From Longitalea arenae (lineage in GTDB: Bacteria > Bacteroidota > Bacteroidia > Chitinophagales > Chitinophagaceae), in assembly GCF_016924755.1 (NCBI RefSeq), contig NZ_JAFFJX010000005.1:434001-498000 (forward strand): DNA of 64,000 nucleotides, given 5' to 3'. The notes beneath the pieces are model-generated. The model had not been told where the DNA came from, did no database searches, and worked only from the letters and a program-made list of their open reading frames with translations. Shown here piece after piece: positions 1 to 64,000 of this stretch (positions within the stretch are counted from its first letter, which is position 1; every line of letters begins with the position of its first letter). Both the position numbers and the translations under genes were made by a program.

Positions 1-1020
1 GTGTATGTTGAAAAACCTTTAACGCACGACATTTACGAAGCCCGCCAGTTAACGCTGGCCGCTCAACAATATAAAGTAGTTACCCAAATGGGCAACCAGG
101 GCAGCAGTGGCGACGATACCCGGATCGTGGAAACCTGGATCCAGGAAGGGCTGATCGGGAAAGTGCATACCGTGCATGTTTGGACCAACCGCCCGGTATG
201 GCCGCAAGGCATTCCCACGCCCAGCGGAAAATTTGATATTCCTGCAGCTGTTGACTGGGACCTGTGGCTGGGTACTGCACCTTACCGTGATTTTAATCCC
301 GCCTATTTACCGGCCACCTGGCGTGGCTGGGTTGATTTCGGCTGCGGCTCCCTGGGCGATATGGGCTGCCATTTTATCGATGTGCCATTCAGGGCGCTGA
401 AGCTGGGATACCCGGAATCGGTAGAATGCAGTGTTGGCTCAGTATATACCGGATTTTTTAAGGAAGCATTTTATACCGACAGTTATCCGCCTTCTTCGAA
501 GGTACATATTCGTTTTCCGGCGCGTGGCAAAATGCCGCCGGTAGAAATGATCTGGTACGACGGGGGCATCAAACCCGATCGCCCCGAAGAACTGCTGCCC
601 GATGAACAACTGGCAGAATGGGATGGCGGCATGCTGTTCGAAGGAAGCAAAGGAAAACTGATGGCTGGTTTGTTTGGCCGCAAGCCGACGCTGCTGCCAA
701 CGCGAAAGATGAAAGAAGCCAGGTTGCCAAAATCAAAATATCCTTTTGTGGAGAAAGGGTCGGAGGGGCATCAAACGCAGTGGGTGCAGGCCTGCAAAAA
801 GGGCTTTGGCGCCTACACCAGTTCATCATTCGATGTGGCAGGTCCATTAACGGAAACCGTACTAATGGGGAACCTGGCCATAAGAAGCTATAATATCAAA
901 GAAGGCAATCAATTTCCCGGCCGCAAAAGACTGCTATGGGACGGCACCAATATGCGCATCACCAATTTTGATGCGGCGAATGCTTTTGTAAAACGAAACT
1001 ACCGCGCTCATAGTTTATAG
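1..1020 (+). CDS. Gfo/Idh/MocA family oxidoreductase (5' end outside window)
   Basis: This is the C-terminal part of an NAD(P)-dependent sugar/inositol dehydrogenase-type oxidoreductase. The reading frame is open from base 1, so the Rossmann half lies upstream of the window and the apparent GTG start is only the edge. It begins in the conserved EKPLTHD segment, whose Lys is the usual catalytic lysine of the family, and then runs through the substrate-binding domain (PVWPQGIPTPSG, NPAYLP, WRGW, GDMGCH). The following gene is a close paralogue, so this is a tandem duplication. The substrate cannot be told from the sequence. The stop codon TAG lies inside a short TTTATAG/TTTATGG word array that continues downstream. 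Confidence 0.93.
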   Translation: MYVEKPLTHDIYEARQLTLAAQQYKVVTQMGNQGSSGDDTRIVETWIQEGLIGKVHTVHVWTNRPVWPQGIPTPSGKFDIPAAVDWDLWLGTAPYRDFNPAYLPATWRGWVDFGCGSLGDMGCHFIDVPFRALKLGYPESVECSVGSVYTGFFKEAFYTDSYPPSSKVHIRFPARGKMPPVEMIWYDGGIKPDRPEELLPDEQLAEWDGGMLFEGSKGKLMAGLFGRKPTLLPTRKMKEARLPKSKYPFVEKGSEGHQTQWVQACKKGFGAYTSSSFDVAGPLTETVLMGNLAIRSYNIKEGNQFPGRKRLLWDGTNMRITNFDAANAFVKRNYRAHSL

Positions 1021-1042
1021 TTTATGGTTTATAGATTATGGT
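1005..1042. repeat. Short TTTATAG/TTTATGG word array at gene end
   Basis: Imperfect tandem copies of a 7-nt word (TTTATAG, TTTATGG) start in the last codons of the upstream oxidoreductase and provide its TAG stop. It is followed to about 1110 by looser AATAACTC/GAACTTAATAA words of the type also seen at 2701-2786 and 8615-8695. Confidence 0.6.
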
Positions 1043-1134
1043 TATTTGCGTGCGGCAAACTGATAAATTCAATAACTCAGGAACTTAATAACCGAATAAC
1101 TCATTTAATTTTTCTGCATAATTTGATGGCTTAG

Positions 1135-1156
1135 CCTGCAAAAATATTTTTGCAGG
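1135..1156. promoter_or_regulatory. Perfect 22-bp palindrome upstream of oxidoreductase gene
   Basis: CCTGCAAAAAT is followed directly by its exact reverse complement, about 108 bp before the next ATG. The right half contains TATTTTTG, an exact match to the Bacteroidota -7 element TAnnTTTG, so the palindrome could be an operator overlapping a promoter or an intrinsic hairpin. The choice is inference. Confidence 0.4.
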
Positions 1157-1263
1157 ACATTTCTTTCAATTCCTGCTCGCGATATCAAAAGATTAAAGTA
1201 ACTTAATTTGCTAAATCGGTTTAAATCTATACTTTCAGGCTTCTAAAACTCAACGCTTACAGT

Positions 1264-2700
1264 ATGAAGAAGAACAAAAAAAACAATCCGTCACGCCGCG
1301 AATTCCTAAAGAACACTTCCATCGCGGCTGCCGGATTCTTCATTGTTCCCCGGCATGTATTGGGCCGTGGATATATTGCTCCCAGTGATAAATTGAATAT
1401 TGCCGGTATCGGCGCAGGCGGTAAAGGCGCCAGCGATCTGACCGAATTTGCCAAGAGTCCCAAGGTGAATATTGTGGCTTTATGTGATGTTGACGACCGC
1501 CAGGCAGTTAAAACGCGTGAGCGTTTTCCCAATGCGCCTTATTACCAGGACTTCCGGGAAATGCTCGAGAAAGAAAAGAAGAACATCGATGCTGTAAGTG
1601 TTTCTACCCCTGATAATACCCACGCCGTAGCGGCCTTATCGGCTATGCAGCTGGGTAAGCACGTATATTGCCAGAAACCATTGACACACGACATTTACGA
1701 AGCCCGCATTTTAGCGGAAGCGGCAAAAAAGTATAAGGTCGTTACCCAAATGGGCAACCAGGGTGGCTCTGGCGACGGGGTGCGCAAAATGAAGGAAATG
1801 GTGGATGCCGGCCTGGTAGGCGATGTGCATACCGTTCATTGCTGGACCAACCGTCCCGTATGGCCGCAAGGCATTCCAACGCCATCCGGTTCATTTGAAG
1901 TGCCCAAAGAAGTGAATTGGGACCTTTGGCTGGGACCCGCAAAGAAGATTGACTATAACCCCGCCTATCTGCCTTTTAACTGGCGCGGCTGGTGGGCATT
2001 CGGTACGGGTGCGCTGGGTGATATGGCCTGCCATATTATGGACCCGGTATTCCGCATTCTGCCTATCGATTATCCTTCTTCTGTTGAGTGCAGCGTAGCC
2101 ACGATTTATAAAGAAATGTGGAACGACAGCATGAATCCCGATGGCTGTCCGCCTTCTTCGATCATGCACCTGACCTATCCGCGCAAAGATGGTAAGGGTA
2201 ATATCAAAGTATCCTGGCACGATGGTGGATTAATGCCTGAGCGTCCGGAAGAATTGCTGCCCGAAGAACCAATGGGTAACTGGGATGGCGGTGTGATCAT
2301 GGTAGGCACGAAAGGCAAGATCATGTGCGATTGTTATGGCGCTAATCCACGCTTATTGCCAACCCGGCTGATGAAGGAAAAGAAAATGCCTAAAGAAACC
2401 ATTAAACGGGTTCCTGAAGGTCACTATATTCAATGGGTGAATGCCTGTATGGAAGGTTATGGTAAAGGGGTGACCAGCTCACCATTCGATTATGCAGGTC
2501 CGTTCACAGAAAGCATTCTCATGGGTAACCTGGCCATTCGCAGCTTTATGATGAAGAATCCCAACGCCAAGGGCGATAACAGATACCCCGGCCGCAAACG
2601 CCTGCTCTGGGATGCAAAAAATATGAAGATCACGAATTTTGAAGAAGCGAACCAGTTTGTGAAGAGAGAGTACCGGGAGGGATGGAGTTTGAGTTTGTAA
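1264..2700 (+). CDS. Gfo/Idh/MocA family oxidoreductase with Tat signal
   Basis: A complete 478-residue NAD(P)-dependent oxidoreductase. Residues 11-16 (RREFLK), followed by a hydrophobic AAAGFF stretch, form a twin-arginine signal, so the enzyme is probably exported folded to the periplasm. The nucleotide-binding half follows (GIGAGGKG; ALCDVDD), then the QKPLTHD segment with the catalytic-type Lys, then the substrate domain shared with the preceding gene (VWPQGIPTPSG, WRGWW, GDMACH). Such secreted MocA proteins are common in Bacteroidota sugar-processing loci. Substrate is unknown. The upstream paralogue and the 243-bp spacer with a palindrome suggest separate or shared carbohydrate control. 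Confidence 0.93.
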   Translation: MKKNKKNNPSRREFLKNTSIAAAGFFIVPRHVLGRGYIAPSDKLNIAGIGAGGKGASDLTEFAKSPKVNIVALCDVDDRQAVKTRERFPNAPYYQDFREMLEKEKKNIDAVSVSTPDNTHAVAALSAMQLGKHVYCQKPLTHDIYEARILAEAAKKYKVVTQMGNQGGSGDGVRKMKEMVDAGLVGDVHTVHCWTNRPVWPQGIPTPSGSFEVPKEVNWDLWLGPAKKIDYNPAYLPFNWRGWWAFGTGALGDMACHIMDPVFRILPIDYPSSVECSVATIYKEMWNDSMNPDGCPPSSIMHLTYPRKDGKGNIKVSWHDGGLMPERPEELLPEEPMGNWDGGVIMVGTKGKIMCDCYGANPRLLPTRLMKEKKMPKETIKRVPEGHYIQWVNACMEGYGKGVTSSPFDYAGPFTESILMGNLAIRSFMMKNPNAKGDNRYPGRKRLLWDAKNMKITNFEEANQFVKREYREGWSLSL

Positions 2701-2786
2701 GTTATTGAGTTCATCAGTTCATAAGTTAGTTCGTTAGTTCAGAGCCCCCCGGGACTCGGAACTAACGAACTTAATAACTCAATAAC
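2701..2786. terminator. Large imperfect inverted repeat between convergent genes
   Basis: The outer arms GTTATTGAGTT (2701-2711) and AACTCAATAAC (2776-2786) and the inner arms AGTTCGTTAGTTC (2728-2740) and its complement (2759-2771) are exact inverted repeats around a GC-rich tip. It sits between two convergent genes and begins directly after the TAA of the upstream one, so it may end transcription in both directions. It is built from the same short words as the gene-end arrays elsewhere. Confidence 0.55.
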
Positions 2787-2793
2787 TTTATAA

Positions 2794-3702
2794 TTATTCT
2801 TCAGGTTCGTCGGGCTGTTCAGGTTTTGGCTCTTCGTTAATTAACTCAGCCAGTGTCTGCAATTCTTTCTGCTTGTAATTGTTCTTCTCATCGGTAAAAC
2901 ACTTGCTGAACTCTTCCATCAGGAACTGTATTACCCGCCTGTTGGAAAGCTGTTTGAAGTAAGCTGCAGATGGCGCAACATTTATGCGTTTGAAATAATT
3001 CTCAACATCTTTATGGGTGAATACCTGTCCGCTCATGGGATCTATGAAGAATTCCGTTTTATACAACGGGTTCTCTACATGCCGGGTAAAATCGTAGTCT
3101 GTTTTAAAATAGCCCAGCACAAACTGGTGCGGAATATTGATGGCACGAACCGGCACATCGAGCAGCTCGCACAGGACCAGGTACAAGATACCGTTGGCGA
3201 TGGTATTGCCTCTTTTTGTTTCCAGCTGTTTATTGATCAGGAATTCCTCGGGGTTCTGATAGCCGATCTCTACGCCGCGTAAGTTGAAATAATTATACAG
3301 GATACTGGTGACCACATTTACCTGTTCTAAAGGAGTGAGGTAACTGTTCAGCTCGAGCCAGATGTTGCGGCGTAATTTTTCAACTTCCTGGAAGACCTGT
3401 GCATTCACGAGGTCAGGGTATTGAAAACGGGCAGCTAATAAGGCGCCCGTGAGCAGGTCCTGGTGAACATTTTTATTCCATTGCGTGAGTTCGTCAGTAA
3501 GGTCGCGGTAATGCAGGCGGTGTATCAACATTTCAATGCGCTCCTGTACTTCTTCGCTGATGGTGTTCTCCCAGAGATTTTCGAGATTGGGAATGATCCC
3601 TTTCCCGTAATCGATAATGCGGGTAGAAACCACATTGAAGACCTCTTCATCAGGATCATCAATTAAATGGAACAAGGCCGATATTTCTTTGTTTTCTTCC
3701 AT
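2794..3702 (-). CDS. SirB1-like transglutaminase-fold protein
   Basis: A 302-residue cytoplasmic protein. I placed the start at the ATG giving MEENKEIS because the residues before it in the longer frame look non-coding. The first third is helical and acidic; the middle (LARFQYPDLVNAQ, then LNSYLTPLEQVNVVTSILY, RGNTIANGILYLVLCELL, IPHQFVLGYF) matches the Transglut_core2/SirB1 pattern, in which a transglutaminase-like fold often lacks the full catalytic triad. Its biochemical role is not established in the family. It may be co-transcribed with the upstream YcxB-like gene (106-bp gap). Confidence 0.75.
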   Translation of the reverse strand: MEENKEISALFHLIDDPDEEVFNVVSTRIIDYGKGIIPNLENLWENTISEEVQERIEMLIHRLHYRDLTDELTQWNKNVHQDLLTGALLAARFQYPDLVNAQVFQEVEKLRRNIWLELNSYLTPLEQVNVVTSILYNYFNLRGVEIGYQNPEEFLINKQLETKRGNTIANGILYLVLCELLDVPVRAINIPHQFVLGYFKTDYDFTRHVENPLYKTEFFIDPMSGQVFTHKDVENYFKRINVAPSAAYFKQLSNRRVIQFLMEEFSKCFTDEKNNYKQKELQTLAELINEEPKPEQPDEPEE

Positions 3703-3807
3703 CTTGTAACAATGCCGGTTGGGCGTTTGCAGCCTGCCTGCATAATAACCTGAAAGTAAATCACAACTAAAAGATATCAATAAAAATCTTTTCCACAAAG
3801 TTCCTCA

Positions 3808-4353
3808 TTATGTGGGGAACTCGGAACTCAATGGCAGATACTGGTTAAATAATCGTTCCAGCTCCTGTTTATCCTGGGGCGTTGCGATCACCCGCCTGGG
3901 TATAACGATTGCGTGATAGGAATTCGTGTATAAATAGTAACAGGCGGGCGTTTCCGCCTTTTTTACAATGGCTTCCCAGCTATACCTGCTTTCAGATGCA
4001 TTGTCTTTATCGATAATACCGGTATCGCTGAGCACCACTTCAGCCTCTTCCAAAACGTGCTGGTTCTCGGGCTTCGACAAAATATTTTTTACCCGGCGCA
4101 GGATAGATTGTTTGATCAGGTAGGGCACCATTAGAAAATAAACCGTGGCGATCAGTCCAAAGATGATGAGGTCGATAAAGATCTGATCGGTACGGCGGCT
4201 GAAAATGTATAAGCCTGCCACCGCTGCATACAAAATGAAAACCCGCAGGTAGTACCATAGCCGGTAATTCTTTTTCTCGGGCGATGCCCAGGCCGTATAG
4301 TAGTTGTAATCAAAATATTCTTCTTCTGTAAGGTGGTATTTGAGACTAAGCAT
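3808..4353 (-). CDS. YcxB-like membrane protein
   Basis: A 181-residue protein with two adjacent membrane segments near the N-terminus (LRVFILYAAVAGLYIF; LIIFGLIATVYFLMVPYL) and a cytoplasmic C-terminal domain with EAEVVLSDTGI, YSWEAIVKKAE and YLYTNSYHAIVIPRRV. This layout matches the YcxB-like family, a PH-like fold of unknown function. The ATG at 4353 is chosen because the longer frame reads into a repeat array and gives only repeat-derived residues. The gene starts immediately next to that array. Confidence 0.75.
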   Translation of the reverse strand: MLSLKYHLTEEEYFDYNYYTAWASPEKKNYRLWYYLRVFILYAAVAGLYIFSRRTDQIFIDLIIFGLIATVYFLMVPYLIKQSILRRVKNILSKPENQHVLEEAEVVLSDTGIIDKDNASESRYSWEAIVKKAETPACYYLYTNSYHAIVIPRRVIATPQDKQELERLFNQYLPLSSEFPT

Positions 4354-4360
4354 GATTAAA

Positions 4361-4660
4361 TCAATTGGCAACAGGCAACAGACAATTGGCAAAGGGAAAC
4401 CAATTGGCAAAGTGCAAATAGACAATTGGCAAGGTTAAAACCAATTGGCAATTCGCAACACACAATTGGCAAGGTTAAAATCAATTGGCAATTGGCAATA
4501 GACAATTGGCAAAGGGAAACCAATTGGCAATTCGCAATAGACAATTGGCAAGGTTAAACCAATTGGCAATAGGCAATTGGCAATTGGCAAAGGGGCAACC
4601 AATGGGAATGGGCAACAGGCAAAGGAAGAACCAATTGGCAATTAGCAATCGGCAAATTTT
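4361..4660. repeat. CAATTGGCAA word array
   Basis: About 300 bp made of irregularly spaced copies of CAATTGGCAA and variants (GGCAACAGG, AGGCAATTGG), with linkers such as AAGGTTAAAAC. CCAATTGG is self-complementary, so the array can fold in many ways. It lies between the stop of topA and the start of the YcxB-like gene. The open frames across it encode only repeat-derived residues and are not genes. Confidence 0.85.
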
Positions 4661-4750
4661 ACAATTGCAAGCAGTTTGCCTATCGTCGGTCACTCCTGCA
4701 ATTCAAAAGCCCCTGCATCTTGTCTATGGCCTATTGTTTATTGCCCATGG

Positions 4751-7345
4751 TTATGATTTCTTCTTCGGGGCTGCCTTCTTCGCTGCTTTTTTAGGCGCCG
4801 CCGCTTTTTTTGTGGGTGCTTTCTTGGCTGCCGCTTTTTTGCTGGCAAACGCATTGGGTATTTGCGCTTCGATCATTTTCTTGACATCCTCCAGGGGCAC
4901 CGTGCTCAATTCATCCGCTGTGTATTTGGTGTCGTCGGCTTTCTTACCCACTTTCAAGATTTTCTTGCCAAACTTCAGTACCGGACCCCAACGGGCATTT
5001 TCAATCGAGATCTTTTCCTCGGGCCAGTTTTGTATATAACGGTTCTCTTCTTTTTTGATCTTGGCTTCTACCAGCTCATCGATATTGGCCTGCGAAAGAT
5101 TTTCAAAATCGTAACGCCTGGGTACATTGATGTACATATCGTTCCACTTAATGAACGGACCGAATCGGCCGGTACCTTTGGTAACCGGTTTTCCGTCATA
5201 GAACCCGATGGGTGAATCGGCTTTTTGCTTTTCACCGATCAGCTCCAGCGCTCGCTCCATGGTTAACCCGAACGGATCTTCACCGCGCGGCATGGAGATA
5301 TTCTGCTCACCGAATTTGATATAGGGTCCAAAGCGGCCCAGGTTCACTGAAATTTCCTGTCCCTCCAGTTCGCCCAGTGTTTTAGGCAGTTCAAATAACT
5401 GTAATGCCTCCTCGAGGGTGATGGTTTCAATACTCTGGCCTCTTCTCAAACCGGCAAAACGTGGTTTTTCTTCATCATTTGCATCACCGATCTGCACCAT
5501 GGGACCGAAGCGGCCCATGCGGGCAACGATCTTTTTACCGCTTTGCGGATCAATGCCCAGTTCGCGTTCGCCTTTTATGCGTTCTGCCGTTTCAATGGTA
5601 TTATCAACGTCTTTTTTGAAGGGAATGTAAAAGTCATCGATCATGTTATTCCACTTCAATTTACCGGCAGCTACTTCATCAAATTCATTTTCGATCCGGG
5701 CCGTAAACCCGTAATCCATAATATCGTCGAAGTATTGTTTCAGGAAGTCGGTTACTACCAGTCCCAGGTCGGTAGGGAAGAGCTTGGCTTTTTCTGCCCC
5801 GGTATTTTCCTGCTCGGTAACCTTGGCGATCTGGTCATTCTTCAGGGTCATGATCCGGAAATCGCGGCGGATGGGGTCTTTATCGCGCTTCTCTACATAA
5901 CCGCGGGCCAGGATGGTTGAAATGGTAGGTGCGTACGTAGAAGGACGGCCGATGCCCAGTTCTTCCAGTTTCTTCACCAGGGAAGCTTCCGTATAACGGG
6001 GGGAAGGACGGCTGAAACGCTCGATGGCCTTCATTTCCCGTAAGGGCAATTGCTGGTTTACGGTTAAAGGCGGCAGCATGCCTTCCTGTTGTTCGTCCTC
6101 GTTTATATCTTCATCATCGCGGTCTTCGCGGTACACTTTAAGGAAACCGTCGAATTTCAGCACTTCTCCGGTAGCGGTCAGTTCTTCTTTATTGGTAGAG
6201 ATCTCAATTTTGGCAATGGTTCTTTCCAGTTCGGCGTCGGCCATCTGGCTGGCCATGGTACGCTTCCAGATGAGCTCATACAGGCGGCGGCCATCGGCAT
6301 CATCCACAGTGCTGTTCTCCATATAAGTAGGCCGGATGGCTTCGTGCGCTTCCTGGGCCGACTCATTCTTGTTCCTGTATTTGCGGGGCTGATAATAATT
6401 ATTACCGTACTGGCCTGTTACCTGTTTGCGAATATCATCCATGGCGGTATCGCTCAGCGCAACACTATCGGTACGCATGTAGGTGATCTTACCGCTTTCA
6501 TACAACTGCTGGGCGATCTGCATGGTGCGTTTAACCGAATAACCGAGTTTACGCGATGCTTCCTGCTGCAGGGTAGAAGTCGTAAAAGGCGCCGCCGGTG
6601 ATTTTTTGGCGGGTTTTACCTGGATGTCGTTCACCTTATATTTTGCACCGATACAAGTTTGCAGGAACTTCTCAGCATCATCAACGGTATCGTACTTTTT
6701 GCCTTCGGCAACAAAGGTTACATTCTTGCCCGTTATATCAGGGGTGGTGAAAAGGGCTTCAATTTTAAAGGTGCTGGTGGCTGTAAAGGCGTTGATCTCG
6801 CGTTCGCGTTCAGCAATCAGCCGAACGGCCACGCTTTGCACGCGTCCCGCGCTGAGGTTATTGCGGGTGCTGATCTTACGCCATAATACCGGGCTCAGCT
6901 CAAAACCCACGATGCGGTCGAGCACCCGGCGGGCCTGCTGGGCATTCACCAGGTCCATATTCACGGTGCGTGGACTGGTCACCGCTTTTTGTATGGCTGG
7001 CTTGGTAATTTCATGAAAAACAATACGTTTGGTGGTCTTTGGGTCGAGGCCTAATACCTCGCACAAATGCCAGCTGATGGCTTCTCCTTCGCGGTCCTCA
7101 TCCGTTGCCAGCCAAACCTCTTCAGATTTCTTAGCGAGGCTTTTCAGCTCTTTTACAACCTTTTCCTTGGTTTCGGGGACAGTATATCTTGGTTTATAGC
7201 CATTTTTAATATCAATACCCATTTCTTCCTTTTCAAGGTCACGGATATGACCAAAACAACTCTTCACCTCGAAATCTTTCCCCAGGATCTTTTCGATGGT
7301 TTTGGCTTTTGCAGGAGACTCAACTATCAATAAATTCTTCGCCAT
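4751..7345 (-). CDS. topA: DNA topoisomerase I
   Basis: Type IA topoisomerase that relaxes negative supercoils; 864 residues from the ATG giving MAKNLLIVESPAK. The TOPRIM domain has Glu9 and the Asp82-x-Asp84-x-Glu86 metal-binding motif (DEDREGE). The active-site tyrosine is Tyr289 in ITYMRTDS. In place of zinc fingers, the C-terminal half has four GRFGP-type repeats (GRFGPMVQIG, GRFGPYIKFG, GRFGPFIKW, ARWGPVLKFG) of the kind in many non-enterobacterial TopA proteins. The last about 30 residues are a Lys/Ala/Pro-rich tail likely to bind DNA. A longer upstream frame exists but does not resemble the family start. Confidence 0.97.
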   Translation of the reverse strand: MAKNLLIVESPAKAKTIEKILGKDFEVKSCFGHIRDLEKEEMGIDIKNGYKPRYTVPETKEKVVKELKSLAKKSEEVWLATDEDREGEAISWHLCEVLGLDPKTTKRIVFHEITKPAIQKAVTSPRTVNMDLVNAQQARRVLDRIVGFELSPVLWRKISTRNNLSAGRVQSVAVRLIAEREREINAFTATSTFKIEALFTTPDITGKNVTFVAEGKKYDTVDDAEKFLQTCIGAKYKVNDIQVKPAKKSPAAPFTTSTLQQEASRKLGYSVKRTMQIAQQLYESGKITYMRTDSVALSDTAMDDIRKQVTGQYGNNYYQPRKYRNKNESAQEAHEAIRPTYMENSTVDDADGRRLYELIWKRTMASQMADAELERTIAKIEISTNKEELTATGEVLKFDGFLKVYREDRDDEDINEDEQQEGMLPPLTVNQQLPLREMKAIERFSRPSPRYTEASLVKKLEELGIGRPSTYAPTISTILARGYVEKRDKDPIRRDFRIMTLKNDQIAKVTEQENTGAEKAKLFPTDLGLVVTDFLKQYFDDIMDYGFTARIENEFDEVAAGKLKWNNMIDDFYIPFKKDVDNTIETAERIKGERELGIDPQSGKKIVARMGRFGPMVQIGDANDEEKPRFAGLRRGQSIETITLEEALQLFELPKTLGELEGQEISVNLGRFGPYIKFGEQNISMPRGEDPFGLTMERALELIGEKQKADSPIGFYDGKPVTKGTGRFGPFIKWNDMYINVPRRYDFENLSQANIDELVEAKIKKEENRYIQNWPEEKISIENARWGPVLKFGKKILKVGKKADDTKYTADELSTVPLEDVKKMIEAQIPNAFASKKAAAKKAPTKKAAAPKKAAKKAAPKKKS

Positions 7346-7829
7346 AGGTTCAATAAATGGTTTATATGCACTTAACGCTTGAGGCTTACCGCTAAAGGCC
7401 AGTTGCTCAGATCCTAAGCGCGCGTTCTTCATTCAGCCTTCCGGTTTAACAATCAACCTTTTGCGTTCCGCGTTTCTCTCCAGCCTTCGGCATTTAGCGT
7501 TAAGCTATTTCCTTCAAATTCAATGATCTTTAATATTGAATTGATGCGTCGCTGGTGGCAGAAATGGTCGGTTGCTGGCGTGCAAGTTTAATGTATAACA
7601 ACGAAAACAACAAATTGGTACTTAACCGGCAAAATCTTACCATGCCGAAATGGCGGTCGTTTCTTAATAGTACAGGTTGCCTGTTTAAACGGAAGAGGAT
7701 TGCACTCCTCACTAATTGGTAAGAGAAAACCTGTACGGATGAACATAATAAAAATATAATGCAGTGGTATTTATGACAGAATGCGGGTTTATCTGGTAAA
7801 AAAATTAACTTCAGCCAATCTTATTCACG
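7346..7829. other. Intergenic region without a supported gene
   Basis: This 484-bp gap separates the divergent topA and pxpB genes and so should hold both promoters. I see CTTAACGCTT/AGCGTTAAG words near 7370 and 7495, and a weak ATTCAAT/ATTGAAT inverted repeat near 7519-7543. A 60-codon frame on the minus strand has no recognisable features. No exact TAnnTTTG element stands out. Confidence 0.5.
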
Positions 7830-8543
7830 TTGACCAACCATTACAAAATATTTCCACTCGGAGATGCGGCGGTTACTTTCGACATGGGCAATCAGATCAG
7901 TGAGGGTTTGAATCAAAAGGCGCTGGCTATGCAGCAATGGCTGCTGGCCCATCCGTTCGAAGGATTGAAGGATTGCCTGGTGGCCTATAGTTCCCTTACC
8001 GTATTATACAACCCGGTCATTATCAAAAAACATTACCAACCCGCAAACACGGTATATGCCTGGGTGGCCGACCGCTTACAGCAGGCATTTGACAATGCCA
8101 GTCAGGTTAAAACAGAAATCCGCGATGTGATCAGGATCCCGGTTTGTTATGAAGAACCCTTTGCGCCCGACCTGGCCGAACTGGCCCGGCAAAGACATCT
8201 TACCCGTGAGGAGGTGATCCACCTGCATACTGCCCCTGTTTATAATGTATACATGATCGGGTTCCTGCCGGGTTTTTCCTATTTGGGTGAAGTGAATGCA
8301 AAGATTGCTGCGCCCCGGAAAGAGCATCCCGTACCTGTGCAGGCCGGAAGCGTTGGAATAGCGGGATCACAAACGGGGATCTATCCTTTGAACAGCCCGG
8401 GCGGCTGGCAGATCGTAGGCCGCACACCACTTAGGTTATTTGAGCCCTTTGTTCCTGAACCGGTCAAGTTAGAAACCGGGGATAAGGTTCAATTTTATGC
8501 CATTACTAAAAACGAGTTCATGGAATACGATCAGCGTTTGTAG
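7830..8543 (+). CDS. pxpB: 5-oxoprolinase subunit PxpB
   Basis: Subunit of the ATP-dependent 5-oxoprolinase PxpABC, which opens 5-oxoproline (pyroglutamate) to glutamate; homologous to KipI and allophanate hydrolase subunit 1. The family signature is clear: FPLGDAAV at the N-terminus, VYNVYMIGFLPGFSYLG, PRKEHPVPVQAGSVGIAG and the NSPGGWQIVGRTP segment. The start is a TTG; the next ATG would remove the conserved FPLGDAAV segment, so TTG is preferred. It is the first gene of pxpB-pxpC-pxpA plus a carrier. The TAG stop begins a TTTGTAG/TTTGTGG word array. Confidence 0.93.
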   Translation: MTNHYKIFPLGDAAVTFDMGNQISEGLNQKALAMQQWLLAHPFEGLKDCLVAYSSLTVLYNPVIIKKHYQPANTVYAWVADRLQQAFDNASQVKTEIRDVIRIPVCYEEPFAPDLAELARQRHLTREEVIHLHTAPVYNVYMIGFLPGFSYLGEVNAKIAAPRKEHPVPVQAGSVGIAGSQTGIYPLNSPGGWQIVGRTPLRLFEPFVPEPVKLETGDKVQFYAITKNEFMEYDQRL

Positions 8544-8695
8544 TTTGTAGTTTGTGGTTTATGGTTTGTGGTTTGTTGTTTATGGTTCATTATTATTCAG
8601 GCTCGCCACTGTTTGGTAACTCAAAAAATCTCAAGAACTCATGAACTCAAGAACTCAGGAACTGAATAACTGAACTGAACAACTGAATAACTCAA
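8536..8695. repeat. Two short-word arrays between pxpB and pxpC
   Basis: The first array (8536-8588) is TTTGTAG, TTTGTGG and TTTATGG copies and contains the pxpB stop codon. The second (about 8615-8695) is made of GAACTCAAG, GAACTGAATAACT and similar 9-10-nt words. Together they fill nearly the whole spacer. Confidence 0.7.
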
Positions 8696-8726
8696 ATAAA
8701 CGAGAACCGGGAATTTAGAAGAAACG

Positions 8727-9719
8727 ATGTCATTAACTATAATCAAACCGGGTTTGTTAGACACGATCCAGGACCTGGGAAGAACTGGATATAGCCGGCT
8801 GGGCATTAATGCCGGCGGGGTGATGGACCGCTATGCTGCCCAGGTAGCCAATATGCTGGTGGGCAATGATACCGGCGAGGCGGTCATAGAGATCCATTTT
8901 CCGGGCGCCCAGTTCCTGTTTGAACAGAATACCCTCATCAGTATTACCGGCGGCGATTTTAACGCCTTACTCAACGATGAACCCATTCCTTTATGGCATC
9001 CGGTGGTGGTACGCAAAAATGCGGTGTTGCATTTTCCCGGGCTGCAATCGGGCAGCCGGTGCTACCTGGCCGTACATGGCGGCTTTTGCGTGAACAAATG
9101 GCTGAACAGTTACAGCACCCATTTAAAGGCCGGCGCCGGCGGCTTTCATGGCCGCAAACTGGAAAAGGGAGATGAGATCTCTTTCCGGGAAAGCCGCATT
9201 TATTTTGCCGGCCTGCTAAAACCGGGGCGGGAGTATGAGGTCCTGAAATGGCAGGTAGATACCGGCAATACCTATCGGCATCCAAACGAGATCTACATGA
9301 TTAAAGGGAATGAATGGGACCAGCTGACCGAAAGCTCGCAACAGCATATGGTGGAAGACAATTTCACCATCCATCCATTCTCAGACCGGATGGGTTACCA
9401 GTTGAAAGGTGTTGACCTGAAACGGTCTATTGACACCGAACTGGTTTCCTCGGGGGTGAGTTTTGGCACTATACAGCTATTGCCCAATGGCCAGCTCATC
9501 GTTTTGATGGCCGATCACCAGACAACGGGCGGCTATCCCCGCATCGGGCATGTGATCTCTGCCCATTTACCGAAGCTGGCGCAATTGAGGCCAAGTGATT
9601 GTATTCATTTCAAAATAACGGATATTGGCACGGCCGAAGACCTCTTGCTTGCCCAGCAACAGGAACTGAATATTTTACAACGCGCCTGTACAGAGCGGCT
9701 GAATAGAATGGTATGTTAA
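8727..9719 (+). CDS. pxpC: 5-oxoprolinase subunit PxpC
   Basis: 330-residue partner of PxpB, homologous to KipA and allophanate hydrolase subunit 2, needed for 5-oxoproline hydrolysis. Diagnostic segments are the N-terminal KPGLLDTIQDLGRTGYSRLG, AGGVMDRYAAQVANMLVGN, CYLAVHGGF and, near the C-terminus, LMADHQTTGGYPRIGHV. Length is normal for the family. It overlaps the next gene, pxpA, by 7 nt, which indicates translational coupling. Confidence 0.95.
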   Translation: MSLTIIKPGLLDTIQDLGRTGYSRLGINAGGVMDRYAAQVANMLVGNDTGEAVIEIHFPGAQFLFEQNTLISITGGDFNALLNDEPIPLWHPVVVRKNAVLHFPGLQSGSRCYLAVHGGFCVNKWLNSYSTHLKAGAGGFHGRKLEKGDEISFRESRIYFAGLLKPGREYEVLKWQVDTGNTYRHPNEIYMIKGNEWDQLTESSQQHMVEDNFTIHPFSDRMGYQLKGVDLKRSIDTELVSSGVSFGTIQLLPNGQLIVLMADHQTTGGYPRIGHVISAHLPKLAQLRPSDCIHFKITDIGTAEDLLLAQQQELNILQRACTERLNRMVC

Positions 9720-10474
9720 GCATAGATATCAATTGCGACATGGGGGAGAGCACCCACCTGTGGCCTTACAATATTAAAAAAGACCTGCAGTTGTTAGCAT
9801 ATGTGAGCAGTATTAACCTGGCTTGCGGCTTTCATGCGGGTGATGCACACACCATGCATAAACTGGTGGCAGCTGCCGTTGATGCCAATATTGCCATCGG
9901 TGCACATCCGGGCTTTCCCGACCGGGAAAATTTTGGCAGAACCGGTATGCACCTGCCGCCGGAGCAGGTCTATGACCTGGTATTGTATCAGATCGGTGCG
10001 CTGGATGCGTTTTTAAAGGTGATGGATACCCGCCTTCATCATGTTAAACCACATGGCGCTTTATACAATATGGCGGCAAAAGAGCCTGCGCTGGCAGAAG
10101 CGATTTGCAAAGCAGTGTATGATTATGACGAAGCGTTAATACTATACGGTTTATCAGGCAGTAAGCTTGTTCAGGCGGCGATAGCCACCGGCCTCAAAAC
10201 CTGCAGTGAAGTGTTTGCTGACCGTACATACCAGGATGATGGACAACTGACGCCACGTACCGATCCGCATGCATTGATCATTGATCCGCAGCAGTCATTG
10301 AACCAGGTGCTGCAAATGGTTACCCGGCGAAGCGTTATCAGTGTACATGGTAAAGAAGTGCCGATTGTTGCCGATACGGTATGTATTCATAGCGATGGAG
10401 AACATGCTATAGATTTCGCCCGTTCTATCAATGAAGCTTTTTTGATCAACGGGATCAAAGTTCAAAGTTTATAA
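9713..10474 (+). CDS. pxpA: 5-oxoprolinase subunit PxpA (LamB/YcsF family)
   Basis: 253-residue LamB/YcsF-family protein, the third subunit of the PxpABC 5-oxoprolinase. It opens with the family hallmark DINCDMGES and carries SINLACGFHAGD, GAHPGFPDRENFGR, HVKPHGALYN and SEVFADRTYQDDGQLTPR. These His, Asp and Glu residues form the presumed active site. It starts inside the pxpC coding end and is followed after 107 bp by the NRAMP-like gene. That order resembles the Bacillus ycsF-ycsG arrangement. Confidence 0.95.
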   Translation: MLSIDINCDMGESTHLWPYNIKKDLQLLAYVSSINLACGFHAGDAHTMHKLVAAAVDANIAIGAHPGFPDRENFGRTGMHLPPEQVYDLVLYQIGALDAFLKVMDTRLHHVKPHGALYNMAAKEPALAEAICKAVYDYDEALILYGLSGSKLVQAAIATGLKTCSEVFADRTYQDDGQLTPRTDPHALIIDPQQSLNQVLQMVTRRSVISVHGKEVPIVADTVCIHSDGEHAIDFARSINEAFLINGIKVQSL

Positions 10475-10581
10475 GGTCATAGTATGTTAGAGATCGCGGA
10501 TAATATTTAGGATAGGAATGGGAGCTTTGCCAACTGCCCACTGCCAATTGCCACTGGTTCTGTTTGATCTAAAACCAACAA

Positions 10582-11781
10582 ATGAAGGGTTCAACCAAGT
10601 CAGCTTTATTGGGCGCTGCATTTCTGATGGCAACTTCCGCCATTGGTCCGGGCTTTATTACCCAAACCACCGTATTTACCCAGCAACTGCTTACCAGTTT
10701 TGGTTTTGTAATATTGGTATCTATTATCCTCGACATTGCCGCCCAGTTAAACGTATGGCGCATTATTGCTGTTACAGAAATGCGGGCGCAGGACCTGGCC
10801 AATAATCTTCTGCCCGGCATGGGTTATGTGCTGGCCATCCTGATCGTGGCCGGGGGCCTGGTCTTCAACATCGGGAATGTAGCCGGGGCCGGACTCGGAA
10901 TGAATGTCATTTATCCATTCGATACCGATCCCGGTCGTCCGGTGATGGGAGCGGCGATCAGTGCCGCCATTGCACTGCTTATCTTCTGGATCAAAGAAGC
11001 CGGTGTGGCCATGGACTGGTTTGCCAAAATACTGGGCTTTATTATGATCGCCCTGACCCTTTATGTGGCCATCAGTTCACAGCCGCCGGTAGGTGAAGCA
11101 ATATATCGCTCCTTTGTACCTGTTAGCATAGATACGACTGCTATTGTAACCCTGGTTGGCGGAACGGTAGGCGGGTATATCAGTTTTGCCGGCGCCCACC
11201 GCCTGCTCGATGCCGGTATAAAAGGAGAACAACAGTTACCGCAGGTAACCCGTAGCAGTGTAAGCGCTATCTTACTGGCTTCGTTAATGCGGATCTTATT
11301 ATTCATGGCGGCCTTGGGCGTGGTGACGCATGGCGGCGTATTGAATAGTAAAAATCCTGCAGCTTCGGTATTTCAGATCGCAGCCGGTGACGCCGGTTAC
11401 AAAATATTTGGTATTGTATTATGGAGTGCCGCCATCACTTCAGTGGTAGGTTCGGCATATACTTCCATCTCCTTTTTGCGAACCCTGCACCCGGTGTTCG
11501 ACAAATACCAGCGGCTTATTACCACCTTGTTCATCCTGATCTCTATGGGCATTTTTGCATTTCTGCGACAGGGGGCCGTGCAATGGCTGGTGGTAGCCGG
11601 CGCCCTGAATGGATTGATCTTACCTTTGTCGCTGGCCCTTTTGTTAGCTGCTGTGTTCAAGAAGAAGCTCATGGGCGATTATAAACATCCGGTATGGTTA
11701 GCTGTTGCGGGGTGGATCGTGGTTGTTATCATGAGTATTATGGGTGCCACAGCCATATTAAGCCTAACGCTTAACGCTTAG
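10582..11781 (+). CDS. NRAMP-family transporter lacking the DPGN metal motif
   Basis: 399-residue integral membrane protein of the NRAMP fold with about 11 hydrophobic segments. The first helix keeps IGPGF, but at the position of the canonical metal-binding DPGN it reads TQQL. The helix normally carrying the Met-Pro-His ligand reads GGTVGGYISFAGAHR. It is therefore unlikely to carry divalent metals as classical MntH does. Its place directly after pxpBCA suggests import of 5-oxoproline or a related acid, or an accessory role; this is inference from gene neighbourhood. The last codons and TAG stop lie in a small AACGCTT repeat. Confidence 0.85.
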   Translation: MKGSTKSALLGAAFLMATSAIGPGFITQTTVFTQQLLTSFGFVILVSIILDIAAQLNVWRIIAVTEMRAQDLANNLLPGMGYVLAILIVAGGLVFNIGNVAGAGLGMNVIYPFDTDPGRPVMGAAISAAIALLIFWIKEAGVAMDWFAKILGFIMIALTLYVAISSQPPVGEAIYRSFVPVSIDTTAIVTLVGGTVGGYISFAGAHRLLDAGIKGEQQLPQVTRSSVSAILLASLMRILLFMAALGVVTHGGVLNSKNPAASVFQIAAGDAGYKIFGIVLWSAAITSVVGSAYTSISFLRTLHPVFDKYQRLITTLFILISMGIFAFLRQGAVQWLVVAGALNGLILPLSLALLLAAVFKKKLMGDYKHPVWLAVAGWIVVVIMSIMGATAILSLTLNA

Positions 11782-12118
11782 CGCCGGTTTCCTAAAGTTG
11801 TTCCTCCTGAAGAATTAGAATGTTCAAATACCGGGTTTGCCTTCTGCGTTCGCCGTCTCTGTAATTACCGTGTTGCATCCGTAATTCCCCCTTTTGCATG
11901 CAGTATTTACCAATGTTATAATGAAATTCTATTAACTATTCTGCCATCATTAATGTTGCCGCTTGTTAAAGGATCGCTATTCCTTTCTTTTTTACGTTTC
12001 ATTTACACATAAACCGATTTTTTTATCGTTATTTGTGTTATTCCAACCACCTCAACCCACCTATAAGGCATTTCATTTTTTTTTACAACAATTATCCATT
12101 AATTAAACCGTAACGGTT
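11782..12118. other. Long leader/promoter region of DUF4407 gene
   Basis: A 337-bp AT-rich gap without a supported reading frame. It holds a TTATTTGTG word near 12030 that is only a partial match to TAnnTTTG, and poly-T runs. No hairpin of terminator quality follows the NRAMP-like gene. Confidence 0.4.
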
Positions 12119-13384
12119 ATGGCTGACAATCAGCAATCGCCTGACACTGGCTTGTATACCTATGATTCATTTACCGGCAGAGGCCCCGGCAAAAAGGCCG
12201 ACACAAATTTTTTATGGTGGTGTTCCGGTGCTCACCAGGAACTCTTAAAACAATTTCCCTCTGAACACAGCAAATACTGGGGACTGGGCGGCGTTATCCT
12301 GGCCACTTTTGTGCTCGCTGCACTCTCTGCCGGTTATGCCATTTACAGCGTATTTGGCAACTGGCTGTGGACCCTGTGCTTTGCCATCGTTTGGGGGCTT
12401 ATCATCTTTAATTTCGACCGCTTCCTCGTTTCCACCATGCGTAAGTATGGCGTAAGCCGCCGCAAACAATTGTCCATGGCCATACCCCGTATGGTGCTGG
12501 CTGTACTCATCGGATTTACCATTGCCCGGCCACTGGAACTGAAGATCTTTGAAAAGGAGATCAACACCAAAGTGATCGAGAACACGCACAAGAAGATACA
12601 GCTGAACGACAGTTTGCTGCAGGCAGAAAATACCGCTTTGATGCAATCGACCGAAGCGGAAAGGAACCGCCTGTTTGAACGCAAGAAAAATATAGAGGAT
12701 GAACTCAGCCGTTTACAGCAAGCCTATGTTCAGGAAGCAGATGGAACGGGTGGTTCACAGCAGCGCGGGGTACAGCGGATCGCCAAACTGAAGTTGGATG
12801 CTTACACCTCTTCTGCCCAGCAGGCTACGCCCGAACTGCAATCGCTCACGAGCAGCATCAAAGTGCAGGACAGCATACTGGCCAACGCTAAAAGTAATCT
12901 GGAAGCCAAGCGGGCCCAGTATGAATTGAACGCGCTGGAAAATGTTGGTTTCCTCGAACGGAATAAAGCGCTCACCGACCTCGCTGCTGAAGAAAGCAGT
13001 GTTTTCTGGACCAGCTTTTTATTATCCCTGCTCATCATCCTGATCGAAGTAGGTCCCATCATTTCAAAACTCATAATGCCGGTTGGTCCATACGACATTG
13101 CCCTGGCCAAAGAAGAGCTCACCAGCATGGCCGCTGCAGAAGAGGAAATGCGCCGGAACAAAGAAATGCTGGTTGATAAAAAGAATACCTGGTACAAGAA
13201 ACAGAAAGAGGTTTCAGACCAGCTGGTTGAAAAAATGACAACGCTGCAGCAAAAACATATCGACGAGGAATTGGATAAATGGGAGCGGGGCGACTGGAAT
13301 CCCCGCGATCACCGGGCCAGTATGGACGAAGTGATGCGCAAGATCAAGGAGCGCTACCAGTTCAATGGCGAAGACCTACTGTAA
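12119..13384 (+). CDS. DUF4407 membrane protein with coiled coil
   Basis: 421 residues. Two or three N-terminal membrane segments (VILATFVLAALSAGYAIYSV; LWTLCFAIVWGLIIFNFD; MVLAVLIGFTIARPLEL) are followed by a long charged coiled-coil region of about 150 residues (EAERNRLFERKKNIEDELSRL and onward), another membrane segment (FWTSFLLSLLIILIEVGPII) and a charged C-terminus. The NFDRFLVSTMR segment is typical of DUF4407. Function is unknown in the family. The 3' end overlaps the convergent next gene by 9 nt. Confidence 0.8.
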   Translation: MADNQQSPDTGLYTYDSFTGRGPGKKADTNFLWWCSGAHQELLKQFPSEHSKYWGLGGVILATFVLAALSAGYAIYSVFGNWLWTLCFAIVWGLIIFNFDRFLVSTMRKYGVSRRKQLSMAIPRMVLAVLIGFTIARPLELKIFEKEINTKVIENTHKKIQLNDSLLQAENTALMQSTEAERNRLFERKKNIEDELSRLQQAYVQEADGTGGSQQRGVQRIAKLKLDAYTSSAQQATPELQSLTSSIKVQDSILANAKSNLEAKRAQYELNALENVGFLERNKALTDLAAEESSVFWTSFLLSLLIILIEVGPIISKLIMPVGPYDIALAKEELTSMAAAEEEMRRNKEMLVDKKNTWYKKQKEVSDQLVEKMTTLQQKHIDEELDKWERGDWNPRDHRASMDEVMRKIKERYQFNGEDLL

Positions 13385-13867
13385 ATAGATATAAGCGCCG
13401 CCCAGGCCAATAAATAAGAGCAGGGTTAGTAGAGCAATGCCTTTACTGACCCTGTATTTTTGCCGGGCTGCCGGTAACAGTAAAAAGATTATAGCCCATA
13501 CCAACAGGAAGATACCCACCCCGAAGCCGATCAAGGAATTATCAAATTGTTTCAGTTTCATAGCCTGTTCAAGGGTCATGGCGCCCACGAGCGCGGTGAT
13601 GAACAGTAAGATGGGAAGCCCTAAGATCCAGCCCAGGCGCCTGCCGGCCAGCAAACACCAGCCCGCGATAATACCTGCGATAACCAAAGACCAGGTCCTG
13701 AGATCGGAGTAGAGTTCATTTTTACTGATGACAAAGGTTCCGTTCTGCATGGAATAAGCACCTGAGCGGTTTGAAAAGATAGATGCCAATTGCATGAGCA
13801 GGTAAATAACACTGATCAGTAAAACCAGGATGCCGGCGTATTTTTCCTTCCAGCTTAATTTAACCAT
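13376..13867 (-). CDS. Small multi-pass membrane protein, unknown function
   Basis: 163 residues with four or five hydrophobic segments (ILVLLISVIYLLMQLA; SLVIAGIIAGWCLL; ILGLPILLFITALVGAM; GVGIFLLVWAIIFLLLP; IALLTLLLFIGLGGAYIY). I do not recognise a family. It converges on the DUF4407 gene with a 9-nt overlap of coding ends, leaving no room for a separate terminator. Confidence 0.65.
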   Translation of the reverse strand: MVKLSWKEKYAGILVLLISVIYLLMQLASIFSNRSGAYSMQNGTFVISKNELYSDLRTWSLVIAGIIAGWCLLAGRRLGWILGLPILLFITALVGAMTLEQAMKLKQFDNSLIGFGVGIFLLVWAIIFLLLPAARQKYRVSKGIALLTLLLFIGLGGAYIYLQ

Positions 13868-13925
13868 AGGACTTTAATTTAAACCAGGTTGTTTTGAAAA
13901 CGTATGGAATGGCTTGTAAAGTATG

Positions 13926-13955
13926 TGTTACCGGTTACCAGTTACCAGTTACCTG
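13926..13955. repeat. TTACCAG/TTACCGG array supplying a stop codon
   Basis: Four 7-nt words (TTACCGG, TTACCAG) span the coding end of the SGNH hydrolase on the minus strand; read on that strand the repeats encode the terminal residues VTGNW and the TAA stop. Confidence 0.7.
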
Positions 13956-14549
13956 TTTCCAGGCCTTCGCCAGTTTCGAGGCCCAGAGCGCATATTCTTT
14001 TCCGGATGGGTGCAATTGATCGGCAGCGAGCAGTGATGCGTCGTTGGCAGCCAGGCGGGTGCCCGGGGTAATATCCAGATAATGCACTGCGTACTTGCCG
14101 GCTAGCTGTTTATTCACCGCATTAAATGCATCGATCTCCCGGGTGATAACAGCGCTGTCCCTGTCACGGGCAAAAGGCGTAATGCCCCAGTCGGGTATAG
14201 ACAATACAAATACATGCTGTGACTGATCGCCGGCAAAGTGAATCGCTTGTTGTAACAGTTTATCAAATTGTTGGGCATACTCATCCACGCTTCTGCCCCG
14301 GTATTGATTATTTACGCCGATCAGCAGGGAAACCAGATCATAGGAAGGCAGCAAGCGGCTATTGTTGATACCTGCCTGTAGTTCATCGGTTGTCCAGCCG
14401 GTCCTGGCTACAATTTCAGCTGCGGCCAGCTGAAAACCTGCACTGCGTAAGAGCTGTACCGTTTGATAGGGAAAACTTTCATATACCGGAACGCCTTCAC
14501 CAATGGTATAGGAATCGCCCAGGGCCAGGTAAGCGTAAGTGTTGAGCAT
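13935..14549 (-). CDS. SGNH/GDSL-family hydrolase
   Basis: 204-residue lipase/esterase of the SGNH superfamily. The blocks are in order: GDSYT with nucleophile Ser13, GVNN with Asn80, and DQLHPSG with Asp177 and His180. It has no signal peptide, so it is probably cytoplasmic. The natural substrate is not predictable; relatives act on acyl esters of sugars or lysophospholipids. The C-terminal five residues and stop are encoded by a repeat array, so the natural end of the protein may have shifted. Confidence 0.88.
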   Translation of the reverse strand: MLNTYAYLALGDSYTIGEGVPVYESFPYQTVQLLRSAGFQLAAAEIVARTGWTTDELQAGINNSRLLPSYDLVSLLIGVNNQYRGRSVDEYAQQFDKLLQQAIHFAGDQSQHVFVLSIPDWGITPFARDRDSAVITREIDAFNAVNKQLAGKYAVHYLDITPGTRLAANDASLLAADQLHPSGKEYALWASKLAKAWKQVTGNW

Positions 14550-14584
14550 AACTTGAAAATAGGGGAGAAAAGTACAAAAAATAC

Positions 14585-14650
14585 AGTTACCGGTTACCAG
14601 TTACCGGTTACCAGTTACCGGTTGCCAGTTACCGGGTACCGGTTACCGGG
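14585..14650. repeat. GGTTACC/AGTTACC array
   Basis: About nine 7-nt copies of TTACCGG, TTACCAG and TTGCCAG lie just upstream of the SGNH hydrolase start. The same word occurs at that gene's 3' end (13926-13955) and at 18313-18393. Confidence 0.75.
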
Positions 14651-14700
14651 GGCGGGCCTTCGCCGGAATGCGGGAACCGGATTTACCTGTTTAAAAAACA

Positions 14701-14780
14701 GAACAGATCGTTAAAGGATCTGTTCCCGGAATTAAAGGATCCGCGACTGGTTTTGAAATATGCGGGTTGGATCCTTTAAT
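14701..14780. repeat. Two adjacent perfect inverted repeats
   Basis: GAACAGATC (14701-14709) pairs with GATCTGTTC (14717-14725) around a 7-nt loop. Next, ATTAAAGGATCC (14731-14742) pairs with GGATCCTTTAAT (14769-14780). They stand between the 7-nt word array and the 22-nt stem-loop array. Confidence 0.7.
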
Positions 14781-14840
14781 AAACAGGGGTTGATTATTGA
14801 AAAATTGGGTCAATTCGTTCAAAAAATTGTTCTGGGTATG

Positions 14841-15038
14841 CAACAAACAATATCAGTTTGTTTAATAAACAATATCAGTTTGTTCAATAAACAACACCTG
14901 TTTGTTCAATGATCTGGTACTGATCGTTCAATGATCTGGTACTGATCGTTCAATGATCTGGTACTGATCGTTCAATGATCTGGTATTGATCGTTCAATAA
15001 ACTGTTCCTGTTTGTTCAATAAACTGTTCCTGTTTGTT
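14841..15038. repeat. Nine tandem 22-nt stem-loop units with covarying stems
   Basis: Each unit is one base, a 7-nt left arm, a 7-nt loop and a 7-nt right arm, with no spacer. Unit 1 has arms AACAAAC/GTTTGTT; units 2, 3, 8 and 9 have AATAAAC/GTTTGTT; units 4-7 have AATGATC/GATCGTT. Every arm pair is complementary, allowing one G-T wobble. Loops vary (AATATCA, AACACCT, TGGTACT, TGGTATT, TGTTCCT). The substitutions between unit types are compensatory. There is no open frame of note. Confidence 0.85.
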
Positions 15039-15188
15039 CAATAAATTGAGGCGCAAGTAGTTCATATTCAGTGATAGTTGGATAGAACTTCCCGCTGAAA
15101 CCGGTCTTCGTTCACCGGAAAATTTAGGGCTTTCGCAACAATTTCAGCTGATCCAACACCGGCTTTCCGGCAACGGAGTAATAAAAAA

Positions 15189-15206
15189 GGGCTGCTTTCG
15201 CAGCCC
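15189..15206 (-). terminator. Rho-independent terminator (minus strand)
   Basis: GGGCTGC and GCAGCCC form a 7-bp stem with a TTTC loop; read on the minus strand it is followed by a run of six T. It is the likely end of the transcript of the receptor gene whose stop is at 15477, which puts the 8-nt array at 15331-15476 in the 3' untranslated region. Confidence 0.75.
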
Positions 15207-15330
15207 CCGCAACATAATCATGTAGTGTCTGTACATGTTGCTTTATTAAAACAAATCGAGATCAAATCTGACTAAAGCCGGATGCCGATAAGAAGAGCCC
15301 CTTGATTACCGGAACTGTATTCCATTAGCA

Positions 15331-15476
15331 TATCAGCAAATCAGCAAATCAGCTAATCAGCAAATCAGCTAATCAGCAAATCAGCTAATCAGCAAATCAG
15401 CTAATCAGCAAATCAGCTAATCAGCAAATCAGCTAATCAGCAAATCAGCTAATCAGCAAATCAGCTAATCAGCTAA
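15331..15476. repeat. ATCAGCAA/ATCAGCTA array abutting a stop codon
   Basis: About 18 copies of an 8-nt word, mostly alternating AATCAGCA and AATCAGCT so that the effective period is 16 nt, end exactly at the TAA of the receptor gene (minus strand). The same word recurs at 23891-23928, 23982-24017, 32167-32202 and 32310-32356. Confidence 0.9.
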
Positions 15477-18146
15477 TTATTGCTGTATCCCCTGCATTCC
15501 GTTCTGCATGCCTTCCTGTTCCCCGCGCAGGTTCTTGCGTTTGAAGAGGGCCACGTCGAATTTACCAAAGCGGTAGCTGAAGTTCACACGTACGATCTGC
15601 GGGTCTCTTCTGCGCCAGTCATCCTGTACGAAGCCGGTTGCAATGGAATGCACGAAATACCGGCGGGTCCTGAAGATATCACTCCAGTTTACCGATACAG
15701 TAGCGGTATTCTTTTTGATCTGGAAATCTTTGCGCAATCCCATATCAACCCCATAGTTTGCGTTGATGTAGCCCTGCGTAGTGGTTGGTTGTCCACCACC
15801 AAATCCGCCACGACCACCGCCGCCGCCACCGCGACCACCGCCGCCGCCATCACCACTGTTGCTGGTGCTTACCGGTAAGGCGCTTTTACCGATGTATTCG
15901 CCGCTGATCTGAACACTCCAGCCTTTATTGAATTTAAAGTTGTGGTTCATTTTACCCGACCAGCTCGTGCGTTCATTTTCGAGGTTCTCGACGACATTGC
16001 TGCCGTTGATCTTCGAATAATACACGTTGGCGCTCGTGGTCACATCCCACCATTTTGCCAGGTTGTTACGGAAGATCAGTTCCAGGCCGCTTGCATACGC
16101 GGTTGAAGCATTTACATAGGTGGAAATAAAGGCCGAATCTTTACTGCTGCCCAGGTTACCCCATTCCTGATAACGGGCGATCAGGTTCGTGGTATATTTT
16201 CCGAACAAGGTAGCCAGAAAGGTATTGTTCTTTTTACCATAGGTCTTTTGGTACGACAATTCCAATGAATGGGTGAATTCCGGCTTCAGGGCCGGATTGC
16301 CGGTTTGATAGTTCAGTGGATCTGAATAATCGGTATTCGGCATTAACTGGAAGAAATTAGGCCGGTTGATGCGACGGGTATAATTCAATTGCAGGTCCTG
16401 CCGGTGATTCAATGTTCTGCTTAAAAATACACTGGGGAAAAGGCTGATGGGGAAATCGTTCTTATAGGTGTCTTTCCCGATCTGCTCGCCTTCATAACCG
16501 CTGCTTTCAGCACGTAAGCCCAGCTGGTAGCTGAAGCTGTCCTTTATTTTTTGAGAGAAGGTAACATAACCGGCATACACGTGATCGGTGTATTCAAAGT
16601 TATTGCTCTGGGCATCGATGAAAGTGCCATTCAGATAGTTATACTGGAAGCTTTCAAAATTACGTACCTGGGCACGCAATCCGGCTTCCCATTTTATACT
16701 TTCTGTAACCGGCTTTATATAATCTGTTTGCGCAATGAAGAACTTATTGCGGCCGCCACCATCGATGGTTTGCAATTGTTCAGGATTCTTCGGATCCAAT
16801 TGGTCAAGGTCATAGAAATAACGATAGCGGATATCGCTGTAATTGGTATTCCTGCTTTGATTAAAATTCAGATCGGCTGTCCATTCTTCACCCGGGCGTG
16901 CAAACAGGTGTTTAAAACTTAATTGCGTACCATAATTGCGGAAATTGTTTTTACCGAGTGTATTGCGGTACTGGGTCTCAAGGCTGCCGAAAGCGGTGTC
17001 AATGACCGTATTGGTACGGTTATCGGGTTTGAAATCGCCATTCACGATCGACTGCGAGATGGAAATGGTATTGCGGTTATCGATGAAATAGTCAAGACCA
17101 AAGCGGCCAAAGGCAAAGGCGCCTGTGAACACGCTGTTGGTATATTGCGTTGTATATGCTTCCTTCGAATCAATAATACTCGTACGGTCTGTTTGGCCCC
17201 AGCCTTTTGATTTCCGCTGGTTATACATTGCATTGGCAAATACGTTGATCTTGCCCTGGCGAACATTCAGATCGCCACCGCCATTAAAGCGGCCACGGCT
17301 ATCAACACCAGCCCGCACGCTTCCATTATAACCGGTCTTCCGGTTCTTTTTCAGTATAATATTCAAAATACCCGACTGGCCGCCGCTGGCATCGTATTTT
17401 GCAGAGGGGTTGGTGATTATTTCAATACTTTGAATAGCGTCGGCGGGGATCTGATCTATGGAAAGGGTAGTGGGGCGGCCATCTACAAAGATCTGCGGGG
17501 CGGCATTACGCAGGGTAACATTCCCGTCGATATCTACATTGATGGAAGGTACATTACGCATAACGTCGATCGCTGTACCACCGGCTGAGGTGATGCTTTT
17601 CTCCACATTGAAGATCTTGCGGTCGACCCCCATCTGGATCATGGGTTTGCTGCCGGTGACTGTTACGTCCTGCAGTACGGAAGCATCCTGCTCCATTTTT
17701 ATATTGCCCAGGTCTTTATCAACGGCAGAAAGCATCTGGGATCTGTCGGCCCCAGGCCCCATCTTCAGGTCAAAACTTACTTTTTGTTCAATGGGTTTGT
17801 AGCCGATGGCTGTAATTACCAGTTTGAACTGCCCAAATACGGGCAGGTTCTCGAGACTGAAATCGCCATTCCGGCTGGTAAGCATACCGCCAATTACCAC
17901 ATCGGTCCTTTTTTTGCTAACAGTATCAAACTTGTTCTGGAATAATTGTACAGAAGCTGCATCGAGTCCTTTGTTGGTTGTTTTGTCGATGATCCGGCCG
18001 TAAAAGTGACCGATATTCATTTGCTGACCGCCGCCCTGCCTGTTTCCGCCACCAGGCCGGTTACCGCCGGCGCCTGCGCCCGGGAATTGCGCATTGGTTA
18101 TGAGAGAACAGGCCAGGAGTGTAAAGAGCCATCCAATTTTTTTCAT
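15477..18146 (-). CDS. Outer-membrane beta-barrel protein with CarboxypepD-like N-domain
   Basis: 889-residue TonB-dependent-receptor-like barrel. It has a signal peptide (LFTLLACSLITNAQ), a Gly/Arg/Gln-rich linker, a carboxypeptidase regulatory-like domain (about residues 45-130), a plug region (about 155-265; DVMRNVPSINVDIDGNVTL, IEIITNPSAKYDASG, GILNIILKK) and a long barrel ending MQGIQQ. The pattern fits the Bacteroidota OMP_b-brl type whose ligand is unknown. A second very Gly/Arg-rich stretch (around residue 790) lies near the C-terminus, probably in an external loop. No SusD partner is adjacent. Confidence 0.88.
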   Translation of the reverse strand: MKKIGWLFTLLACSLITNAQFPGAGAGGNRPGGGNRQGGGQQMNIGHFYGRIIDKTTNKGLDAASVQLFQNKFDTVSKKRTDVVIGGMLTSRNGDFSLENLPVFGQFKLVITAIGYKPIEQKVSFDLKMGPGADRSQMLSAVDKDLGNIKMEQDASVLQDVTVTGSKPMIQMGVDRKIFNVEKSITSAGGTAIDVMRNVPSINVDIDGNVTLRNAAPQIFVDGRPTTLSIDQIPADAIQSIEIITNPSAKYDASGGQSGILNIILKKNRKTGYNGSVRAGVDSRGRFNGGGDLNVRQGKINVFANAMYNQRKSKGWGQTDRTSIIDSKEAYTTQYTNSVFTGAFAFGRFGLDYFIDNRNTISISQSIVNGDFKPDNRTNTVIDTAFGSLETQYRNTLGKNNFRNYGTQLSFKHLFARPGEEWTADLNFNQSRNTNYSDIRYRYFYDLDQLDPKNPEQLQTIDGGGRNKFFIAQTDYIKPVTESIKWEAGLRAQVRNFESFQYNYLNGTFIDAQSNNFEYTDHVYAGYVTFSQKIKDSFSYQLGLRAESSGYEGEQIGKDTYKNDFPISLFPSVFLSRTLNHRQDLQLNYTRRINRPNFFQLMPNTDYSDPLNYQTGNPALKPEFTHSLELSYQKTYGKKNNTFLATLFGKYTTNLIARYQEWGNLGSSKDSAFISTYVNASTAYASGLELIFRNNLAKWWDVTTSANVYYSKINGSNVVENLENERTSWSGKMNHNFKFNKGWSVQISGEYIGKSALPVSTSNSGDGGGGGRGGGGGGRGGFGGGQPTTTQGYINANYGVDMGLRKDFQIKKNTATVSVNWSDIFRTRRYFVHSIATGFVQDDWRRRDPQIVRVNFSYRFGKFDVALFKRKNLRGEQEGMQNGMQGIQQ

Positions 18147-18312
18147 CTAAAATTATAATTTGTGTTTTGGCCAGATGATGTTCCATTCCGCGTACCGGAA
18201 CAGACCTTTCATTTGTCAGTTACTATGGTTGAGATCGATCAGACGGCAAAATTGCCCGAGAACTTGTGAAATAGACATTTTTTGTGATGAACGGCGGGCG
18301 GCATGTCGTTGG

Positions 18313-18393
18313 GGGTTACCGGGTACCGGTTACCAGTTACCAGTTACCAGTTACCAGTTACCAGTTACCGGTTACCAGTTACCGGGTACCGGT
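18313..18393. repeat. TTACCAG/TTACCGG array
   Basis: Roughly ten copies of the 7-nt TTACCAG/TTACCGG word occupy the 346-bp gap between the receptor start and the DUF445 stop. The rest of the gap has CTGCAACCTGCAACTTG words near 18462 and nothing gene-like. Confidence 0.85.
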
Positions 18394-18492
18394 CTTCGGT
18401 TGCGGGTTTCATGTTCCAGATTACAGGGCTTTCATTGCAGCTGCCTGTTTTTCTGTAACCCTGCAACCTGCAACTTGTAGCCTGGAACTTTT

Positions 18493-19101
18493 TTACATCA
18501 AAGCCATTACGATGAACGCCTGGATACAACCCACAATAAAGCCCAGGGCGGCGCCTAACAAACCCGCCTGGCGCAATTCTTTTCCCAGGTGCTGGTAAAG
18601 CGCGGCTTCGATGCTTTGAGGTGAGAATGAAGCTATTTTATCGTTGATGAGCTGTTCCAGGTCAAGCTCTTCCTGCAGGTTCTGCACATAGCTTTTCATG
18701 ATCACCGGAAAAAGACTTTCGAGCTCTTTCATGAAGATCTCTTTCAGCGTAGCGATGGTTCTATCGCCGATGAGCATCCCGATCATGGGAAATGCTTCTT
18801 TCAGCTTGTTGCGCAGAAAATCATCCACATGCTGTTCCACCGTGGGCATGATTTTTTTGAAGTTGTCAGGGTTGGTGATCTTTGCTTCCAGGTCGGTAAA
18901 AGAAAGAAATTCCCTGCTTACGAGTGCGCTCAGTTGAGCGGCCAGCTGCTTTTGCCGCCTGGGAAAAATACCCTGGATCGTATATCCGAATAGCCGTATT
19001 GGTTTCAGGGGATGGAATAATAGCCTGATGAGGAGCTTGTTGGACGCCCATCCAATAAATGCAGAAGTACCCGCGAGAATGATCAATAACCACCAGTTCA
19101 T
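18493..19101 (-). CDS. DUF445-family membrane protein
   Basis: 202 residues with a membrane segment at each end (LLIILAGTSAFIGWASNKL; AGLLGAALGFIVGCIQAFIVMAL) and an amphipathic helical middle. The N-terminal NKLLIRLLFHPLKPIRLFG and IQGIFPRRQKQLA segments are the DUF445 signature. It is shorter than many family members. Function is unknown. It sits between the tRNA-His terminator and the barrel-protein gene on the same strand. Confidence 0.82.
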   Translation of the reverse strand: MNWWLLIILAGTSAFIGWASNKLLIRLLFHPLKPIRLFGYTIQGIFPRRQKQLAAQLSALVSREFLSFTDLEAKITNPDNFKKIMPTVEQHVDDFLRNKLKEAFPMIGMLIGDRTIATLKEIFMKELESLFPVIMKSYVQNLQEELDLEQLINDKIASFSPQSIEAALYQHLGKELRQAGLLGAALGFIVGCIQAFIVMALM

Positions 19102-19170
19102 AAATAGATTTTGACTATAAACATTGCATATGTTAGGGGAAAACCATAACTTTTGCAGCGAGTTTTGGCC

Positions 19171-19201
19171 AATAAAAAACCCCCGACATTACCGTCGGGG
19201 G
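19171..19201 (-). terminator. Terminator of tRNA-His
   Basis: CCCCCGAC pairs with GTCGGGGG across ATTACC; on the minus strand the stem is followed by a T run. It lies 11 bp downstream of the tRNA 3' end and about 70 bp upstream of the DUF445 start, so the tRNA is a separate transcript. Confidence 0.8.
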
Positions 19202-19212
19202 AGTTATCTGAG

Positions 19213-19287
19213 GGAGGATGATGGGTCTCGAACCCACGACCTCAAGTGCCACAAACTTGCGCTCTAACCAACTGAGCTACAACCTCC
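19213..19287 (-). tRNA. tRNA-His (GTG)
   Basis: A 75-nt cloverleaf on the minus strand. The D arm is GCTCAGTTGGTTAGAGC, the anticodon stem CAAGT/ACTTG encloses loop TTGTGGC (anticodon GTG), and the T loop is TTCGAGA. The extra 5' G typical of tRNA-His faces C73. CCA is not encoded. One acceptor pair (position 5 against 68) is a T-T mismatch, which is unusual but does not disturb the rest of the fold. Confidence 0.93.
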
Positions 19288-19299
19288 GTGTTCAGGCTG

Positions 19300-19307
19300 C
19301 AAATGTA
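19300..19307 (-). promoter_or_regulatory. -7 element upstream of tRNA-His
   Basis: On the minus strand TACATTTG exactly matches the Bacteroidota -7 consensus TAnnTTTG and ends 13 nt before the mature 5' end of the tRNA. I see no clear TTTG at -33. Confidence 0.6.
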
Positions 19308-19405
19308 AGAAAAAATTAGTTTTAGTAAAAAATCTTTCTACAAACCTTTCATCAAAATGGCTTGTTAATTATAACATTAGTGCAACAACCCATCTTTTTT
19401 ATCGT

Positions 19406-19413
19406 TATTTTTG
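19406..19413 (+). promoter_or_regulatory. -7 element upstream of S41 protease
   Basis: TATTTTTG matches TAnnTTTG exactly and ends 6 nt before the first plausible ATG and 27 nt before the second. If used, transcription begins almost at the first ATG, favouring the second start. Confidence 0.4.
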
Positions 19414-19418
19414 AATTG

Positions 19419-21590
19419 ATGCCTAAAGTTTTAAAATATATGCTACAACGAAAAAATTTACCCATAGTCTTGCTTTTATTTGGTGCAGGTTTGATCCTGG
19501 CGTTCAAGTCGCTGGGGTTTGGTTTGGGTAATGGTAATCCGCCTACTAAATATGAAAAAATACTTCATAACGTGGGGGAGATGCTTGCCGAGATCCATTA
19601 CAGTCCGAAAAAGATCGACGATAATTTTTCAAAGGAAATATTCAAGAAATACCTGGGCGAGAAGATCGATGATCAGAAGAACATCCTGCTTCAGTCGGAT
19701 ATTCAGCAACTGAAAAAATACGAAACCAAACTCGATGATGAGATCCTGGGCGGCGCCGTGCAATTTGTACCAGCCGTTTCCGAGATCTATAAAAAGCGTT
19801 TGCCTGAAACCGAGGCCATCTATAAAGAATTGCTCGCAAAACCTTTTGATTTCACCAAGGATGAAACTGCCAACTTCAATGATGAAAAGCTGGATTATCC
19901 CAAATCTGAAGCAGACAGGAAAGAAGCCTGGCGCAAACGGTTGAAATACCTTACGCTCGAGCGCTATTATGATCTGATGGAAGACCGGGAAAAGAATAAA
20001 GGCAAGGAGAATTTTGTAGTAAAAACAGATGAAGAACTGGAAAAAGAAGCGCGTGAGCGGGTATTGAAAATCATGAACCGGAATTTTGACCGCCTGAAAT
20101 TCAAAGTGAGCGACGACGATCGTTTCAATGAGTTTGTAAAGACCGTTACCGAATCGATGGATCCGCACACTACGTTTATGCCGCCGGTTGACAAACGTTA
20201 TTTCGACGAGGAAATGAGCGGCCGTTTTTATGGCATCGGCGCTTCATTACGTGAAGAGGACGGCAATATCAAGATCGGTTCCGTACTGGCAGGTAGTCCG
20301 GCTTTGAAATCAGGTGAAATCGGTGTTGGCGATGCCATCATCAAAGTGGGCCAGGGCAGTGCTGAACCTGTTGATCTTACCGGTTATACAGTTCAGGATG
20401 CGGTGAAACTGATCCGTGGTAAAAAGGGTACTGAAGTGCGGCTTACGTTAAGAAAGCCTGATGGTTCAGTAAAAAGCGTTTCACTGATCCGCGATGAGAT
20501 CATCCAGGATGAAACCTTTGCCCGCAGTGTGGTCATCAATACGCCGAAATCAAAACTCGGGTTCATTTACCTGCCTGAGTTCTATGCCGATTTCGATAAT
20601 CCCAAAGGCGCCCGTTGCTCTGAAGACGTGCGTAAGGAGATCATTAAATTAAAAGAGCAGAAAGTAGACGGCATCATTATGGACCTGCGCAATAATGGCG
20701 GTGGTTCATTATACGATGTGGTGCAAATGGTTGGTTTGTTCATTGAAGGCGGTCCCATCGTTCAGGTGAAAGACCGCGAAGGCAAACCCACTGTTTACTA
20801 CGACCGCGATAAATCAGTTTTGTATGATGGTCCGCTGGCCGTTATGGTAAATGAATTCAGCGCTTCAGCTTCTGAGATCTTTGCCGCCGCCATTCAGGAT
20901 TATGACCGTGGTGTTATCATTGGCAGCACTTCTACCTACGGTAAGGGTACTGTTCAACGTAATATTGGTTTAGACAAAACAATGGGTTTCCTGGATCCTA
21001 ACAGTGAACTGGGAACCATTAAGCTCACCCTGCAGAAATTCTATCGCATCAACGGTGGTTCTACCCAGCTAAGGGGCGTTTCATCTGACGTGAACATACC
21101 CGACATCTTCGAATACACGAAGATCCGCGAAAAGGACAATCCGGATGCCCTGGCATGGGATGAGATCCAGAAAGCAGATTACAACCGCTGGAAATATGGT
21201 CTTGACCTGAGCCCCATCAGAAAAGCCAGTTCAGATCGTATTAAAAATAATGCCCTGTTCAACACCATTCACAACAATGCAGAATGGCTGGCTAAACAAA
21301 GCGATAAAACGGTTTCCCTGAACCTGAAGAAATACCAGGAAGAACAGAAAAAGAGCAAGGCCATTGCCAAACAAATTGAAACGCAGAACAAGTTACCGCA
21401 CGAGCTGAATGTTGAACCTTTACAGGACGACATGAAACGCTTTGAAGCCGATAACGCCAAACTGGAGCGCTTCAAGAACTGGTTGAGGATCCTGCGCAAT
21501 GACCCATACCTGGATGAGGCAACCAATGTGTTGAATGACATGGTTACCCAAACCAACCTGGTGTATGCCGACGTAAAACAAAAGCAGTAA
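19419..21590 (+). CDS. S41 carboxy-terminal processing protease (Prc/Tsp-like)
   Basis: About 723 residues. An N-terminal hydrophobic anchor (LPIVLLLFGAGLILAF) leads into a periplasmic domain, a PDZ domain (FYGIGASLREEDGNIKIG through the GKKGTEVRLTLRK segment) and the S41 catalytic core. NEFSASASEIFAAAIQDY carries the catalytic Ser and STYGKGTVQR the catalytic Lys, as in E. coli Tsp; the tail is the helical DUF3340-type region. These proteases degrade or trim periplasmic proteins from the C-terminus. The start may instead be the ATG at 19440, which suits the -7 element better. Confidence 0.93.
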   Translation: MPKVLKYMLQRKNLPIVLLLFGAGLILAFKSLGFGLGNGNPPTKYEKILHNVGEMLAEIHYSPKKIDDNFSKEIFKKYLGEKIDDQKNILLQSDIQQLKKYETKLDDEILGGAVQFVPAVSEIYKKRLPETEAIYKELLAKPFDFTKDETANFNDEKLDYPKSEADRKEAWRKRLKYLTLERYYDLMEDREKNKGKENFVVKTDEELEKEARERVLKIMNRNFDRLKFKVSDDDRFNEFVKTVTESMDPHTTFMPPVDKRYFDEEMSGRFYGIGASLREEDGNIKIGSVLAGSPALKSGEIGVGDAIIKVGQGSAEPVDLTGYTVQDAVKLIRGKKGTEVRLTLRKPDGSVKSVSLIRDEIIQDETFARSVVINTPKSKLGFIYLPEFYADFDNPKGARCSEDVRKEIIKLKEQKVDGIIMDLRNNGGGSLYDVVQMVGLFIEGGPIVQVKDREGKPTVYYDRDKSVLYDGPLAVMVNEFSASASEIFAAAIQDYDRGVIIGSTSTYGKGTVQRNIGLDKTMGFLDPNSELGTIKLTLQKFYRINGGSTQLRGVSSDVNIPDIFEYTKIREKDNPDALAWDEIQKADYNRWKYGLDLSPIRKASSDRIKNNALFNTIHNNAEWLAKQSDKTVSLNLKKYQEEQKKSKAIAKQIETQNKLPHELNVEPLQDDMKRFEADNAKLERFKNWLRILRNDPYLDEATNVLNDMVTQTNLVYADVKQKQ

Positions 21591-21619
21591 TTACTTTATC
21601 TTCTTTGAATATATAATAT

Positions 21620-21656
21620 AAAAGCCTTTCGAACTTTTCGGGAGGCTTTTGCTTTT
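21620..21656 (+). terminator. Rho-independent terminator after S41 protease
   Basis: AAAAGCCT and AGGCTTTT form the stem around a 15-nt partly paired loop, followed by GCTTTT, 30 bp after the stop codon. Confidence 0.65.
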
Positions 21657-21705
21657 AGATCCTTTTTCTTTACACCAGTCACTGGTATAAGCGGGATTTT
21701 CCGCT

Positions 21706-21713
21706 TATTTTTG
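21706..21713 (+). promoter_or_regulatory. -7 element upstream of kdsC
   Basis: TATTTTTG, an exact TAnnTTTG match followed by CAGCC, ends 10 nt before the ATG at 21724. A -33 TTTG is not evident. Confidence 0.5.
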
Positions 21714-21723
21714 CAGCCATCCC

Positions 21724-22251
21724 ATGAGTATGAATATTTTAGACCAATTTAAGCAGATAACGACCTTTGTGTTTGATGTAGACGGCGTACTGACTGATGG
21801 TACGCTGTTTGTTTTTGATGACGGACAGTTTGTACGGCGGATGAATATAAAAGACGGATTCGCCCTTCAGCTGGCGGTAAAAAAAGGGTACCGGGTAGCC
21901 GTTATCTCCGGTGGGGCAAGCGATGCCGTTACCCAGCGTTTGCACAAGCTGGGCATACAGGATGTATTCATGCAGGTTACCGATAAAAAAAGCAAACTGG
22001 CCGCCTATGTGCAGCAACATAAACTGAAATGGAATGAAGTCTTGTTCATGGGCGATGATATTCCCGATTATGAGGTCATGCAGCAGGTTGGACTGCCTTG
22101 CGCGCCTTCCGATGCGGCCACAGAAATAAAACAGATCGCGAAATATATTTCCTTGCTGCCGGGTGGACAAGGCTGTGCGCGCGAAGTGATAGAAAAGGTA
22201 CTGAAGCTGAATAATCACTGGGAATTACATACTGATGTAGCCAGTAAATGA
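21724..22251 (+). CDS. kdsC: KDO-8-phosphate phosphatase (KdsC-like HAD hydrolase)
   Basis: 175-residue HAD-superfamily phosphatase of the small C0-capless type. Motif I is FDVDGVLTDG with nucleophile Asp18 and Asp20, motif II is VISGG, motif III Lys is in TDKKSKL and motif IV is MGDDIPDYEVM. KdsC releases phosphate from KDO-8-phosphate in lipopolysaccharide inner-core synthesis. The TGA stop opens a (TGATTTC)3 array. It is the first of three same-strand genes (kdsC, UbiA-like, maf). Confidence 0.9.
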   Translation: MSMNILDQFKQITTFVFDVDGVLTDGTLFVFDDGQFVRRMNIKDGFALQLAVKKGYRVAVISGGASDAVTQRLHKLGIQDVFMQVTDKKSKLAAYVQQHKLKWNEVLFMGDDIPDYEVMQQVGLPCAPSDAATEIKQIAKYISLLPGGQGCAREVIEKVLKLNNHWELHTDVASK

Positions 22252-22372
22252 TTTCTGATTTCTGATTTCGAGATTTAGAGATTTCTGGATTACTCAAACT
22301 CACAAATACCTCATTGTATTCGAAAGTGTAAATCTCAAAATCTCGAAATCGCAAAGTCGCAAAATCCAAAAT
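22249..22372. repeat. TGATTTC array starting at the kdsC stop codon, with inverted arm
   Basis: Three perfect TGATTTC copies (22249-22269) begin with the kdsC stop TGA. GATTTCGAGATTT (22264-22276) is the exact reverse complement of AAATCTCGAAATC (22338-22350), giving a 13-bp stem with a 61-nt loop. Confidence 0.7.
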
Positions 22373-22381
22373 TGTATTTGA

Positions 22382-23326
22382 ATGAAGCTGCTGGCAGCAT
22401 TTATACGGCTTATACGTTCAGTGAACCTCCTGTTCATTGCCATTACCCAATTGCTGTTCCAGTATTGTATTGTAGCGCCCATTCTTCAAAAAGCAGGGGC
22501 GCCTCCGGTGCTGCCAATTCCTGTTTTTATTACCCTCGTCGCTGCTTCGGTATTGATCGCAGCAGCAGGTTATATCATCAACGATTATTTTGACCTTAAC
22601 ATCGACCTCGTGAACAAGCCCGATAAGCTGGTGGTGGAAAAGATCATCAAGCGCAGATGGGCGATCATCTGGCACCTGGTATTATCAGCCTTCGGAGTAT
22701 TGTGCAGTGCTTATGTAGCCTGGAAAACCAGGAGCTGGTGGCTGATACCGGCCAATATCGGTTGTGTTGGCGCGCTTTGGTTTTACAGTACTATTTTCAA
22801 AAAGAAACTGTTGAGCGGTAATGTAATTATTTCATTGCTTACCGCCTGGGTCATTCTTGTCATTGGTTTCATTACCCATTACGGCGTGATAAAGAAACCG
22901 GAGGTATATGCGCTGGTAGATGCTTCCAAGTTGATGCGCCTCACCTTTCTGTATGCCGGCTTTGCGTTTATTATCTCCCTTATCAGGGAAGTGGTAAAGG
23001 ATATGGAAGATATTCAGGGTGATGCCCGGTATGGCTGCAGGACCATGCCGATCGTATGGGGCATCAATGCTTCGAAAATTTTCACGGCCACCTGGCTCAT
23101 TGTACTGCTTACTGCGGTGGTTATCATGATGGCATATATACTGCCATTCAAATGGTGGTGGGCGGCGGCCTACTGTGCGGTATTGATCATTCTTCCCATG
23201 CTGTTATTACTGCGCAAACTGGTGAAAGCGGTAACGCCGGCCCAGTTTCATTCGATAAGCACCTGGTTAAAGCTGATCATGCTAAGCGGTATTTTATCTA
23301 TGTTGTTCTTTAAACTCTATTCATGA
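22382..23326 (+). CDS. UbiA-family prenyltransferase
   Basis: 314-residue integral membrane prenyltransferase with about eight helices. Both Asp-rich motifs are present: NDYFDLNIDLVNKPDK (Asn67 to Asp75) and DMEDIQGDARYGCRTMP, which bind the prenyl diphosphate through Mg2+. Relatives in Bacteroidota are often annotated as geranylgeranylglycerol-phosphate geranylgeranyltransferase-like, but the acceptor cannot be fixed from sequence. The coding end overlaps the maf start by 4 nt, so the two are translationally coupled. Confidence 0.9.
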   Translation: MKLLAAFIRLIRSVNLLFIAITQLLFQYCIVAPILQKAGAPPVLPIPVFITLVAASVLIAAAGYIINDYFDLNIDLVNKPDKLVVEKIIKRRWAIIWHLVLSAFGVLCSAYVAWKTRSWWLIPANIGCVGALWFYSTIFKKKLLSGNVIISLLTAWVILVIGFITHYGVIKKPEVYALVDASKLMRLTFLYAGFAFIISLIREVVKDMEDIQGDARYGCRTMPIVWGINASKIFTATWLIVLLTAVVIMMAYILPFKWWWAAAYCAVLIILPMLLLLRKLVKAVTPAQFHSISTWLKLIMLSGILSMLFFKLYS

Positions 23327-23916
23327 CAATGAACGGTCCACGTATTATACTGGCTTCTCAATCGCCGCGGCGTAAACAATTGCTTGAATGGGCCGAGATC
23401 CCGTTTGAGATCATGGTGCAACCGACAGATGAAAGTTTTCCGCCTGATATGCCGGTCCCTGATGTGCCGGTTCATATTGCCAGGGAAAAAGCACTAGCGG
23501 TCAGAAAAAAATATACATCCCTGCATGACGATGACAATATTATTATTGCAGCTGATACGGTTGTGGTGTTAGGTAATACCATCATTGGAAAACCGAAAGA
23601 CCGTGAAGATGCTTTGAGTATACTGGCCCGCCTTGCAGGCAATAAACACCAGGTGATAACCGGCGTGGTATTATTGAAAGGGGAACGGGAGATCGCTTTT
23701 GCAGATACCACCGATGTATGGTTTCACCCGCTTACTGCAGAGCAGATCGCATTTTATGTTGATAAATACCAACCTTATGACAAGGCCGGCGCCTATGCCA
23801 TCCAGGAATGGATCGGGGTAATAGGCATTCGATCTATCCAGGGCGATTTTTATAATGTGATGGGCCTGCCCGTTAGCAGGGTGGTAGCGGAATTAGCTAA
23901 TTTGCTGATGGGCTGA
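23323..23916 (+). CDS. maf: Maf-family nucleotide pyrophosphatase
   Basis: 197 residues. The Maf signature ASQSPRRKQLLEWA is at the N-terminus, with the active-site AADTVVVLG and GKPKDREDA, and YAIQEWIGVIGIRSIQGDFYNVMGLP near the end. Maf proteins hydrolyse non-canonical or selected NTPs (dTTP/UTP type) to monophosphates. It overlaps the UbiA-like gene by 4 nt. The last residues (ELANLLMG) and stop are encoded inside an AGCTAATTTGCTGATG word array. Confidence 0.93.
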   Translation: MTMNGPRIILASQSPRRKQLLEWAEIPFEIMVQPTDESFPPDMPVPDVPVHIAREKALAVRKKYTSLHDDDNIIIAADTVVVLGNTIIGKPKDREDALSILARLAGNKHQVITGVVLLKGEREIAFADTTDVWFHPLTAEQIAFYVDKYQPYDKAGAYAIQEWIGVIGIRSIQGDFYNVMGLPVSRVVAELANLLMG

Positions 23917-24017
23917 TGTGCTAATGCTTCCATTTCGGGATTCCCGCCAATACTAAATAGTGCCGCCTTACAAGCTGTATTCATTAGCACATTGGCAAAT
24001 TAGCACATTATCACATT
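23891..24017. repeat. GCTAATTTGCTGATG / TTAGCACATTAGC words
   Basis: The maf coding end and stop lie in GCTAATTTGCTGATG-type words (23891-23928); reverse-complement forms (CATTAGCACATTGGCAAATTAGC) appear at 23982-24017. Looser TTAGCAC and CAGTAGC words continue to about 24100. Confidence 0.65.
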
Positions 24018-24127
24018 TTTTCAGTAGCTTTATGTCTCTAGGTCCTCGATCAGTAGCCATTTAGCACGCTCATTAGTAGCCACTCTGTTCAGTAGCACAT
24101 TTTCTAATCTCATATTTGCTTGTTGAT

Positions 24128-25441
24128 ATGACAGAAAGGCTATTGCAATACCTGTGGCAGTTCCAATATTATAATAAACAAAGCGCCATTCTCGACAATG
24201 GAGACACTTTCCAGGTCATTCATCCAGGGCGTTATAATACCAATCAGGGCCCCGATTTTCTCGAAGCAAAGATCAAAATAGAAGATACATTATGGGTTGG
24301 GCATGTTGAATTGCATCTCCGGACGTCTGACTGGTTCAGGCATGCGCATCAGTTAGACCGCAACTACGATAATGTGGTGTTGCATGTGGTGTGGGAGCAT
24401 GACCTGCCAGATAAGGACACCCGAATACCGGTTTTTTCCATGCAGTCGAATGTACCGATACTGCTGCTGGAGCAATATGAACACTGGATGAATAACAGCG
24501 GTTTTATTGCCTGCGGAAGCCAGATACGTGATGTGTCGCGGATCATCTGGATCTCGTGGCGCGAGCGGCTGCTGGCCGAACGTATGCAACGTAAATCGGC
24601 GATGGTCTTTGCTTTCCTGCTGCAATCGAACCAGCATTGGGATGAAAGCTTCTGGTGGCTGCTGGCCCGCAATTTTGGAGCCGTGCTGAATTTTGAACCC
24701 TTTGAGGCCATGGCCAGATCATTACCGCTCACCCTGCTGGCCCGTTACAGAAATAATTTACCTGTGCTGGAAGCGCTGTTACTGGGGCAGTGTGGTTTGC
24801 TGGAAGCAGATCTTTCAGGCGAATACCCGGCGATGCTGCAACGGGAATACCTGCATCTTAAAGCAAAGTTTCAGTTGCAGCCGGTAAGGCAACCTGTACA
24901 TTTTTTGCGTACGCGCCCGGTTAATTTTCCCACCATCCGCCTGGCGCAGCTGGCGAGGCTGATCCATGGATCAACACAGCTGTTTGCCTATATCAAGGAT
25001 ACAGTGCAGCTTAACGATGTAAGGAACTGGCTGGCAGTAACAGCCAGTGAGTTCTGGGATCAGCATTATACATTTCAGAAAACCTCGGGTCACCGGCCGA
25101 AAAAGCTGGGTAACCAAATGATAGATACGCTTATCATTAATACGGTAGTACCGGTTTTATTTGCCTACGGTTCATTGCACAATGAGGAACAGTACAAGAA
25201 CCGGGCGCTCAACTGGCTCGATGAGCTGGAACCTGAAATGAACGCCGTCACCAATGGTTATGCCGCGCTGGGTGTCGTTAACAAAAGCGCCTGCGATTCC
25301 CAGGCCCTGCTCGAATTAAAAAGCCGGTATTGCGACCCCCGCAAATGCCTTGATTGCGCCGTAGGCAATGCCTTGCTGAAAAGATCGGTCGCTGTTGGCC
25401 TGGAAACGAACAAAACCGGTTACCAGCAGGTCAGCCTTTAA
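24128..25441 (+). CDS. DUF2851 family protein
   Basis: 437 residues from the ATG giving MTERLLQYLWQFQYYN. The N-terminal QVIHPGRYNTNQGPDFLEAKI, LWVGHVELHLRTSDW and VLHVVWEHD segments are characteristic of DUF2851, a Bacteroidota/Chlorobi family whose N-terminal part resembles a nuclease fold (catalytic-type acidic and His residues in GPDF and HVELH). The C-terminus has a CDPRKCLDCAVG Cys cluster that could bind metal. Function is unproven. The gene follows an array-filled gap and precedes a glycosyltransferase. Confidence 0.85.
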   Translation: MTERLLQYLWQFQYYNKQSAILDNGDTFQVIHPGRYNTNQGPDFLEAKIKIEDTLWVGHVELHLRTSDWFRHAHQLDRNYDNVVLHVVWEHDLPDKDTRIPVFSMQSNVPILLLEQYEHWMNNSGFIACGSQIRDVSRIIWISWRERLLAERMQRKSAMVFAFLLQSNQHWDESFWWLLARNFGAVLNFEPFEAMARSLPLTLLARYRNNLPVLEALLLGQCGLLEADLSGEYPAMLQREYLHLKAKFQLQPVRQPVHFLRTRPVNFPTIRLAQLARLIHGSTQLFAYIKDTVQLNDVRNWLAVTASEFWDQHYTFQKTSGHRPKKLGNQMIDTLIINTVVPVLFAYGSLHNEEQYKNRALNWLDELEPEMNAVTNGYAALGVVNKSACDSQALLELKSRYCDPRKCLDCAVGNALLKRSVAVGLETNKTGYQQVSL

Positions 25442-25631
25442 CAATCCATCTAAGCCACCATATTATCCAGGTGAAGGTCCTGTAAAAGGGGCGTTCTTTC
25501 GCCTGGTTATGAGCTTCTTTGTGCCACGAACAATAATTTTTACAGCTGAAAAATCGCGTAAATGCTTTATTATTGCCGGATATCCTGGTTTGGGATAATC
25601 CGTTATTGGTGGTGAATCACTTTCAAAAAAT

Positions 25632-26384
25632 ATGATTAAAGGACAAAAAGTAGTAGTAGTGCTGCCGGCATATAATGCAGCCAAAACGCTTCGGCCAACC
25701 TATGATGAAATCGACAGATCGATTGTAGATGACGTGATCCTGGTGGATGACGCCAGTAAAGATGATACCATTGCAGTAGCCCGTGAGATCGGCATTCAAC
25801 ATATTATCCGGCACGAGAAGAACAAGGGTTATGGCGGCAACCAGAAATCCTGCTATAATAAGGCCCTGGAAATTGGGGCAGATATCGTCGTCATGCTGCA
25901 CCCCGATTATCAGTACACGCCTGCTTTAATAACGCCCATGGTATCACTGATCGCCAATAAGGTATATCCGGTGGTGCTCGGCTCACGGATCCTCGGCAAG
26001 GGCGCTTTAAAGGGCGGCATGCCGATGTACAAATACATCTTCAACCGGATGCTTACAATGACCCAGAATATTTTGATGGGTCAGAAATTGTCGGAGTACC
26101 ATACCGGCTACCGGGCTTATCATAAAGACGTTTTGCTGTCGATCCCATACCAGGATAATTCCGACGACTTTGTGTTCGACAATGAGCTGCTGGCACAGAT
26201 CTTTTTCAGAGGTTATGAAATAGCGGAGATCACCTGTCCTACCAAATATTTCGATGAAGCATCTTCCATTAATTTCAGGCGCAGTTCTATTTATGGAATG
26301 GGCGTTTTACGGGTAAGTCTGCAATATTTTTTGCATAAAGCAGGGATCGCTAAATTCAAATTGTTTAAGAAAATAAGTAAGTAA
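25632..26384 (+). CDS. Family 2 glycosyltransferase (DPM1-like)
   Basis: 250-residue GT-A enzyme using a nucleotide sugar. VVVVLPAYNAAKTL begins the Rossmann-like fold, ILVDDASKDDT binds the nucleotide, and HPDYQY and EYHTGYRAY complete the catalytic region. There is no C-terminal membrane anchor. The closest general type is dolichyl-phosphate-mannose synthase-like, loading a sugar onto a lipid carrier. The convergent membrane protein downstream has a GT-C look, so the two could form a donor-synthase/transferase pair, though they are on opposite strands. Confidence 0.9.
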   Translation: MIKGQKVVVVLPAYNAAKTLRPTYDEIDRSIVDDVILVDDASKDDTIAVAREIGIQHIIRHEKNKGYGGNQKSCYNKALEIGADIVVMLHPDYQYTPALITPMVSLIANKVYPVVLGSRILGKGALKGGMPMYKYIFNRMLTMTQNILMGQKLSEYHTGYRAYHKDVLLSIPYQDNSDDFVFDNELLAQIFFRGYEIAEITCPTKYFDEASSINFRRSSIYGMGVLRVSLQYFLHKAGIAKFKLFKKISK

Positions 26385-26389
26385 TTTAG

Positions 26390-26433
26390 CTAACAATACA
26401 AATGGGCCTGCAAGGGCCCATTTGTATTGTTAG
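26390..26433. terminator. Bidirectional terminator, perfect 19-bp stem
   Basis: The 19-nt left arm (26390-26408, centred on CAAATGGGCC) is followed by a 6-nt loop and an exact complementary right arm (26415-26433). It lies 5 bp after one stop codon and 13 bp before the convergent one. Confidence 0.85.
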
Positions 26434-26446
26434 TTGGAATTGTCGG

Positions 26447-27826
26447 TTATTTCATTTCCCATTTGGCAATGCGTTGCGACCAGCCTACGAGCAGGCTGTT
26501 ATGCGCCATATACAATAACATCAGCGGGAATATTTTAAACAATCCTCTTTTGGTTGAATTGTTCAGATCGAGCAGGGGTAAGAGGTAGCCCAGCAAGGGG
26601 AAACCCAGGTAAATGACCAGTACGGCATAGAGCCAGTTACGGGTGGTATTGTTCAACCTGCGTTTGATCACCAGTTCGAGCAGCAGCAGTCCAATGAACA
26701 GATAGATGAAATAGCCGTAATAGCCAACACCCGTATCACTGAAGATCAGTTGGCTGTTGATATCAGAAAAACGGGTAAAGAAGGGCGAGAGATCGCCAAG
26801 GTTCTTGTTTACCTGTCCCTGGATATTATACTGCACCGGCAGGTAGCGATTGATATAGATCGAAACGGAAATAATATACGCTAAAACAGAAGGAACCACA
26901 AAAAAGGCGCTGCTGATCAATCCTTTTACAATACCGGTCTTATTCTTCCAATGATACCAGACGATGGCGGGCACCATTAAACAGGCCAGGATAAGGGTCT
27001 CTGACCGGATATAGGTGGCAATGGCCATTAGCAAACCGGCAAATGAGAGGTAGTTGCGTTGCTGGTTCTGAAAAAATAAATACAGGAACCAGACCGACAG
27101 GAAGAAGAAGACGGCATTGCTATAGTCGAACAACACCATAAAGGTGTAAGCAAACATTTCGGGAATGGCCATAAAGAAGAGGACCAGCAATCCGGCAAAA
27201 ATGCGGTGGATGGTAAGGGTAAGCGCGTGGTATAAGAAAATGATAAAGCAGGCCACAATGGTGCTTAACCAAATCTGTCCGAATGCAAAGCCAGCATATT
27301 TATAAATGATCTGCAGGCAGGTGATATAGGGCGGTTTGAAAATATTGTTGGTCGATTCCAGGTTTACTGAAAATACCGAATTGATCATGGTCTTTTCGCG
27401 GATGGCGTATTCTGCGATCACTTCTGCGCCCGAAGTAAGGTCGCGGGGGGTAGGGGGAAAGTAAAAACAGCGCCAGGCACTCACAAATACAATGAAGATG
27501 ATCATCGCCACGAAAGGGATCTCGTATATTTTGATCTTAAAACGAGTGGTGCTCCAAAGTTCTTTTAAACGGGCCAGTCCCGATCTAAACTTAATATTTA
27601 AAAGGGCCGTTGCTGCTATTATCGAAATGAATATGTTAGCGGAGGTCAATGGAATAAAGGCCAGCTGTAAAATAAAAGGCATTACAGAAAAAACAGCTAC
27701 TCCTAATAATATGGCCAGGGAAATAAGCAGGCCGGGTTTCAGGTCTATTTTAAACAGGTTAATGAGGCCAAAACCTGCAATAAACTGTATGATCGTTAAA
27801 AGCAGAATGATCATTATGCCGCTCAT
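26447..27826 (-). CDS. Polytopic membrane protein, GT-C glycosyltransferase-like
   Basis: 459 residues with about ten hydrophobic segments. After the first four there is an extracytoplasmic loop, WRCFYFPPTPRDLTSGAEVIAEYA, holding acidic residues, and a further loop with STNNIFKPPYITCLQ. This arrangement resembles GT-C enzymes that use lipid-linked sugars, but I do not see a signature that proves it. It overlaps the preceding gene (27823-28413) by 4 nt, so the two are translationally coupled. Confidence 0.7.
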   Translation of the reverse strand: MSGIMIILLLTIIQFIAGFGLINLFKIDLKPGLLISLAILLGVAVFSVMPFILQLAFIPLTSANIFISIIAATALLNIKFRSGLARLKELWSTTRFKIKIYEIPFVAMIIFIVFVSAWRCFYFPPTPRDLTSGAEVIAEYAIREKTMINSVFSVNLESTNNIFKPPYITCLQIIYKYAGFAFGQIWLSTIVACFIIFLYHALTLTIHRIFAGLLVLFFMAIPEMFAYTFMVLFDYSNAVFFFLSVWFLYLFFQNQQRNYLSFAGLLMAIATYIRSETLILACLMVPAIVWYHWKNKTGIVKGLISSAFFVVPSVLAYIISVSIYINRYLPVQYNIQGQVNKNLGDLSPFFTRFSDINSQLIFSDTGVGYYGYFIYLFIGLLLLELVIKRRLNNTTRNWLYAVLVIYLGFPLLGYLLPLLDLNNSTKRGLFKIFPLMLLYMAHNSLLVGWSQRIAKWEMK

Positions 27827-28413
27827 AAGGAAATTTTGTATTTGTTAAATGCTGCAATCGTATCCAGTAAAGCCTGTTTATTGGTAACGGTGTCAAACAT
27901 CAGTCCGCCCCCTTTGGCGGTAATATACCAATTGGCTTTTGACGCTTCAGGACTGTTGGCCCAAATGGTCTTTAAACCGGAGAAATAATAGAATACGGCC
28001 GGCTCGGGCACATGAATGTTCAGGCCATGGGCGTTGAAATAATCGGTAGGCGGCACCAGTACCAATACTTTGTCGGCTGATCCTCTTTTTTCAAAAAAGC
28101 CGGCTACATTTTTGGCAAACAGGTAATCGGTTTGGTAGCGGGCCAGTTTTCGTTCTTCCAGGTCGAGGTTCAATTTCTGTTCTTTAAAATCTTCCCAATA
28201 GGGCATGATCCTTTGATCGAACCAGAATTTATTGGGGGTCAATCCGAAGAAGATCAGGAGCGCCATAATGGAAGTCACCAGTAAAATAAAGCCTTTAAAA
28301 CCATTGGTGGCGGCGGGAGCGGTTTGCCTGGCTGCAGGTTTGGCCGCTGGCGATGCTGGAACCGGTTGGGGACTGCTGGTGGTTGCAGTACGTGCAGTCT
28401 TCTTTTTCTTCAT
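27823..28413 (-). CDS. Single-span membrane protein, unknown function
   Basis: 196 residues. A Lys-rich start (MKKKKTARTA) and an Ala/Pro/Thr-rich stretch precede one membrane segment (FILLVTSIMALLIFFGL) and an outward domain of about 140 residues (YLFAKNVAGFFEKRG, VLVLVPPTDYFNAHG, WYITAKGGGLMFD). I do not recognise a family. It is the promoter-proximal partner of the polytopic protein (4-nt overlap), suggesting they act together, perhaps in surface glycan synthesis. Confidence 0.7.
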   Translation of the reverse strand: MKKKKTARTATTSSPQPVPASPAAKPAARQTAPAATNGFKGFILLVTSIMALLIFFGLTPNKFWFDQRIMPYWEDFKEQKLNLDLEERKLARYQTDYLFAKNVAGFFEKRGSADKVLVLVPPTDYFNAHGLNIHVPEPAVFYYFSGLKTIWANSPEASKANWYITAKGGGLMFDTVTNKQALLDTIAAFNKYKISL

Positions 28414-28604
28414 CTAAATGGTTTTATATTTTCAATGGCTGCTAAGCAGGATCTCAGGCTCCATATCTGCGCACACGCGTTTAACGCCTTGATCTTACAA
28501 ATATTATAACTTTTTATCAGGCTTCCGGGGACTATGCCGGAATAATTTCGGCAATTTTAAAAAAATAAAAACGAAAAATACCAAATGAAGGAAAATAAGC
28601 GGGA

Positions 28605-28835
28605 ATAAAAAAGAGGCGTCCGCCAGCTGGCGAATGCCTCTTTACCCAGTGTGATCATAGATATTGGTGGGTTCTTCCGGAATTGGAATCAATCTGTTGT
28701 TACCCCCTGGGGGTGGTTTTTCAAAGTGTATTTCTGAACTAAAACAAACAGCTATGCTCTATGCATAGCACAGAACTAATTTCTTAAACTATATGTATGT
28801 GGAACTGCTTTCTTCCTGGGTGGTACACAGCGCCT
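28605..28835 (-). ncRNA. Candidate terminated small transcript
   Basis: A gene-free stretch on the minus strand has an AT-rich TAGATTTTG word (one base longer than the -7 consensus) near 28840, a perfect 7-bp hairpin GCTATGC/GCATAGC at 28751-28769, ACCCAG near 28818 able to pair with CTGGGT near 28645, and a strong terminator at 28610-28643 followed by T6. The receptor gene upstream has its own terminator at 29123-29161, so this terminator would serve another RNA. Alternatively a 38-codon frame without a usual start ends at 28642. Confidence 0.3.
28610..28643 (-). terminator. Rho-independent terminator (minus strand), no assigned gene
   Basis: AAAGAGGC (28610-28617) pairs with GCCTCTTT (28636-28643) and encloses the palindrome CGCCAGCTGGCG. 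The minus strand continues with TTTTTTATT. It lies about 200 bp upstream of the start of the gene at 28413 and about 480 bp past the previous terminator. Confidence 0.75.
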
Positions 28836-29122
28836 ACAAAATCTAAGGTCGCGGATCGTTTTTCGACAGTATATGTGGATTTCCTCTTTTCTCACTAAAA
28901 TCATTCCTATCTCGTTGTTTCGAGAAAAAAATGTATATGATCAATAAATTTGGTTCGTTTAGTCACAAGCATTATGCCATCCTTTTTTCTCATTACAGGC
29001 GTTTCGCATATTCAATAAGTTGAACACTATTCATTTAGTTTTCATATACCTTATGCAGCCCCTGAAATGCCTGATAAAGCGCATGAACTATCTCTTTACA
29101 TTATCTTATCGGTTATAAAAAG

Positions 29123-29161
29123 AAAGCAGGTGTGCCTGATAAGGATTGGCACACCTGCTTT
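29123..29161 (-). terminator. Terminator of TonB-dependent receptor gene
   Basis: A perfect 14-bp stem: AAAGCAGGTGTGCC (29123-29136) with GGCACACCTGCTTT (29148-29161), 11-nt loop, then CTTTTTAT on the minus strand. It ends 25 bp downstream of the stop codon. Confidence 0.85.
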
Positions 29162-29186
29162 GTAGAACTAAATAACACGATCTTTA

Positions 29187-31631
29187 TTAATTCCAGGTGA
29201 AGTTGAGCGGTATATGCAGCTTAATGCCATAGTTCCTGCCCATATTGAACACACCGGTGCGGCCGGTTACATTATTAACTGCTGTGTATTTTAAACGGCT
29301 TAAATGGCTTTGCCAGGCAATATCGCCCAGGTTGTTTGCTGTAAAGCGAAGACTGAACAGCGTTTTTCCCTGCCGCACGATATCGCCGCCAATGCCGGCA
29401 TTGATGAGCCAGTAGCCTGGTGTGGCGGTTTCTGTAGCAAAACCGGTAAAAGGATGATCTTGTTTAAATGTATAATCACTCTCGATATCGAGACGCAGAT
29501 TACGTACCGTTTTTCCTTTGGGAAGCAGGCTTACGGCAAGGTCTGTGAAGAGCCGGGCAGCGGGAATGTTGGGAATATTCTTTGTGCCATCTACCGCTTC
29601 AGTAAATTGGGCCCGGGTATAAGAGAATGCATTTTTGAAGTGTAACCAGTCAAGCGGGTGGGGATGGATGTCAATGGCCAGTTCTGCACCATATAAATTC
29701 GCATCTTTCTGATCAAAACGATATACGGTCAACTCATCACCGGTTTCAGGATCGTTGAGGATTGAGTCGTTACCGGTACTGTTCAGCACTTTTTCATAAA
29801 AGATAAAATGATTGATATGGTTGTAGAACAGGCTGGTTTCCAGCGAAACGTGTTCAGAGTTCAGCTCGAAGCCGCCGTCTATCTGTAAACTGGTCTCAGA
29901 CTTCAGGTCATTGTCACCGACCTCGTACCGGTTTGTGCCTTCATGTGCGCCATTGCTGGCCAGCTCTGCGAGATTGGGCGCTCTGAAACCACGCGCCACA
30001 TTGAGCTTAAATGTGAGCAGCTCATTAGCGGCATAACTCAGCCCCACACTTCCTGATACATTGGAAAAATTACGGCTGAAGCCGGTGAATTTGGTCTCGT
30101 TATCAATATCCATCGCTTCCCCGTTCACGTGGCGGCTATCGAACCGGAGCCCGCCACTGAGCGACCATTTATTTTTATTGTAATGCGTGTATACAAAACC
30201 CCCAAGATCAAACAGATCGTAATCGGGAATAATCGCTTCCTCTGCCTTATTGGTATTGGTTTGCGACATACCGTTTACGCCGATCGTTGTTTTCCAGTAT
30301 TGGGTGGAAGGCAAATGCCAGCGCAATGCATAATTCACCGTTCTCAAATTGAACCAGGCTTTGGGAGTATTTGCTTCATCGGGATTGCCGTATTCCTGCC
30401 GCTGGTTTTGCTGATACCCTAAAGCCAGATCCAGGCTGCCTTTACCTACTGAAAAATTGTTCTCGGATAAGATCTTAAAGTGACGGATATGCTGGTATGG
30501 GATCTGGGGACTTATTTTCTTAAAATCGTCGTCGCTTGCAATGCCTTCATCTCCGCCAGGCAGGGCTTTCAGAAAGGCGCCTGTAGCACTGTCGCGATCG
30601 CCTTCCACCATACCAATGCGTTGGTCAAAATTACTTACCAGTAAATGGCTATAACCCCAGGAGCCGTTATAGCCGAGCATGCCGCCGAAATTCTGGTTAT
30701 AGAACTTCGAATTAAATACGCGGCCATCGTATTTATTCTTGTAATCCTCAGCGCCTTTGTATGAACCATATACATTCCAGCTAAACCCGTTCTTTGTGCC
30801 CGCCACATCGCCATAAAAACCGCGCAGCGCATTGTTGCTCTGGTATTCACTCAGGATGTTGGCGGTAATACGACCATCGGCAACCGGCCTTTGTGAAATG
30901 ATATTGATCACACCCGCCAATGCATCACTGCCATACATCAGGGAAGCAGGGCCCTTTAATACCTCTATACGTTGAATGCTGTAATCGTCTATTTCAATAC
31001 CATGTTCATCTCCCCATTGCTGGCCTTCCTGCCGCATGCCATCGTTGATGGTGACCACCCGGTTATAACCGAGGCCGCGGATAAAGGGTTTTGAAATGGC
31101 GGGGCCGGTGGACAAATTATTTACCCCCGGCACTGTTTTGGTCAACGCATCGATGGCATTGGTGGATGACACATTGAAAAGCTGTTCTTTCCTGATCACA
31201 TCTACTGGCTGGGGCGATTGCCTGATGCGGGTAGCAGCCGACACGCCGGTCACCGTAACTTCCTCATTTTCCACCACGGCTTCTTTGAGGGAAAAATCCT
31301 TTTGTGTTTCACCCTGTACGGGTACTGATTCAATAATAGAAGAGTAACCCCGGTAGGTGATCTCAACCAGGTATTTACCGGTATTTAGATTGGTAATGCG
31401 GTACATGCCTTTATCGTCTGAGATCGTTCCCTTCTTCAGGTCATGTACATAAATGCTGGCGCCCGGCAGGGGCTCGCCTGTTTTGGCATCGGTTATTTTG
31501 CCGGTCAACAAGCTGGCCACCGGCGCAGCAACAGGTACCGGTTGGTTACCGGGAGCAAGTTCCTGCTGGCTATAGCTATAAAAATGAATTAGAGAATATA
31601 TAAATGTAAGGATCGCACTTACTGATTTCAT
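29187..31631 (-). CDS. TonB-dependent receptor
   Basis: 814-residue outer-membrane active transporter from the ATG giving MKSVSAILTFIYS, which begins a signal peptide ending near YSYSQQ. A carboxypeptidase-like N-domain (ASLLTGKITDAKTGEPLPGAS) is followed by a plug (QPVDVIRKEQLFNVSS, VPGVNNLSTGPAISKPFIRG, IEVLKGPASLMYGSDALAGVINI) and a 22-strand-type barrel ending in HIPLNFTWN. This form, with GPASLMYGS and the MGRNYG end, resembles siderophore or metal receptors more than SusC. A small secreted protein with His and Cys clusters is encoded just upstream. Confidence 0.92.
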   Translation of the reverse strand: MKSVSAILTFIYSLIHFYSYSQQELAPGNQPVPVAAPVASLLTGKITDAKTGEPLPGASIYVHDLKKGTISDDKGMYRITNLNTGKYLVEITYRGYSSIIESVPVQGETQKDFSLKEAVVENEEVTVTGVSAATRIRQSPQPVDVIRKEQLFNVSSTNAIDALTKTVPGVNNLSTGPAISKPFIRGLGYNRVVTINDGMRQEGQQWGDEHGIEIDDYSIQRIEVLKGPASLMYGSDALAGVINIISQRPVADGRITANILSEYQSNNALRGFYGDVAGTKNGFSWNVYGSYKGAEDYKNKYDGRVFNSKFYNQNFGGMLGYNGSWGYSHLLVSNFDQRIGMVEGDRDSATGAFLKALPGGDEGIASDDDFKKISPQIPYQHIRHFKILSENNFSVGKGSLDLALGYQQNQRQEYGNPDEANTPKAWFNLRTVNYALRWHLPSTQYWKTTIGVNGMSQTNTNKAEEAIIPDYDLFDLGGFVYTHYNKNKWSLSGGLRFDSRHVNGEAMDIDNETKFTGFSRNFSNVSGSVGLSYAANELLTFKLNVARGFRAPNLAELASNGAHEGTNRYEVGDNDLKSETSLQIDGGFELNSEHVSLETSLFYNHINHFIFYEKVLNSTGNDSILNDPETGDELTVYRFDQKDANLYGAELAIDIHPHPLDWLHFKNAFSYTRAQFTEAVDGTKNIPNIPAARLFTDLAVSLLPKGKTVRNLRLDIESDYTFKQDHPFTGFATETATPGYWLINAGIGGDIVRQGKTLFSLRFTANNLGDIAWQSHLSRLKYTAVNNVTGRTGVFNMGRNYGIKLHIPLNFTWN

Positions 31632-31794
31632 AAATGAATGATTGAAACAGTCCGTATGGCCTGGTTGGATTAAATTGACTGATTGGTTGTTAAGGGAGCG
31701 GAGCACAGATGGCAACAGGCACTGGTGCAAACATCAAATTATTGATGGCTATACCAATACGAGACATGCTGCTACTGCGGGAACTCAGCGGAGC

Positions 31795-32121
31795 TCAGGC
31801 CAGCACGGGGGGAGCGCGAAGCGAATGAAAATACTTATATACCGCAGGGATGGAAAAAACAGGAGCGGCTTGCGGCGGATTCTTCACTGCAACCGGTGGT
31901 GTGATAGCCGGAACGGTCGTTTCTGTGAATGGCAGATTGAAATCGTTGATACAACCGCAGGCAAACTGTATTTCCTGGCTGGAAATGGGTTTTGATGGTG
32001 TATTATGTTTACCGGGCGCATGCAGCCAGTTGTGCAGGTGAAGGCTCATGCCCATCTTCTGGCTGAACAGCAGAATAAGTAAGACGGTGCTGAGCTTTGT
32101 TATAATACGCTTTCCGGTCAT
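31795..32121 (-). CDS. Small secreted His/Cys-containing protein
   Basis: 108 residues: a signal-like start (ITKLSTVLLILLFSQKMGM), then LHLHNWLHAPGKH with four His in 13 residues, an ACGC motif, a Pro-rich linker and the C-terminal VYKYFHSLRAPPVLA. I do not recognise a named family. It is 163 bp upstream of the TonB receptor on the same strand. The His and Cys clusters suggest metal contact, so a metal-uptake role shared with the receptor is plausible; this is inference. Confidence 0.6.
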   Translation of the reverse strand: MTGKRIITKLSTVLLILLFSQKMGMSLHLHNWLHAPGKHNTPSKPISSQEIQFACGCINDFNLPFTETTVPAITPPVAVKNPPQAAPVFSIPAVYKYFHSLRAPPVLA

Positions 32122-32166
32122 CAGTCACAAAAGTAGATAAATTTGCAACAACAGTACAAAAAATAA

Positions 32167-32356
32167 TGTGCTAATATGCTAATCAGCTAATGTGCTGATG
32201 CGCAGAAGGTAGTCTGCGCTTCGCGCCTCAGGCTTTAATGCAACTGCACAGCTGCTACAACTATAGACCTGCAAAAGATGTTCACCAAACCAGGTTATCA
32301 CCTGTATTTATTAGCACATTAGCACATCAGCAAATCAGCTAATCAGCAAATCAGCT
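32167..32356. repeat. TTAGCACATTAGC / AATCAGCAAATCAGCT words at HxlR gene end
   Basis: AATATGCTAATCAGCTAATGTGCTGATGC-type words at 32167-32202 and AGCACATTAGCACATCAGC plus AATCAGCAAATCAGCT words at 32310-32356. The final copy encodes the last two residues and the TGA of the HxlR regulator. Confidence 0.75.
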
Positions 32357-32698
32357 AATCCTGTTTTTCGCTCCCCAATCGCTCAGGCTGTTCAGCACGG
32401 CCTTGAGGGAATTGCCTTTTTCGGTGAGTTCATATTCTACGCGGGGAGGTACTTCAGCGTACACGAGCCGTTTAATGAGTCCGTCTTTTTCGAGCTCCCG
32501 CAACTGCAATACCAGCATGCGTTCTGTTACCTGCGGTATGGAGTCGCGCAGGGCGCTGTACCGCATTTTGCCATGGGTCAGGCGCCAGAGGATGGCCGGT
32601 TTCCATCTGCCGCCGATGGTGGAAAGCGTATAGGACATACCGCAATCCTTCTCCATTTGCTGTTTATTAAGGGTATTGGTTGAATTCTCCTTTCGCAT
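32351..32698 (-). CDS. HxlR-family transcriptional regulator
   Basis: 115-residue winged-helix DNA-binding protein. The HxlR layout is intact: conserved Cys19 in KDCGMSYTLSTIGGRWK, the recognition region RYSALRDSIPQVTERMLVLQLRELEKDGLI, and the wing RVEYELTEKG. In YodB/HypR-type relatives the N-terminal Cys senses quinones or disulfide stress. It is divergent from an SDR gene with 91 bp between start codons, so it probably controls both; a 7-bp inverted pair lies in the gap. Confidence 0.92.
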   Translation of the reverse strand: MRKENSTNTLNKQQMEKDCGMSYTLSTIGGRWKPAILWRLTHGKMRYSALRDSIPQVTERMLVLQLRELEKDGLIKRLVYAEVPPRVEYELTEKGNSLKAVLNSLSDWGAKNRIS

Positions 32699-32712
32699 TA
32701 CTTACATTTTTG

Positions 32713-32753
32713 ATAGTACCTAACAACATTTTATGTACCGGCAAATGTACTAT
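32713..32753. promoter_or_regulatory. Inverted ATAGTAC/GTACTAT pair in divergent promoter
   Basis: ATAGTAC at 32713-32719 and GTACTAT at 32747-32753 are exact inverted copies, centre to centre 34 bp, between the HxlR start and the -7 element of the SDR gene. They are candidate HxlR half-sites. Confidence 0.4.
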
Positions 32754-32761
32754 GCAGCCAA

Positions 32762-32769
32762 TAGTTTTG
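32762..32769 (+). promoter_or_regulatory. -7 element upstream of SDR gene
   Basis: TAGTTTTG matches TAnnTTTG exactly and ends 20 nt before the ATG at 32790. It rules against the longer upstream start at 32733, which would lie before the promoter. Confidence 0.55.
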
Positions 32770-32789
32770 CAAGCAATAAAAATGATAAC

Positions 32790-33530
32790 ATGAAGAGTTT
32801 AACAAACAAGGTCGTATTCATTACCGGTGGAAGCCGGGGCATCGGAGCGGGTATAGCTAAACGTATGGCGGCTGCAGGCGCCGATGTGGTGATCACGTAT
32901 GTGCAATCTGCCAGTCAGGCAAAACAGGTAACCGATGAAATCACAAAGACCGGAAGTAAGGGATTGGCCCTTCAGGTTGACAGTGCTTCACCAGATGCTA
33001 TCAGCGGCGCGATAGAAAAAGCCGTTTCAACGTTTGGCCGCATCGACATCCTGGTTAATAATGCCGGTGTATATATTGCCAAACCATTGGCTGATCTAAC
33101 GCTCGCCGATTTTGAGACCAGCGTGGCAGTGAATGTGCGCGCCGTTTTTGTCGCTGCGCAAAAAGCTGCTCAATACATGCAGTCCGGTGGCCGCATTATC
33201 ACCATTGGCAGTAATATGGCAGAGCGGGTGACCTTCCCGACCGGAAGCCTGTATGCCATGAGTAAATCAGCTTTAATTGGTTTAACGAAAGGACTGGCCC
33301 GTGATCTTGGTGAAAAGGGCATTACAGTGAACCTGGTACAACCGGGTCCTATCGATACCGACATGAACCCGGCGACCAGTGCGCATGCCAGTATGCTCAC
33401 CAGCGCCATGGCCGTTCAACAATATGGCAAACCGGAAGACATAGCCGAACTGGTTGCTTACCTGGCCAGTGCCGAAAGCTATTTTATGACCGGGGCTGCA
33501 TTGACTATTGACGGCGGATTTAATATCTAA
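32790..33530 (+). CDS. SDR-family oxidoreductase
   Basis: 246-residue classical short-chain dehydrogenase/reductase. FITGGSRGIGAGIA is the NAD(P)-binding motif, LVNNAGVY the structural NNAG, IITIGS supplies the catalytic Ser region, and YAMSKSAL the Tyr and Lys. The start at 32790 fits the -7 element. Its substrate is unknown. Being divergent from an HxlR regulator suggests induction by an electrophile or redox stress. A bidirectional terminator follows. Confidence 0.92.
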   Translation: MKSLTNKVVFITGGSRGIGAGIAKRMAAAGADVVITYVQSASQAKQVTDEITKTGSKGLALQVDSASPDAISGAIEKAVSTFGRIDILVNNAGVYIAKPLADLTLADFETSVAVNVRAVFVAAQKAAQYMQSGGRIITIGSNMAERVTFPTGSLYAMSKSALIGLTKGLARDLGEKGITVNLVQPGPIDTDMNPATSAHASMLTSAMAVQQYGKPEDIAELVAYLASAESYFMTGAALTIDGGFNI

Positions 33531-33644
33531 TGAGATGCTGGTATTACAGAAGGTATTCTCTGCTCACTGGTATGGTGGGATTATTACTGTTATCACCAGG
33601 CGAATTTGGCAATAACTGTGCAAACTGCAGGATGATAAGCATCA

Positions 33645-33677
33645 AAAAACCCTCACGGTATTACTGTGAGGGTTTTG
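33645..33677. terminator. Bidirectional terminator
   Basis: AAAACCCTCAC and GTGAGGGTTTT pair around GGTATTACT, between the convergent SDR gene and the small gene ending at 33840. T runs are present on both strands. The rest of the 309-bp gap shows no reading frame. Confidence 0.8.
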
Positions 33678-33839
33678 TATTTCGACATAATTGATGAGGC
33701 AGAGATAATAATGATAATAATGAAACGTTGAGAAGAGGGATTACAAAGACGAAAATGTACCTGAATCCTGCTCCCTGTAGGGCTTCACATCAAAAAATAT
33801 TTACTCCATTGGACACACTTTTTAATACCAGTAACGCTG

Positions 33840-34262
33840 TTAAACGCTTTCCCACATGGTATTTTCGGTGGCTATCACCTGCATTGTTCCGTTAGAGGAC
33901 AATGTTACATTCTTTAATGTGTACAAGCCGGGCTTACAGTTTCCTGGAACTGTTAAACCATCAACGATTGCTTCGGCCGGCAGACTGCCTCCATCACCGG
34001 CGTTAACCTTTTCAACGATTTCAATTGATTGCATCGGGCAGAAATAAAGTACCATTTTCCCGAAATTGCTTTCTAATCTAACCGGAGAAATGTTAGCTGT
34101 CACTGTTTCACCATGTGACAGTTTTTCTTCTTTCATTCTTTGTTGCAGTACATGCGGCTGAGAATAAGAAGTAATAACTACCGGTGTAGATTTTTCTGAC
34201 TCTGTGGGCTTGCCCTTTGCACCAAAGAGATTGCTGAAAAGGGAGGTGTGTTCTTTTTTCAT
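33840..34262 (-). CDS. Hypothetical protein, soluble
   Basis: 140 residues from the ATG giving MKKEHTSLFSNLFGAKGK. No signal peptide and no membrane segment. The body is mostly beta-type (VVITSYSQPHVLQQRM, VTANISPVRLESNFGKMVLYFCP, LYTLKNVTLSSNGTMQVIA). I do not recognise a family. A 16-bp palindrome lies 48 bp upstream of its start. It is the only gene between two terminators, so it is a single-gene unit. Confidence 0.65.
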   Translation of the reverse strand: MKKEHTSLFSNLFGAKGKPTESEKSTPVVITSYSQPHVLQQRMKEEKLSHGETVTANISPVRLESNFGKMVLYFCPMQSIEIVEKVNAGDGGSLPAEAIVDGLTVPGNCKPGLYTLKNVTLSSNGTMQVIATENTMWESV

Positions 34263-34309
34263 ATCTCTTAAATTTTTAGTTACTAAAAACAATACTAAAA
34301 GAGGTCATC

Positions 34310-34325
34310 TTATACGTGCGTATAA
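34310..34325. promoter_or_regulatory. Operator-like palindrome TTATACG-TG-CGTATAA
   Basis: Perfect 7-bp arms with a 2-bp centre, 48 bp upstream of the small gene starting at 34262 (minus strand). Position and symmetry suit a repressor site; the protein is unknown. Confidence 0.4.
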
Positions 34326-35079
34326 TTCTGGCTTAATAACTTATAGTTCCGATCTAAAAACAGTAAATAGGATACAGCATTGTACAATTCGTCTTTCTTC
34401 GGATCTGTTAGCGGTGTTATAAAGGTTCTAGTGCATATTATCGGCTCAAATAGGGTGGAGCTAAAAAGAGGATAATATGATTCAATGATTCTACTAAACT
34501 AGACAGCGTTTACCTGCAATTTGCTGCTTGTGTAATATTGGACTGGTGCATGCAAAAAGGTATGCTGAAACAAACTATGCTTTGATCTGGATGTTCTCAA
34601 AATGGAGATAATGACCCTGATGTGTTTCGTTAATTCGTCAATCGATCTGGTGCCTGTGTGAAGTTGTTGAATTATCTTCCCCCACTTTGCAAACACACTC
34701 GTAATGTGCATACTTCCTATGATAAAAGATCAAAAATTATGCCGGGCAAATTATCCTCACATGCTTCAATACGATCTGTTGTTCTTTTATGATTGCCTTA
34801 ATTCATTTCGTTCTGTTCTCTTGTTAAACCGTTTTGTCGTTGCCTACACTTCTTTTACCTTACGATGATTTGCTGTTAAGCGTTGGGCAAAAAACGCTGC
34901 GTCGCACGCAGTGAAAGAAGTGTTAATACATGCCTGTACTCTTCACTGCATGTATCAAACTGGCCTTAACAAAACAATTGCCGAAGGTGATATTTCTTAT
35001 TATGTCTTTCTAACCTAATTTAATCATTTTTTCTGGTAAACTAATGCATAAATCCACATTAAAATTTTTTTGCCAAAAG
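34326..35079. other. Long region without a supported gene
   Basis: About 750 bp with AT-rich composition. A 70-codon minus-strand frame (34499-34711) begins MHITSVFAKWGKIIQQ and could be a decayed or very small gene, but nothing supports it. Hairpins CTGCGT/ACGCAG (near 34897-34911) and ATACATGC/GCATGTAT (34926-34955) are present. I see no RNA gene. Confidence 0.4.
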
Positions 35080-35128
35080 CAGAAAGGCATCACCCCGCGG
35101 TAAATGAAAAAGGGGCAATGCCTTTCTG
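35080..35128 (-). terminator. Terminator of S9 peptidase gene
   Basis: CAGAAAGGCAT (35080-35090) pairs with ATGCCTTTCTG (35118-35128), with inner CCCC/GGGG; the minus strand then has a T-rich tail. It lies 24 bp after the stop codon. Confidence 0.65.
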
Positions 35129-35151
35129 GTGTATTGGTGCTAACAGTTAGT

Positions 35152-37227
35152 CTACTCAACAGGAATACTTTCCTCTTTCTCGCCGAAAACATATTTGTTA
35201 AACCATAGCCAGTTGTGCCAAACGGCTGCTAATCTTTCTTTGGGTTTACTGATGCTATGTCCGAACCCTTTGTAAACGATGAGTCGCGAGGGCACTTTGC
35301 GATCCTGCAAACCGCGATATAATTCATAGGCATTCGGAATGGGTACACGCTTGTCGAATTCGCCATGTTGGATGAGCGTAGGCGTAGTTGCCTGGTTAAT
35401 GTTTGTCATCGGCGATGTTTTAAGATAGATCTCCATATCGTTCCAGGGAGTGTTCTGCAAATATTCGCGCGTAAATGGCGTTATGTCAGTGTTTACATAG
35501 TATGTCACCCAGTTTGAAATGCCCGCGCCTACCGAGATGGCTTTGAAAATATGGGTGTTGGTGGTTAAGAAAGCCGAGATATATCCTCCCTGGCTCCAGC
35601 CCATGGCGCCCATCCGCGCCGTATCGATCAAACCTTTGCTGTTTAAGTATTCTACGCCGCTCACTACATCCCACATATCACCCACGCCGAGGTTACGCAC
35701 GTTCAGGGAACGGAACTTTTCTCCGTAGCCGGCACTGCCCCGGTAATTCACCCGCAGCACCAACGCGCCTTTCTCTACCCATTGAATGAGTGGATATACA
35801 TATGCCGCCGTAGGATCCGGAATATCGGTTCCGGTTGGACCGCCATGGATCAATACCAACAGCGGGTATTTCTTTTTCGGGTCATAACTGGCCGGTTTCG
35901 ATAGGACGCCTTCGATAGTTATACCGTCCCTGCTTTTCCATTGAATGACCTCACTCACGGGTGTCTTCCAGCCAGCAAGCTGTTCCGTGAAATTGGTGAT
36001 CTTTTTCAGCGGTTGCCTGAATATGCCCGTATAACAATCGGTCATTTCATTATAATTCCGGGCGAGCAGTGCAATTTTATCGGTGTTCCTGCTGAAAGAG
36101 ATCGCCATGGAAAGATCATAGGGGAGATCAACCACCTTCGTTTTACCTGTCTTGGTATCTACGGTGAACAGTTTCTGTTTGGTTTTTTCGAGCGCGCTGA
36201 GAAATAAGCCGTGTTTGTTCCAATCTACAATTGACCGGTATTCGTCGAGATCAGTGGCAATTTCCCGGCTGCTTTTCGTTTCCATATCATAGACGAACAA
36301 GCGATTGTTCTTATAATAGTCTGAAATACTGTCATTCACCGGGCTTTGATACACGAATGCCTTTCCGTCGGGACTCCAGCGGCCGATAAAATCGCCGGTA
36401 GGGTTGCGCACCAGGGTATCCACTTTTTTGGTGGCGATGGTAAGCAGCGCTATATCGGATGTAATGCCCGACAGGATGAGCGGATCACGCTGTTTGGTAA
36501 AGAGGATCTGTTTTCCATCGGGGCTCCAGGCATAATTGCCCACCGTGAAATGGCCACCGGTAAGCCTTTTAGCTACCGGCAGGACCATGCAATCTGATCT
36601 TTTCAATGCCGCCGTATCTTTCTTCGCCGTATCTTTTTTAGTGTCGTAACAGGGAAGATGACCGGCCATTACCACAGAGTCATAACTGAAATCGAGCAGC
36701 CACAGATGCCGGTGTTTGTATTCTTCTCCCTCCACGCCAAAAGCGCCATACCGGTCCTTAAGCGTCTTTTCCTGTTTGTTGTCGGGTTCTGTTTTCAGCA
36801 GGGCGATCTGTGTTCCGGTATTGTTCCAGCCATAACTTAAGATCCCTTCCTCTTCTTTGGTCACCTGCAGGGCTTCGCCCCCGGCTACAGCAATAATATA
36901 CAGCTGCGTCTTATCGCCCCGGTCGGCCAAAAAGCTCACGAATCTGCTATCGGGTGTAAAACGGGCAGCATAGCTGCTTCCTTTGACGGTACGGGTAAGC
37001 TGCACCGGTGCTTCTCCATCGCGGCTCATCCACAGTTCTGCATCATAGGCATTATCGGCCCAGTCGGTTGTATTGACCGAATAAACGATGGTTCTGCCAT
37101 CGGGTGAGATCACAGGTTCACCGATCCTTTTCAGGCTTAACCATTTTTCGAAAGAAACAGAAGCGCCTTTTTGCGCCAGAATGGTAGTTGGTAAAAAGAT
37201 AAAAAGCAAGAGGAGAAGGCGTGTCAT
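35152..37227 (-). CDS. Secreted S9-family (prolyl oligopeptidase-type) serine peptidase
   Basis: 691 residues with a signal peptide (LLLLLFIFLPTTILAQ). An N-terminal beta-propeller is recognisable by repeats such as VISPDGRTIVYSVN, FTPDSRFVSFLAD, WSPDGKQILFTK and WSPDGKAFVYQS. The C-terminal alpha/beta-hydrolase domain has GWSQGGY with Ser545, EFDKRVP with Asp625 and GFGHS with His657. These enzymes cleave short peptides, often after Pro or Ala (DPP/acylaminoacyl-peptidase type). It is a single transcription unit with its own terminator, divergent from the MscS gene. Confidence 0.93.
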   Translation of the reverse strand: MTRLLLLLFIFLPTTILAQKGASVSFEKWLSLKRIGEPVISPDGRTIVYSVNTTDWADNAYDAELWMSRDGEAPVQLTRTVKGSSYAARFTPDSRFVSFLADRGDKTQLYIIAVAGGEALQVTKEEEGILSYGWNNTGTQIALLKTEPDNKQEKTLKDRYGAFGVEGEEYKHRHLWLLDFSYDSVVMAGHLPCYDTKKDTAKKDTAALKRSDCMVLPVAKRLTGGHFTVGNYAWSPDGKQILFTKQRDPLILSGITSDIALLTIATKKVDTLVRNPTGDFIGRWSPDGKAFVYQSPVNDSISDYYKNNRLFVYDMETKSSREIATDLDEYRSIVDWNKHGLFLSALEKTKQKLFTVDTKTGKTKVVDLPYDLSMAISFSRNTDKIALLARNYNEMTDCYTGIFRQPLKKITNFTEQLAGWKTPVSEVIQWKSRDGITIEGVLSKPASYDPKKKYPLLVLIHGGPTGTDIPDPTAAYVYPLIQWVEKGALVLRVNYRGSAGYGEKFRSLNVRNLGVGDMWDVVSGVEYLNSKGLIDTARMGAMGWSQGGYISAFLTTNTHIFKAISVGAGISNWVTYYVNTDITPFTREYLQNTPWNDMEIYLKTSPMTNINQATTPTLIQHGEFDKRVPIPNAYELYRGLQDRKVPSRLIVYKGFGHSISKPKERLAAVWHNWLWFNKYVFGEKEESIPVE

Positions 37228-37415
37228 ATGTTGATGGTTTTTTTAAATGTACAAAAAAGCGCAGGCGGCCCCGGTTATAAAGTGATAAGTGGAATGGTAT
37301 TTGGCGGGGCCTATTTTCCCCAATACGACGCCATGCTGTAATCGATGGCTTACAATGACCGGTGGCACTGATTTATACGGATTATAGCTTACAGGGATCA
37401 AAAAAGATATCCGTT

Positions 37416-38237
37416 ATGGAAAAATGGTTTGTTTTATTAAGGGAAAAGCTGGAATCGTGGCTGGTGATGTTTATAAAAATGTTGCCTAACCTGGTACTGG
37501 CGATCCTGATCTTTATCGCTTTCTTTTTCCTGGCCCGGCTCCTGCGCAGGACCTTGTACAATATCCTGCTCAGGGTATCGCGGCAGCCGTCTATCAGCGG
37601 GTTGTTTGCCAGCATCTTTTTTATCGTGGTGCTTTTTGTTGGACTATTCATCAGCCTGCAATTGTTGCATCTTGATAAAACCATCGCCTCGCTGTTGGCC
37701 GGCGCAGGTATTATCGGACTGGCCCTGGGTTTTGCTTTCCAGGACCTGACAGCCAATTTTATTTCCGGCGTGTTTATCATTTTCAGAAAACCCTTCGATG
37801 TGGGCAATATCATCGATACCAATGGCTTTACCGGGATCGTTGAGGAAATACAATTGCGCTCTACTACCATCCGCACCTTCCAGGGCCTGCATATTATGCT
37901 GCCGAACAAAGATATTTTCCAGAAGCCGATCACTAATTATTCGCTGAGTGGTAAAAGACGCATCGATGTGGTGTTAAACCTGCCTGGCAGATCGAACCTG
38001 GCCCAGACAGAACAGCAAATCCGGAACGCGCTCACTGGTATCAGGGAAGTGAAGGATGACAGAATAGAGATACTATTCACCGATTACAACGGCGACACCG
38101 TGAAAATGGAGGTACATTGCTGGATTGACAATACGATTGAAATGGGCTTTATAAATACCCGCGATAAAATATTACGGCAGGTGCATTCAGCCGTTACGCA
38201 AGGGCAAAGTTCTCAGCCTGCCAACTCTACCCCATGA
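37416..38237 (+). CDS. MscS-family mechanosensitive channel
   Basis: 273 residues from the ATG giving MEKWFVLLREKLESW. Three membrane segments are visible (LVLAILIFIAFFFLARLL; IFFIVVLFVGLFISLQLL; IASLLAGAGIIGLALGFAFQDLTANFISG), the last being the pore-lining TM3 with small residues. The beta domain follows (PFDVGNIIDTNGFTGIVEEI, LPNKDIFQKPITNYS). It releases solutes under hypo-osmotic stress. The longer frame from 37362 adds 18 residues with no family support. Confidence 0.92.
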   Translation: MEKWFVLLREKLESWLVMFIKMLPNLVLAILIFIAFFFLARLLRRTLYNILLRVSRQPSISGLFASIFFIVVLFVGLFISLQLLHLDKTIASLLAGAGIIGLALGFAFQDLTANFISGVFIIFRKPFDVGNIIDTNGFTGIVEEIQLRSTTIRTFQGLHIMLPNKDIFQKPITNYSLSGKRRIDVVLNLPGRSNLAQTEQQIRNALTGIREVKDDRIEILFTDYNGDTVKMEVHCWIDNTIEMGFINTRDKILRQVHSAVTQGQSSQPANSTP

Positions 38238-38259
38238 ACGGTGGCCTGTGCATACATAT

Positions 38260-39123
38260 TTATCCATTGATGATGGATCCACCGTTGGGGTGCAATACCT
38301 GTCCGGTCATATAAGAAGCATCCTTCGAAGCCAGAAAGAGATAACTGGGGGCTACTTCAACCGGTTCACCGGCCCTTTGTAAGGGCGTATCTTCTCCATG
38401 ATGTTTATTGCTTTCTGCATCGAAGCTGCTCATGGCGAGCGGGGTCCAGATGGGCCCGGGCGCAACACCGTTCACCCTGATCTCTTTTTCTACCAGGCTG
38501 GAAGAAAGGCTGCGTGTAAATGCGACAATTGCACCTTTGGTGGCGGAATAATCGAGCAGATCGCGATGACCCATGTAGGCCGTTACAGAAGTGGTATTGA
38601 TGATTGCGCTGCCTTTTGGCATATGCGGCACCGCCGCTTTAGTGATCCAGATCATGGCAAATACATTCACCTGGAAAGTGCGAATGAGGTTTTCTGTTTT
38701 AATGTCTTCAATACTTTCGGTATGGTGCTGGGTGCCTGCATTGTTCACAAGGATATCGATACGGCCATACTCTTTAACGGTAGTTTCAACCAGTTGCCGG
38801 CAAAAATCTTCCTGGCTGATATCACCCTGGATCAGCAGGGCTTCACCGCCATATTTTTCAATAATGGCTTTTGTATTCTGCGCGTCTTCTTCACCTTTAT
38901 AATAATTGATGGCAACTTTGGCCCCTTCTTTCGCAAACAGAATAGCTACTGCTTTACCGATGCCGCTGCCGCCACCGGTGATAAGGGCTATTTTGCCTTT
39001 GAGTTTTCCACTGGCTACATAATGTACATCATCAACCACCGGTTGATGCTCCATTTGTTTTTCAGTGGTTATTGCCGATTCCTTTTCTGCTGTTGCATTG
39101 TTGGCTGTATGGTTCGGTTGCAT
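38260..39123 (-). CDS. SDR-family oxidoreductase (YghA-type)
   Basis: 287-residue classical SDR with an N-terminal extension of about 45 residues before ALITGGGSGIGKAVA. NNAGTQHH, YSATKGAIVAFT and GPIWTPLA follow. The extension plus GPIWTPL is typical of the E. coli YghA and Bacillus YhdF/GsiB-neighbour group, which is linked to general stress. It is 10 bp downstream of the FAD/Rieske gene and probably in one operon with it. Confidence 0.92.
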   Translation of the reverse strand: MQPNHTANNATAEKESAITTEKQMEHQPVVDDVHYVASGKLKGKIALITGGGSGIGKAVAILFAKEGAKVAINYYKGEEDAQNTKAIIEKYGGEALLIQGDISQEDFCRQLVETTVKEYGRIDILVNNAGTQHHTESIEDIKTENLIRTFQVNVFAMIWITKAAVPHMPKGSAIINTTSVTAYMGHRDLLDYSATKGAIVAFTRSLSSSLVEKEIRVNGVAPGPIWTPLAMSSFDAESNKHHGEDTPLQRAGEPVEVAPSYLFLASKDASYMTGQVLHPNGGSIING

Positions 39124-39133
39124 CGTAATACGT

Positions 39134-40681
39134 TTAATGGTTTGCTGGTGAAACGGTTCCGGTTTCCAGGTTGATCTTTTCCAGGTCTTTGTCGGCCGGC
39201 CCTGTCAGCACTTTTCCGCTGGCATCGTACCTTGCGCCATGGCAGGGGCAATCCCAGGTCTTTTCCGTAATATTCCATGCTACGGTACATTTCATATGGG
39301 TGCACCGCGGGTTGATCGCATAGAGCTGACCACTTTCATCTTTATACAAGGCAACGGTGTGTCCTTCCAGTTGAACGATCTTTCCTTCGCCCGGTGCGAT
39401 CTCGGCAATGGCATCTATTTTTTCCCTGGCAAAAAATCCGGTGATCAATTGTTTGGCCACATCCACGTTCTCTTTTACAAAACTGGTAAAACCTGCTACG
39501 GGTTTTATGCGGTTGGGATCGAACAGCTTGATGCCTGGATTTTCCTTGTTTAAAACGATGTCGCTGAGTATGCGGGCGGCCACGGTGCTATAGGTCATGC
39601 CATTGCCGCCAAAACCGGTTGCCACCAGTATTTTGCCGGGGTTACCGGGCAGGTGACCGATATAGGGAAGCCCATCTGCCGGTTCAAAATATTGTGACGA
39701 CCATCTGTACGCGATCTCCTGCACATTGAAATGGGACCTAATGTGGCTTTCCAGTGTATTAAATGAAGCATTTGTATTATCGGTATGGGCAGTTTTGTGG
39801 TCTTCACCGCCTACGATCAGGTAAGGCTCGCCATCTATCATTTGTGTTCTGTAATAATGATATGGATCGTACATATCGTAGCTGAGATCGGCCGGGTAGC
39901 TTTTGTCGGTGAGGCGAACGGCCATGGCATAAGACCGGTAGGGGGCGCAACGCAGGTGTAACAGGTTTATACCGGGTGGGATATGCGTAGCATAGATCAG
40001 CCATCCGGCCTGAATATCGCCGGCATCGGTTTTAATGATCACCGGATCGGTATTCTCTGTATCGTGTACGCGGCACTGTTCCAGGATCGATCCACCCGCT
40101 TCTTCAAACGCTTTGGCCAGGGCCAGTACATATCGTAGCGGGTGAAATTTAGCCTGCTGTTTTACTTCAATGGCCTTGTTAAATGGAATGGGCAGCGGAA
40201 TGGCAGTAACGTAGGCGGCTGGCACGCCGGCTTCGAGGGTTGCTTTTCTGATGGCTTCCAACTCTTCGCTTTGTTTGTCGTTTTGTGAATACAGATAGGC
40301 GCTGGCTTCTTCAAAACCACAATCGATCTGATACCGGGCAATGTTGGCTTTAATGTCGTTTATGGCGCCGCGTGTAGCCTGCGCTACGAGATTGGCGTTA
40401 TCTTTACCAAAATCGTTGGCAATGGTGTTGTAAGGTGTATCGAGCAGCGTATTAAGGTGGGCGGTGGTGCCGCCGGTAGTACCATAACATAAAGAATGGG
40501 CTTCGATCAGGAGGCACTGTAAGCCGGCCTGCTGCAGCATCAAAGCCGTGCTGATGCCGGTAATACCGCCGCCGGCAATTACAACATCGTACCTTTTCCC
40601 TGTTATAACGGGTCGAGTAGGAATATATGTGGTAGCCGTTTGTTGCCAAAGACTTATGTTGGCGCCGTCCCTTGCTATCAT
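39134..40681 (-). CDS. FAD-dependent oxidoreductase with C-terminal Rieske domain
   Basis: 515 residues from the ATG giving MIARDGANISLWQQ. The DAO-type flavin domain has VVIAGGGITGISTALML near the N-terminus and a second substrate/FAD segment (ATGFGGNGMTYSTVAARIL). The C-terminal 80 residues are a Rieske domain: Cys460-x-His462 and Cys478-x-Cys480-His481 bind a [2Fe-2S] cluster (CTHMKCTVAW; CPCHGARYD). The fusion matches the YhfW-like family. Substrate is unknown. It lies in a minus-strand run with another DAO-type enzyme and an SDR. Confidence 0.93.
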   Translation of the reverse strand: MIARDGANISLWQQTATTYIPTRPVITGKRYDVVIAGGGITGISTALMLQQAGLQCLLIEAHSLCYGTTGGTTAHLNTLLDTPYNTIANDFGKDNANLVAQATRGAINDIKANIARYQIDCGFEEASAYLYSQNDKQSEELEAIRKATLEAGVPAAYVTAIPLPIPFNKAIEVKQQAKFHPLRYVLALAKAFEEAGGSILEQCRVHDTENTDPVIIKTDAGDIQAGWLIYATHIPPGINLLHLRCAPYRSYAMAVRLTDKSYPADLSYDMYDPYHYYRTQMIDGEPYLIVGGEDHKTAHTDNTNASFNTLESHIRSHFNVQEIAYRWSSQYFEPADGLPYIGHLPGNPGKILVATGFGGNGMTYSTVAARILSDIVLNKENPGIKLFDPNRIKPVAGFTSFVKENVDVAKQLITGFFAREKIDAIAEIAPGEGKIVQLEGHTVALYKDESGQLYAINPRCTHMKCTVAWNITEKTWDCPCHGARYDASGKVLTGPADKDLEKINLETGTVSPANH

Positions 40682-40782
40682 AACATGTTTTATCAAAATA
40701 CCTGCAAATTTCATCCTGCAGGAAGAACATGTATGATGTAGAAAAAGGAAGCTATACAGGGAAAAAATTCCCCAGCAGGAAT

Positions 40783-41985
40783 TCAGGGCCGGTTAAAACC
40801 AAATAAGCGCGCATCGTCGTTGGATTTCCCCAGTGCGAGCTGCGTAATGATCTGGGCAGCGATAATGCTGAAGGTGATGCCATTGCCACCGAGGCCAAGG
40901 GCAAAATAAGTATGTGGTTTGCCGGGCAGGTTACCAATATAAGGCAATCCATCTTTGGTAGAAGCAAAAACGCCGGCCCATTTAAAATCCGTTCTGAATG
41001 GTATAGCGGGAAACAGTTTGTGAAAGGCTTGCTCCAGTGACCGGGCTTTTGCATGAAGGGCTTTGTCGCGGCGCCGGGGATCGGAAAAATCATCGTCTTT
41101 GCCGCCTATGAGAATGCGGTTATCTTCTGTGGTGCGCAGGTATAAATAAGGCCGGTTGGTTTCCCAGATCAATGCATTTTGGTGCCAGTGATGATCGGTG
41201 GAATAGGGCTCGCTGATAATGGCGTAGGTGGAATGCAGGGTTTGCACTTTTTGCGAAATATAGCGTGCCGATTCATAACCGCAGGCAATAACCAGTTTAC
41301 GGGCTTTGATCTTTTTTCCGGTATTGGTGATCAATTCAACGCCGCGTTTGTTTTCCGCGACATGCGTGATGGCGGTATGATCGTAGACTTCCAGTCCCAG
41401 TTGTTTGCATTGGTGTAATAGGGCGTGGGTGAGGCTATATGCCTTTACTTCTGCGGCATCACGGGAAAGCAGGGCCGCTTCTTTTTCAAAGCCAAACCAG
41501 TTTTTAATGGCGTTTTTGTCGAGCCATTGCAAGGCAATGCCAATTTGTTTGCGGAGCTGAAATTCTTTTTTGAGAAGGGATACATCTTTTTTGTAGGAGG
41601 CATATTGCAGACTGGGTCTTTTGCTGAAAGCCACTTCAGGCCATCGGCTGCAGATGGCTTCCAGGTCGGCTATGGCTTTCAGGCAAAGCAGGTAACTTCT
41701 AACGGCATCGCGTTCGCCACGCAACCTGATCAGATCTGTTAACGGAGTGTCGATCTCATATTGCAGTAAGGCGGTGCTGGCAGCCGTACTGCCCATACCA
41801 ACGTGACGTTTGTCTACAACAACGGTCTTAAAGCCGGCATGGCAAAGATGCCAGGCTGCCAAGGCGCCGCTGATGCCTGCACCCATTATAACAATATCAG
41901 TATTTATATGCTGCTGCAGGGAAGGGTAGGAGTGAATAATGCCTTTATCGAGCAACCAAAAGGGAAAATCTGATCTCAGATCCAT
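40783..41985 (-). CDS. FAD-dependent oxidoreductase (DAO family)
   Basis: 400 residues from the ATG giving MDLRSDFPFWLLDKG; the longer frame would use a TTG four codons earlier. DIVIMGAGISGALAAWHL binds FAD, VVVDKRHVGMGSTAAST follows, and the C-terminal GLGGNGITFSIIAAQII matches the neighbouring FAD/Rieske enzyme. It lacks the Rieske domain. The two enzymes are paralogues (shared LPYIGNLPG/LPYIGHLPG segment), 102 bp apart on the same strand. Confidence 0.9.
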   Translation of the reverse strand: MDLRSDFPFWLLDKGIIHSYPSLQQHINTDIVIMGAGISGALAAWHLCHAGFKTVVVDKRHVGMGSTAASTALLQYEIDTPLTDLIRLRGERDAVRSYLLCLKAIADLEAICSRWPEVAFSKRPSLQYASYKKDVSLLKKEFQLRKQIGIALQWLDKNAIKNWFGFEKEAALLSRDAAEVKAYSLTHALLHQCKQLGLEVYDHTAITHVAENKRGVELITNTGKKIKARKLVIACGYESARYISQKVQTLHSTYAIISEPYSTDHHWHQNALIWETNRPYLYLRTTEDNRILIGGKDDDFSDPRRRDKALHAKARSLEQAFHKLFPAIPFRTDFKWAGVFASTKDGLPYIGNLPGKPHTYFALGLGGNGITFSIIAAQIITQLALGKSNDDARLFGFNRP

Positions 41986-42334
41986 CTGTAGTAACAATTT
42001 TGGGTGAAAGGCGCATGATGTATGTTACAAGCTACAAGACTGATAGCAGTCACAGCAGGCAGTGAAAAGAACATGCCAGTGGCCGGTGGCATATCATTTG
42101 AAACGGGTGAATATGATAAACTTGTATGAATAAAAGGATCCGTTCTCGATAAAAAAAAGATCGAACCAATAATTCTGCAAACAGTGTGGGAAAGCGGCAT
42201 TTGGGTGGCCATAATAAGGGCTCAAGCAAGCCGCATTTGGCATTCAGGTTAGGGCCTGGAGTGGGCAAGTTCTTGCTCAATTTGAGGCGAGTCGACATAC
42301 ATAACTTTTTCTTATTATAATTGGATGTACCATC

Positions 42335-45300
42335 ATGGATAATCATGTGTCAGTTACCCATCAGTTGGATTTTTTGTCGGGCGGTGGCGAAATGGGTGAG
42401 CGTGTTCGCAATTTTGACTGGGCGAGCACCCCTTTAGGCGATCCTGAAACCTGGGAACAAAGCTTAAAAACCTGTGTACGTATTATACTTACTTCAGCCC
42501 AACCCATGTTTGTGTGGTGGGGCCCTTCCCTTATAAATATTTATAACGACAGTTATGCGCGGATCATGGGTAAAAAGCATCCGGCCGGCTTAGGCGCCAA
42601 GGCTGAGGATGTATGGCCAGAGATATGGGACCTGCTGGTATCGCGTATTGAAAGTGTAAAACGGAATGAAGGTACCTACGACGATTCGTTCCTTTTTATA
42701 ATGGAACGAAAGGGCTTCCAGGAGGAAGTGTATGTGTCGTTCAGCTACAGTCCGGCGCCCGGCGATGATGGGGCTGTGAAAGGAATATTTTGCGTATGTA
42801 CAGAAAATACAGAGCGTATTATCAACGAGCGCGCTCTGCAAATGCTGCGCGACCTCGGTGCAGTGGCTTTCGATGAAAAATCGCCGGATCTTATTTACCG
42901 CAATGTAGCTGAGATCCTGGGCAGGAATAACAAGGATTTTCCGTTTGCCATCGTGTATAAACTAAATAAGGAAGGGGGGTCTGCACAGGCGGTTGCATTT
43001 ACAGGTATAGAACAAGATCAACATTTATTACCCCGGGAGATCGATACTGCAACTCCATCGGCGCTAACCAGTGACTTTTGTAAGGCCTATGAAACGAATA
43101 AAGTGCTTGTTGCAGATGTGAATGGCATGCGGGACGAGCTTCCAAAAGGATTCTGGAAAATACCTCCTTCGCAATTTGCATATATACCCATTAGTGCAGT
43201 CGGCAGCAAACATCCCTATGCTATTATTGTTGCCGCGCTGAATCCCTGCCGGCAGTTTGACAATAATTTTCAGCAGCTCTGCGAAATGATCGGCGCCCGG
43301 GTTTCCCTGGAGATCAACAAAATGCAGGCCCTGGAAGAAGAGCGGAAAAGGGCCGAAGCACTGGAGCAGATCGATAAAGCCAAAACTGTCTTCTTCAATA
43401 ATATAAGCCATGAATTTAGAACGCCGCTCACGCTTATATTGAGCCCGCTGGAAGAAATGCTTCATCAGCCGAAAAATAATCTGTCCGCTTCGGAACATCA
43501 AAACGTTGAAACGGCACACCGCAATGCGCTGCGTTTATTGAAGCTGGTGAATACGCTGCTCGATTTCAGCCGCATTGAATCAGGCCGGCAACAGGCCAGT
43601 TATGTGCTTACTGATATTGCTTCCTATACCAGGAACCTCGCGGCGAATTTCAGGTCGGTGATGGAAAAGGCGGGACTGCAACTGATCATCAAGACCGACC
43701 GGGTCGTACAGCCTGTGTATCTGGACCGGCAAATGTGGGAGAAGATCGTATTTAATTTATTGTCGAATGCCTTTAAATATACGTTGGCGGGAAGCATAAC
43801 AGTAGAGCTTTGCGCAGAAGACAAATTTGCCGTGTTGAAGGTAAAAGACACGGGCGTTGGCATTCCGGAAGCAGAGCTGCCGCACATATTTGAACGGTTT
43901 CACCGGGTGCAGAACGTTATGGGCAGAACCTTCGAAGGCACCGGTATTGGTTTGTCGCTGGTAAAAGAACTGGTGCTGTTCCATAAAGGTGATATTAGCG
44001 TTGAAAGCCAGCCTGGCAAGGGGAGTACGTTTACGGTAAAAATACCGATGGGTAAAGAGCACCTGCCGGAACAGCAAATCACTGTGCAGCTGGAAGAAGA
44101 AAGGGTGACATCGGGCATGTACGTTGAAGAAGCCGGCACTTTACTGGTGAAAGACAACAATAAGGCAACATCGCTTACGTTTGAGGATGATAATGAACCC
44201 GTGGTGCTGGTGGTGGATGATAATGCCGACATGCGTGAACACCTGCATTCGATACTGGTACATCGCTTTCATGTAATAACTGCTACTAACGGCCAGGACG
44301 CCCTGCAAAAGATACAGGAACGAAAGCCAACTTTGATCATAAGTGACGTGATGATGCCGGTAATGGATGGTATAGAGCTGGTAAAAGCGGTGAAGGCTAA
44401 CAAAGGCACGGCGCATATCCCGGTGATTTTGCTTACTGCCCGTGCAGGTGAAGAATCGAGGATCGCCGGCTGGGAAACGGGGGCCGACGATTACCTTACC
44501 AAACCTTTTTCTTCCAACGAACTTATTGCAAGAATTACATCGCAGATAAAAACGCAGGAGATCAGGAGGGAGGCCCTGGTTGATATGGCGGAACAAAGGA
44601 GATACTCGAGGAAGCTGGAGGATATGAACCGGGAGCTCATTAAAATGAACGAAGAACTGACCTCATTCGCCTATGTCAGCAGCCATGACCTGCAGGAACC
44701 ATTGCGCAAGATCCAGATGTTCAGCAAGCGCATTCTCGAAAAAGAAATCAACTCTTTAAGTGAAGAGGGAAAGAACTTCTTTTTGCGGATGGACAATGCC
44801 GCCAACCGGATGCAGCTGTTGATCAATGATTTGCTTACGTATTCGCGTACGAATACGTCGCAGAAGCAATTAGAGAAGACAAGCCTCAATGATCTTATAA
44901 TGGATGTTAAACAGGAGCTCTATGAAAAAATTATGGCTACAGATACCATCATAGAATGCGAACCGTTGCCGGAATTACAGATCATCCCGTTCCAGTTCAA
45001 ACAATTGTTCACCAACCTGCTTGCCAATTCCATCAAGTTTGCAAAGCCCGGTCAACGGCCGCATATCACTATCACCAGCAACCTCATCGAGGGCAGCCAG
45101 ATCGATTATCCGACGGCCAATAAAGAAATAAAATACTGGCATATTGCATTTGCCGATAAGGGCACCGGGTTCGATCCGCAATTCAATGAGCAGATATTCG
45201 GACTCTTCCAGCGTTTACACGGCAGGAAGGAGTATGAGGGCACGGGTATCGGCCTGGCCATTGCCAAAAAAGTGGTAGAGAACCACAACGGGATCATTCT

Positions 45301-45355
45301 GGCTGAAGGCAGGGAAAATGAAGGCGCCACCATTCATATTTATCTGCCTGAATAA
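42335..45355 (+). CDS. Hybrid two-component kinase with two kinase cores and a receiver
   Basis: 1006-residue soluble sensor. A PAS-like domain occupies about residues 25-160 and a GAF-like domain about 170-330. The first histidine kinase has His359 (ISHEFRTPLTLIL), an N box (NLLSNAFKY), DTGVGIP and GTGIGLSLVKEL. A receiver domain (about 622-740) has acidic Asp628-Asp629, phospho-acceptor Asp671 (SDVMMPVMDG) and Lys723. A coiled coil leads to a second kinase with His784 (SSHDLQEPLRK), NLLANSIKF, DKGTGFDP and GTGIGLAIAKK. The gene is divergent from the oxidoreductase operon. The output partner is not in the window. Confidence 0.94.
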   Translation: MDNHVSVTHQLDFLSGGGEMGERVRNFDWASTPLGDPETWEQSLKTCVRIILTSAQPMFVWWGPSLINIYNDSYARIMGKKHPAGLGAKAEDVWPEIWDLLVSRIESVKRNEGTYDDSFLFIMERKGFQEEVYVSFSYSPAPGDDGAVKGIFCVCTENTERIINERALQMLRDLGAVAFDEKSPDLIYRNVAEILGRNNKDFPFAIVYKLNKEGGSAQAVAFTGIEQDQHLLPREIDTATPSALTSDFCKAYETNKVLVADVNGMRDELPKGFWKIPPSQFAYIPISAVGSKHPYAIIVAALNPCRQFDNNFQQLCEMIGARVSLEINKMQALEEERKRAEALEQIDKAKTVFFNNISHEFRTPLTLILSPLEEMLHQPKNNLSASEHQNVETAHRNALRLLKLVNTLLDFSRIESGRQQASYVLTDIASYTRNLAANFRSVMEKAGLQLIIKTDRVVQPVYLDRQMWEKIVFNLLSNAFKYTLAGSITVELCAEDKFAVLKVKDTGVGIPEAELPHIFERFHRVQNVMGRTFEGTGIGLSLVKELVLFHKGDISVESQPGKGSTFTVKIPMGKEHLPEQQITVQLEEERVTSGMYVEEAGTLLVKDNNKATSLTFEDDNEPVVLVVDDNADMREHLHSILVHRFHVITATNGQDALQKIQERKPTLIISDVMMPVMDGIELVKAVKANKGTAHIPVILLTARAGEESRIAGWETGADDYLTKPFSSNELIARITSQIKTQEIRREALVDMAEQRRYSRKLEDMNRELIKMNEELTSFAYVSSHDLQEPLRKIQMFSKRILEKEINSLSEEGKNFFLRMDNAANRMQLLINDLLTYSRTNTSQKQLEKTSLNDLIMDVKQELYEKIMATDTIIECEPLPELQIIPFQFKQLFTNLLANSIKFAKPGQRPHITITSNLIEGSQIDYPTANKEIKYWHIAFADKGTGFDPQFNEQIFGLFQRLHGRKEYEGTGIGLAIAKKVVENHNGIILAEGRENEGATIHIYLPE

Positions 45356-45566
45356 GCAACCGTTGAGGCCGCTGACAGTTAAGGAACAGCTGGCAGATTT
45401 GCAAGCGGAGGCGTTTCTGGCAAGAGCTGTTGCAGATTTATTCACCATTCTACCCAAAAAAGGCTTACCTTTAAAAGAGTAGCAGCTGAAGGCGTACCCA
45501 TATATGTACATCTATGATCACTCCTTCTCTTCTTCTAACTTTTAACAGTTCTTTAAAATAAAGGAT

Positions 45567-45854
45567 ATGACATTTTTAAAAGAACATCTATTAAGTGATC
45601 ATTACAGTTGGAATAATAATGCAAGCCATTCATTATATGCTACTGAACCAGACCGGCGTGTGTTTGACCGGTTCAATGGCAACCAGGTTCTGTTCATTAT
45701 TAATTCTTTCGGTAAGTCACTGGGGCGCTTGACATTAGGTGATGGGCGGAAAATAGAGGAACTCATCTCAACGCAATTGCCTGAGCAAAATAAAAGTGAG
45801 CTATCTGTATACAACTGGCTGCGTGGCGTGTATCTGTATTACAGCAACTATTGA
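45567..45854 (+). CDS. Small hypothetical protein
   Basis: 95 residues with no signal or membrane segment. It contains DRRVFDRFNGNQVLFIINSFG, LTLGDGRKIEELISTQLP and ELSVYNWLRGVYLY. I do not recognise a family. Its start lies just after an AAAGGA-like stretch, and the next gene (RRM protein) starts 25 bp after its stop, so they are probably co-transcribed. Confidence 0.6.
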   Translation: MTFLKEHLLSDHYSWNNNASHSLYATEPDRRVFDRFNGNQVLFIINSFGKSLGRLTLGDGRKIEELISTQLPEQNKSELSVYNWLRGVYLYYSNY

Positions 45855-45879
45855 ATTAAATATCAGTAAAACTATTTCC

Positions 45880-46131
45880 ATGAATATACAGGTGTACAAT
45901 TTAAGCCGTAATACCAGCGATGCTGATCTGCGAAGATTGTTTTCCTCCTATGGTATTGTTGATTCCGCAGAAGTTGTGCGCGATAAATTGAATGGGCGTT
46001 CCAAAGGGAACGGCATTATTGATATGCCTGTTGAAAAAGATGCCAGGCAGGCGATAGCAGCACTCGATCAAACGATGATGGATGGGAAAAAGATCTCGGT
46101 AAGCGAGTTGCGATTACCACCAAAATGGTAA
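45880..46131 (+). CDS. RRM-domain RNA-binding protein
   Basis: 83 residues, a single RNA-recognition motif. RNP2 is IQVYNL; RNP1, normally close to RGFGFVEM, reads SKGNGIIDM and so lacks the usual aromatic residues. The start at 45880 is chosen because the domain begins at MNIQVYNLS and the longer frame reads back into the previous gene. It is a probable RNA chaperone-type protein; loss of the RNP1 aromatics suggests weaker or different RNA binding. Confidence 0.85.
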   Translation: MNIQVYNLSRNTSDADLRRLFSSYGIVDSAEVVRDKLNGRSKGNGIIDMPVEKDARQAIAALDQTMMDGKKISVSELRLPPKW

Positions 46132-46346
46132 TGCCGCCATTAAAAAACAGTCCGGATCTATAAGGAACGATACAATCTCCCGTTTTTAACTTCTACTAAA
46201 TGAGCAAGTTAACCTGATTATTGAAGGTTTTTTCCGCTTATACAGTTTAAAGTTGTATCTTCGACCAACTTATTTCCTCCTGCACCTATCTTGATTTCTG
46301 CTTTTCAACATTTGTGAAGGTAAGATTCTAAGCCTGGTAGGCCATC

Positions 46347-47642
46347 ATGGCAACTTACCACTATTATTATTTATTTAAATTTCAAACATTGTCATTCGAA
46401 AAGTTAAAAATTATTGAGCCTATATTAAAAGCGCTTAACAATCAGGGTTACACCCAACCCACTCCGGTACAGGAGCAATCCATTCCCATAATTCTTCAGC
46501 AAAAGGATCTTTTTGGTTGTGCCCAAACAGGCACAGGTAAAACCGCAGCCTTTGCAATACCGGTTCTTCAATTATTGTATCAACAAAAACAAACAATAAA
46601 AAGCGCCCCGTCCATCAAAGCATTGGTATTAACGCCAACCCGGGAGCTGGCCATTCAAATACAGGAAAGTTTTGAAGCCTATGGAAAAAATACCGGTTTG
46701 AACCAGGTGGTGATCTTTGGGGGCGTATCCCAGGCGGCGCAGGTACATGCGCTGAGAAAAGGGGTAGATATTTTAGTGGCAACGCCCGGCCGTTTACTTG
46801 ATCTTATTGAACAGAGGATCGTAAACATCAGCAACATAAAGCTTTTGGTGCTGGATGAAGCAGACCGCATGCTGGATATGGGTTTTGTGCATGATGTGCA
46901 AAAGATCATCGCAAAGACCCCAAAACAACGGCAAACGCTTTTCTTTTCCGCTACCATGGCGCCGGCCATCCGAAAGCTGGCCAATTCTTTATTGAAAGAG
47001 CCGGTCACTGTAGAAGTAACACCGGTTGCAACCACTGCCGAAACGATAAAACAAAAGATCTGTTTTGTTGACAAAAAGGATAAGTCTGCTTTATTGTTAC
47101 ATATGATGACCCATACACAGATCCCGATGGCCCTGGTATTTACCCGAACCAAACATGGTGCTGACCGGGTTGCCCGGGATCTGAACCGCTCTGGTGTACG
47201 GGCGGAAGCCATTCATGGGAACAAATCACAGCAGGCAAGGCAAAAAGCTTTGCATCAGTTCAGATCGAAGCAGATAAAAGTGCTGGTGGCAACAGATATC
47301 GCAGCCCGGGGCATAGATATTGATGAATTGTCACATGTTATTAATTTTGAATTACCAAACGTTCCCGAAACATATGTTCACCGGATCGGCCGAACGGGGC
47401 GGGCAGGGGCAAAAGGCATTGCGCTGTCTTTTTGCGACCGCGAAGAAAGAGCTTATTTACGCGATATACAAAAACTCATTTCCACGGCTATACCCGTTGA
47501 AGAGGAACATCCCTTCCGCGATTCGGCCGGCCGGAACGATATACGGCAGCCAGCCAGAAAAAATAATGTAAGCAGAACACAAGCTAATCGTTTTGCCCAG
47601 GTTAACAAAAAAAGGCCCAGCTTTAACAAAGCTGTTCAATAA
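46347..47642 (+). CDS. DEAD-box RNA helicase (RhlE-like)
   Basis: 431-residue ATP-dependent RNA helicase. All motifs are present: Q motif PTPVQEQSIP, I AQTGTGKT, Ia PTRELAIQI, Ib TPGRLLD, II DEAD, III SAT, IV LVFTRTK, V ATDIAARGID and VI HRIGRTGRAG, with a short basic tail (RPSFNKAVQ). It is typical of RhlE-type proteins in ribosome assembly and cold adaptation. The ATG at 46347 is listed, but a TTG at 46389 would give the more typical start SFEKLKIIEPILKAL. RRM genes lie on both sides. Confidence 0.95.
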   Translation: MATYHYYYLFKFQTLSFEKLKIIEPILKALNNQGYTQPTPVQEQSIPIILQQKDLFGCAQTGTGKTAAFAIPVLQLLYQQKQTIKSAPSIKALVLTPTRELAIQIQESFEAYGKNTGLNQVVIFGGVSQAAQVHALRKGVDILVATPGRLLDLIEQRIVNISNIKLLVLDEADRMLDMGFVHDVQKIIAKTPKQRQTLFFSATMAPAIRKLANSLLKEPVTVEVTPVATTAETIKQKICFVDKKDKSALLLHMMTHTQIPMALVFTRTKHGADRVARDLNRSGVRAEAIHGNKSQQARQKALHQFRSKQIKVLVATDIAARGIDIDELSHVINFELPNVPETYVHRIGRTGRAGAKGIALSFCDREERAYLRDIQKLISTAIPVEEEHPFRDSAGRNDIRQPARKNNVSRTQANRFAQVNKKRPSFNKAVQ

Positions 47643-47666
47643 GCATTAAATTGTAAAAGTTTAATT

Positions 47667-47918
47667 ATGACAAACGTTCAGATCGAAAAATTCCTGCAAC
47701 AGAATTACCTTGACAAAGCGCCTGTAAAGGTCAGTTTTAAGGGAAGAAAACCGATTGTTGGAATATTTATTTCAACACCTGATTACGGTGAGTTAAAAGC
47801 AAAAAATTTCTGGCGGATCGTAGGTGAGGTAAATATTGAAAGTTATCGCAAATCAAGAGATATGAATCTGGCGAGAATGTTCAGCGGATCTGAAATGACC
47901 AAATTATCTGCACCCTAA
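47667..47918 (+). CDS. Small conserved-looking protein after helicase
   Basis: 83 residues, soluble and basic: IEKFLQQNYLDKAPVKVSF, IVGIFISTPDYGELKAKNFWRIV, LARMFSGSEMTKLS. I do not recognise a named domain. It starts 24 bp after the helicase stop and ends 24 bp before the KAS III-like gene. Its position suggests a role with the helicase, as a cofactor or regulator; this is inference. Confidence 0.7.
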   Translation: MTNVQIEKFLQQNYLDKAPVKVSFKGRKPIVGIFISTPDYGELKAKNFWRIVGEVNIESYRKSRDMNLARMFSGSEMTKLSAP

Positions 47919-47942
47919 TAAGTATTTTACATCCTGTTTTTT

Positions 47943-49022
47943 ATGTTACGTTCAATTATTACCGGGTCAGGATCTTATATTCCACCGGTCGTTAAAGTTA
48001 ATGCCGACTTTATTACAAGGAATTTTCATGGGGTGAACAACCTGCCACTCAATGTTCCGGGCGAAGAAGTTGTGAAGAAGTTTGAGTTGATCACTGGCAT
48101 AGGGGAGCGCCGTTACGCGCCTGATGAGCTCAATACTTCTGATATAGCAGCGATCGCTGCGAAACTGGCCATTGAAGACAGTGGAATTGATGCAGAAACC
48201 ATTGACCAGATCATCGTTGCCCATAATTATGGCGACGTGGTGAAGGGTACCGTTCAGTCAGATACCGTACCTTCTGTTGCCTCCCGGGTAAAACATTTAT
48301 TAGGTATACGGAACCCCGCTTGTGTACCATATGATATATTGTTTGGTTGCCCCGGTTGGGTGCAGGGGATGATACAGGCCGATGTGTATTTCAGAGCCGG
48401 TAGTGCAAAGACCTGCCTGGTCATCGGTGCAGAAACACTGTCCAGGGTATTGGACGACTATGATCGCGATAGTATGATCTTTTCCGATGGTGCAGGCGCC
48501 TGCATTCTTGAATACAAAGAAACCGGAGATCAGGCAGCAGGAATACTGGGTACCAGCACCCGGTCAGATTGCGTGAGCGAAGTTTCATATATAAACTTTG
48601 GCGGATCATACCAGCCCGGTTTGAATGACGATACACGTTATATCAAAATGAAGGGGCGTAAAGTATATGAGTATGCGGTACGTCATGTTCCGGAAGCTAT
48701 GAAAGGATGCCTCGACAAAAGCGGCATCGCTATTACTGAGTTGAAGAAGATCTTTATACATCAGGCCAATGAAAAAATGGATGAAGCCATTGTAACAGCT
48801 TTTTACAATCTGTATGGCATTCAAAAGGCGCCTGAACATATAATGCCCATGAGTATTCATTGGCTGGGAAACAGTTCTGTGGCCACCATTCCAACATTGT
48901 ATGACCTGGTGTGCAAAGGAATGGTCAAAGACCAGCAGCTTGAACCCGGAGATGTTATATTATTTGCATCTGTTGGTGCGGGTATGAACATCAATGCTGT
49001 TTGTTACCGTTGTGCTTCCTGA
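47943..49022 (+). CDS. 3-oxoacyl-ACP synthase III-family protein
   Basis: 359-residue thiolase-fold enzyme. The KAS III triad is complete: Cys136 in DILFGCPGW, His273 in IFIHQANEKM and Asn310 in HWLGNSSVATIP; the C-terminal GDVILFASVGAGMNINAV is also typical. Such enzymes condense an acyl-CoA with malonyl-ACP. Its place among RNA-metabolism genes is unusual, so it may be either a lone FabH-like enzyme or part of a membrane-fluidity response to cold; the second is inference. Confidence 0.92.
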   Translation: MLRSIITGSGSYIPPVVKVNADFITRNFHGVNNLPLNVPGEEVVKKFELITGIGERRYAPDELNTSDIAAIAAKLAIEDSGIDAETIDQIIVAHNYGDVVKGTVQSDTVPSVASRVKHLLGIRNPACVPYDILFGCPGWVQGMIQADVYFRAGSAKTCLVIGAETLSRVLDDYDRDSMIFSDGAGACILEYKETGDQAAGILGTSTRSDCVSEVSYINFGGSYQPGLNDDTRYIKMKGRKVYEYAVRHVPEAMKGCLDKSGIAITELKKIFIHQANEKMDEAIVTAFYNLYGIQKAPEHIMPMSIHWLGNSSVATIPTLYDLVCKGMVKDQQLEPGDVILFASVGAGMNINAVCYRCAS

Positions 49023-49221
49023 AATATTAACAATAACATTAGAAGGCCCTTAAAGAATTAATTGGCGATATGCATTTAATGGGCTATCTTTATTAACGAC
49101 AATTGAGTTTTACAGCATAAAGTACTTTAAACGATCTTTTGCTTTTTTTCCTCCGTAAACTTTCGCTTTTTCTACTTTTTGTGAGTGCTCAGTTCATTTA
49201 TCACATTTTAATTTTAGAGTA

Positions 49222-49527
49222 ATGAATTTGTACGTTTCCAATTTAGGTTTTCACGTTAGTGACGAAGACCTGAGAAATTTATTTTCGGCTTATGGTAATG
49301 TTACCTCAGCCAAAGTAATCACAGACAGAGAAACTGGCAGATCCCGTGGTTTTGGATTTGTGGAAATGTCTGCAGAAGATGAAGGAAAGAAAGCCATTCA
49401 AGGGCTGGAAGGAAAAGAAATTGAAGGCAGAAGCATTTCTGTTTCAGTGGCAAGACCTAAAACTGACCGTGGCAATTCCTTCGGTGGTGGCAACCGCGGT
49501 GGCGGTGGCTTCAAATCAAGATGGTAA
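49222..49527 (+). CDS. RRM-domain RNA-binding protein, Gly-rich tail
   Basis: 101 residues: one RNA-recognition motif with RNP2 LYVSNL and a full RNP1 RGFGFVEM, then a Gly/Arg/Asn-rich tail ending FKSRW. This is the standard bacterial RRM protein layout seen in Bacteroidota and cyanobacteria, usually cold-inducible. The 200-bp leader (49023-49221) could hold cold-responsive structure; a CTACTTTTTG word near 49177 is close to but not an exact -7 element. A rho-independent terminator follows. Confidence 0.94.
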   Translation: MNLYVSNLGFHVSDEDLRNLFSAYGNVTSAKVITDRETGRSRGFGFVEMSAEDEGKKAIQGLEGKEIEGRSISVSVARPKTDRGNSFGGGNRGGGGFKSRW

Positions 49528-49580
49528 TCAATACGCTTGTTTCCTGAAATAATTCAATCGAAATAGCTCATTGAAGTAAG

Positions 49581-49607
49581 CCCTGGCAAGAGTGCCGGGG
49601 TTTTTTT
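49581..49607 (+). terminator. Rho-independent terminator after RRM gene
   Basis: CCCTGGCA pairs with TGCCGGGG (one G-T) around AGAG and is followed by seven T, 54 bp after the stop codon. Confidence 0.88.
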
Positions 49608-49674
49608 ATGTTTTACCAGGTGTCATTTGTACGATTCCCTCCTGAACTATGCAGGGTATTAGTTAAACTTGCAT

Positions 49675-50202
49675 ATGGTAAAACTTATTGAGATCACAGG
49701 ACAGCATGGTATCAGGCTGCGGCCCTTAACACCAGCTGATGCCGAAGCACTGGCTGCTGTTGCCAGCGATCCATCGATCAGCAACTTTGTAAGGGATAGT
49801 TTTCCTTCGCCCTATACACTTGCCCATGCAAAAGGATTTATCCAATTCGCCGAGGGTGATCCCCATTTATATTGTTGGGCTATCTTTGAAGGCAGTGCGC
49901 TGGCTGGCGTTATCAGCCTTACCCAACAGGAAGATATTTACCGCCATTCCGCAGAGATCGGTTACTGGCTGGGAAGCGATTTCCGGGGAAGGGGAATAAG
50001 TACAGAAGCGATCGGCCTCGTTTGCCGGTATGCATTTGATCAATTGAACATCGTCAGGATCTTCGCACATGTATTCGAGCATAACCATGCTTCGCGTAAA
50101 GCCCTGTTGAAAAATGGATTTGTCATTGAAGGAATACGGAAGAAAGGATCTATCAAGAACAATCAGTTGCTCGACGATTACCTGATGGCCAAATTGAAAT
50201 AG
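49675..50202 (+). CDS. GNAT-family N-acetyltransferase
   Basis: 175-residue acetyl-CoA-dependent acyltransferase of the RimJ/RimL type. It begins with IRLRPLTPADAEAL-like residues (GIRLRPLT), then EIGYWLGSDFRGRGISTEAI, where RGRGIS is the CoA pyrophosphate loop, and ends with NHASRKALLKNGFVIEG. The ATG at 49675 is preferred to a TTG two codons earlier. The acceptor amine is unknown. The next gene starts 2 bp after the stop, so they are coupled. Confidence 0.92.
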   Translation: MVKLIEITGQHGIRLRPLTPADAEALAAVASDPSISNFVRDSFPSPYTLAHAKGFIQFAEGDPHLYCWAIFEGSALAGVISLTQQEDIYRHSAEIGYWLGSDFRGRGISTEAIGLVCRYAFDQLNIVRIFAHVFEHNHASRKALLKNGFVIEGIRKKGSIKNNQLLDDYLMAKLK

Positions 50203-50204
50203 CA

Positions 50205-51143
50205 ATGACGGGAAAAATTGGAAAAATAATAGCCCAACGCACGGGCAACAGCGAATTGATAGAGATACTCGCCGATAAATTATCGGGCGCTGATCTTAAT
50301 TCCCTCCTGCTGGAAGTATTTGCCCGCAGGGCACAGCAGGTAAGCGCACCGGAGCTGTTGAAGCAATATGATAAGAACCGGTTTGTGCAACCTGGAGAAA
50401 CAGATTACCTGCACCTGCTGGAAAGATCGCTGCAAACCCTGCAATGCCTGAAGCGCCATGACTTCAAAGCTTTGCAGGTATCACCGCTTAGTCAGTTAGG
50501 TACCTGCTCAGTGGTGGCTACCGTTGACCAGGATAAAGTTGTTTCGGCTTTGCGCAACTGTGAAGTGTTGTCAGATGCTACCAATGCCCTGGCATTACAT
50601 ATCAGCAGCCAGAAAAAACAAAAAAAGCAAACCGGGGATACACATATTAAATATTGTACAGTACAAAGACATGTACGTTCACAGCCATTTCAGATCAAAG
50701 GGTTCTCCCCCCATTTTACCATCGGCTGTATGGTTTCCTCAGGTATTGATACCGGTAATTATACTTTTGAAAAGAAAGCCATTGGCGAGCATTTCGCGGC
50801 TTTAGTGGATGTATTGACCACCGTTTTTAAAACGGGTGCGGTAAAGTTCCGGTTACAGCAAAGAGCGGGTTACGGGGAGGCTTTTATCCCTACTGTTATG
50901 AAATATCTGCAGGAACGTTTACCCGGCGTGGAAATTACCCGTGATGAAAGCGCTGGTTCTAATAACTATTACCAGGGACTGCAGTTCAAAGCAGATATTT
51001 TTGTGCAGCAACGCCATTTCGAGATCGCTGACGGGGGGCTTGTTAACTGGACGCAGCAATTGCTGAACAATAGAAAAGAACGGTTCTTTATTTCAGGGTT
51101 CGGACTTGAATTGCTGAATAAGCTGGAAGAGGGCCTGCTGTAA
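50205..51143 (+). CDS. Unrecognised protein, possibly class II aminoacyl-tRNA-synthetase-like
   Basis: 312 residues, soluble. Segments that catch the eye are YCTVQRHVRSQPF, GFSPHFTIGCMVSSGIDTGNYTFEK, GEHFAALVDVL, and the C-terminal FEIADGGLVNWTQQLL followed by ISGFGLELLNKL. The order of HF.., E..H and a Gly-rich GFGLELL end recalls motifs 2 and 3 of class II synthetases, but essential residues are not certain and the link is weak. It is 2 bp from the GNAT gene, so it is probably part of the same function. Confidence 0.7.
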   Translation: MTGKIGKIIAQRTGNSELIEILADKLSGADLNSLLLEVFARRAQQVSAPELLKQYDKNRFVQPGETDYLHLLERSLQTLQCLKRHDFKALQVSPLSQLGTCSVVATVDQDKVVSALRNCEVLSDATNALALHISSQKKQKKQTGDTHIKYCTVQRHVRSQPFQIKGFSPHFTIGCMVSSGIDTGNYTFEKKAIGEHFAALVDVLTTVFKTGAVKFRLQQRAGYGEAFIPTVMKYLQERLPGVEITRDESAGSNNYYQGLQFKADIFVQQRHFEIADGGLVNWTQQLLNNRKERFFISGFGLELLNKLEEGLL

Positions 51144-51164
51144 TACGTTATGCAAATTTAAATA

Positions 51165-51208
51165 AAAGCAAGGCGGGTCCGGCCATTTGGCCGGACCCGC
51201 CTTGCTTT
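51165..51208. terminator. Bidirectional terminator, perfect 20-bp stem
   Basis: The 20-nt left arm (51165-51184) is exactly complementary to 51189-51208 around the loop ATTT. It lies between two convergent genes, 21 bp after one stop and 12 bp before the other. Confidence 0.9.
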
Positions 51209-51220
51209 CTATCGTTATTT

Positions 51221-54200
51221 TTATTGAATGACCAGTTTACCACTGGTTGATTGACCTTTGCTGCCCTGGATGCTGTAATAATACATGCCGCTTAAGGAAC
51301 CCGGCAGGATTATACGCTGATTACCGGCAGCGAGCACCCGGCTGAACACCAATCTTCCCATGGCATCATTTATTCTTAATACCCCGCCATTTTCACTGCA
51401 AACCACCTGGATGTTCCCGCCCTGCTTAATTACATTGGGATAGAGCGCAGTTTGAAGTTTACCCGTTTCCAGCAAGATGGTATTGGAATAGTATACGGAA
51501 TCGCTATCAGTCACCTTAATGCGATAGTAGTTCTTTCCATTATCCGGCTGTTCATGTTTGAAGTCGAACAGGAAGCTGCAGGCGTCCCAGCCTTTGGGTT
51601 TGCCAATGCTGCTGAAATTAATTCCATTGTGGCTTTGTTCAATATCGAATATAGCCCATTTGCGTAAACACCTGAAGATCCAGCTCAATACATTGGCCCT
51701 TCCCTGAGGGTGGCCGCTAAAGTTCTCAACCAGTAAAGGTGTGCCCTTACGGTTGGTTTGAACGATAAAACCGCCAAAACCGCTGGCATCAAAGGTTATT
51801 TCCCACCGGCTGGCCGTTGCATTCCATACAATGTCGCTGTCTTCCGGATCGATGAGGGCCGCATCGCCGCTGTAGCTGCAGGGAAGTCCGCTACCATTAC
51901 TGCTGCTGCCTTCATAATAGGCGATACGTACATTTGCCTTACCCGCGGCATCGGTTGGATGGGCCGGCAGGTTCAGGAAGCTTAAGAAGTCGTTATTGAA
52001 TGCCGTGAATTCGGCCTGTGTAAAGAACAGGGTGACCCTGCCTGTAGCCGATGCTGCATTGGTGGCAGGCAGTAACTGGTAATGCCTTGCTACAAAGGGT
52101 ATTCCGCAATCCTGCGGCACCCTCGATTCGATCCAAACATTTGCAGTGACTGTTCCACTCACCGGATTTGCACCCGCCGGCGTCAGCTGTGCGATCAGGC
52201 GGCAGCTGCTATCCACGAACAGGTGGGTAGTGGAAATATCGCGGATATTTTTGGTGTTCCTGGTGACCAGGTTGCCTGTCATGAGCGGATGACTGTACAC
52301 TATAGAGCGGATCTTATAGTCAAAGCCCGGGTTTACCCAGCTAATGCCATCTACGGTGGTGAGTGAACGATTATCCAGGCTGGTGCTTTCACGGCGCAGA
52401 CTCCAGTTCGCCGTGCTGCCCGAGTCGCGGTAAACGACTATATAATAATCGGCGCCATTCGTAATAGCAATATTGAAAGCGCTCAGGTCAACATAATTCC
52501 ACGAATAAGCGCTGACGCTGGTATCGGGCAGTGATAATTTCGCCAGTAAAGCGCCTGGCACACCGGCACTATCAGCGCGCACTTCCAGCGCCAGTGCGGT
52601 TTTTGTAATAGACGTATGATAATAGGCGCCACCCAAACGGCCGCTTATATCAGGTGTAAAGCGTACAGCTATACGCTGGATGCTGAGCGTTACCCCGGCA
52701 TCTTCCGAAGTTAGATTAGACGCATCGTATTGATAGGTTTTGCGGTTCACCGGTGAACAATTGAACGCAGCGCCAACGGCCCGGTAGATATCCAGGCGGC
52801 CATACCCCCAGGTGGTATTAGGCGTGGGGCCGGCAGCTTCGGTCAATGAGTCTTTGGTCGTATTCGAAAACAGCAGGTTTCGCAGCTGCGAAACGGTTGC
52901 GGTTGGATTGGCCTGTAAGAGCAAAGCTACCGCGCCGGTAACCACGGGCGCCGACATACTGGTTCCCTGGTTCTTACGATACAAACCAGGATAAATAATA
53001 TCTGTTACTGCAGCTGAACTGTTGGTTGAAAATGCGGAGATCACATGTTGGCCTATAGCGGCAATCTCTGGTTTTAATACCCCATCGCGGCGGGGACCAT
53101 GAGAACTGAAACTTGCAATGGCATCCATTCGGGCCGTGGTGCCGTAATAAGCGCCATTGGCGCCATATGAGTACCAGGCAGGCCTGCCCACATAAGCGGC
53201 TGCCGTGATGGCCGAAGTAGCATTGCCCGGCGAACCTACCAGATAGTCGTTGTTGCCCTCGACCAGCGTCAATGCAAAGAAGGCAGGGTTCCTGTAATAC
53301 ATCCAGCCATGTAATGACAATGTATTGGCGGTATTGTTGGTGAGCGTAAGCGTCCACGTACCCATGGGATTGGTACTATTGGTTCCATTCCTTTGAACAT
53401 AAACATCTACATAACGGTCGCCGTTACCTACCTCAATTTGATTGCTCAGATATACATTAAAAGCATTGCCCATTACCTGGCCCAGCACCGACTGGTTGGC
53501 ATGGGCAGTTACGGAACCGCCTGTGCCGGGGGCAGTAAAAGTAGCTGAAATATTACTGCTATTGTTTACGTACACCCGGTACTGGAACAGGTCAGGCGCT
53601 GTAACAGCAGGCACATTAAAAGAAACTGTTCCGGCAGCGCCCCCTGCCAGCGACAACTGGTTATGGATATTGCTGCCATGATCGTTACCGGCTGAAATGA
53701 CCACGGCACGTCCCGGTCCGGAAGCAGTAAAATCATCTACAACCAGTTCATATTCCCGGGTACCATCATGGGGGCCAAACTGACTGCCTATGCTCATGTT
53801 CAGCACAACCGGTTTGCCCAGGCTATTGGCCAGGTTCTTTAAATAAGCGATGCCATTAATAACATTGGTATTCGAAAAAGACCCGTTGCCACCCTTAATG
53901 ACCACAATGTCGGCCTCAGGCGCCATACCGGTGTATTTGCGGGTAAGGGGCAATGCGGCGCCATTACCAGCGGCTGTGCCGGCCACATGGGTGCCATGTC
54001 CGTTAATGTCGCGCTCGCGAACATAGTTGGTAGGCGTGCCATCCAATTCATCATTGATCTGCTCGCGGGTATATTCAACGCCATAACCCATGCCCACCGG
54101 CGAAACTTCGCCGGTGATGGGGCTAATGGTTTGATCCCAGATGCGCAGAATGCGGCTTTTCGTGGTGTCATCGGGGTCGCGGAAATCCGGATGTTTCCAG

Positions 54201-54766
54201 TCGATACCCGAATCGAAGATGGCAACGATCACCCCTTTGCCCTTATACACCGTATTATTCAATTTGCCCTGGTGCAAAAGGGTGGCGCCGCTGCTGGCAA
54301 CGGCAATGTCGTTATGCAATTCGTCCATCACCGGCGCTGCGATATAATGAACGCCGGGCAAATTCGAGAGCTGTGTTATTTGATCCGGCGTGACCCATGC
54401 CGTTACGAAATGCGGGTATACCGCATTCACCAGCACGCCATTGTTACGAAGCGCATTTACATCGGAAGTATAAATAATGCAATCGTAGCGTTCACCGGCA
54501 GGTTGACCCGGCGCTACACGTACCTGAGTAGGCGTGGTCTTGAAAGCGGGAGAATAACTGCCCGTCACCTGTCGCGCGGCAGGTAGATGGGTCAACACGA
54601 ATTTAAACGCGGGATCGATCTTATCTTCCGGGGAGCGGTTCTGCGAATAACCGGTTAAGTATAACAACACCGAAAGAAAAGTGAAGAGGATGGATCGGTT
54701 CGGAAAGAATGTTGAGACCGGAAAATGCACAAGAAGGGCATGACCCTTTTGGGTAGATTTTCTCAT
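51221..54766 (-). CDS. Secreted subtilase (S8) with T9SS sorting domain
   Basis: 1181 residues. A hydrophobic export signal ends near YLTGYSQ. A pro-region of about 110 residues (notably 94-151, YDCIIYT onward) precedes the catalytic domain with Asp185 (VAIFDSGID), His260 (DINGHGTHVAGT), oxyanion-type Asn361 (VVISAGND) and Ser603 (GTSMSAPVV); a PA-like insertion lies between 380 and 500. Beta-rich modules follow (about 680-1050). The last about 80 residues (ALYPNVIKQGGNIQVV, GVLRINDAMGRLVF, MYYYSIQG) form a type A C-terminal sorting domain, so it is exported by T9SS. An upstream gene encodes a copy of the pro-region. Confidence 0.95.
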   Translation of the reverse strand: MRKSTQKGHALLVHFPVSTFFPNRSILFTFLSVLLYLTGYSQNRSPEDKIDPAFKFVLTHLPAARQVTGSYSPAFKTTPTQVRVAPGQPAGERYDCIIYTSDVNALRNNGVLVNAVYPHFVTAWVTPDQITQLSNLPGVHYIAAPVMDELHNDIAVASSGATLLHQGKLNNTVYKGKGVIVAIFDSGIDWKHPDFRDPDDTTKSRILRIWDQTISPITGEVSPVGMGYGVEYTREQINDELDGTPTNYVRERDINGHGTHVAGTAAGNGAALPLTRKYTGMAPEADIVVIKGGNGSFSNTNVINGIAYLKNLANSLGKPVVLNMSIGSQFGPHDGTREYELVVDDFTASGPGRAVVISAGNDHGSNIHNQLSLAGGAAGTVSFNVPAVTAPDLFQYRVYVNNSSNISATFTAPGTGGSVTAHANQSVLGQVMGNAFNVYLSNQIEVGNGDRYVDVYVQRNGTNSTNPMGTWTLTLTNNTANTLSLHGWMYYRNPAFFALTLVEGNNDYLVGSPGNATSAITAAAYVGRPAWYSYGANGAYYGTTARMDAIASFSSHGPRRDGVLKPEIAAIGQHVISAFSTNSSAAVTDIIYPGLYRKNQGTSMSAPVVTGAVALLLQANPTATVSQLRNLLFSNTTKDSLTEAAGPTPNTTWGYGRLDIYRAVGAAFNCSPVNRKTYQYDASNLTSEDAGVTLSIQRIAVRFTPDISGRLGGAYYHTSITKTALALEVRADSAGVPGALLAKLSLPDTSVSAYSWNYVDLSAFNIAITNGADYYIVVYRDSGSTANWSLRRESTSLDNRSLTTVDGISWVNPGFDYKIRSIVYSHPLMTGNLVTRNTKNIRDISTTHLFVDSSCRLIAQLTPAGANPVSGTVTANVWIESRVPQDCGIPFVARHYQLLPATNAASATGRVTLFFTQAEFTAFNNDFLSFLNLPAHPTDAAGKANVRIAYYEGSSSNGSGLPCSYSGDAALIDPEDSDIVWNATASRWEITFDASGFGGFIVQTNRKGTPLLVENFSGHPQGRANVLSWIFRCLRKWAIFDIEQSHNGINFSSIGKPKGWDACSFLFDFKHEQPDNGKNYYRIKVTDSDSVYYSNTILLETGKLQTALYPNVIKQGGNIQVVCSENGGVLRINDAMGRLVFSRVLAAGNQRIILPGSLSGMYYYSIQGSKGQSTSGKLVIQ

Positions 54767-54852
54767 AGACAGGTATTTGATTAAAGGTTAATGGAGATAA
54801 GCAATTTAAGGAAAAGTATTAAACACTGTTTCGGGGACTTTGGGTAAGTTGG

Positions 54853-55182
54853 TCATTTACGATGCATTTTGAGGTATTCCGGCGCTTCAATGAACTTTAC
54901 CTCGGGCATAGCCGCTGCTGTCAATATCTGTTGTAGGGTAGCCACAGCCGTAACTGCGCGCGGCGACGAAGTGCGAACGGTAATGCCCATTTTTCTGAGT
55001 GCCTCAGGTTGGGTGGTATAGATAATACAATCATATTTTTTTAGTAAGGTGTCGGAGGGAGACCTTTCGGCGATCAGCAGCCTGAATGGCAGGTCGATCT
55101 TCTTATTGGAATTGTGTTGTGCCCATAAGCGGCCGTGTATAAAGGAAAAAAACAACACTGCTATTATTGCCCGGGCAAACAT
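54853..55182 (-). CDS. Stand-alone secreted homologue of subtilase pro-region
   Basis: 109 residues: a signal peptide (IIAVLFFSFIHGRLWAQ) and an 85-residue mature part. Residues 50-107 align without gaps to residues 94-151 of the downstream subtilase; I count 25 identities in 58 columns, including YDCIIYT, ALR, VTA and the IxAP near the end. It is on the same strand, 86 bp upstream of the protease. By analogy with the I9/subtilisin propeptide fold it could act as an inhibitor, a folding helper in trans, or an immunity factor for the cell's own protease. The function is inference; the homology is seen in the sequence. Confidence 0.75.
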   Translation of the reverse strand: MFARAIIAVLFFSFIHGRLWAQHNSNKKIDLPFRLLIAERSPSDTLLKKYDCIIYTTQPEALRKMGITVRTSSPRAVTAVATLQQILTAAAMPEVKFIEAPEYLKMHRK

Positions 55183-55309
55183 GGGAGAAATTTTTATGTA
55201 ATTTAATGCAAAGGCAGCAGGTATTGTTTTACTGTAAAAAATAGTGTATTATAGCGGAATTTATGAATGTGATCCTATCTATTTATGAAACAGTTATTCA
55301 GGCCCTGGC

Positions 55310-56368
55310 ATGAAGCATAACAATAATTTTGATGTAATAAGGTTGGTGGCAGCCCTTTTTGTGATTACATCTCATGCTTTTTGGATGACGGGTAAACATA
55401 CCATGGAGCCCCTGATGGTATTTTCAAATAATACAACAACTATTTCCACTATTGGGTTGTACATGTTCTTTTTTACCAGTGGATACCTGGTCACCGTCAG
55501 CGCCCTTGCATCAGATAACGCCAGGCATTTTTTAGTCAAAAGATTTTTGCGAATCTACCCTGCCCTCATCGTAGTAGTGCTCATCAGTGTATTTATTGCG
55601 GGCCCCTTATTAACGCGGCTTAGTACGGCTGATTATTTTCAGCACCCACGCACCTGGGCCTATTTATTGAACATGGCCGGGATCAGAAAATACTTTCATT
55701 TACCTGGAGTTTTTAAAGGCCCGCAATTTTATACAGACGATTTCAATGGACCATTATGGACTATTGGCTTAGAATTGAAACTATATATTTCATTGGCGAT
55801 CTTAGTGGCCTTTGGCTGGATACATAATAAAAAGTTGCACCTGTTGATCTGTACAAGTTTAATAACGGCTGCATTGGGTATATACATCGTTCGTGATTAC
55901 GGTTTTGTGCCGGTACGATATATCGGTCAGAAAGATTTTTTGTTGATGGTTTCTTTTTATCTGGGAAGCATGATCGTGGTTGGTAAACCATCAATAACGT
56001 TTTTAAAGATCGCCGCTGCTGCCGCCGGTATCTTTCTATTGCTGCGTTTAAGAGGTGTACTTCCAAATATCCTGGTTGATGAGATCGTTTTCTACAGCCT
56101 GGCTACTTATTTCCTGGCATTTACAAAAAAGTTCAGGGTACATATCAGGAATGATATTTCCTATGGCATGTACCTGGTTTCCATGCCGGTGCAGCAGGTT
56201 TGTTATATTCTTTCGGGGTATAATACAAATCCCTGGTTTAACATAGCGGTTTGTCTTTTGCCTACGATCATCTTAGCCTGGTTATCGTGGAAATATATTG
56301 AACAACCCTGTTTGCAATTAAAACACCTGTATAGAGGCCATACCAGCTTGGCACGGCAAGCCGTATAG
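55310..56368 (+). CDS. Acyltransferase-3 family membrane protein
   Basis: 352 residues with about ten membrane segments. The N-terminal NFDVIRLVAALFVITSHAF carries the conserved Arg and His; FLVKRFLRIYPAL and FNGPLWTIGLELKLY are further family motifs. These OafA/WecH-type enzymes move acyl groups onto extracytoplasmic sugars or other acceptors. It has no C-terminal SGNH domain. It is divergent from the small secreted pro-region gene, and the AraC gene starts 37 bp after its stop. Confidence 0.9.
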   Translation: MKHNNNFDVIRLVAALFVITSHAFWMTGKHTMEPLMVFSNNTTTISTIGLYMFFFTSGYLVTVSALASDNARHFLVKRFLRIYPALIVVVLISVFIAGPLLTRLSTADYFQHPRTWAYLLNMAGIRKYFHLPGVFKGPQFYTDDFNGPLWTIGLELKLYISLAILVAFGWIHNKKLHLLICTSLITAALGIYIVRDYGFVPVRYIGQKDFLLMVSFYLGSMIVVGKPSITFLKIAAAAAGIFLLLRLRGVLPNILVDEIVFYSLATYFLAFTKKFRVHIRNDISYGMYLVSMPVQQVCYILSGYNTNPWFNIAVCLLPTIILAWLSWKYIEQPCLQLKHLYRGHTSLARQAV

Positions 56369-56405
56369 ATTATAAATTATTACCTTCGTTTTTCATTCAG
56401 CTTAT

Positions 56406-57227
56406 ATGCAGATCAGGGACGTGTTTATGGTTCACAGACTTCAGGGCTGCTCTTTTGAAACGGATGAGTTGCTGAGGAAGGGCTTTAATAAAATACTGGT
56501 CGTTGAGCAGGGAAGTGGCACTATTGAGCTGGCAAAGGCGCCCTACGCTATTTCAGACGGCATACTGTACCTGGTGGGGAAAGAAAAACCGGTCGCGCTC
56601 CGCGCAAATACGATCAACGGCTATTTATTGCAATTTGAAGACTCGTTCTGGCAGAAGACGCCGCTGAGCGCCAATAACTGTAAGGAAGTTTTGTTCAACA
56701 GAAGCATTGACAGTTTTACCCTTCAACCGGAAAAAAAACATTTCGACCACTTGCTGGAATTGTTCGCCTTAACCATACAGGATTTTGAATCGCCCGATTA
56801 TTCAAATAAACCCGATGTGCTGGCGGCTTATTTGAAAGTAATTATTATCAAAATGGCTAATATTCATTACCTGCTAACGAAAGACACGCCTTCCTACGAC
56901 AGCAAGTTATTTGAACGCTTTGTAGCGCTGATCAATGAAAAAGGGAATTACTTACATAAAGTGGAAGATTACACAGCGGAGCTGGGCGTAAGCGCCCGCA
57001 AGCTGTCGGATGTATGCAGAATGAAAGGCAAGAACGCCAAACAAATGATCCTGCAACACCTGGTAAATGAAGCCAAAAGGGACCTGCAATTCACGTCGAG
57101 ATCGATCAAGCAGATCGCTGCTGAACTACATTTTTCAACCCCATACCAGTTCAGCAATTTTTTTAAGAATCAAACCGGATCTAGCCCCAATCAGTACCGC
57201 GACCAGTTTGTAAAAATTGGTATCTGA
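56406..57227 (+). CDS. AraC-family transcriptional regulator
   Basis: 273 residues. An N-terminal cupin-like half (about 1-150) leads to two helix-turn-helix motifs: VSARKLSDVCRMKGKN and SIKQIAAELHFSTPYQFSNFFKNQTGSSPNQYR. The second matches the AraC signature. The likely target is the adjacent HD-domain gene, which has its own -7 element 40 bp downstream of this stop. Near its TGA there is a small TGATTTC word. Confidence 0.93.
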   Translation: MQIRDVFMVHRLQGCSFETDELLRKGFNKILVVEQGSGTIELAKAPYAISDGILYLVGKEKPVALRANTINGYLLQFEDSFWQKTPLSANNCKEVLFNRSIDSFTLQPEKKHFDHLLELFALTIQDFESPDYSNKPDVLAAYLKVIIIKMANIHYLLTKDTPSYDSKLFERFVALINEKGNYLHKVEDYTAELGVSARKLSDVCRMKGKNAKQMILQHLVNEAKRDLQFTSRSIKQIAAELHFSTPYQFSNFFKNQTGSSPNQYRDQFVKIGI

Positions 57228-57266
57228 TATGTGATTTCTGATATTTTCCTGCTGCTGACTGCCCGG

Positions 57267-57274
57267 TAGTTTTG
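57267..57274 (+). promoter_or_regulatory. -7 element upstream of HD-domain gene
   Basis: TAGTTTTG matches TAnnTTTG exactly and ends 21 nt before the ATG at 57296. The upstream start at 57272 would overlap it and is therefore rejected. Confidence 0.55.
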
Positions 57275-57295
57275 TGGTTACATAAAACGAATTAT

Positions 57296-57946
57296 ATGAC
57301 CATAAACAAACCAAAAGCAGTGGCGGGCATTACCATTCCCGACAGCGTTATTGCAAAGCACGCGACAGAGTTATTACTTGAGCATGGCACAGCATTCATT
57401 TACAATCACTCGTTGCGGGTGTTCGTATTTGCGGCTTTAAATGGCAATAGGAGAAAGATCAAATATGACCCCGAATTATTGTATGTAAGCGCTGTTTTTC
57501 ATGACCTGGGCCTTACCCAACACTACAGCAGCCCCGATAAACGGTTTGAAGTAGATGGCGCCAATGCGGCATATGATTTCCTGAAAGGTCATGGATTATC
57601 CCCGGCATCGCTGCAACTGGTTTGGGATGCCATCGCATTACATACCACCATCGGGATTGCAGAATATAAGGAAGCGGAAGTGGCTTTGCTGTATTCCGGG
57701 GTGGGATTGGATGTAATGGGCGAGGGGTATCACGAGTTAACAGAAGCCAACCGTGAAGCGATCATTAAACAATTTCCCCGCGATGGCTTCAAAAAGAAGA
57801 TCATTCCTGCTTTCTTCGATGGATTCAAACATAAAACAGAGACCACTTTCGGCAATATTAAAGCAGATGTATGCGCTTATATGATCCCGGGCTTTGAGCG
57901 CAGGAATTTTTGTGATTGTATTTTACAATCGCCCTGGAGCGAGTAG
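57296..57946 (+). CDS. HD-domain metal-dependent hydrolase (cyanamide hydratase-like)
   Basis: 216 residues from MTINKPKAVAG. The HD metal-binding set is visible: His38 in NHSLRVF, His69-Asp70 in AVFHDLGLT, His116 in IALHTT and Asp139 in GVGLDVMGEG. The pattern with FHDLGLT and ALHTTIG resembles the cyanamide-hydratase-like HD group, whose natural substrates are mostly unknown. It follows an AraC regulator that may control it. Confidence 0.9.
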   Translation: MTINKPKAVAGITIPDSVIAKHATELLLEHGTAFIYNHSLRVFVFAALNGNRRKIKYDPELLYVSAVFHDLGLTQHYSSPDKRFEVDGANAAYDFLKGHGLSPASLQLVWDAIALHTTIGIAEYKEAEVALLYSGVGLDVMGEGYHELTEANREAIIKQFPRDGFKKKIIPAFFDGFKHKTETTFGNIKADVCAYMIPGFERRNFCDCILQSPWSE

Positions 57947-57995
57947 ATGGAGATGCGGGAAATAATTGCTATCTTTTTGTGGTAATTATTAAGCT

Positions 57996-58586
57996 ATGCA
58001 AACTAATATACTCTGGACTGGACGTGAATATTATTCGCTGGAGAACTGTTTGATCAATACCAGCGAAACAGGTGCTGAAATTGCCTCCACGATCATTGGA
58101 AGCTATCAGGGAAAAATTTACCAGGTAGCTTACGAGATCAAAACGAACGCGCATTGGGAGACCGTGTTTGTGGCCATCAGGAGCCGCCATAGCAACCAAA
58201 TGCAAACCATACAATTGCAAGGCGATGGAAAAGGTAACTGGGTAATGGATGGCAAAGAGGCCGAACAATTCAATGGTTGTATTGATGTTGATATTTCTTT
58301 GACGCCTTTTACGAATACCCTGCCAATACGCAGGCTGAAGTTGCAGAATCAACAGGAGCAGGTCATCCAGGTGGTCTATTTTGATCTGATGGAACAGCGT
58401 ATGGCACCGGTACGCCAGCAATACCGCAGGCTCTCTGCTACCGAATACCGCTATGAAAATATTCCAAATGATTTTGAAAGCAACATTGTTGTAGATGAAT
58501 CAGGATTTGTGGTAGACTATCCCTCCTTGTTTGTGCGAAGCGCAGCTATTAAAACGGCTTACGGGCTGCCGGCTGCTTTCAATTGA
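57996..58586 (+). CDS. Putative glycolipid-binding domain protein
   Basis: 196 residues, soluble. ILWTGREYYSLENCLI, then a beta-rich body (YQVAYEIKTNAHWETVFV, GNWVMDGKEAEQFNGCIDVDISLTPFTNTLPIRRL) and YRYENIPNDFESNIVVDESGFVVDYPSLFVR are the signature of the Glycolipid_bind (PF06475-type) family. The ligand in this family is not well defined. It starts 49 bp after the HD gene. Confidence 0.88.
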   Translation: MQTNILWTGREYYSLENCLINTSETGAEIASTIIGSYQGKIYQVAYEIKTNAHWETVFVAIRSRHSNQMQTIQLQGDGKGNWVMDGKEAEQFNGCIDVDISLTPFTNTLPIRRLKLQNQQEQVIQVVYFDLMEQRMAPVRQQYRRLSATEYRYENIPNDFESNIVVDESGFVVDYPSLFVRSAAIKTAYGLPAAFN

Positions 58587-58766
58587 AAAACAAATGTGAA
58601 ATAAACATAGGGGATGTCGGCTGGCAGTGTTCGGGTATAATATTTGAGCTTAGCTCTTTGGTTTAACGGTATTTTAAGGATCCACATATGCAAATAAACC
58701 GCTGTAAAGCGTTAGGGGAATGGCCTGGCTGTAGTCTGATATATTCATCCGCTTAAAAATCATATT

Positions 58767-59561
58767 ATGGATAGTCATTCTGCTCAGCACCGGCGGTTTC
58801 CCGCAGTGGCCACGGTAGCCGTTTTGTTTGTGCTGTGTATCGCCGCTGTGCACTACGTAATTGCCAAAGAGCTTCCTGCCATCTCGGGGCTTGTTGAAAT
58901 AAAACCAAGCCTGGTTTTCCTGGATATTCCCACACCATTGCCTTTTGTCATTGATTGTATTCTGGCGCCCGCCTTGTTCCTGTTGCTTTATCCGCTGGTG
59001 CTCCTGTTTACGCCCGGCCGGTCGGCCATTGGGCAACGGCTGGGGGCCGCTGTTTCCGGATTATTTGCATTATTGATCTGTATGCTTGCAGGCGGATTGA
59101 TCTATTACCTCGTACAGGATCAACTACCTTTGAACATCCGGAATGGCATCAATTCAATGGGCATCATTGCCGATATTCATATTCCTTATCCAGGCTTTGA
59201 AACCATAAGCCTTCGCGGAAGTTTGATCTTATTTATTTGTTTTAATATCGGTACTTTCATCCTGGTAAGAAAATTACGTAAGGAACCGGCGCCCGGCTTA
59301 ACCCGCGAACAAAGGATGACGCCATATGAGCGGATCCTGCGCGAGAAGCGTATGCAGGAGAAACAAATGATGGAAGCAGGGCGGAATGTGCAAACTGCCG
59401 GATTCAATTACCATGCACAAAGCAAAACGCATGACATAATCGAACATGGCGGCAAGGCAGTAGCTGCTGTTCAAGACAGTTACCGGCACCAGTCGGCTGT
59501 ATGCCGGAGCCAACCGGTTCTCACCATTAAGCCGGAGGCAATCTATTATATGCCGAAGTAA
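58767..59561 (+). CDS. Membrane protein, unknown function
   Basis: 264 residues with four hydrophobic segments (VATVAVLFVLCIAAVHYVIA; CILAPALFLLLYPLVLLF; GAAVSGLFALLICMLAGGLIYYL; LRGSLILFICFNIGTFIL) and a charged C-terminal tail of about 90 residues (REQRMTPYERILREKRMQEKQ). I do not recognise a family. The 180-bp leader holds a TTAGCTCTTTGG word that is a loose -7 match. Confidence 0.7.
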   Translation: MDSHSAQHRRFPAVATVAVLFVLCIAAVHYVIAKELPAISGLVEIKPSLVFLDIPTPLPFVIDCILAPALFLLLYPLVLLFTPGRSAIGQRLGAAVSGLFALLICMLAGGLIYYLVQDQLPLNIRNGINSMGIIADIHIPYPGFETISLRGSLILFICFNIGTFILVRKLRKEPAPGLTREQRMTPYERILREKRMQEKQMMEAGRNVQTAGFNYHAQSKTHDIIEHGGKAVAAVQDSYRHQSAVCRSQPVLTIKPEAIYYMPK

Positions 59562-59611
59562 TATGATAGGTTGAAGATTGTGATTGCACCGTTCATATAT
59601 GCTATCCGAAA

Positions 59612-59633
59612 AAAGGGCCCGTAGAGGCCCTTT
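59612..59633 (-). terminator. Terminator of ABM monooxygenase gene
   Basis: AAAGGGCC pairs with GGCCCTTT around CGTAGA; on the minus strand a T run follows. It lies 17 bp after the stop at 59651. Confidence 0.82.
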
Positions 59634-59650
59634 CCTGTTCAATGGAGCTT

Positions 59651-59959
59651 TTACAACGCTGTTTCAAAAATGCTTTCAGCAGTATATACTTTCAATACCG
59701 GTTCTTTGGCAAAATCTTTTCTTACTTTTTCAACCAACTCCCTGTAAATACCGCTGGTATGATAAGCATCGGCATCTTCCCTGGTTGCCCAGCTTGTCAT
59801 CGAAATATAGTCGTCTGTTTTTTCAACAGGTTCCAGCAGCCTGCAGTCCAGATTGCCTTTTTGTTTTCTTACCACCGGAACAACCTGTTCGTTGTAAAGC
59901 TTTTTAGCTTGTGCCAGGTTTTGCGGCAGGAAACTGAGGAACGTTAGGCGGACAATCAT
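59651..59959 (-). CDS. Antibiotic-biosynthesis-monooxygenase (ABM) domain protein
   Basis: 102 residues, a single ferredoxin-like ABM domain: VRLTFLSFLPQN, VVPVVRKQKGNLDCRLLEP, YISMTSWATREDADAYHTSGIYRELV. Relatives such as YgiN reduce or oxidise quinols without a cofactor; others are heme-degrading (those need a specific Asn/Trp pattern not evident here). It is a single-gene unit with its own terminator. Confidence 0.85.
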   Translation of the reverse strand: MIVRLTFLSFLPQNLAQAKKLYNEQVVPVVRKQKGNLDCRLLEPVEKTDDYISMTSWATREDADAYHTSGIYRELVEKVRKDFAKEPVLKVYTAESIFETAL

Positions 59960-60464
59960 AAAACCTCCTGTTTTTTAAGATGAATAAAACTGATTCAGCA
60001 ACGGGATTTCAGATGTGCGGATATTCAGTGAGGAGGATAAGTAGGCAGGAATCGGATGGAAAAGGTACAACTAAATATGATAAAGCCTACTAAATTATTG
60101 CCCCTAAATAGGTGATTTTGCTCAGTGAAAGCCATACAAAGATGATCATTCATATACTGTTCACGCAGGTGTGACATCGGTTTCAATTCCCAGTAGCGCA
60201 AACATAAATTATTGCCAACTGTGTACAAAATATATTAGTCCACTACATTTGTAGAATAATTTTGACAATATTCTTGCACAGCCTATCTTTGATTGCTAAC
60301 ACAACTTCAAGGTGTACCAGTGGGTGCTAAGCGCAGCCCATGTCGTGATCTCAATGGTCATTTTCCAAAAATGAATGATTGTTCAATTGCTGCCATTGCC
60401 GCAGGAAGTTTGCTGCTCCTGTAAATACATATATCGTTAAGGTTAACTATAATATATATAAACG
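59960..60464. other. Long intergenic leader of susC
   Basis: 505 bp without a supported frame. It holds the divergent promoter area of the ABM gene, the susC promoter described separately and a 174-bp untranslated leader. The leader contains CTGCCATTGCCGCAGG-type weak hairpins. No regulator (anti-sigma, ECF) gene is present in the gap. Confidence 0.55.
60261..60291 (+). promoter_or_regulatory. Full Bacteroidota promoter of susC (-33 TTTG, -7 TATCTTTG)
   Basis: TTTG at 60261-60264 and TATCTTTG at 60284-60291, with 19 bp between them, match the TTTG-N19-TAnnTTTG consensus exactly. The predicted start of transcription lies about 165 nt before the susC ATG. Confidence 0.7.
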
Positions 60465-63400
60465 ATGAGGATCATTACATTCTTTGCATTTTTATTGTTG
60501 CTGTTCATGCCTGCGCGGATACTTGCACAGAGCCGAACGGTGAATGGCATTGTTAAGGCAAAAACAACGGGCCTGCCGTTGGCTGGTGTAACGCTGCTGG
60601 GTAATACTGGTAATAATACCAGTGTCTCTGACGCCAGTGGTAATTTTTCCATTACCGTTAGTGCCAATACATCCATTACCATTTCCCATGTTGGCTACGA
60701 AACACAACAGGTGGTCATTGATTCATCAACCAATTACCTGGTGATCGAATTATCGCCTGCCGATAAATCGCTGGATGCTGTAGTGGTTACGGCGTTGGGT
60801 GTATCCCGCCAGCGGAAATCACTTGGCTATTCAACACAGGAACTAAAGACCGCCGATATTGCTGAAGCAAAGGAGCCAAACCTGGTAAATGCACTGGCCG
60901 GAAAAGTAGCCGGAGTGCGCATCACCAATACCCAGGGCGATATGGGCTCTTCGCGTATTATCATCCGCGGAGAAACCTCTATTGCAGGCAATAACCAACC
61001 GTTATTTATTGTAGATGATATTCCGGTCGACAATTCTCAGTTGGGCGCTGGCGGTTCCCGTGACTACCGCAACGCTATTGCAGATCTGAATGCAGAAGAC
61101 ATTGAATCGATAAGTGTTTTAAAAGGTCCTAACGCTGCTGCCCTCTATGGCTCGCGGGCGGCCCATGGTGTCATTCTTATCAAAACCAAAACCGGCCGCA
61201 AAAAACAGGGACTGGGAGTGACCATTAATTCCAACACTACATTATCCAGTTTGTTGATATTACCAGATTACCAGAATGTTTTTGGTCAGGGCTCGGAAGG
61301 GAAATTCAGTTATGTCGATGGAAAGGGCGGGGGTGTTAACGATGGCGTTGATGAAAGCTGGGGACCCCGCTTAGACGGACAACTGATCCCGCAGTTCTAT
61401 TCAAATGGTACGCCTGTGCCATTTGTAGCACATCCTGATAATGTGAGGGATTATTTCAGAACAGGAATTACCCTTAATAATAATATTTCCCTGGAGGGTG
61501 CAGGTGAGGGTTATAACTACCGCATAGGCTTTGGTAATGAAAAGCAAAGCGGTATTATACCAAACAGCGAAGCCCGGAAGAACAACGTAACCTTCAATGC
61601 GCAGTTTGCCGTTACGCCTAAAGTGAAGATCAGCGTGAACGCCAATTACATTGTTTCCAATGCGCCCAATTTGCCTGGCTCAGGCGGCAGAAGGGCAACC
61701 AGCACCATGTTGCAATTTACCTGGTTCGGCCGCCAGGTTGATATAGAGAAGCTGCGCAATTATAAAGATGCCAATGGCAATACGTTTAACTGGAACAATA
61801 GTTATTACAGCAACCCGTTCTGGGTGGCCTATGAAAATACAGTAAGCCAGCGCAGGAACCGCTTTATTGGCGCGGTAAAGCTGGACTATGCAATAGCCGA
61901 CGGACTTAACTTCACTGTTCGCACAGGCAACGACTACTATAATGACCGGCGAAAGATCAAAATAGCCTATGGAACGAATGGAACACCGTTCGGTTCTTAC
62001 CAGGAAACGGGGTACACCGTCAATGAAAATAATACGGAGGCAAACCTTCGGTATAATAAGGAAATAAATGAAGATTTCAGCCTCGATGTGCTGGTTGGCG
62101 GCAACATCCGCTCAAAATATTATGAAGAGAATGATCAACAGGCGCCCCGGCTGGCGGTGGCAAATGTTTATACACTGTCGAACTCAAGGGATCCGCTCAT
62201 CTCTTCGAGCTTTTATTCCAAACTAAGAACATACAGTGTATTTGCTTCTGCGCAGATCGGATATAAGAATTATGCGTTCCTGAATCTGACAGCCCGTAAT
62301 GACCGCTCTTCAACATTGCCGAAGGAAAACCTGTCTTATTATTATCCTTCTGTAAATGCCAGTTTTGTGCTGTCAGAAGCCTTTAATATAAAAGGATCTG
62401 TACTGAATTATGCCCGTATTCGCGGTGGCTGGTCGAAAGTGGGTGCCGATGCAGATCCATACCAGTTGGTCAACACCTACAATTTCAATGCGCCATTTAA
62501 TGGCAATCCGCAACTCACAACAACAGGCATAGATCTGAACCCTGATCTCAGATCGGAAAGCACCAATTCAACCGAGCTGGGTTTTGAAGCCGGCTTTTGG
62601 AAGAACAGGGTGCGGCTCGATGTAAGTTTATACAATACGAATAGTATCGACCAGATCTTAAAGGTAGATGTAAGCGCTACTACGGGCTATAGCCAAAAGC
62701 TGTTAAATGCGGGAAAGATCAATAACAAGGGGATTGAGGTGCAGTTAGGGGTGACCCCGGTAAGAGCCAAACACTTCCAATGGGACGTTGATATCAACTA
62801 TGCTGCCAACAGAAGCAAGGTGCTTAAACTGGATGATGAAGGCAGACTGCAGAACTATGTATTGGGCAGTTACCGCAGCGTACAGGTGATCGCATCGGTT
62901 GATAAAGCGTATGGAACCTTGTTCGGCAATGCTTACCTGCGCGATGCCGCCGGTAATATCATCGTCAATAACAGCGGCATTCCCCAGGCCGATCCGAATA
63001 AAAAAGTGCTGGGAAAATATACACCCGACTGGATAGGCGGTATCACCAACAGTTTCTCTTATAAGAACATTCATTTATCATTCCTGGTCGATGCCAGCAT
63101 TGGCGGATCATTATTTGCAGGGTCCAATTCAACCGGCAGTTATACGGGGGTATTGGCCATGACCCTGCCTGGCAGAGACGCTGCGCATGGCGGCCTGTAT
63201 TATTATTATCCCGGTAATAACAAAGCGAATGGCACGGTAGCCCTGCCAAAAGGGGGTAATGCGCCCGGTGGAGAAACGGTTTATGACGATGGCATGATCT
63301 GGAAAGGGGTCAGGGCCAATGGAAGTGAGAATACAACAATTATTCCTGCCTCGCAATATTACAAGGCGCCCAGAAGCATTGAGGAGCATTTTGTGTACAG

Positions 63401-63644
63401 TGCAGATTATGTAAAATTCCGCGAATTAAAGATCGGGTATACCATCCCGGCGCAGTGGATCAAAAAGATCAGGCTCGTAAGCGCTACGGTTTCGCTGGTG
63501 GGCAGGAACCTTTGGATAATAGACAAAGCGGTGCCCAATATCGATCCCGAAACAGCTTTTACCAATGGTAACGCCCAGGGGTTGGAAGATCTATCAAACC
63601 CCACCGTAAGAAGTTATGGACTTAACATTAACCTGAAATTTTAA
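60465..63644 (+). CDS. SusC/RagA-family TonB-linked outer-membrane protein
   Basis: 1059 residues. A signal peptide (FAFLLLLFMPARILAQS) precedes a CarboxypepD-like domain (VNGIVKAKTTGLPLAGVTLLG, to about residue 100), the plug (ALGVSRQRKSLGYSTQEL, NALAGKVAGVRITNTQGDMG, QPLFIVDDIPVDNSQLG, SISVLKGPNAAALYGSRAAHGVILI) and a large barrel ending SYGLNINLKF. SusC proteins import oligosaccharides or peptides with a SusD lid. The lid is encoded 10 bp downstream. The substrate cannot be deduced; no glycosidase or ECF sigma/anti-sigma pair is in the window. Confidence 0.97.
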   Translation: MRIITFFAFLLLLFMPARILAQSRTVNGIVKAKTTGLPLAGVTLLGNTGNNTSVSDASGNFSITVSANTSITISHVGYETQQVVIDSSTNYLVIELSPADKSLDAVVVTALGVSRQRKSLGYSTQELKTADIAEAKEPNLVNALAGKVAGVRITNTQGDMGSSRIIIRGETSIAGNNQPLFIVDDIPVDNSQLGAGGSRDYRNAIADLNAEDIESISVLKGPNAAALYGSRAAHGVILIKTKTGRKKQGLGVTINSNTTLSSLLILPDYQNVFGQGSEGKFSYVDGKGGGVNDGVDESWGPRLDGQLIPQFYSNGTPVPFVAHPDNVRDYFRTGITLNNNISLEGAGEGYNYRIGFGNEKQSGIIPNSEARKNNVTFNAQFAVTPKVKISVNANYIVSNAPNLPGSGGRRATSTMLQFTWFGRQVDIEKLRNYKDANGNTFNWNNSYYSNPFWVAYENTVSQRRNRFIGAVKLDYAIADGLNFTVRTGNDYYNDRRKIKIAYGTNGTPFGSYQETGYTVNENNTEANLRYNKEINEDFSLDVLVGGNIRSKYYEENDQQAPRLAVANVYTLSNSRDPLISSSFYSKLRTYSVFASAQIGYKNYAFLNLTARNDRSSTLPKENLSYYYPSVNASFVLSEAFNIKGSVLNYARIRGGWSKVGADADPYQLVNTYNFNAPFNGNPQLTTTGIDLNPDLRSESTNSTELGFEAGFWKNRVRLDVSLYNTNSIDQILKVDVSATTGYSQKLLNAGKINNKGIEVQLGVTPVRAKHFQWDVDINYAANRSKVLKLDDEGRLQNYVLGSYRSVQVIASVDKAYGTLFGNAYLRDAAGNIIVNNSGIPQADPNKKVLGKYTPDWIGGITNSFSYKNIHLSFLVDASIGGSLFAGSNSTGSYTGVLAMTLPGRDAAHGGLYYYYPGNNKANGTVALPKGGNAPGGETVYDDGMIWKGVRANGSENTTIIPASQYYKAPRSIEEHFVYSADYVKFRELKIGYTIPAQWIKKIRLVSATVSLVGRNLWIIDKAVPNIDPETAFTNGNAQGLEDLSNPTVRSYGLNINLKF

Positions 63645-63654
63645 ACGTAATATC

Positions 63655-64000
63655 ATGACCAATCATATAAACAGGATCTTTATCACAGGGTTGATCTTAC
63701 TGGCGGTATCATGCAAAAAGGAACTGGTAGACATTAACAAGAATCCGAACGCCACGGAGAATCCGCAGCCCGATTACCTGCTTACGGCTGCGCAGAAGAT
63801 CTCATCCGATCTTTATTGGGGCGCAGATAATAATTTTAATTCCACCCTGCTCATCATTCAGCATTGGGCCAAAGTGCAGTATACCGAACCCGATCGCTAT
63901 ATTTTTTCGAACAGCAGTTTCACCTCGCTTTGGAACACCGGTTATGCGCAGAGCATCACGAATCTTAACACTATTATCCGGTTGCCCGATGAGAAAGCAA
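63655..64000 (+). CDS. SusD/RagB-family lipoprotein (3' end outside window)
   Basis: The first 115 residues are present. A lipoprotein signal (IFITGLILLAVSCKKEL, lipobox LAVSC with the lipidated Cys) is followed by VDINKNPNATENPQPDYLLTAAQKI, typical of the SusD-like nutrient-binding subgroup. It begins 10 bp after susC and completes the SusCD pair. Confidence 0.92.
   Translation, partial: MTNHINRIFITGLILLAVSCKKELVDINKNPNATENPQPDYLLTAAQKISSDLYWGADNNFNSTLLIIQHWAKVQYTEPDRYIFSNSSFTSLWNTGYAQSITNLNTIIRLPDEKA

What the first reader, a model, noticed from the sequence alone, without database searches (positions are those of the whole stretch)
51221..55182. Free-standing secreted copy of a subtilase pro-region encoded next to the subtilase
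Seen: the 109-residue secreted protein (54853-55182) aligns over residues 50-107 without gaps to residues 94-151 of the adjacent S8 protease, with 25 identities in 58 columns by my hand count, including YDCIIYT and VTA. Known: subtilisin pro-regions fold and inhibit their enzymes, and single-domain I9 inhibitors exist in fungi and some bacteria. Inference: a duplicated pro-region acts in trans as inhibitor, folding helper or self-protection for a T9SS-exported protease. An in-cis pro-region is also kept, so the system would have two tiers.
Basis: partly seen in the sequence, partly recalled or inferred. Interest (0 to 1): 0.78.

Follow-up and report, generated by a model that had tools for sequence, protein, structure and literature searches.

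The report
Stand-alone protease prodomain beside its protease
Next to a secreted protein-cutting enzyme, this bacterium carries a small exported protein that is a free copy of the enzyme's own built-in safety catch, and distant relatives in the same phylum keep the same two-gene arrangement, so it is probably a second lock that protects the cell from its own enzyme.

Summary
Confirmed and extended. The 109-aa secreted protein (54853-55182, -) is homologous over its length to the pre-pro region of the adjacent S8 protease (25/58 identities). Its predicted fold is a subtilisin prodomain (pLDDT 87; best Foldseek hit the CspB prodomain, E 5e-3). The protease has Csp-like architecture, a conserved triad and a type IX sorting tail. 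The pair is not local. A profile made only from in-cis pro-regions, run on 3,480 ORFs around 58 related S8 genes, gave 16 distinct hits at E<1e-3 (one decayed, one frameshifted); all 16 abut an S8 on its strand. Iteration gave partners for 24 of 58, plus 2 decayed copies. Outside Chitinophagaceae most look like lipoproteins. 23 of 24 reach the P1 column of a cleaved prodomain. Best reading: a trans-acting prodomain in the envelope that plugs its cognate protease's active site, a second tier over the in-cis prodomain. Inhibition is untested; 32 of 58 S8 genes lack a detectable partner. Precedents exist (CspB prodomain in trans, Aeromonas ORF2, SUB1-ProM, potempins): a new variant of a known kind.

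The parts
54853..55182 (-). stand-alone prodomain gene, 109 aa
   Evidence: orthologues
55117..55182 (-). predicted Sec signal peptide, residues 1-22 (ends ..LWAQ); no lipobox
   Evidence: read from the sequence by motif (no signal-peptide program was run); same type in G007 and G003
54883..55035 (-). prodomain core of the small protein, residues 50-100
54856..54897 (-). C-terminal tail of the small protein, residues 96-109, expected to enter the active-site cleft; acidic residue at +4, P1 column at +12
   Evidence: spacing from the anchor Val, compared with the BPN' prosegment
54767..54852 (-). 86-bp intergenic gap, no terminator-like site listed
51221..54766 (-). Csp-like S8 protease, 1181 aa
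54314..54640 (-). in-cis pro-region of the protease, residues 43-151
54311..54316 (-). predicted pro/mature junction, H151|N152
   Evidence: inference from the conserved ND motif and the BPN' spacing
53507..54241 (-). first part of the S8 catalytic domain, with D185 and H257
53282..53680 (-). jelly-roll-like domain inserted in the catalytic domain (residues about 363-495)
52733..53254 (-). second part of the S8 catalytic domain, with S603
   Evidence: (mycosin model, residues 505-678)
51224..51445 (-). T9SS type A sorting domain, residues 1108-1181
   Evidence: TIGR04183 31.2 bits, cut-off 23; PF18962 16.4 bits, below its cut-off 27
51165..51208 (-). terminator-like hairpin (20-pair stem) after the protease gene

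Best explanation
The small protein is a free-standing prodomain that works in trans on the protease encoded 86 bp downstream. Both have signal peptides and should reach the periplasm. The protease folds with the help of its own in-cis prodomain and processes itself at about H151|N152. The stand-alone prodomain then docks on the same face of the catalytic domain and puts its C-terminal tail into the S sites like a cleavage product. This keeps prematurely matured enzyme silent in the periplasm until the type IX system exports it; where the stand-alone copy is a lipoprotein, it guards the cell's own membrane. Shown: homology, predicted fold, genetic pairing, conserved tail length, T9SS tail, conserved triad. 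Inferred: export route, binding, inhibition, place and time of action.
Confidence: 0.6

Rival explanations
1. It is mainly a folding helper in trans: it raises the yield of active protease, as Aeromonas ORF2 does for ASP, and any inhibition is incidental.
For: CspB prodomain in trans restores folding (PMC3567191 passages); ORF2 is required for active ASP (PMC5638518 passages); similar fold.
Against: All 24 partner S8 frames have 128-167 residues ahead of the catalytic profile match; 17 of 24 match the in-cis pro-region profile at E<1e-3 (13 of these are in the profile itself), while 7 (G628, G702, G791, G778, G724b, G636c, G672) match it only weakly, E 0.18-10, so the in-cis chaperone is clear in most but not in all. 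The S8 stays intact in G004, G001 and G002 without an intact partner. Lipoprotein-like signals in most distant copies suit a guard better than a folding catalyst.
Confidence: 0.2
2. It is a relic: a truncated tandem duplicate without function.
For: Decayed copies in G004 and G009, none seen in G001 and G002; weaker constraint than on the in-cis region.
Against: Stand-alones lie beside the S8 in 3 genera of the own family and, in the iterated survey, in 14 genera of 11 other families (6 of these genera already at E<1e-3 with the in-cis-only profile); conserved signal, C-terminal length and acidic column; dN/dS 0.25, 0.39 and 0.36 in the three genus pairs.
Confidence: 0.07
3. It binds something other than the adjacent protease, for example other subtilases (own or of competitors), or acts as a regulator or export adaptor.
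For: Stand-alone I9 proteins of fungi and plants inhibit subtilisin-like proteases without being part of them (PMC6993865 passage). In the window the +4 acidic residue is present in the stand-alone but is Ala in the partner's own pro-region, so the two need not be equivalent.
Against: 13 of 13 whole-genome short-frame hits sit beside an S8; the A3 profile finds no homologue near the 7 other S8 genes of the genome.
Confidence: 0.13

Closest known systems
CspB/CspA/CspC subtilases of Clostridia and their prodomain (PF18425, PDB 4i0w)
   Same: Protease: beta domain inside the S8 domain and a prodomain of the same kind. Prodomain given in trans experimentally folds and blocks CspB (PMC3567191 passages).
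   Different: In the passages seen the trans prodomain is a laboratory construct; here it is a natural gene, and the partner is a T9SS cargo of a Bacteroidota species.
Aeromonas sobria ASP and its external chaperone ORF2 (PDB 3wqb)
   Different: ASP is called propeptide-deficient in the title of a cited paper (seen in the reference list; that paper itself is not held). ORF2 lies downstream of its protease. It is not among the sequence matches of the pro-region profile in the PDB.
SUB1-ProM of Plasmodium; POIA1, yeast peptidase B inhibitor, Arabidopsis SPI-1, TgMIC5
   Same: Stand-alone propeptide-like inhibitors of subtilases; SUB1-ProM lies beside subtilase genes and SUB1 keeps its own propeptide (PMC6993865 passages).
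   Different: Eukaryotic; according to that paper the three classical examples lack significant sequence similarity to propeptides, whereas here homology to the neighbour's pro-region is plain.
Potempins of Tannerella forsythia
   Same: Small lipoprotein genes directly upstream of T9SS proteases in Bacteroidota, reported as inhibitors specific for the downstream enzyme (PMC7296668 passages; PMC4404884 passages).
   Different: Beta-barrel folds unrelated to propeptides (recalled; not seen in a call); proteases of several families.
SpeB-Spi of Streptococcus pyogenes
   Same: Inhibitor described as a propeptide analogue, encoded beside the protease (PMC2873492 passages).
   Different: Cysteine protease of family C10.

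Membership tests
[quoted passage not shown]
   (order of elements in the model); for matches
Subtilisin prodomain / I9-like fold | match to Pfam PF05922 (Inhibitor_I9) above its cut-off | tested here: not met
   E up to 10 (filters drop weak matches): not listed for P0001 or P0002
CspB_prodomain (PF18425) | match above the curated cut-off of 25 bits | tested here: not met
   P0002 has no match. 11 of 14 members of A3 match at E<=1, best E 2.1e-4; for scale, 21.2 bits gave E 2.9e-4
Stand-alone propeptide-like subtilase inhibitor (POIA1, SUB1-ProM kind) | separate gene product, not part of an enzyme precursor | tested here: met
   own start, signal peptide and stop codon, 86-bp gap
Stand-alone propeptide-like subtilase inhibitor (POIA1, SUB1-ProM kind) | C-terminal tail long enough to reach S1 | tested here: met
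   14 residues after the anchor Val; P1 column at 12
Stand-alone propeptide-like subtilase inhibitor (POIA1, SUB1-ProM kind) | inhibits a subtilase | not testable with these tools
   no assay; no complex prediction offered
ORF2-type external chaperone | partner subtilase lacks its own propeptide | tested here: not met
   P0001 keeps residues 43-151 as pro-region
Potempin | gene directly upstream of a T9SS-exported protease | tested here: met
Potempin | lipoprotein signal | tested here: not met
   no lipobox in P0002 (sequence); found in many distant stand-alones
Csp-type subtilase (the partner) | jelly-roll domain inserted in the S8 domain | tested here: met
Csp-type subtilase (the partner) | NCBIfam Csp models above their cut-off | tested here: not met
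   CspBA 132.4 bits, cut-off 1250; CspC 108.7, cut-off 675
T9SS type A cargo (the partner) | TIGR04183 above cut-off | tested here: met
   31.2 bits, cut-off 23

The most novel reading that the evidence does not exclude
Across the phylum, Csp-like T9SS subtilases are repeatedly accompanied by a stand-alone copy of their own kind of prodomain, mostly soluble in Chitinophagaceae and lipoprotein-like elsewhere. It forms a two-tier zymogen system: an in-cis prodomain for folding and a trans prodomain as an envelope guard. The arrangement may have arisen more than once and fills the same genetic slot as the unrelated potempins.
Probability: 0.5. Interest if true: 0.72.

Novelty: new variant of a known kind. 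Interest (0 to 1): 0.62.

Why it matters
Proteases exported by the type IX system are thought to fold in the periplasm first, and for gingipains a review credits the N-terminal prodomain with keeping them inactive there (PMC10202324, passage). A homologous trans prodomain beside the enzyme, recurring across a phylum, would be a natural and easily assayed second tier. It would be a bacterial counterpart of SUB1-ProM and a homology-based parallel to the potempins. It also offers natural pairs of cis and trans prodomains for one enzyme, with which to measure what separates a folding prodomain from a lasting inhibitor.

Tried and rejected
Modelling the pro-region on the catalytic domain: the S8 fragment 43-690 gave pLDDT 44.7, so nothing is said about docking; only the inserted beta domain was used. 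No two-chain prediction is offered.

Profile of the pro-regions against the PDB sequences: one chance match only (pollen allergen, E 1.2).

Other S8 genes of the genome as hosts of the same arrangement: the A3 profile finds nothing near the 7 others. One search's motif filter recognised only two of the seven enzymes, so one search took them by position and compared each N-terminus with the ORFs around it: besides self-matches there was one weak hit (E 0.089, 35 residues, L102), taken as chance.

Number of origins: in the first tree (23 rows, 59 columns) and the phylum tree (72 of 84 rows, 54 columns; 12 dropped beforehand as fragments, near copy, badly aligned or off-clade) Chitinophagaceae stand-alones fall among Chitinophagaceae in-cis regions, and well-supported branches force at least 3 label changes. 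With 29 of 84 rows dropped (long branches too), they force 2, and a single origin is not rejected (p-AU 0.108). Left open.

Stand-alones hold the +4 acidic residue more often than in-cis regions (21/24 against 32/53, Fisher p 0.019): rows are related, so not used as proof.

Promoter scan: 3 sigma-70-like sites against 6.5 expected in shuffles, uninformative; terminator-like sites 7 against 5.0 expected, so only the absence from the gap and the 20-pair stem are quoted.

Literature: searches aimed at a stand-alone prodomain or I9 lipoprotein in Bacteroidota showed no description of this pair in their listings; only open-licence papers are held, so this is no proof of absence.
Full report
THE OBSERVATION. 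The ungapped alignment of residues 50-107 with 94-151 has 25 identities in 58 columns; BLASTP gives 52.4 bits, E 4e-13 for the pair; the local score of 119 compares with mean 30.4, sd 4.2 and maximum 50 in 500 shuffles. Aligned with orthologues, homology reaches further: a K-I-D-x-x-F motif near the mature N-terminus is shared. The three intact small proteins of the genus end two residues after a His column where all seven genus proteases have Leu-His followed by Asn-Asp.

THE GENUS. The small gene is intact in 3 (gaps of 86, 84 and 88 bp to the S8 start), decayed in G004 and G009, and not seen in the 700 bp upstream in G001 and G002. Mature small proteins show dN/dS of 0.25, 0.39 and 0.36 in the three pairs; for G000-G007 the in-cis pro-region has 0.09 and the catalytic domain 0.05. 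So it is under purifying selection, more weakly than its in-cis counterpart, and can be lost.

THE FAMILY AND THE PHYLUM. Profile searches of 294 and 394 genomes of the family found matches in 14 and 18; a search of 298 genomes of the order found matches in 3, all of the own family. Stand-alone copies upstream of the S8 also occur in Segetibacter aerophilus (G129), G295, G571 (all genus code g120) and a MAG contig (G108); 7 of the 10 S8 genes examined (G102 set aside as off-clade) had none in 1.5 kb. A search of 296 genomes spread over the phylum gave further stand-alone hits beside S8 genes in other families. In some searches together, 13 of 13 distinct hits with a short open frame (at most 157 aa; decayed G004 and a piece of frameshifted G865 included) lie beside an S8; two longer frames of 264 and 278 aa are in-cis regions of a broken and a contig-cut S8.

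SYSTEMATIC TEST. A profile of the first part of the catalytic domain found 41 S8 genes in 34 of 296 phylum genomes at E<=1e-15; with 17 further family genes that makes 58. They are called Csp-like here because of this profile; the inserted beta domain was tested only in the window's protease. A profile built from 31 in-cis pro-regions only, with no stand-alone sequence in it, was run on 3,480 ORFs of at least 55 codons in the fetched regions. At E<1e-3 there are 16 distinct hits, and all 16 lie on the S8 strand within 250 bp of the S8 start or end, a class holding 139 of the 3,480 ORFs (hypergeometric 1.8e-23; sequences are related, so this only shows that chance is not the cause). At E<0.02 it is 19 of 20; the twentieth (G672) is an open frame that overlaps the S8 end by 19 bases. 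Three of these proteins (G823, G611, G720) had been seen by eye before this test. Iteration raised the set to 24 S8 genes with a neighbour: 20 upstream, 3 downstream, and G865 whose upstream copy is frameshifted. Five of them (G612, G628, G791, G702, G778) rest on the iterated profile. Decayed G004 appears in the same search and G009. The lowest E for an ORF elsewhere is 0.24 and 0.28 (second round). 32 of 58 have none detected, counting the second of two tandem S8 genes in G724 that share one copy. By the codes, the copies lie in 3 genera of the own family and 14 genera of 11 other families. All regions were fetched around S8 genes, so cannot see remote copies; searched whole genomes.

ANATOMY ACROSS THE SET. 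Of the 17 copies outside Chitinophagaceae, a simple lipobox pattern marks 9, and by eye 16 have a Cys right after the hydrophobic stretch; G612 has none. Of the 7 in Chitinophagaceae, one (G108) has a lipobox. The number of residues after the anchor Val of the last strand is 10-24, median 14 (24 copies, with G004 and one G865 piece left out). In the BPN' prosegment the same anchor is followed by 12 residues to its last residue, Tyr77 (sequence confirmed). 23 of 24 stand-alones reach that column and 20 of 24 end 0-4 residues beyond it; in cis the next two residues are Asn-Asp in 27 of 53 (5 of 58 rows left out as fragments or badly aligned). The stand-alones thus have the length of a cleaved prodomain. 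21 of 24 have Glu or Asp at +4, the Glu69 column; the window's in-cis region has Ala there and its stand-alone Glu. TIGR04183 is over its cut-off in 19 of 20 other partner S8 tails, G778 falling short at 20.4 bits (20 of the 23 other partners were given). All 24 partner frames have 128-167 residues before the catalytic match; 17 match the in-cis profile at E<1e-3 (13 are in it by construction), 7 only weakly.

MECHANISM. Precedent comes from the nearest characterised enzyme: CspB's prodomain supplied in trans restores folding, prevents labelling of the active site, and no longer does so when the last three residues are removed (PMC3567191, passages). Aeromonas ORF2 does both jobs for its subtilase (PMC5638518, passages). 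SUB1-ProM shows that a stand-alone copy can coexist with an in-cis propeptide (PMC6993865, passages). Potempins show that the slot directly upstream of a T9SS protease can hold a small lipoprotein inhibitor (PMC7296668, PMC4404884, passages). Together with the retained in-cis domain and the dispensability of the stand-alone gene, this favours a guard inhibitor over an obligatory chaperone. Co-expression is likely but unproven: no terminator-like site is listed in the 86-bp gap, and one with a 20-pair stem follows the protease.

NOVELTY. Every element is known somewhere: prodomain inhibition in trans, stand-alone I9 proteins, a slot with a protective inhibitor. What the library searches did not show is a recognisable homologue of the partner's own prodomain as a separate, often lipoprotein-like, gene beside T9SS subtilases across a phylum (open-licence papers only). 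I rate it a new variant of a known kind.

Noticed in passing
L092 7010-7385 (reverse-complement orientation; G261, contig length of UBA1930), 64 bp upstream of its S8: The slot of the stand-alone prodomain holds an unrelated 122-aa secreted protein that looks like an OB-fold (Pfam tRNA_anti-codon 13.4 bits, E 0.076, below cut-off). An OB-fold there recalls some potempins (recalled, not from a call).
   Followed up: partly
L026 (G009) 8354-11729: In G009 both partners are damaged: the small gene has stops, and the protease frame ends at residue 1124, inside the sorting domain, close to the contig end.
   Followed up: partly
L013 1025-1219 (G004): A group II intron reverse-transcriptase-like fragment lies just upstream of the decayed small gene in Niastella soli (identified by eye).
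   Followed up: no
L061 (JADCRZ010000099.1): A contig labelled as a Williamsia MAG carries a T9SS-tailed protease and a stand-alone prodomain like those of Chitinophagaceae, and its length equals a contig of G108 in that family, so the label is doubtful.
   Followed up: no
L105 3666-6326 (G000:C9): One open frame of the same genome appears to join a caspase-like N-terminus to an S8 domain (caspase part judged by eye).
   Followed up: no
L147 (G724) and L146 (G636): In these genomes a lipoprotein-like stand-alone prodomain lies downstream of its S8, and in G724 it follows two tandem S8 genes.
   Followed up: partly
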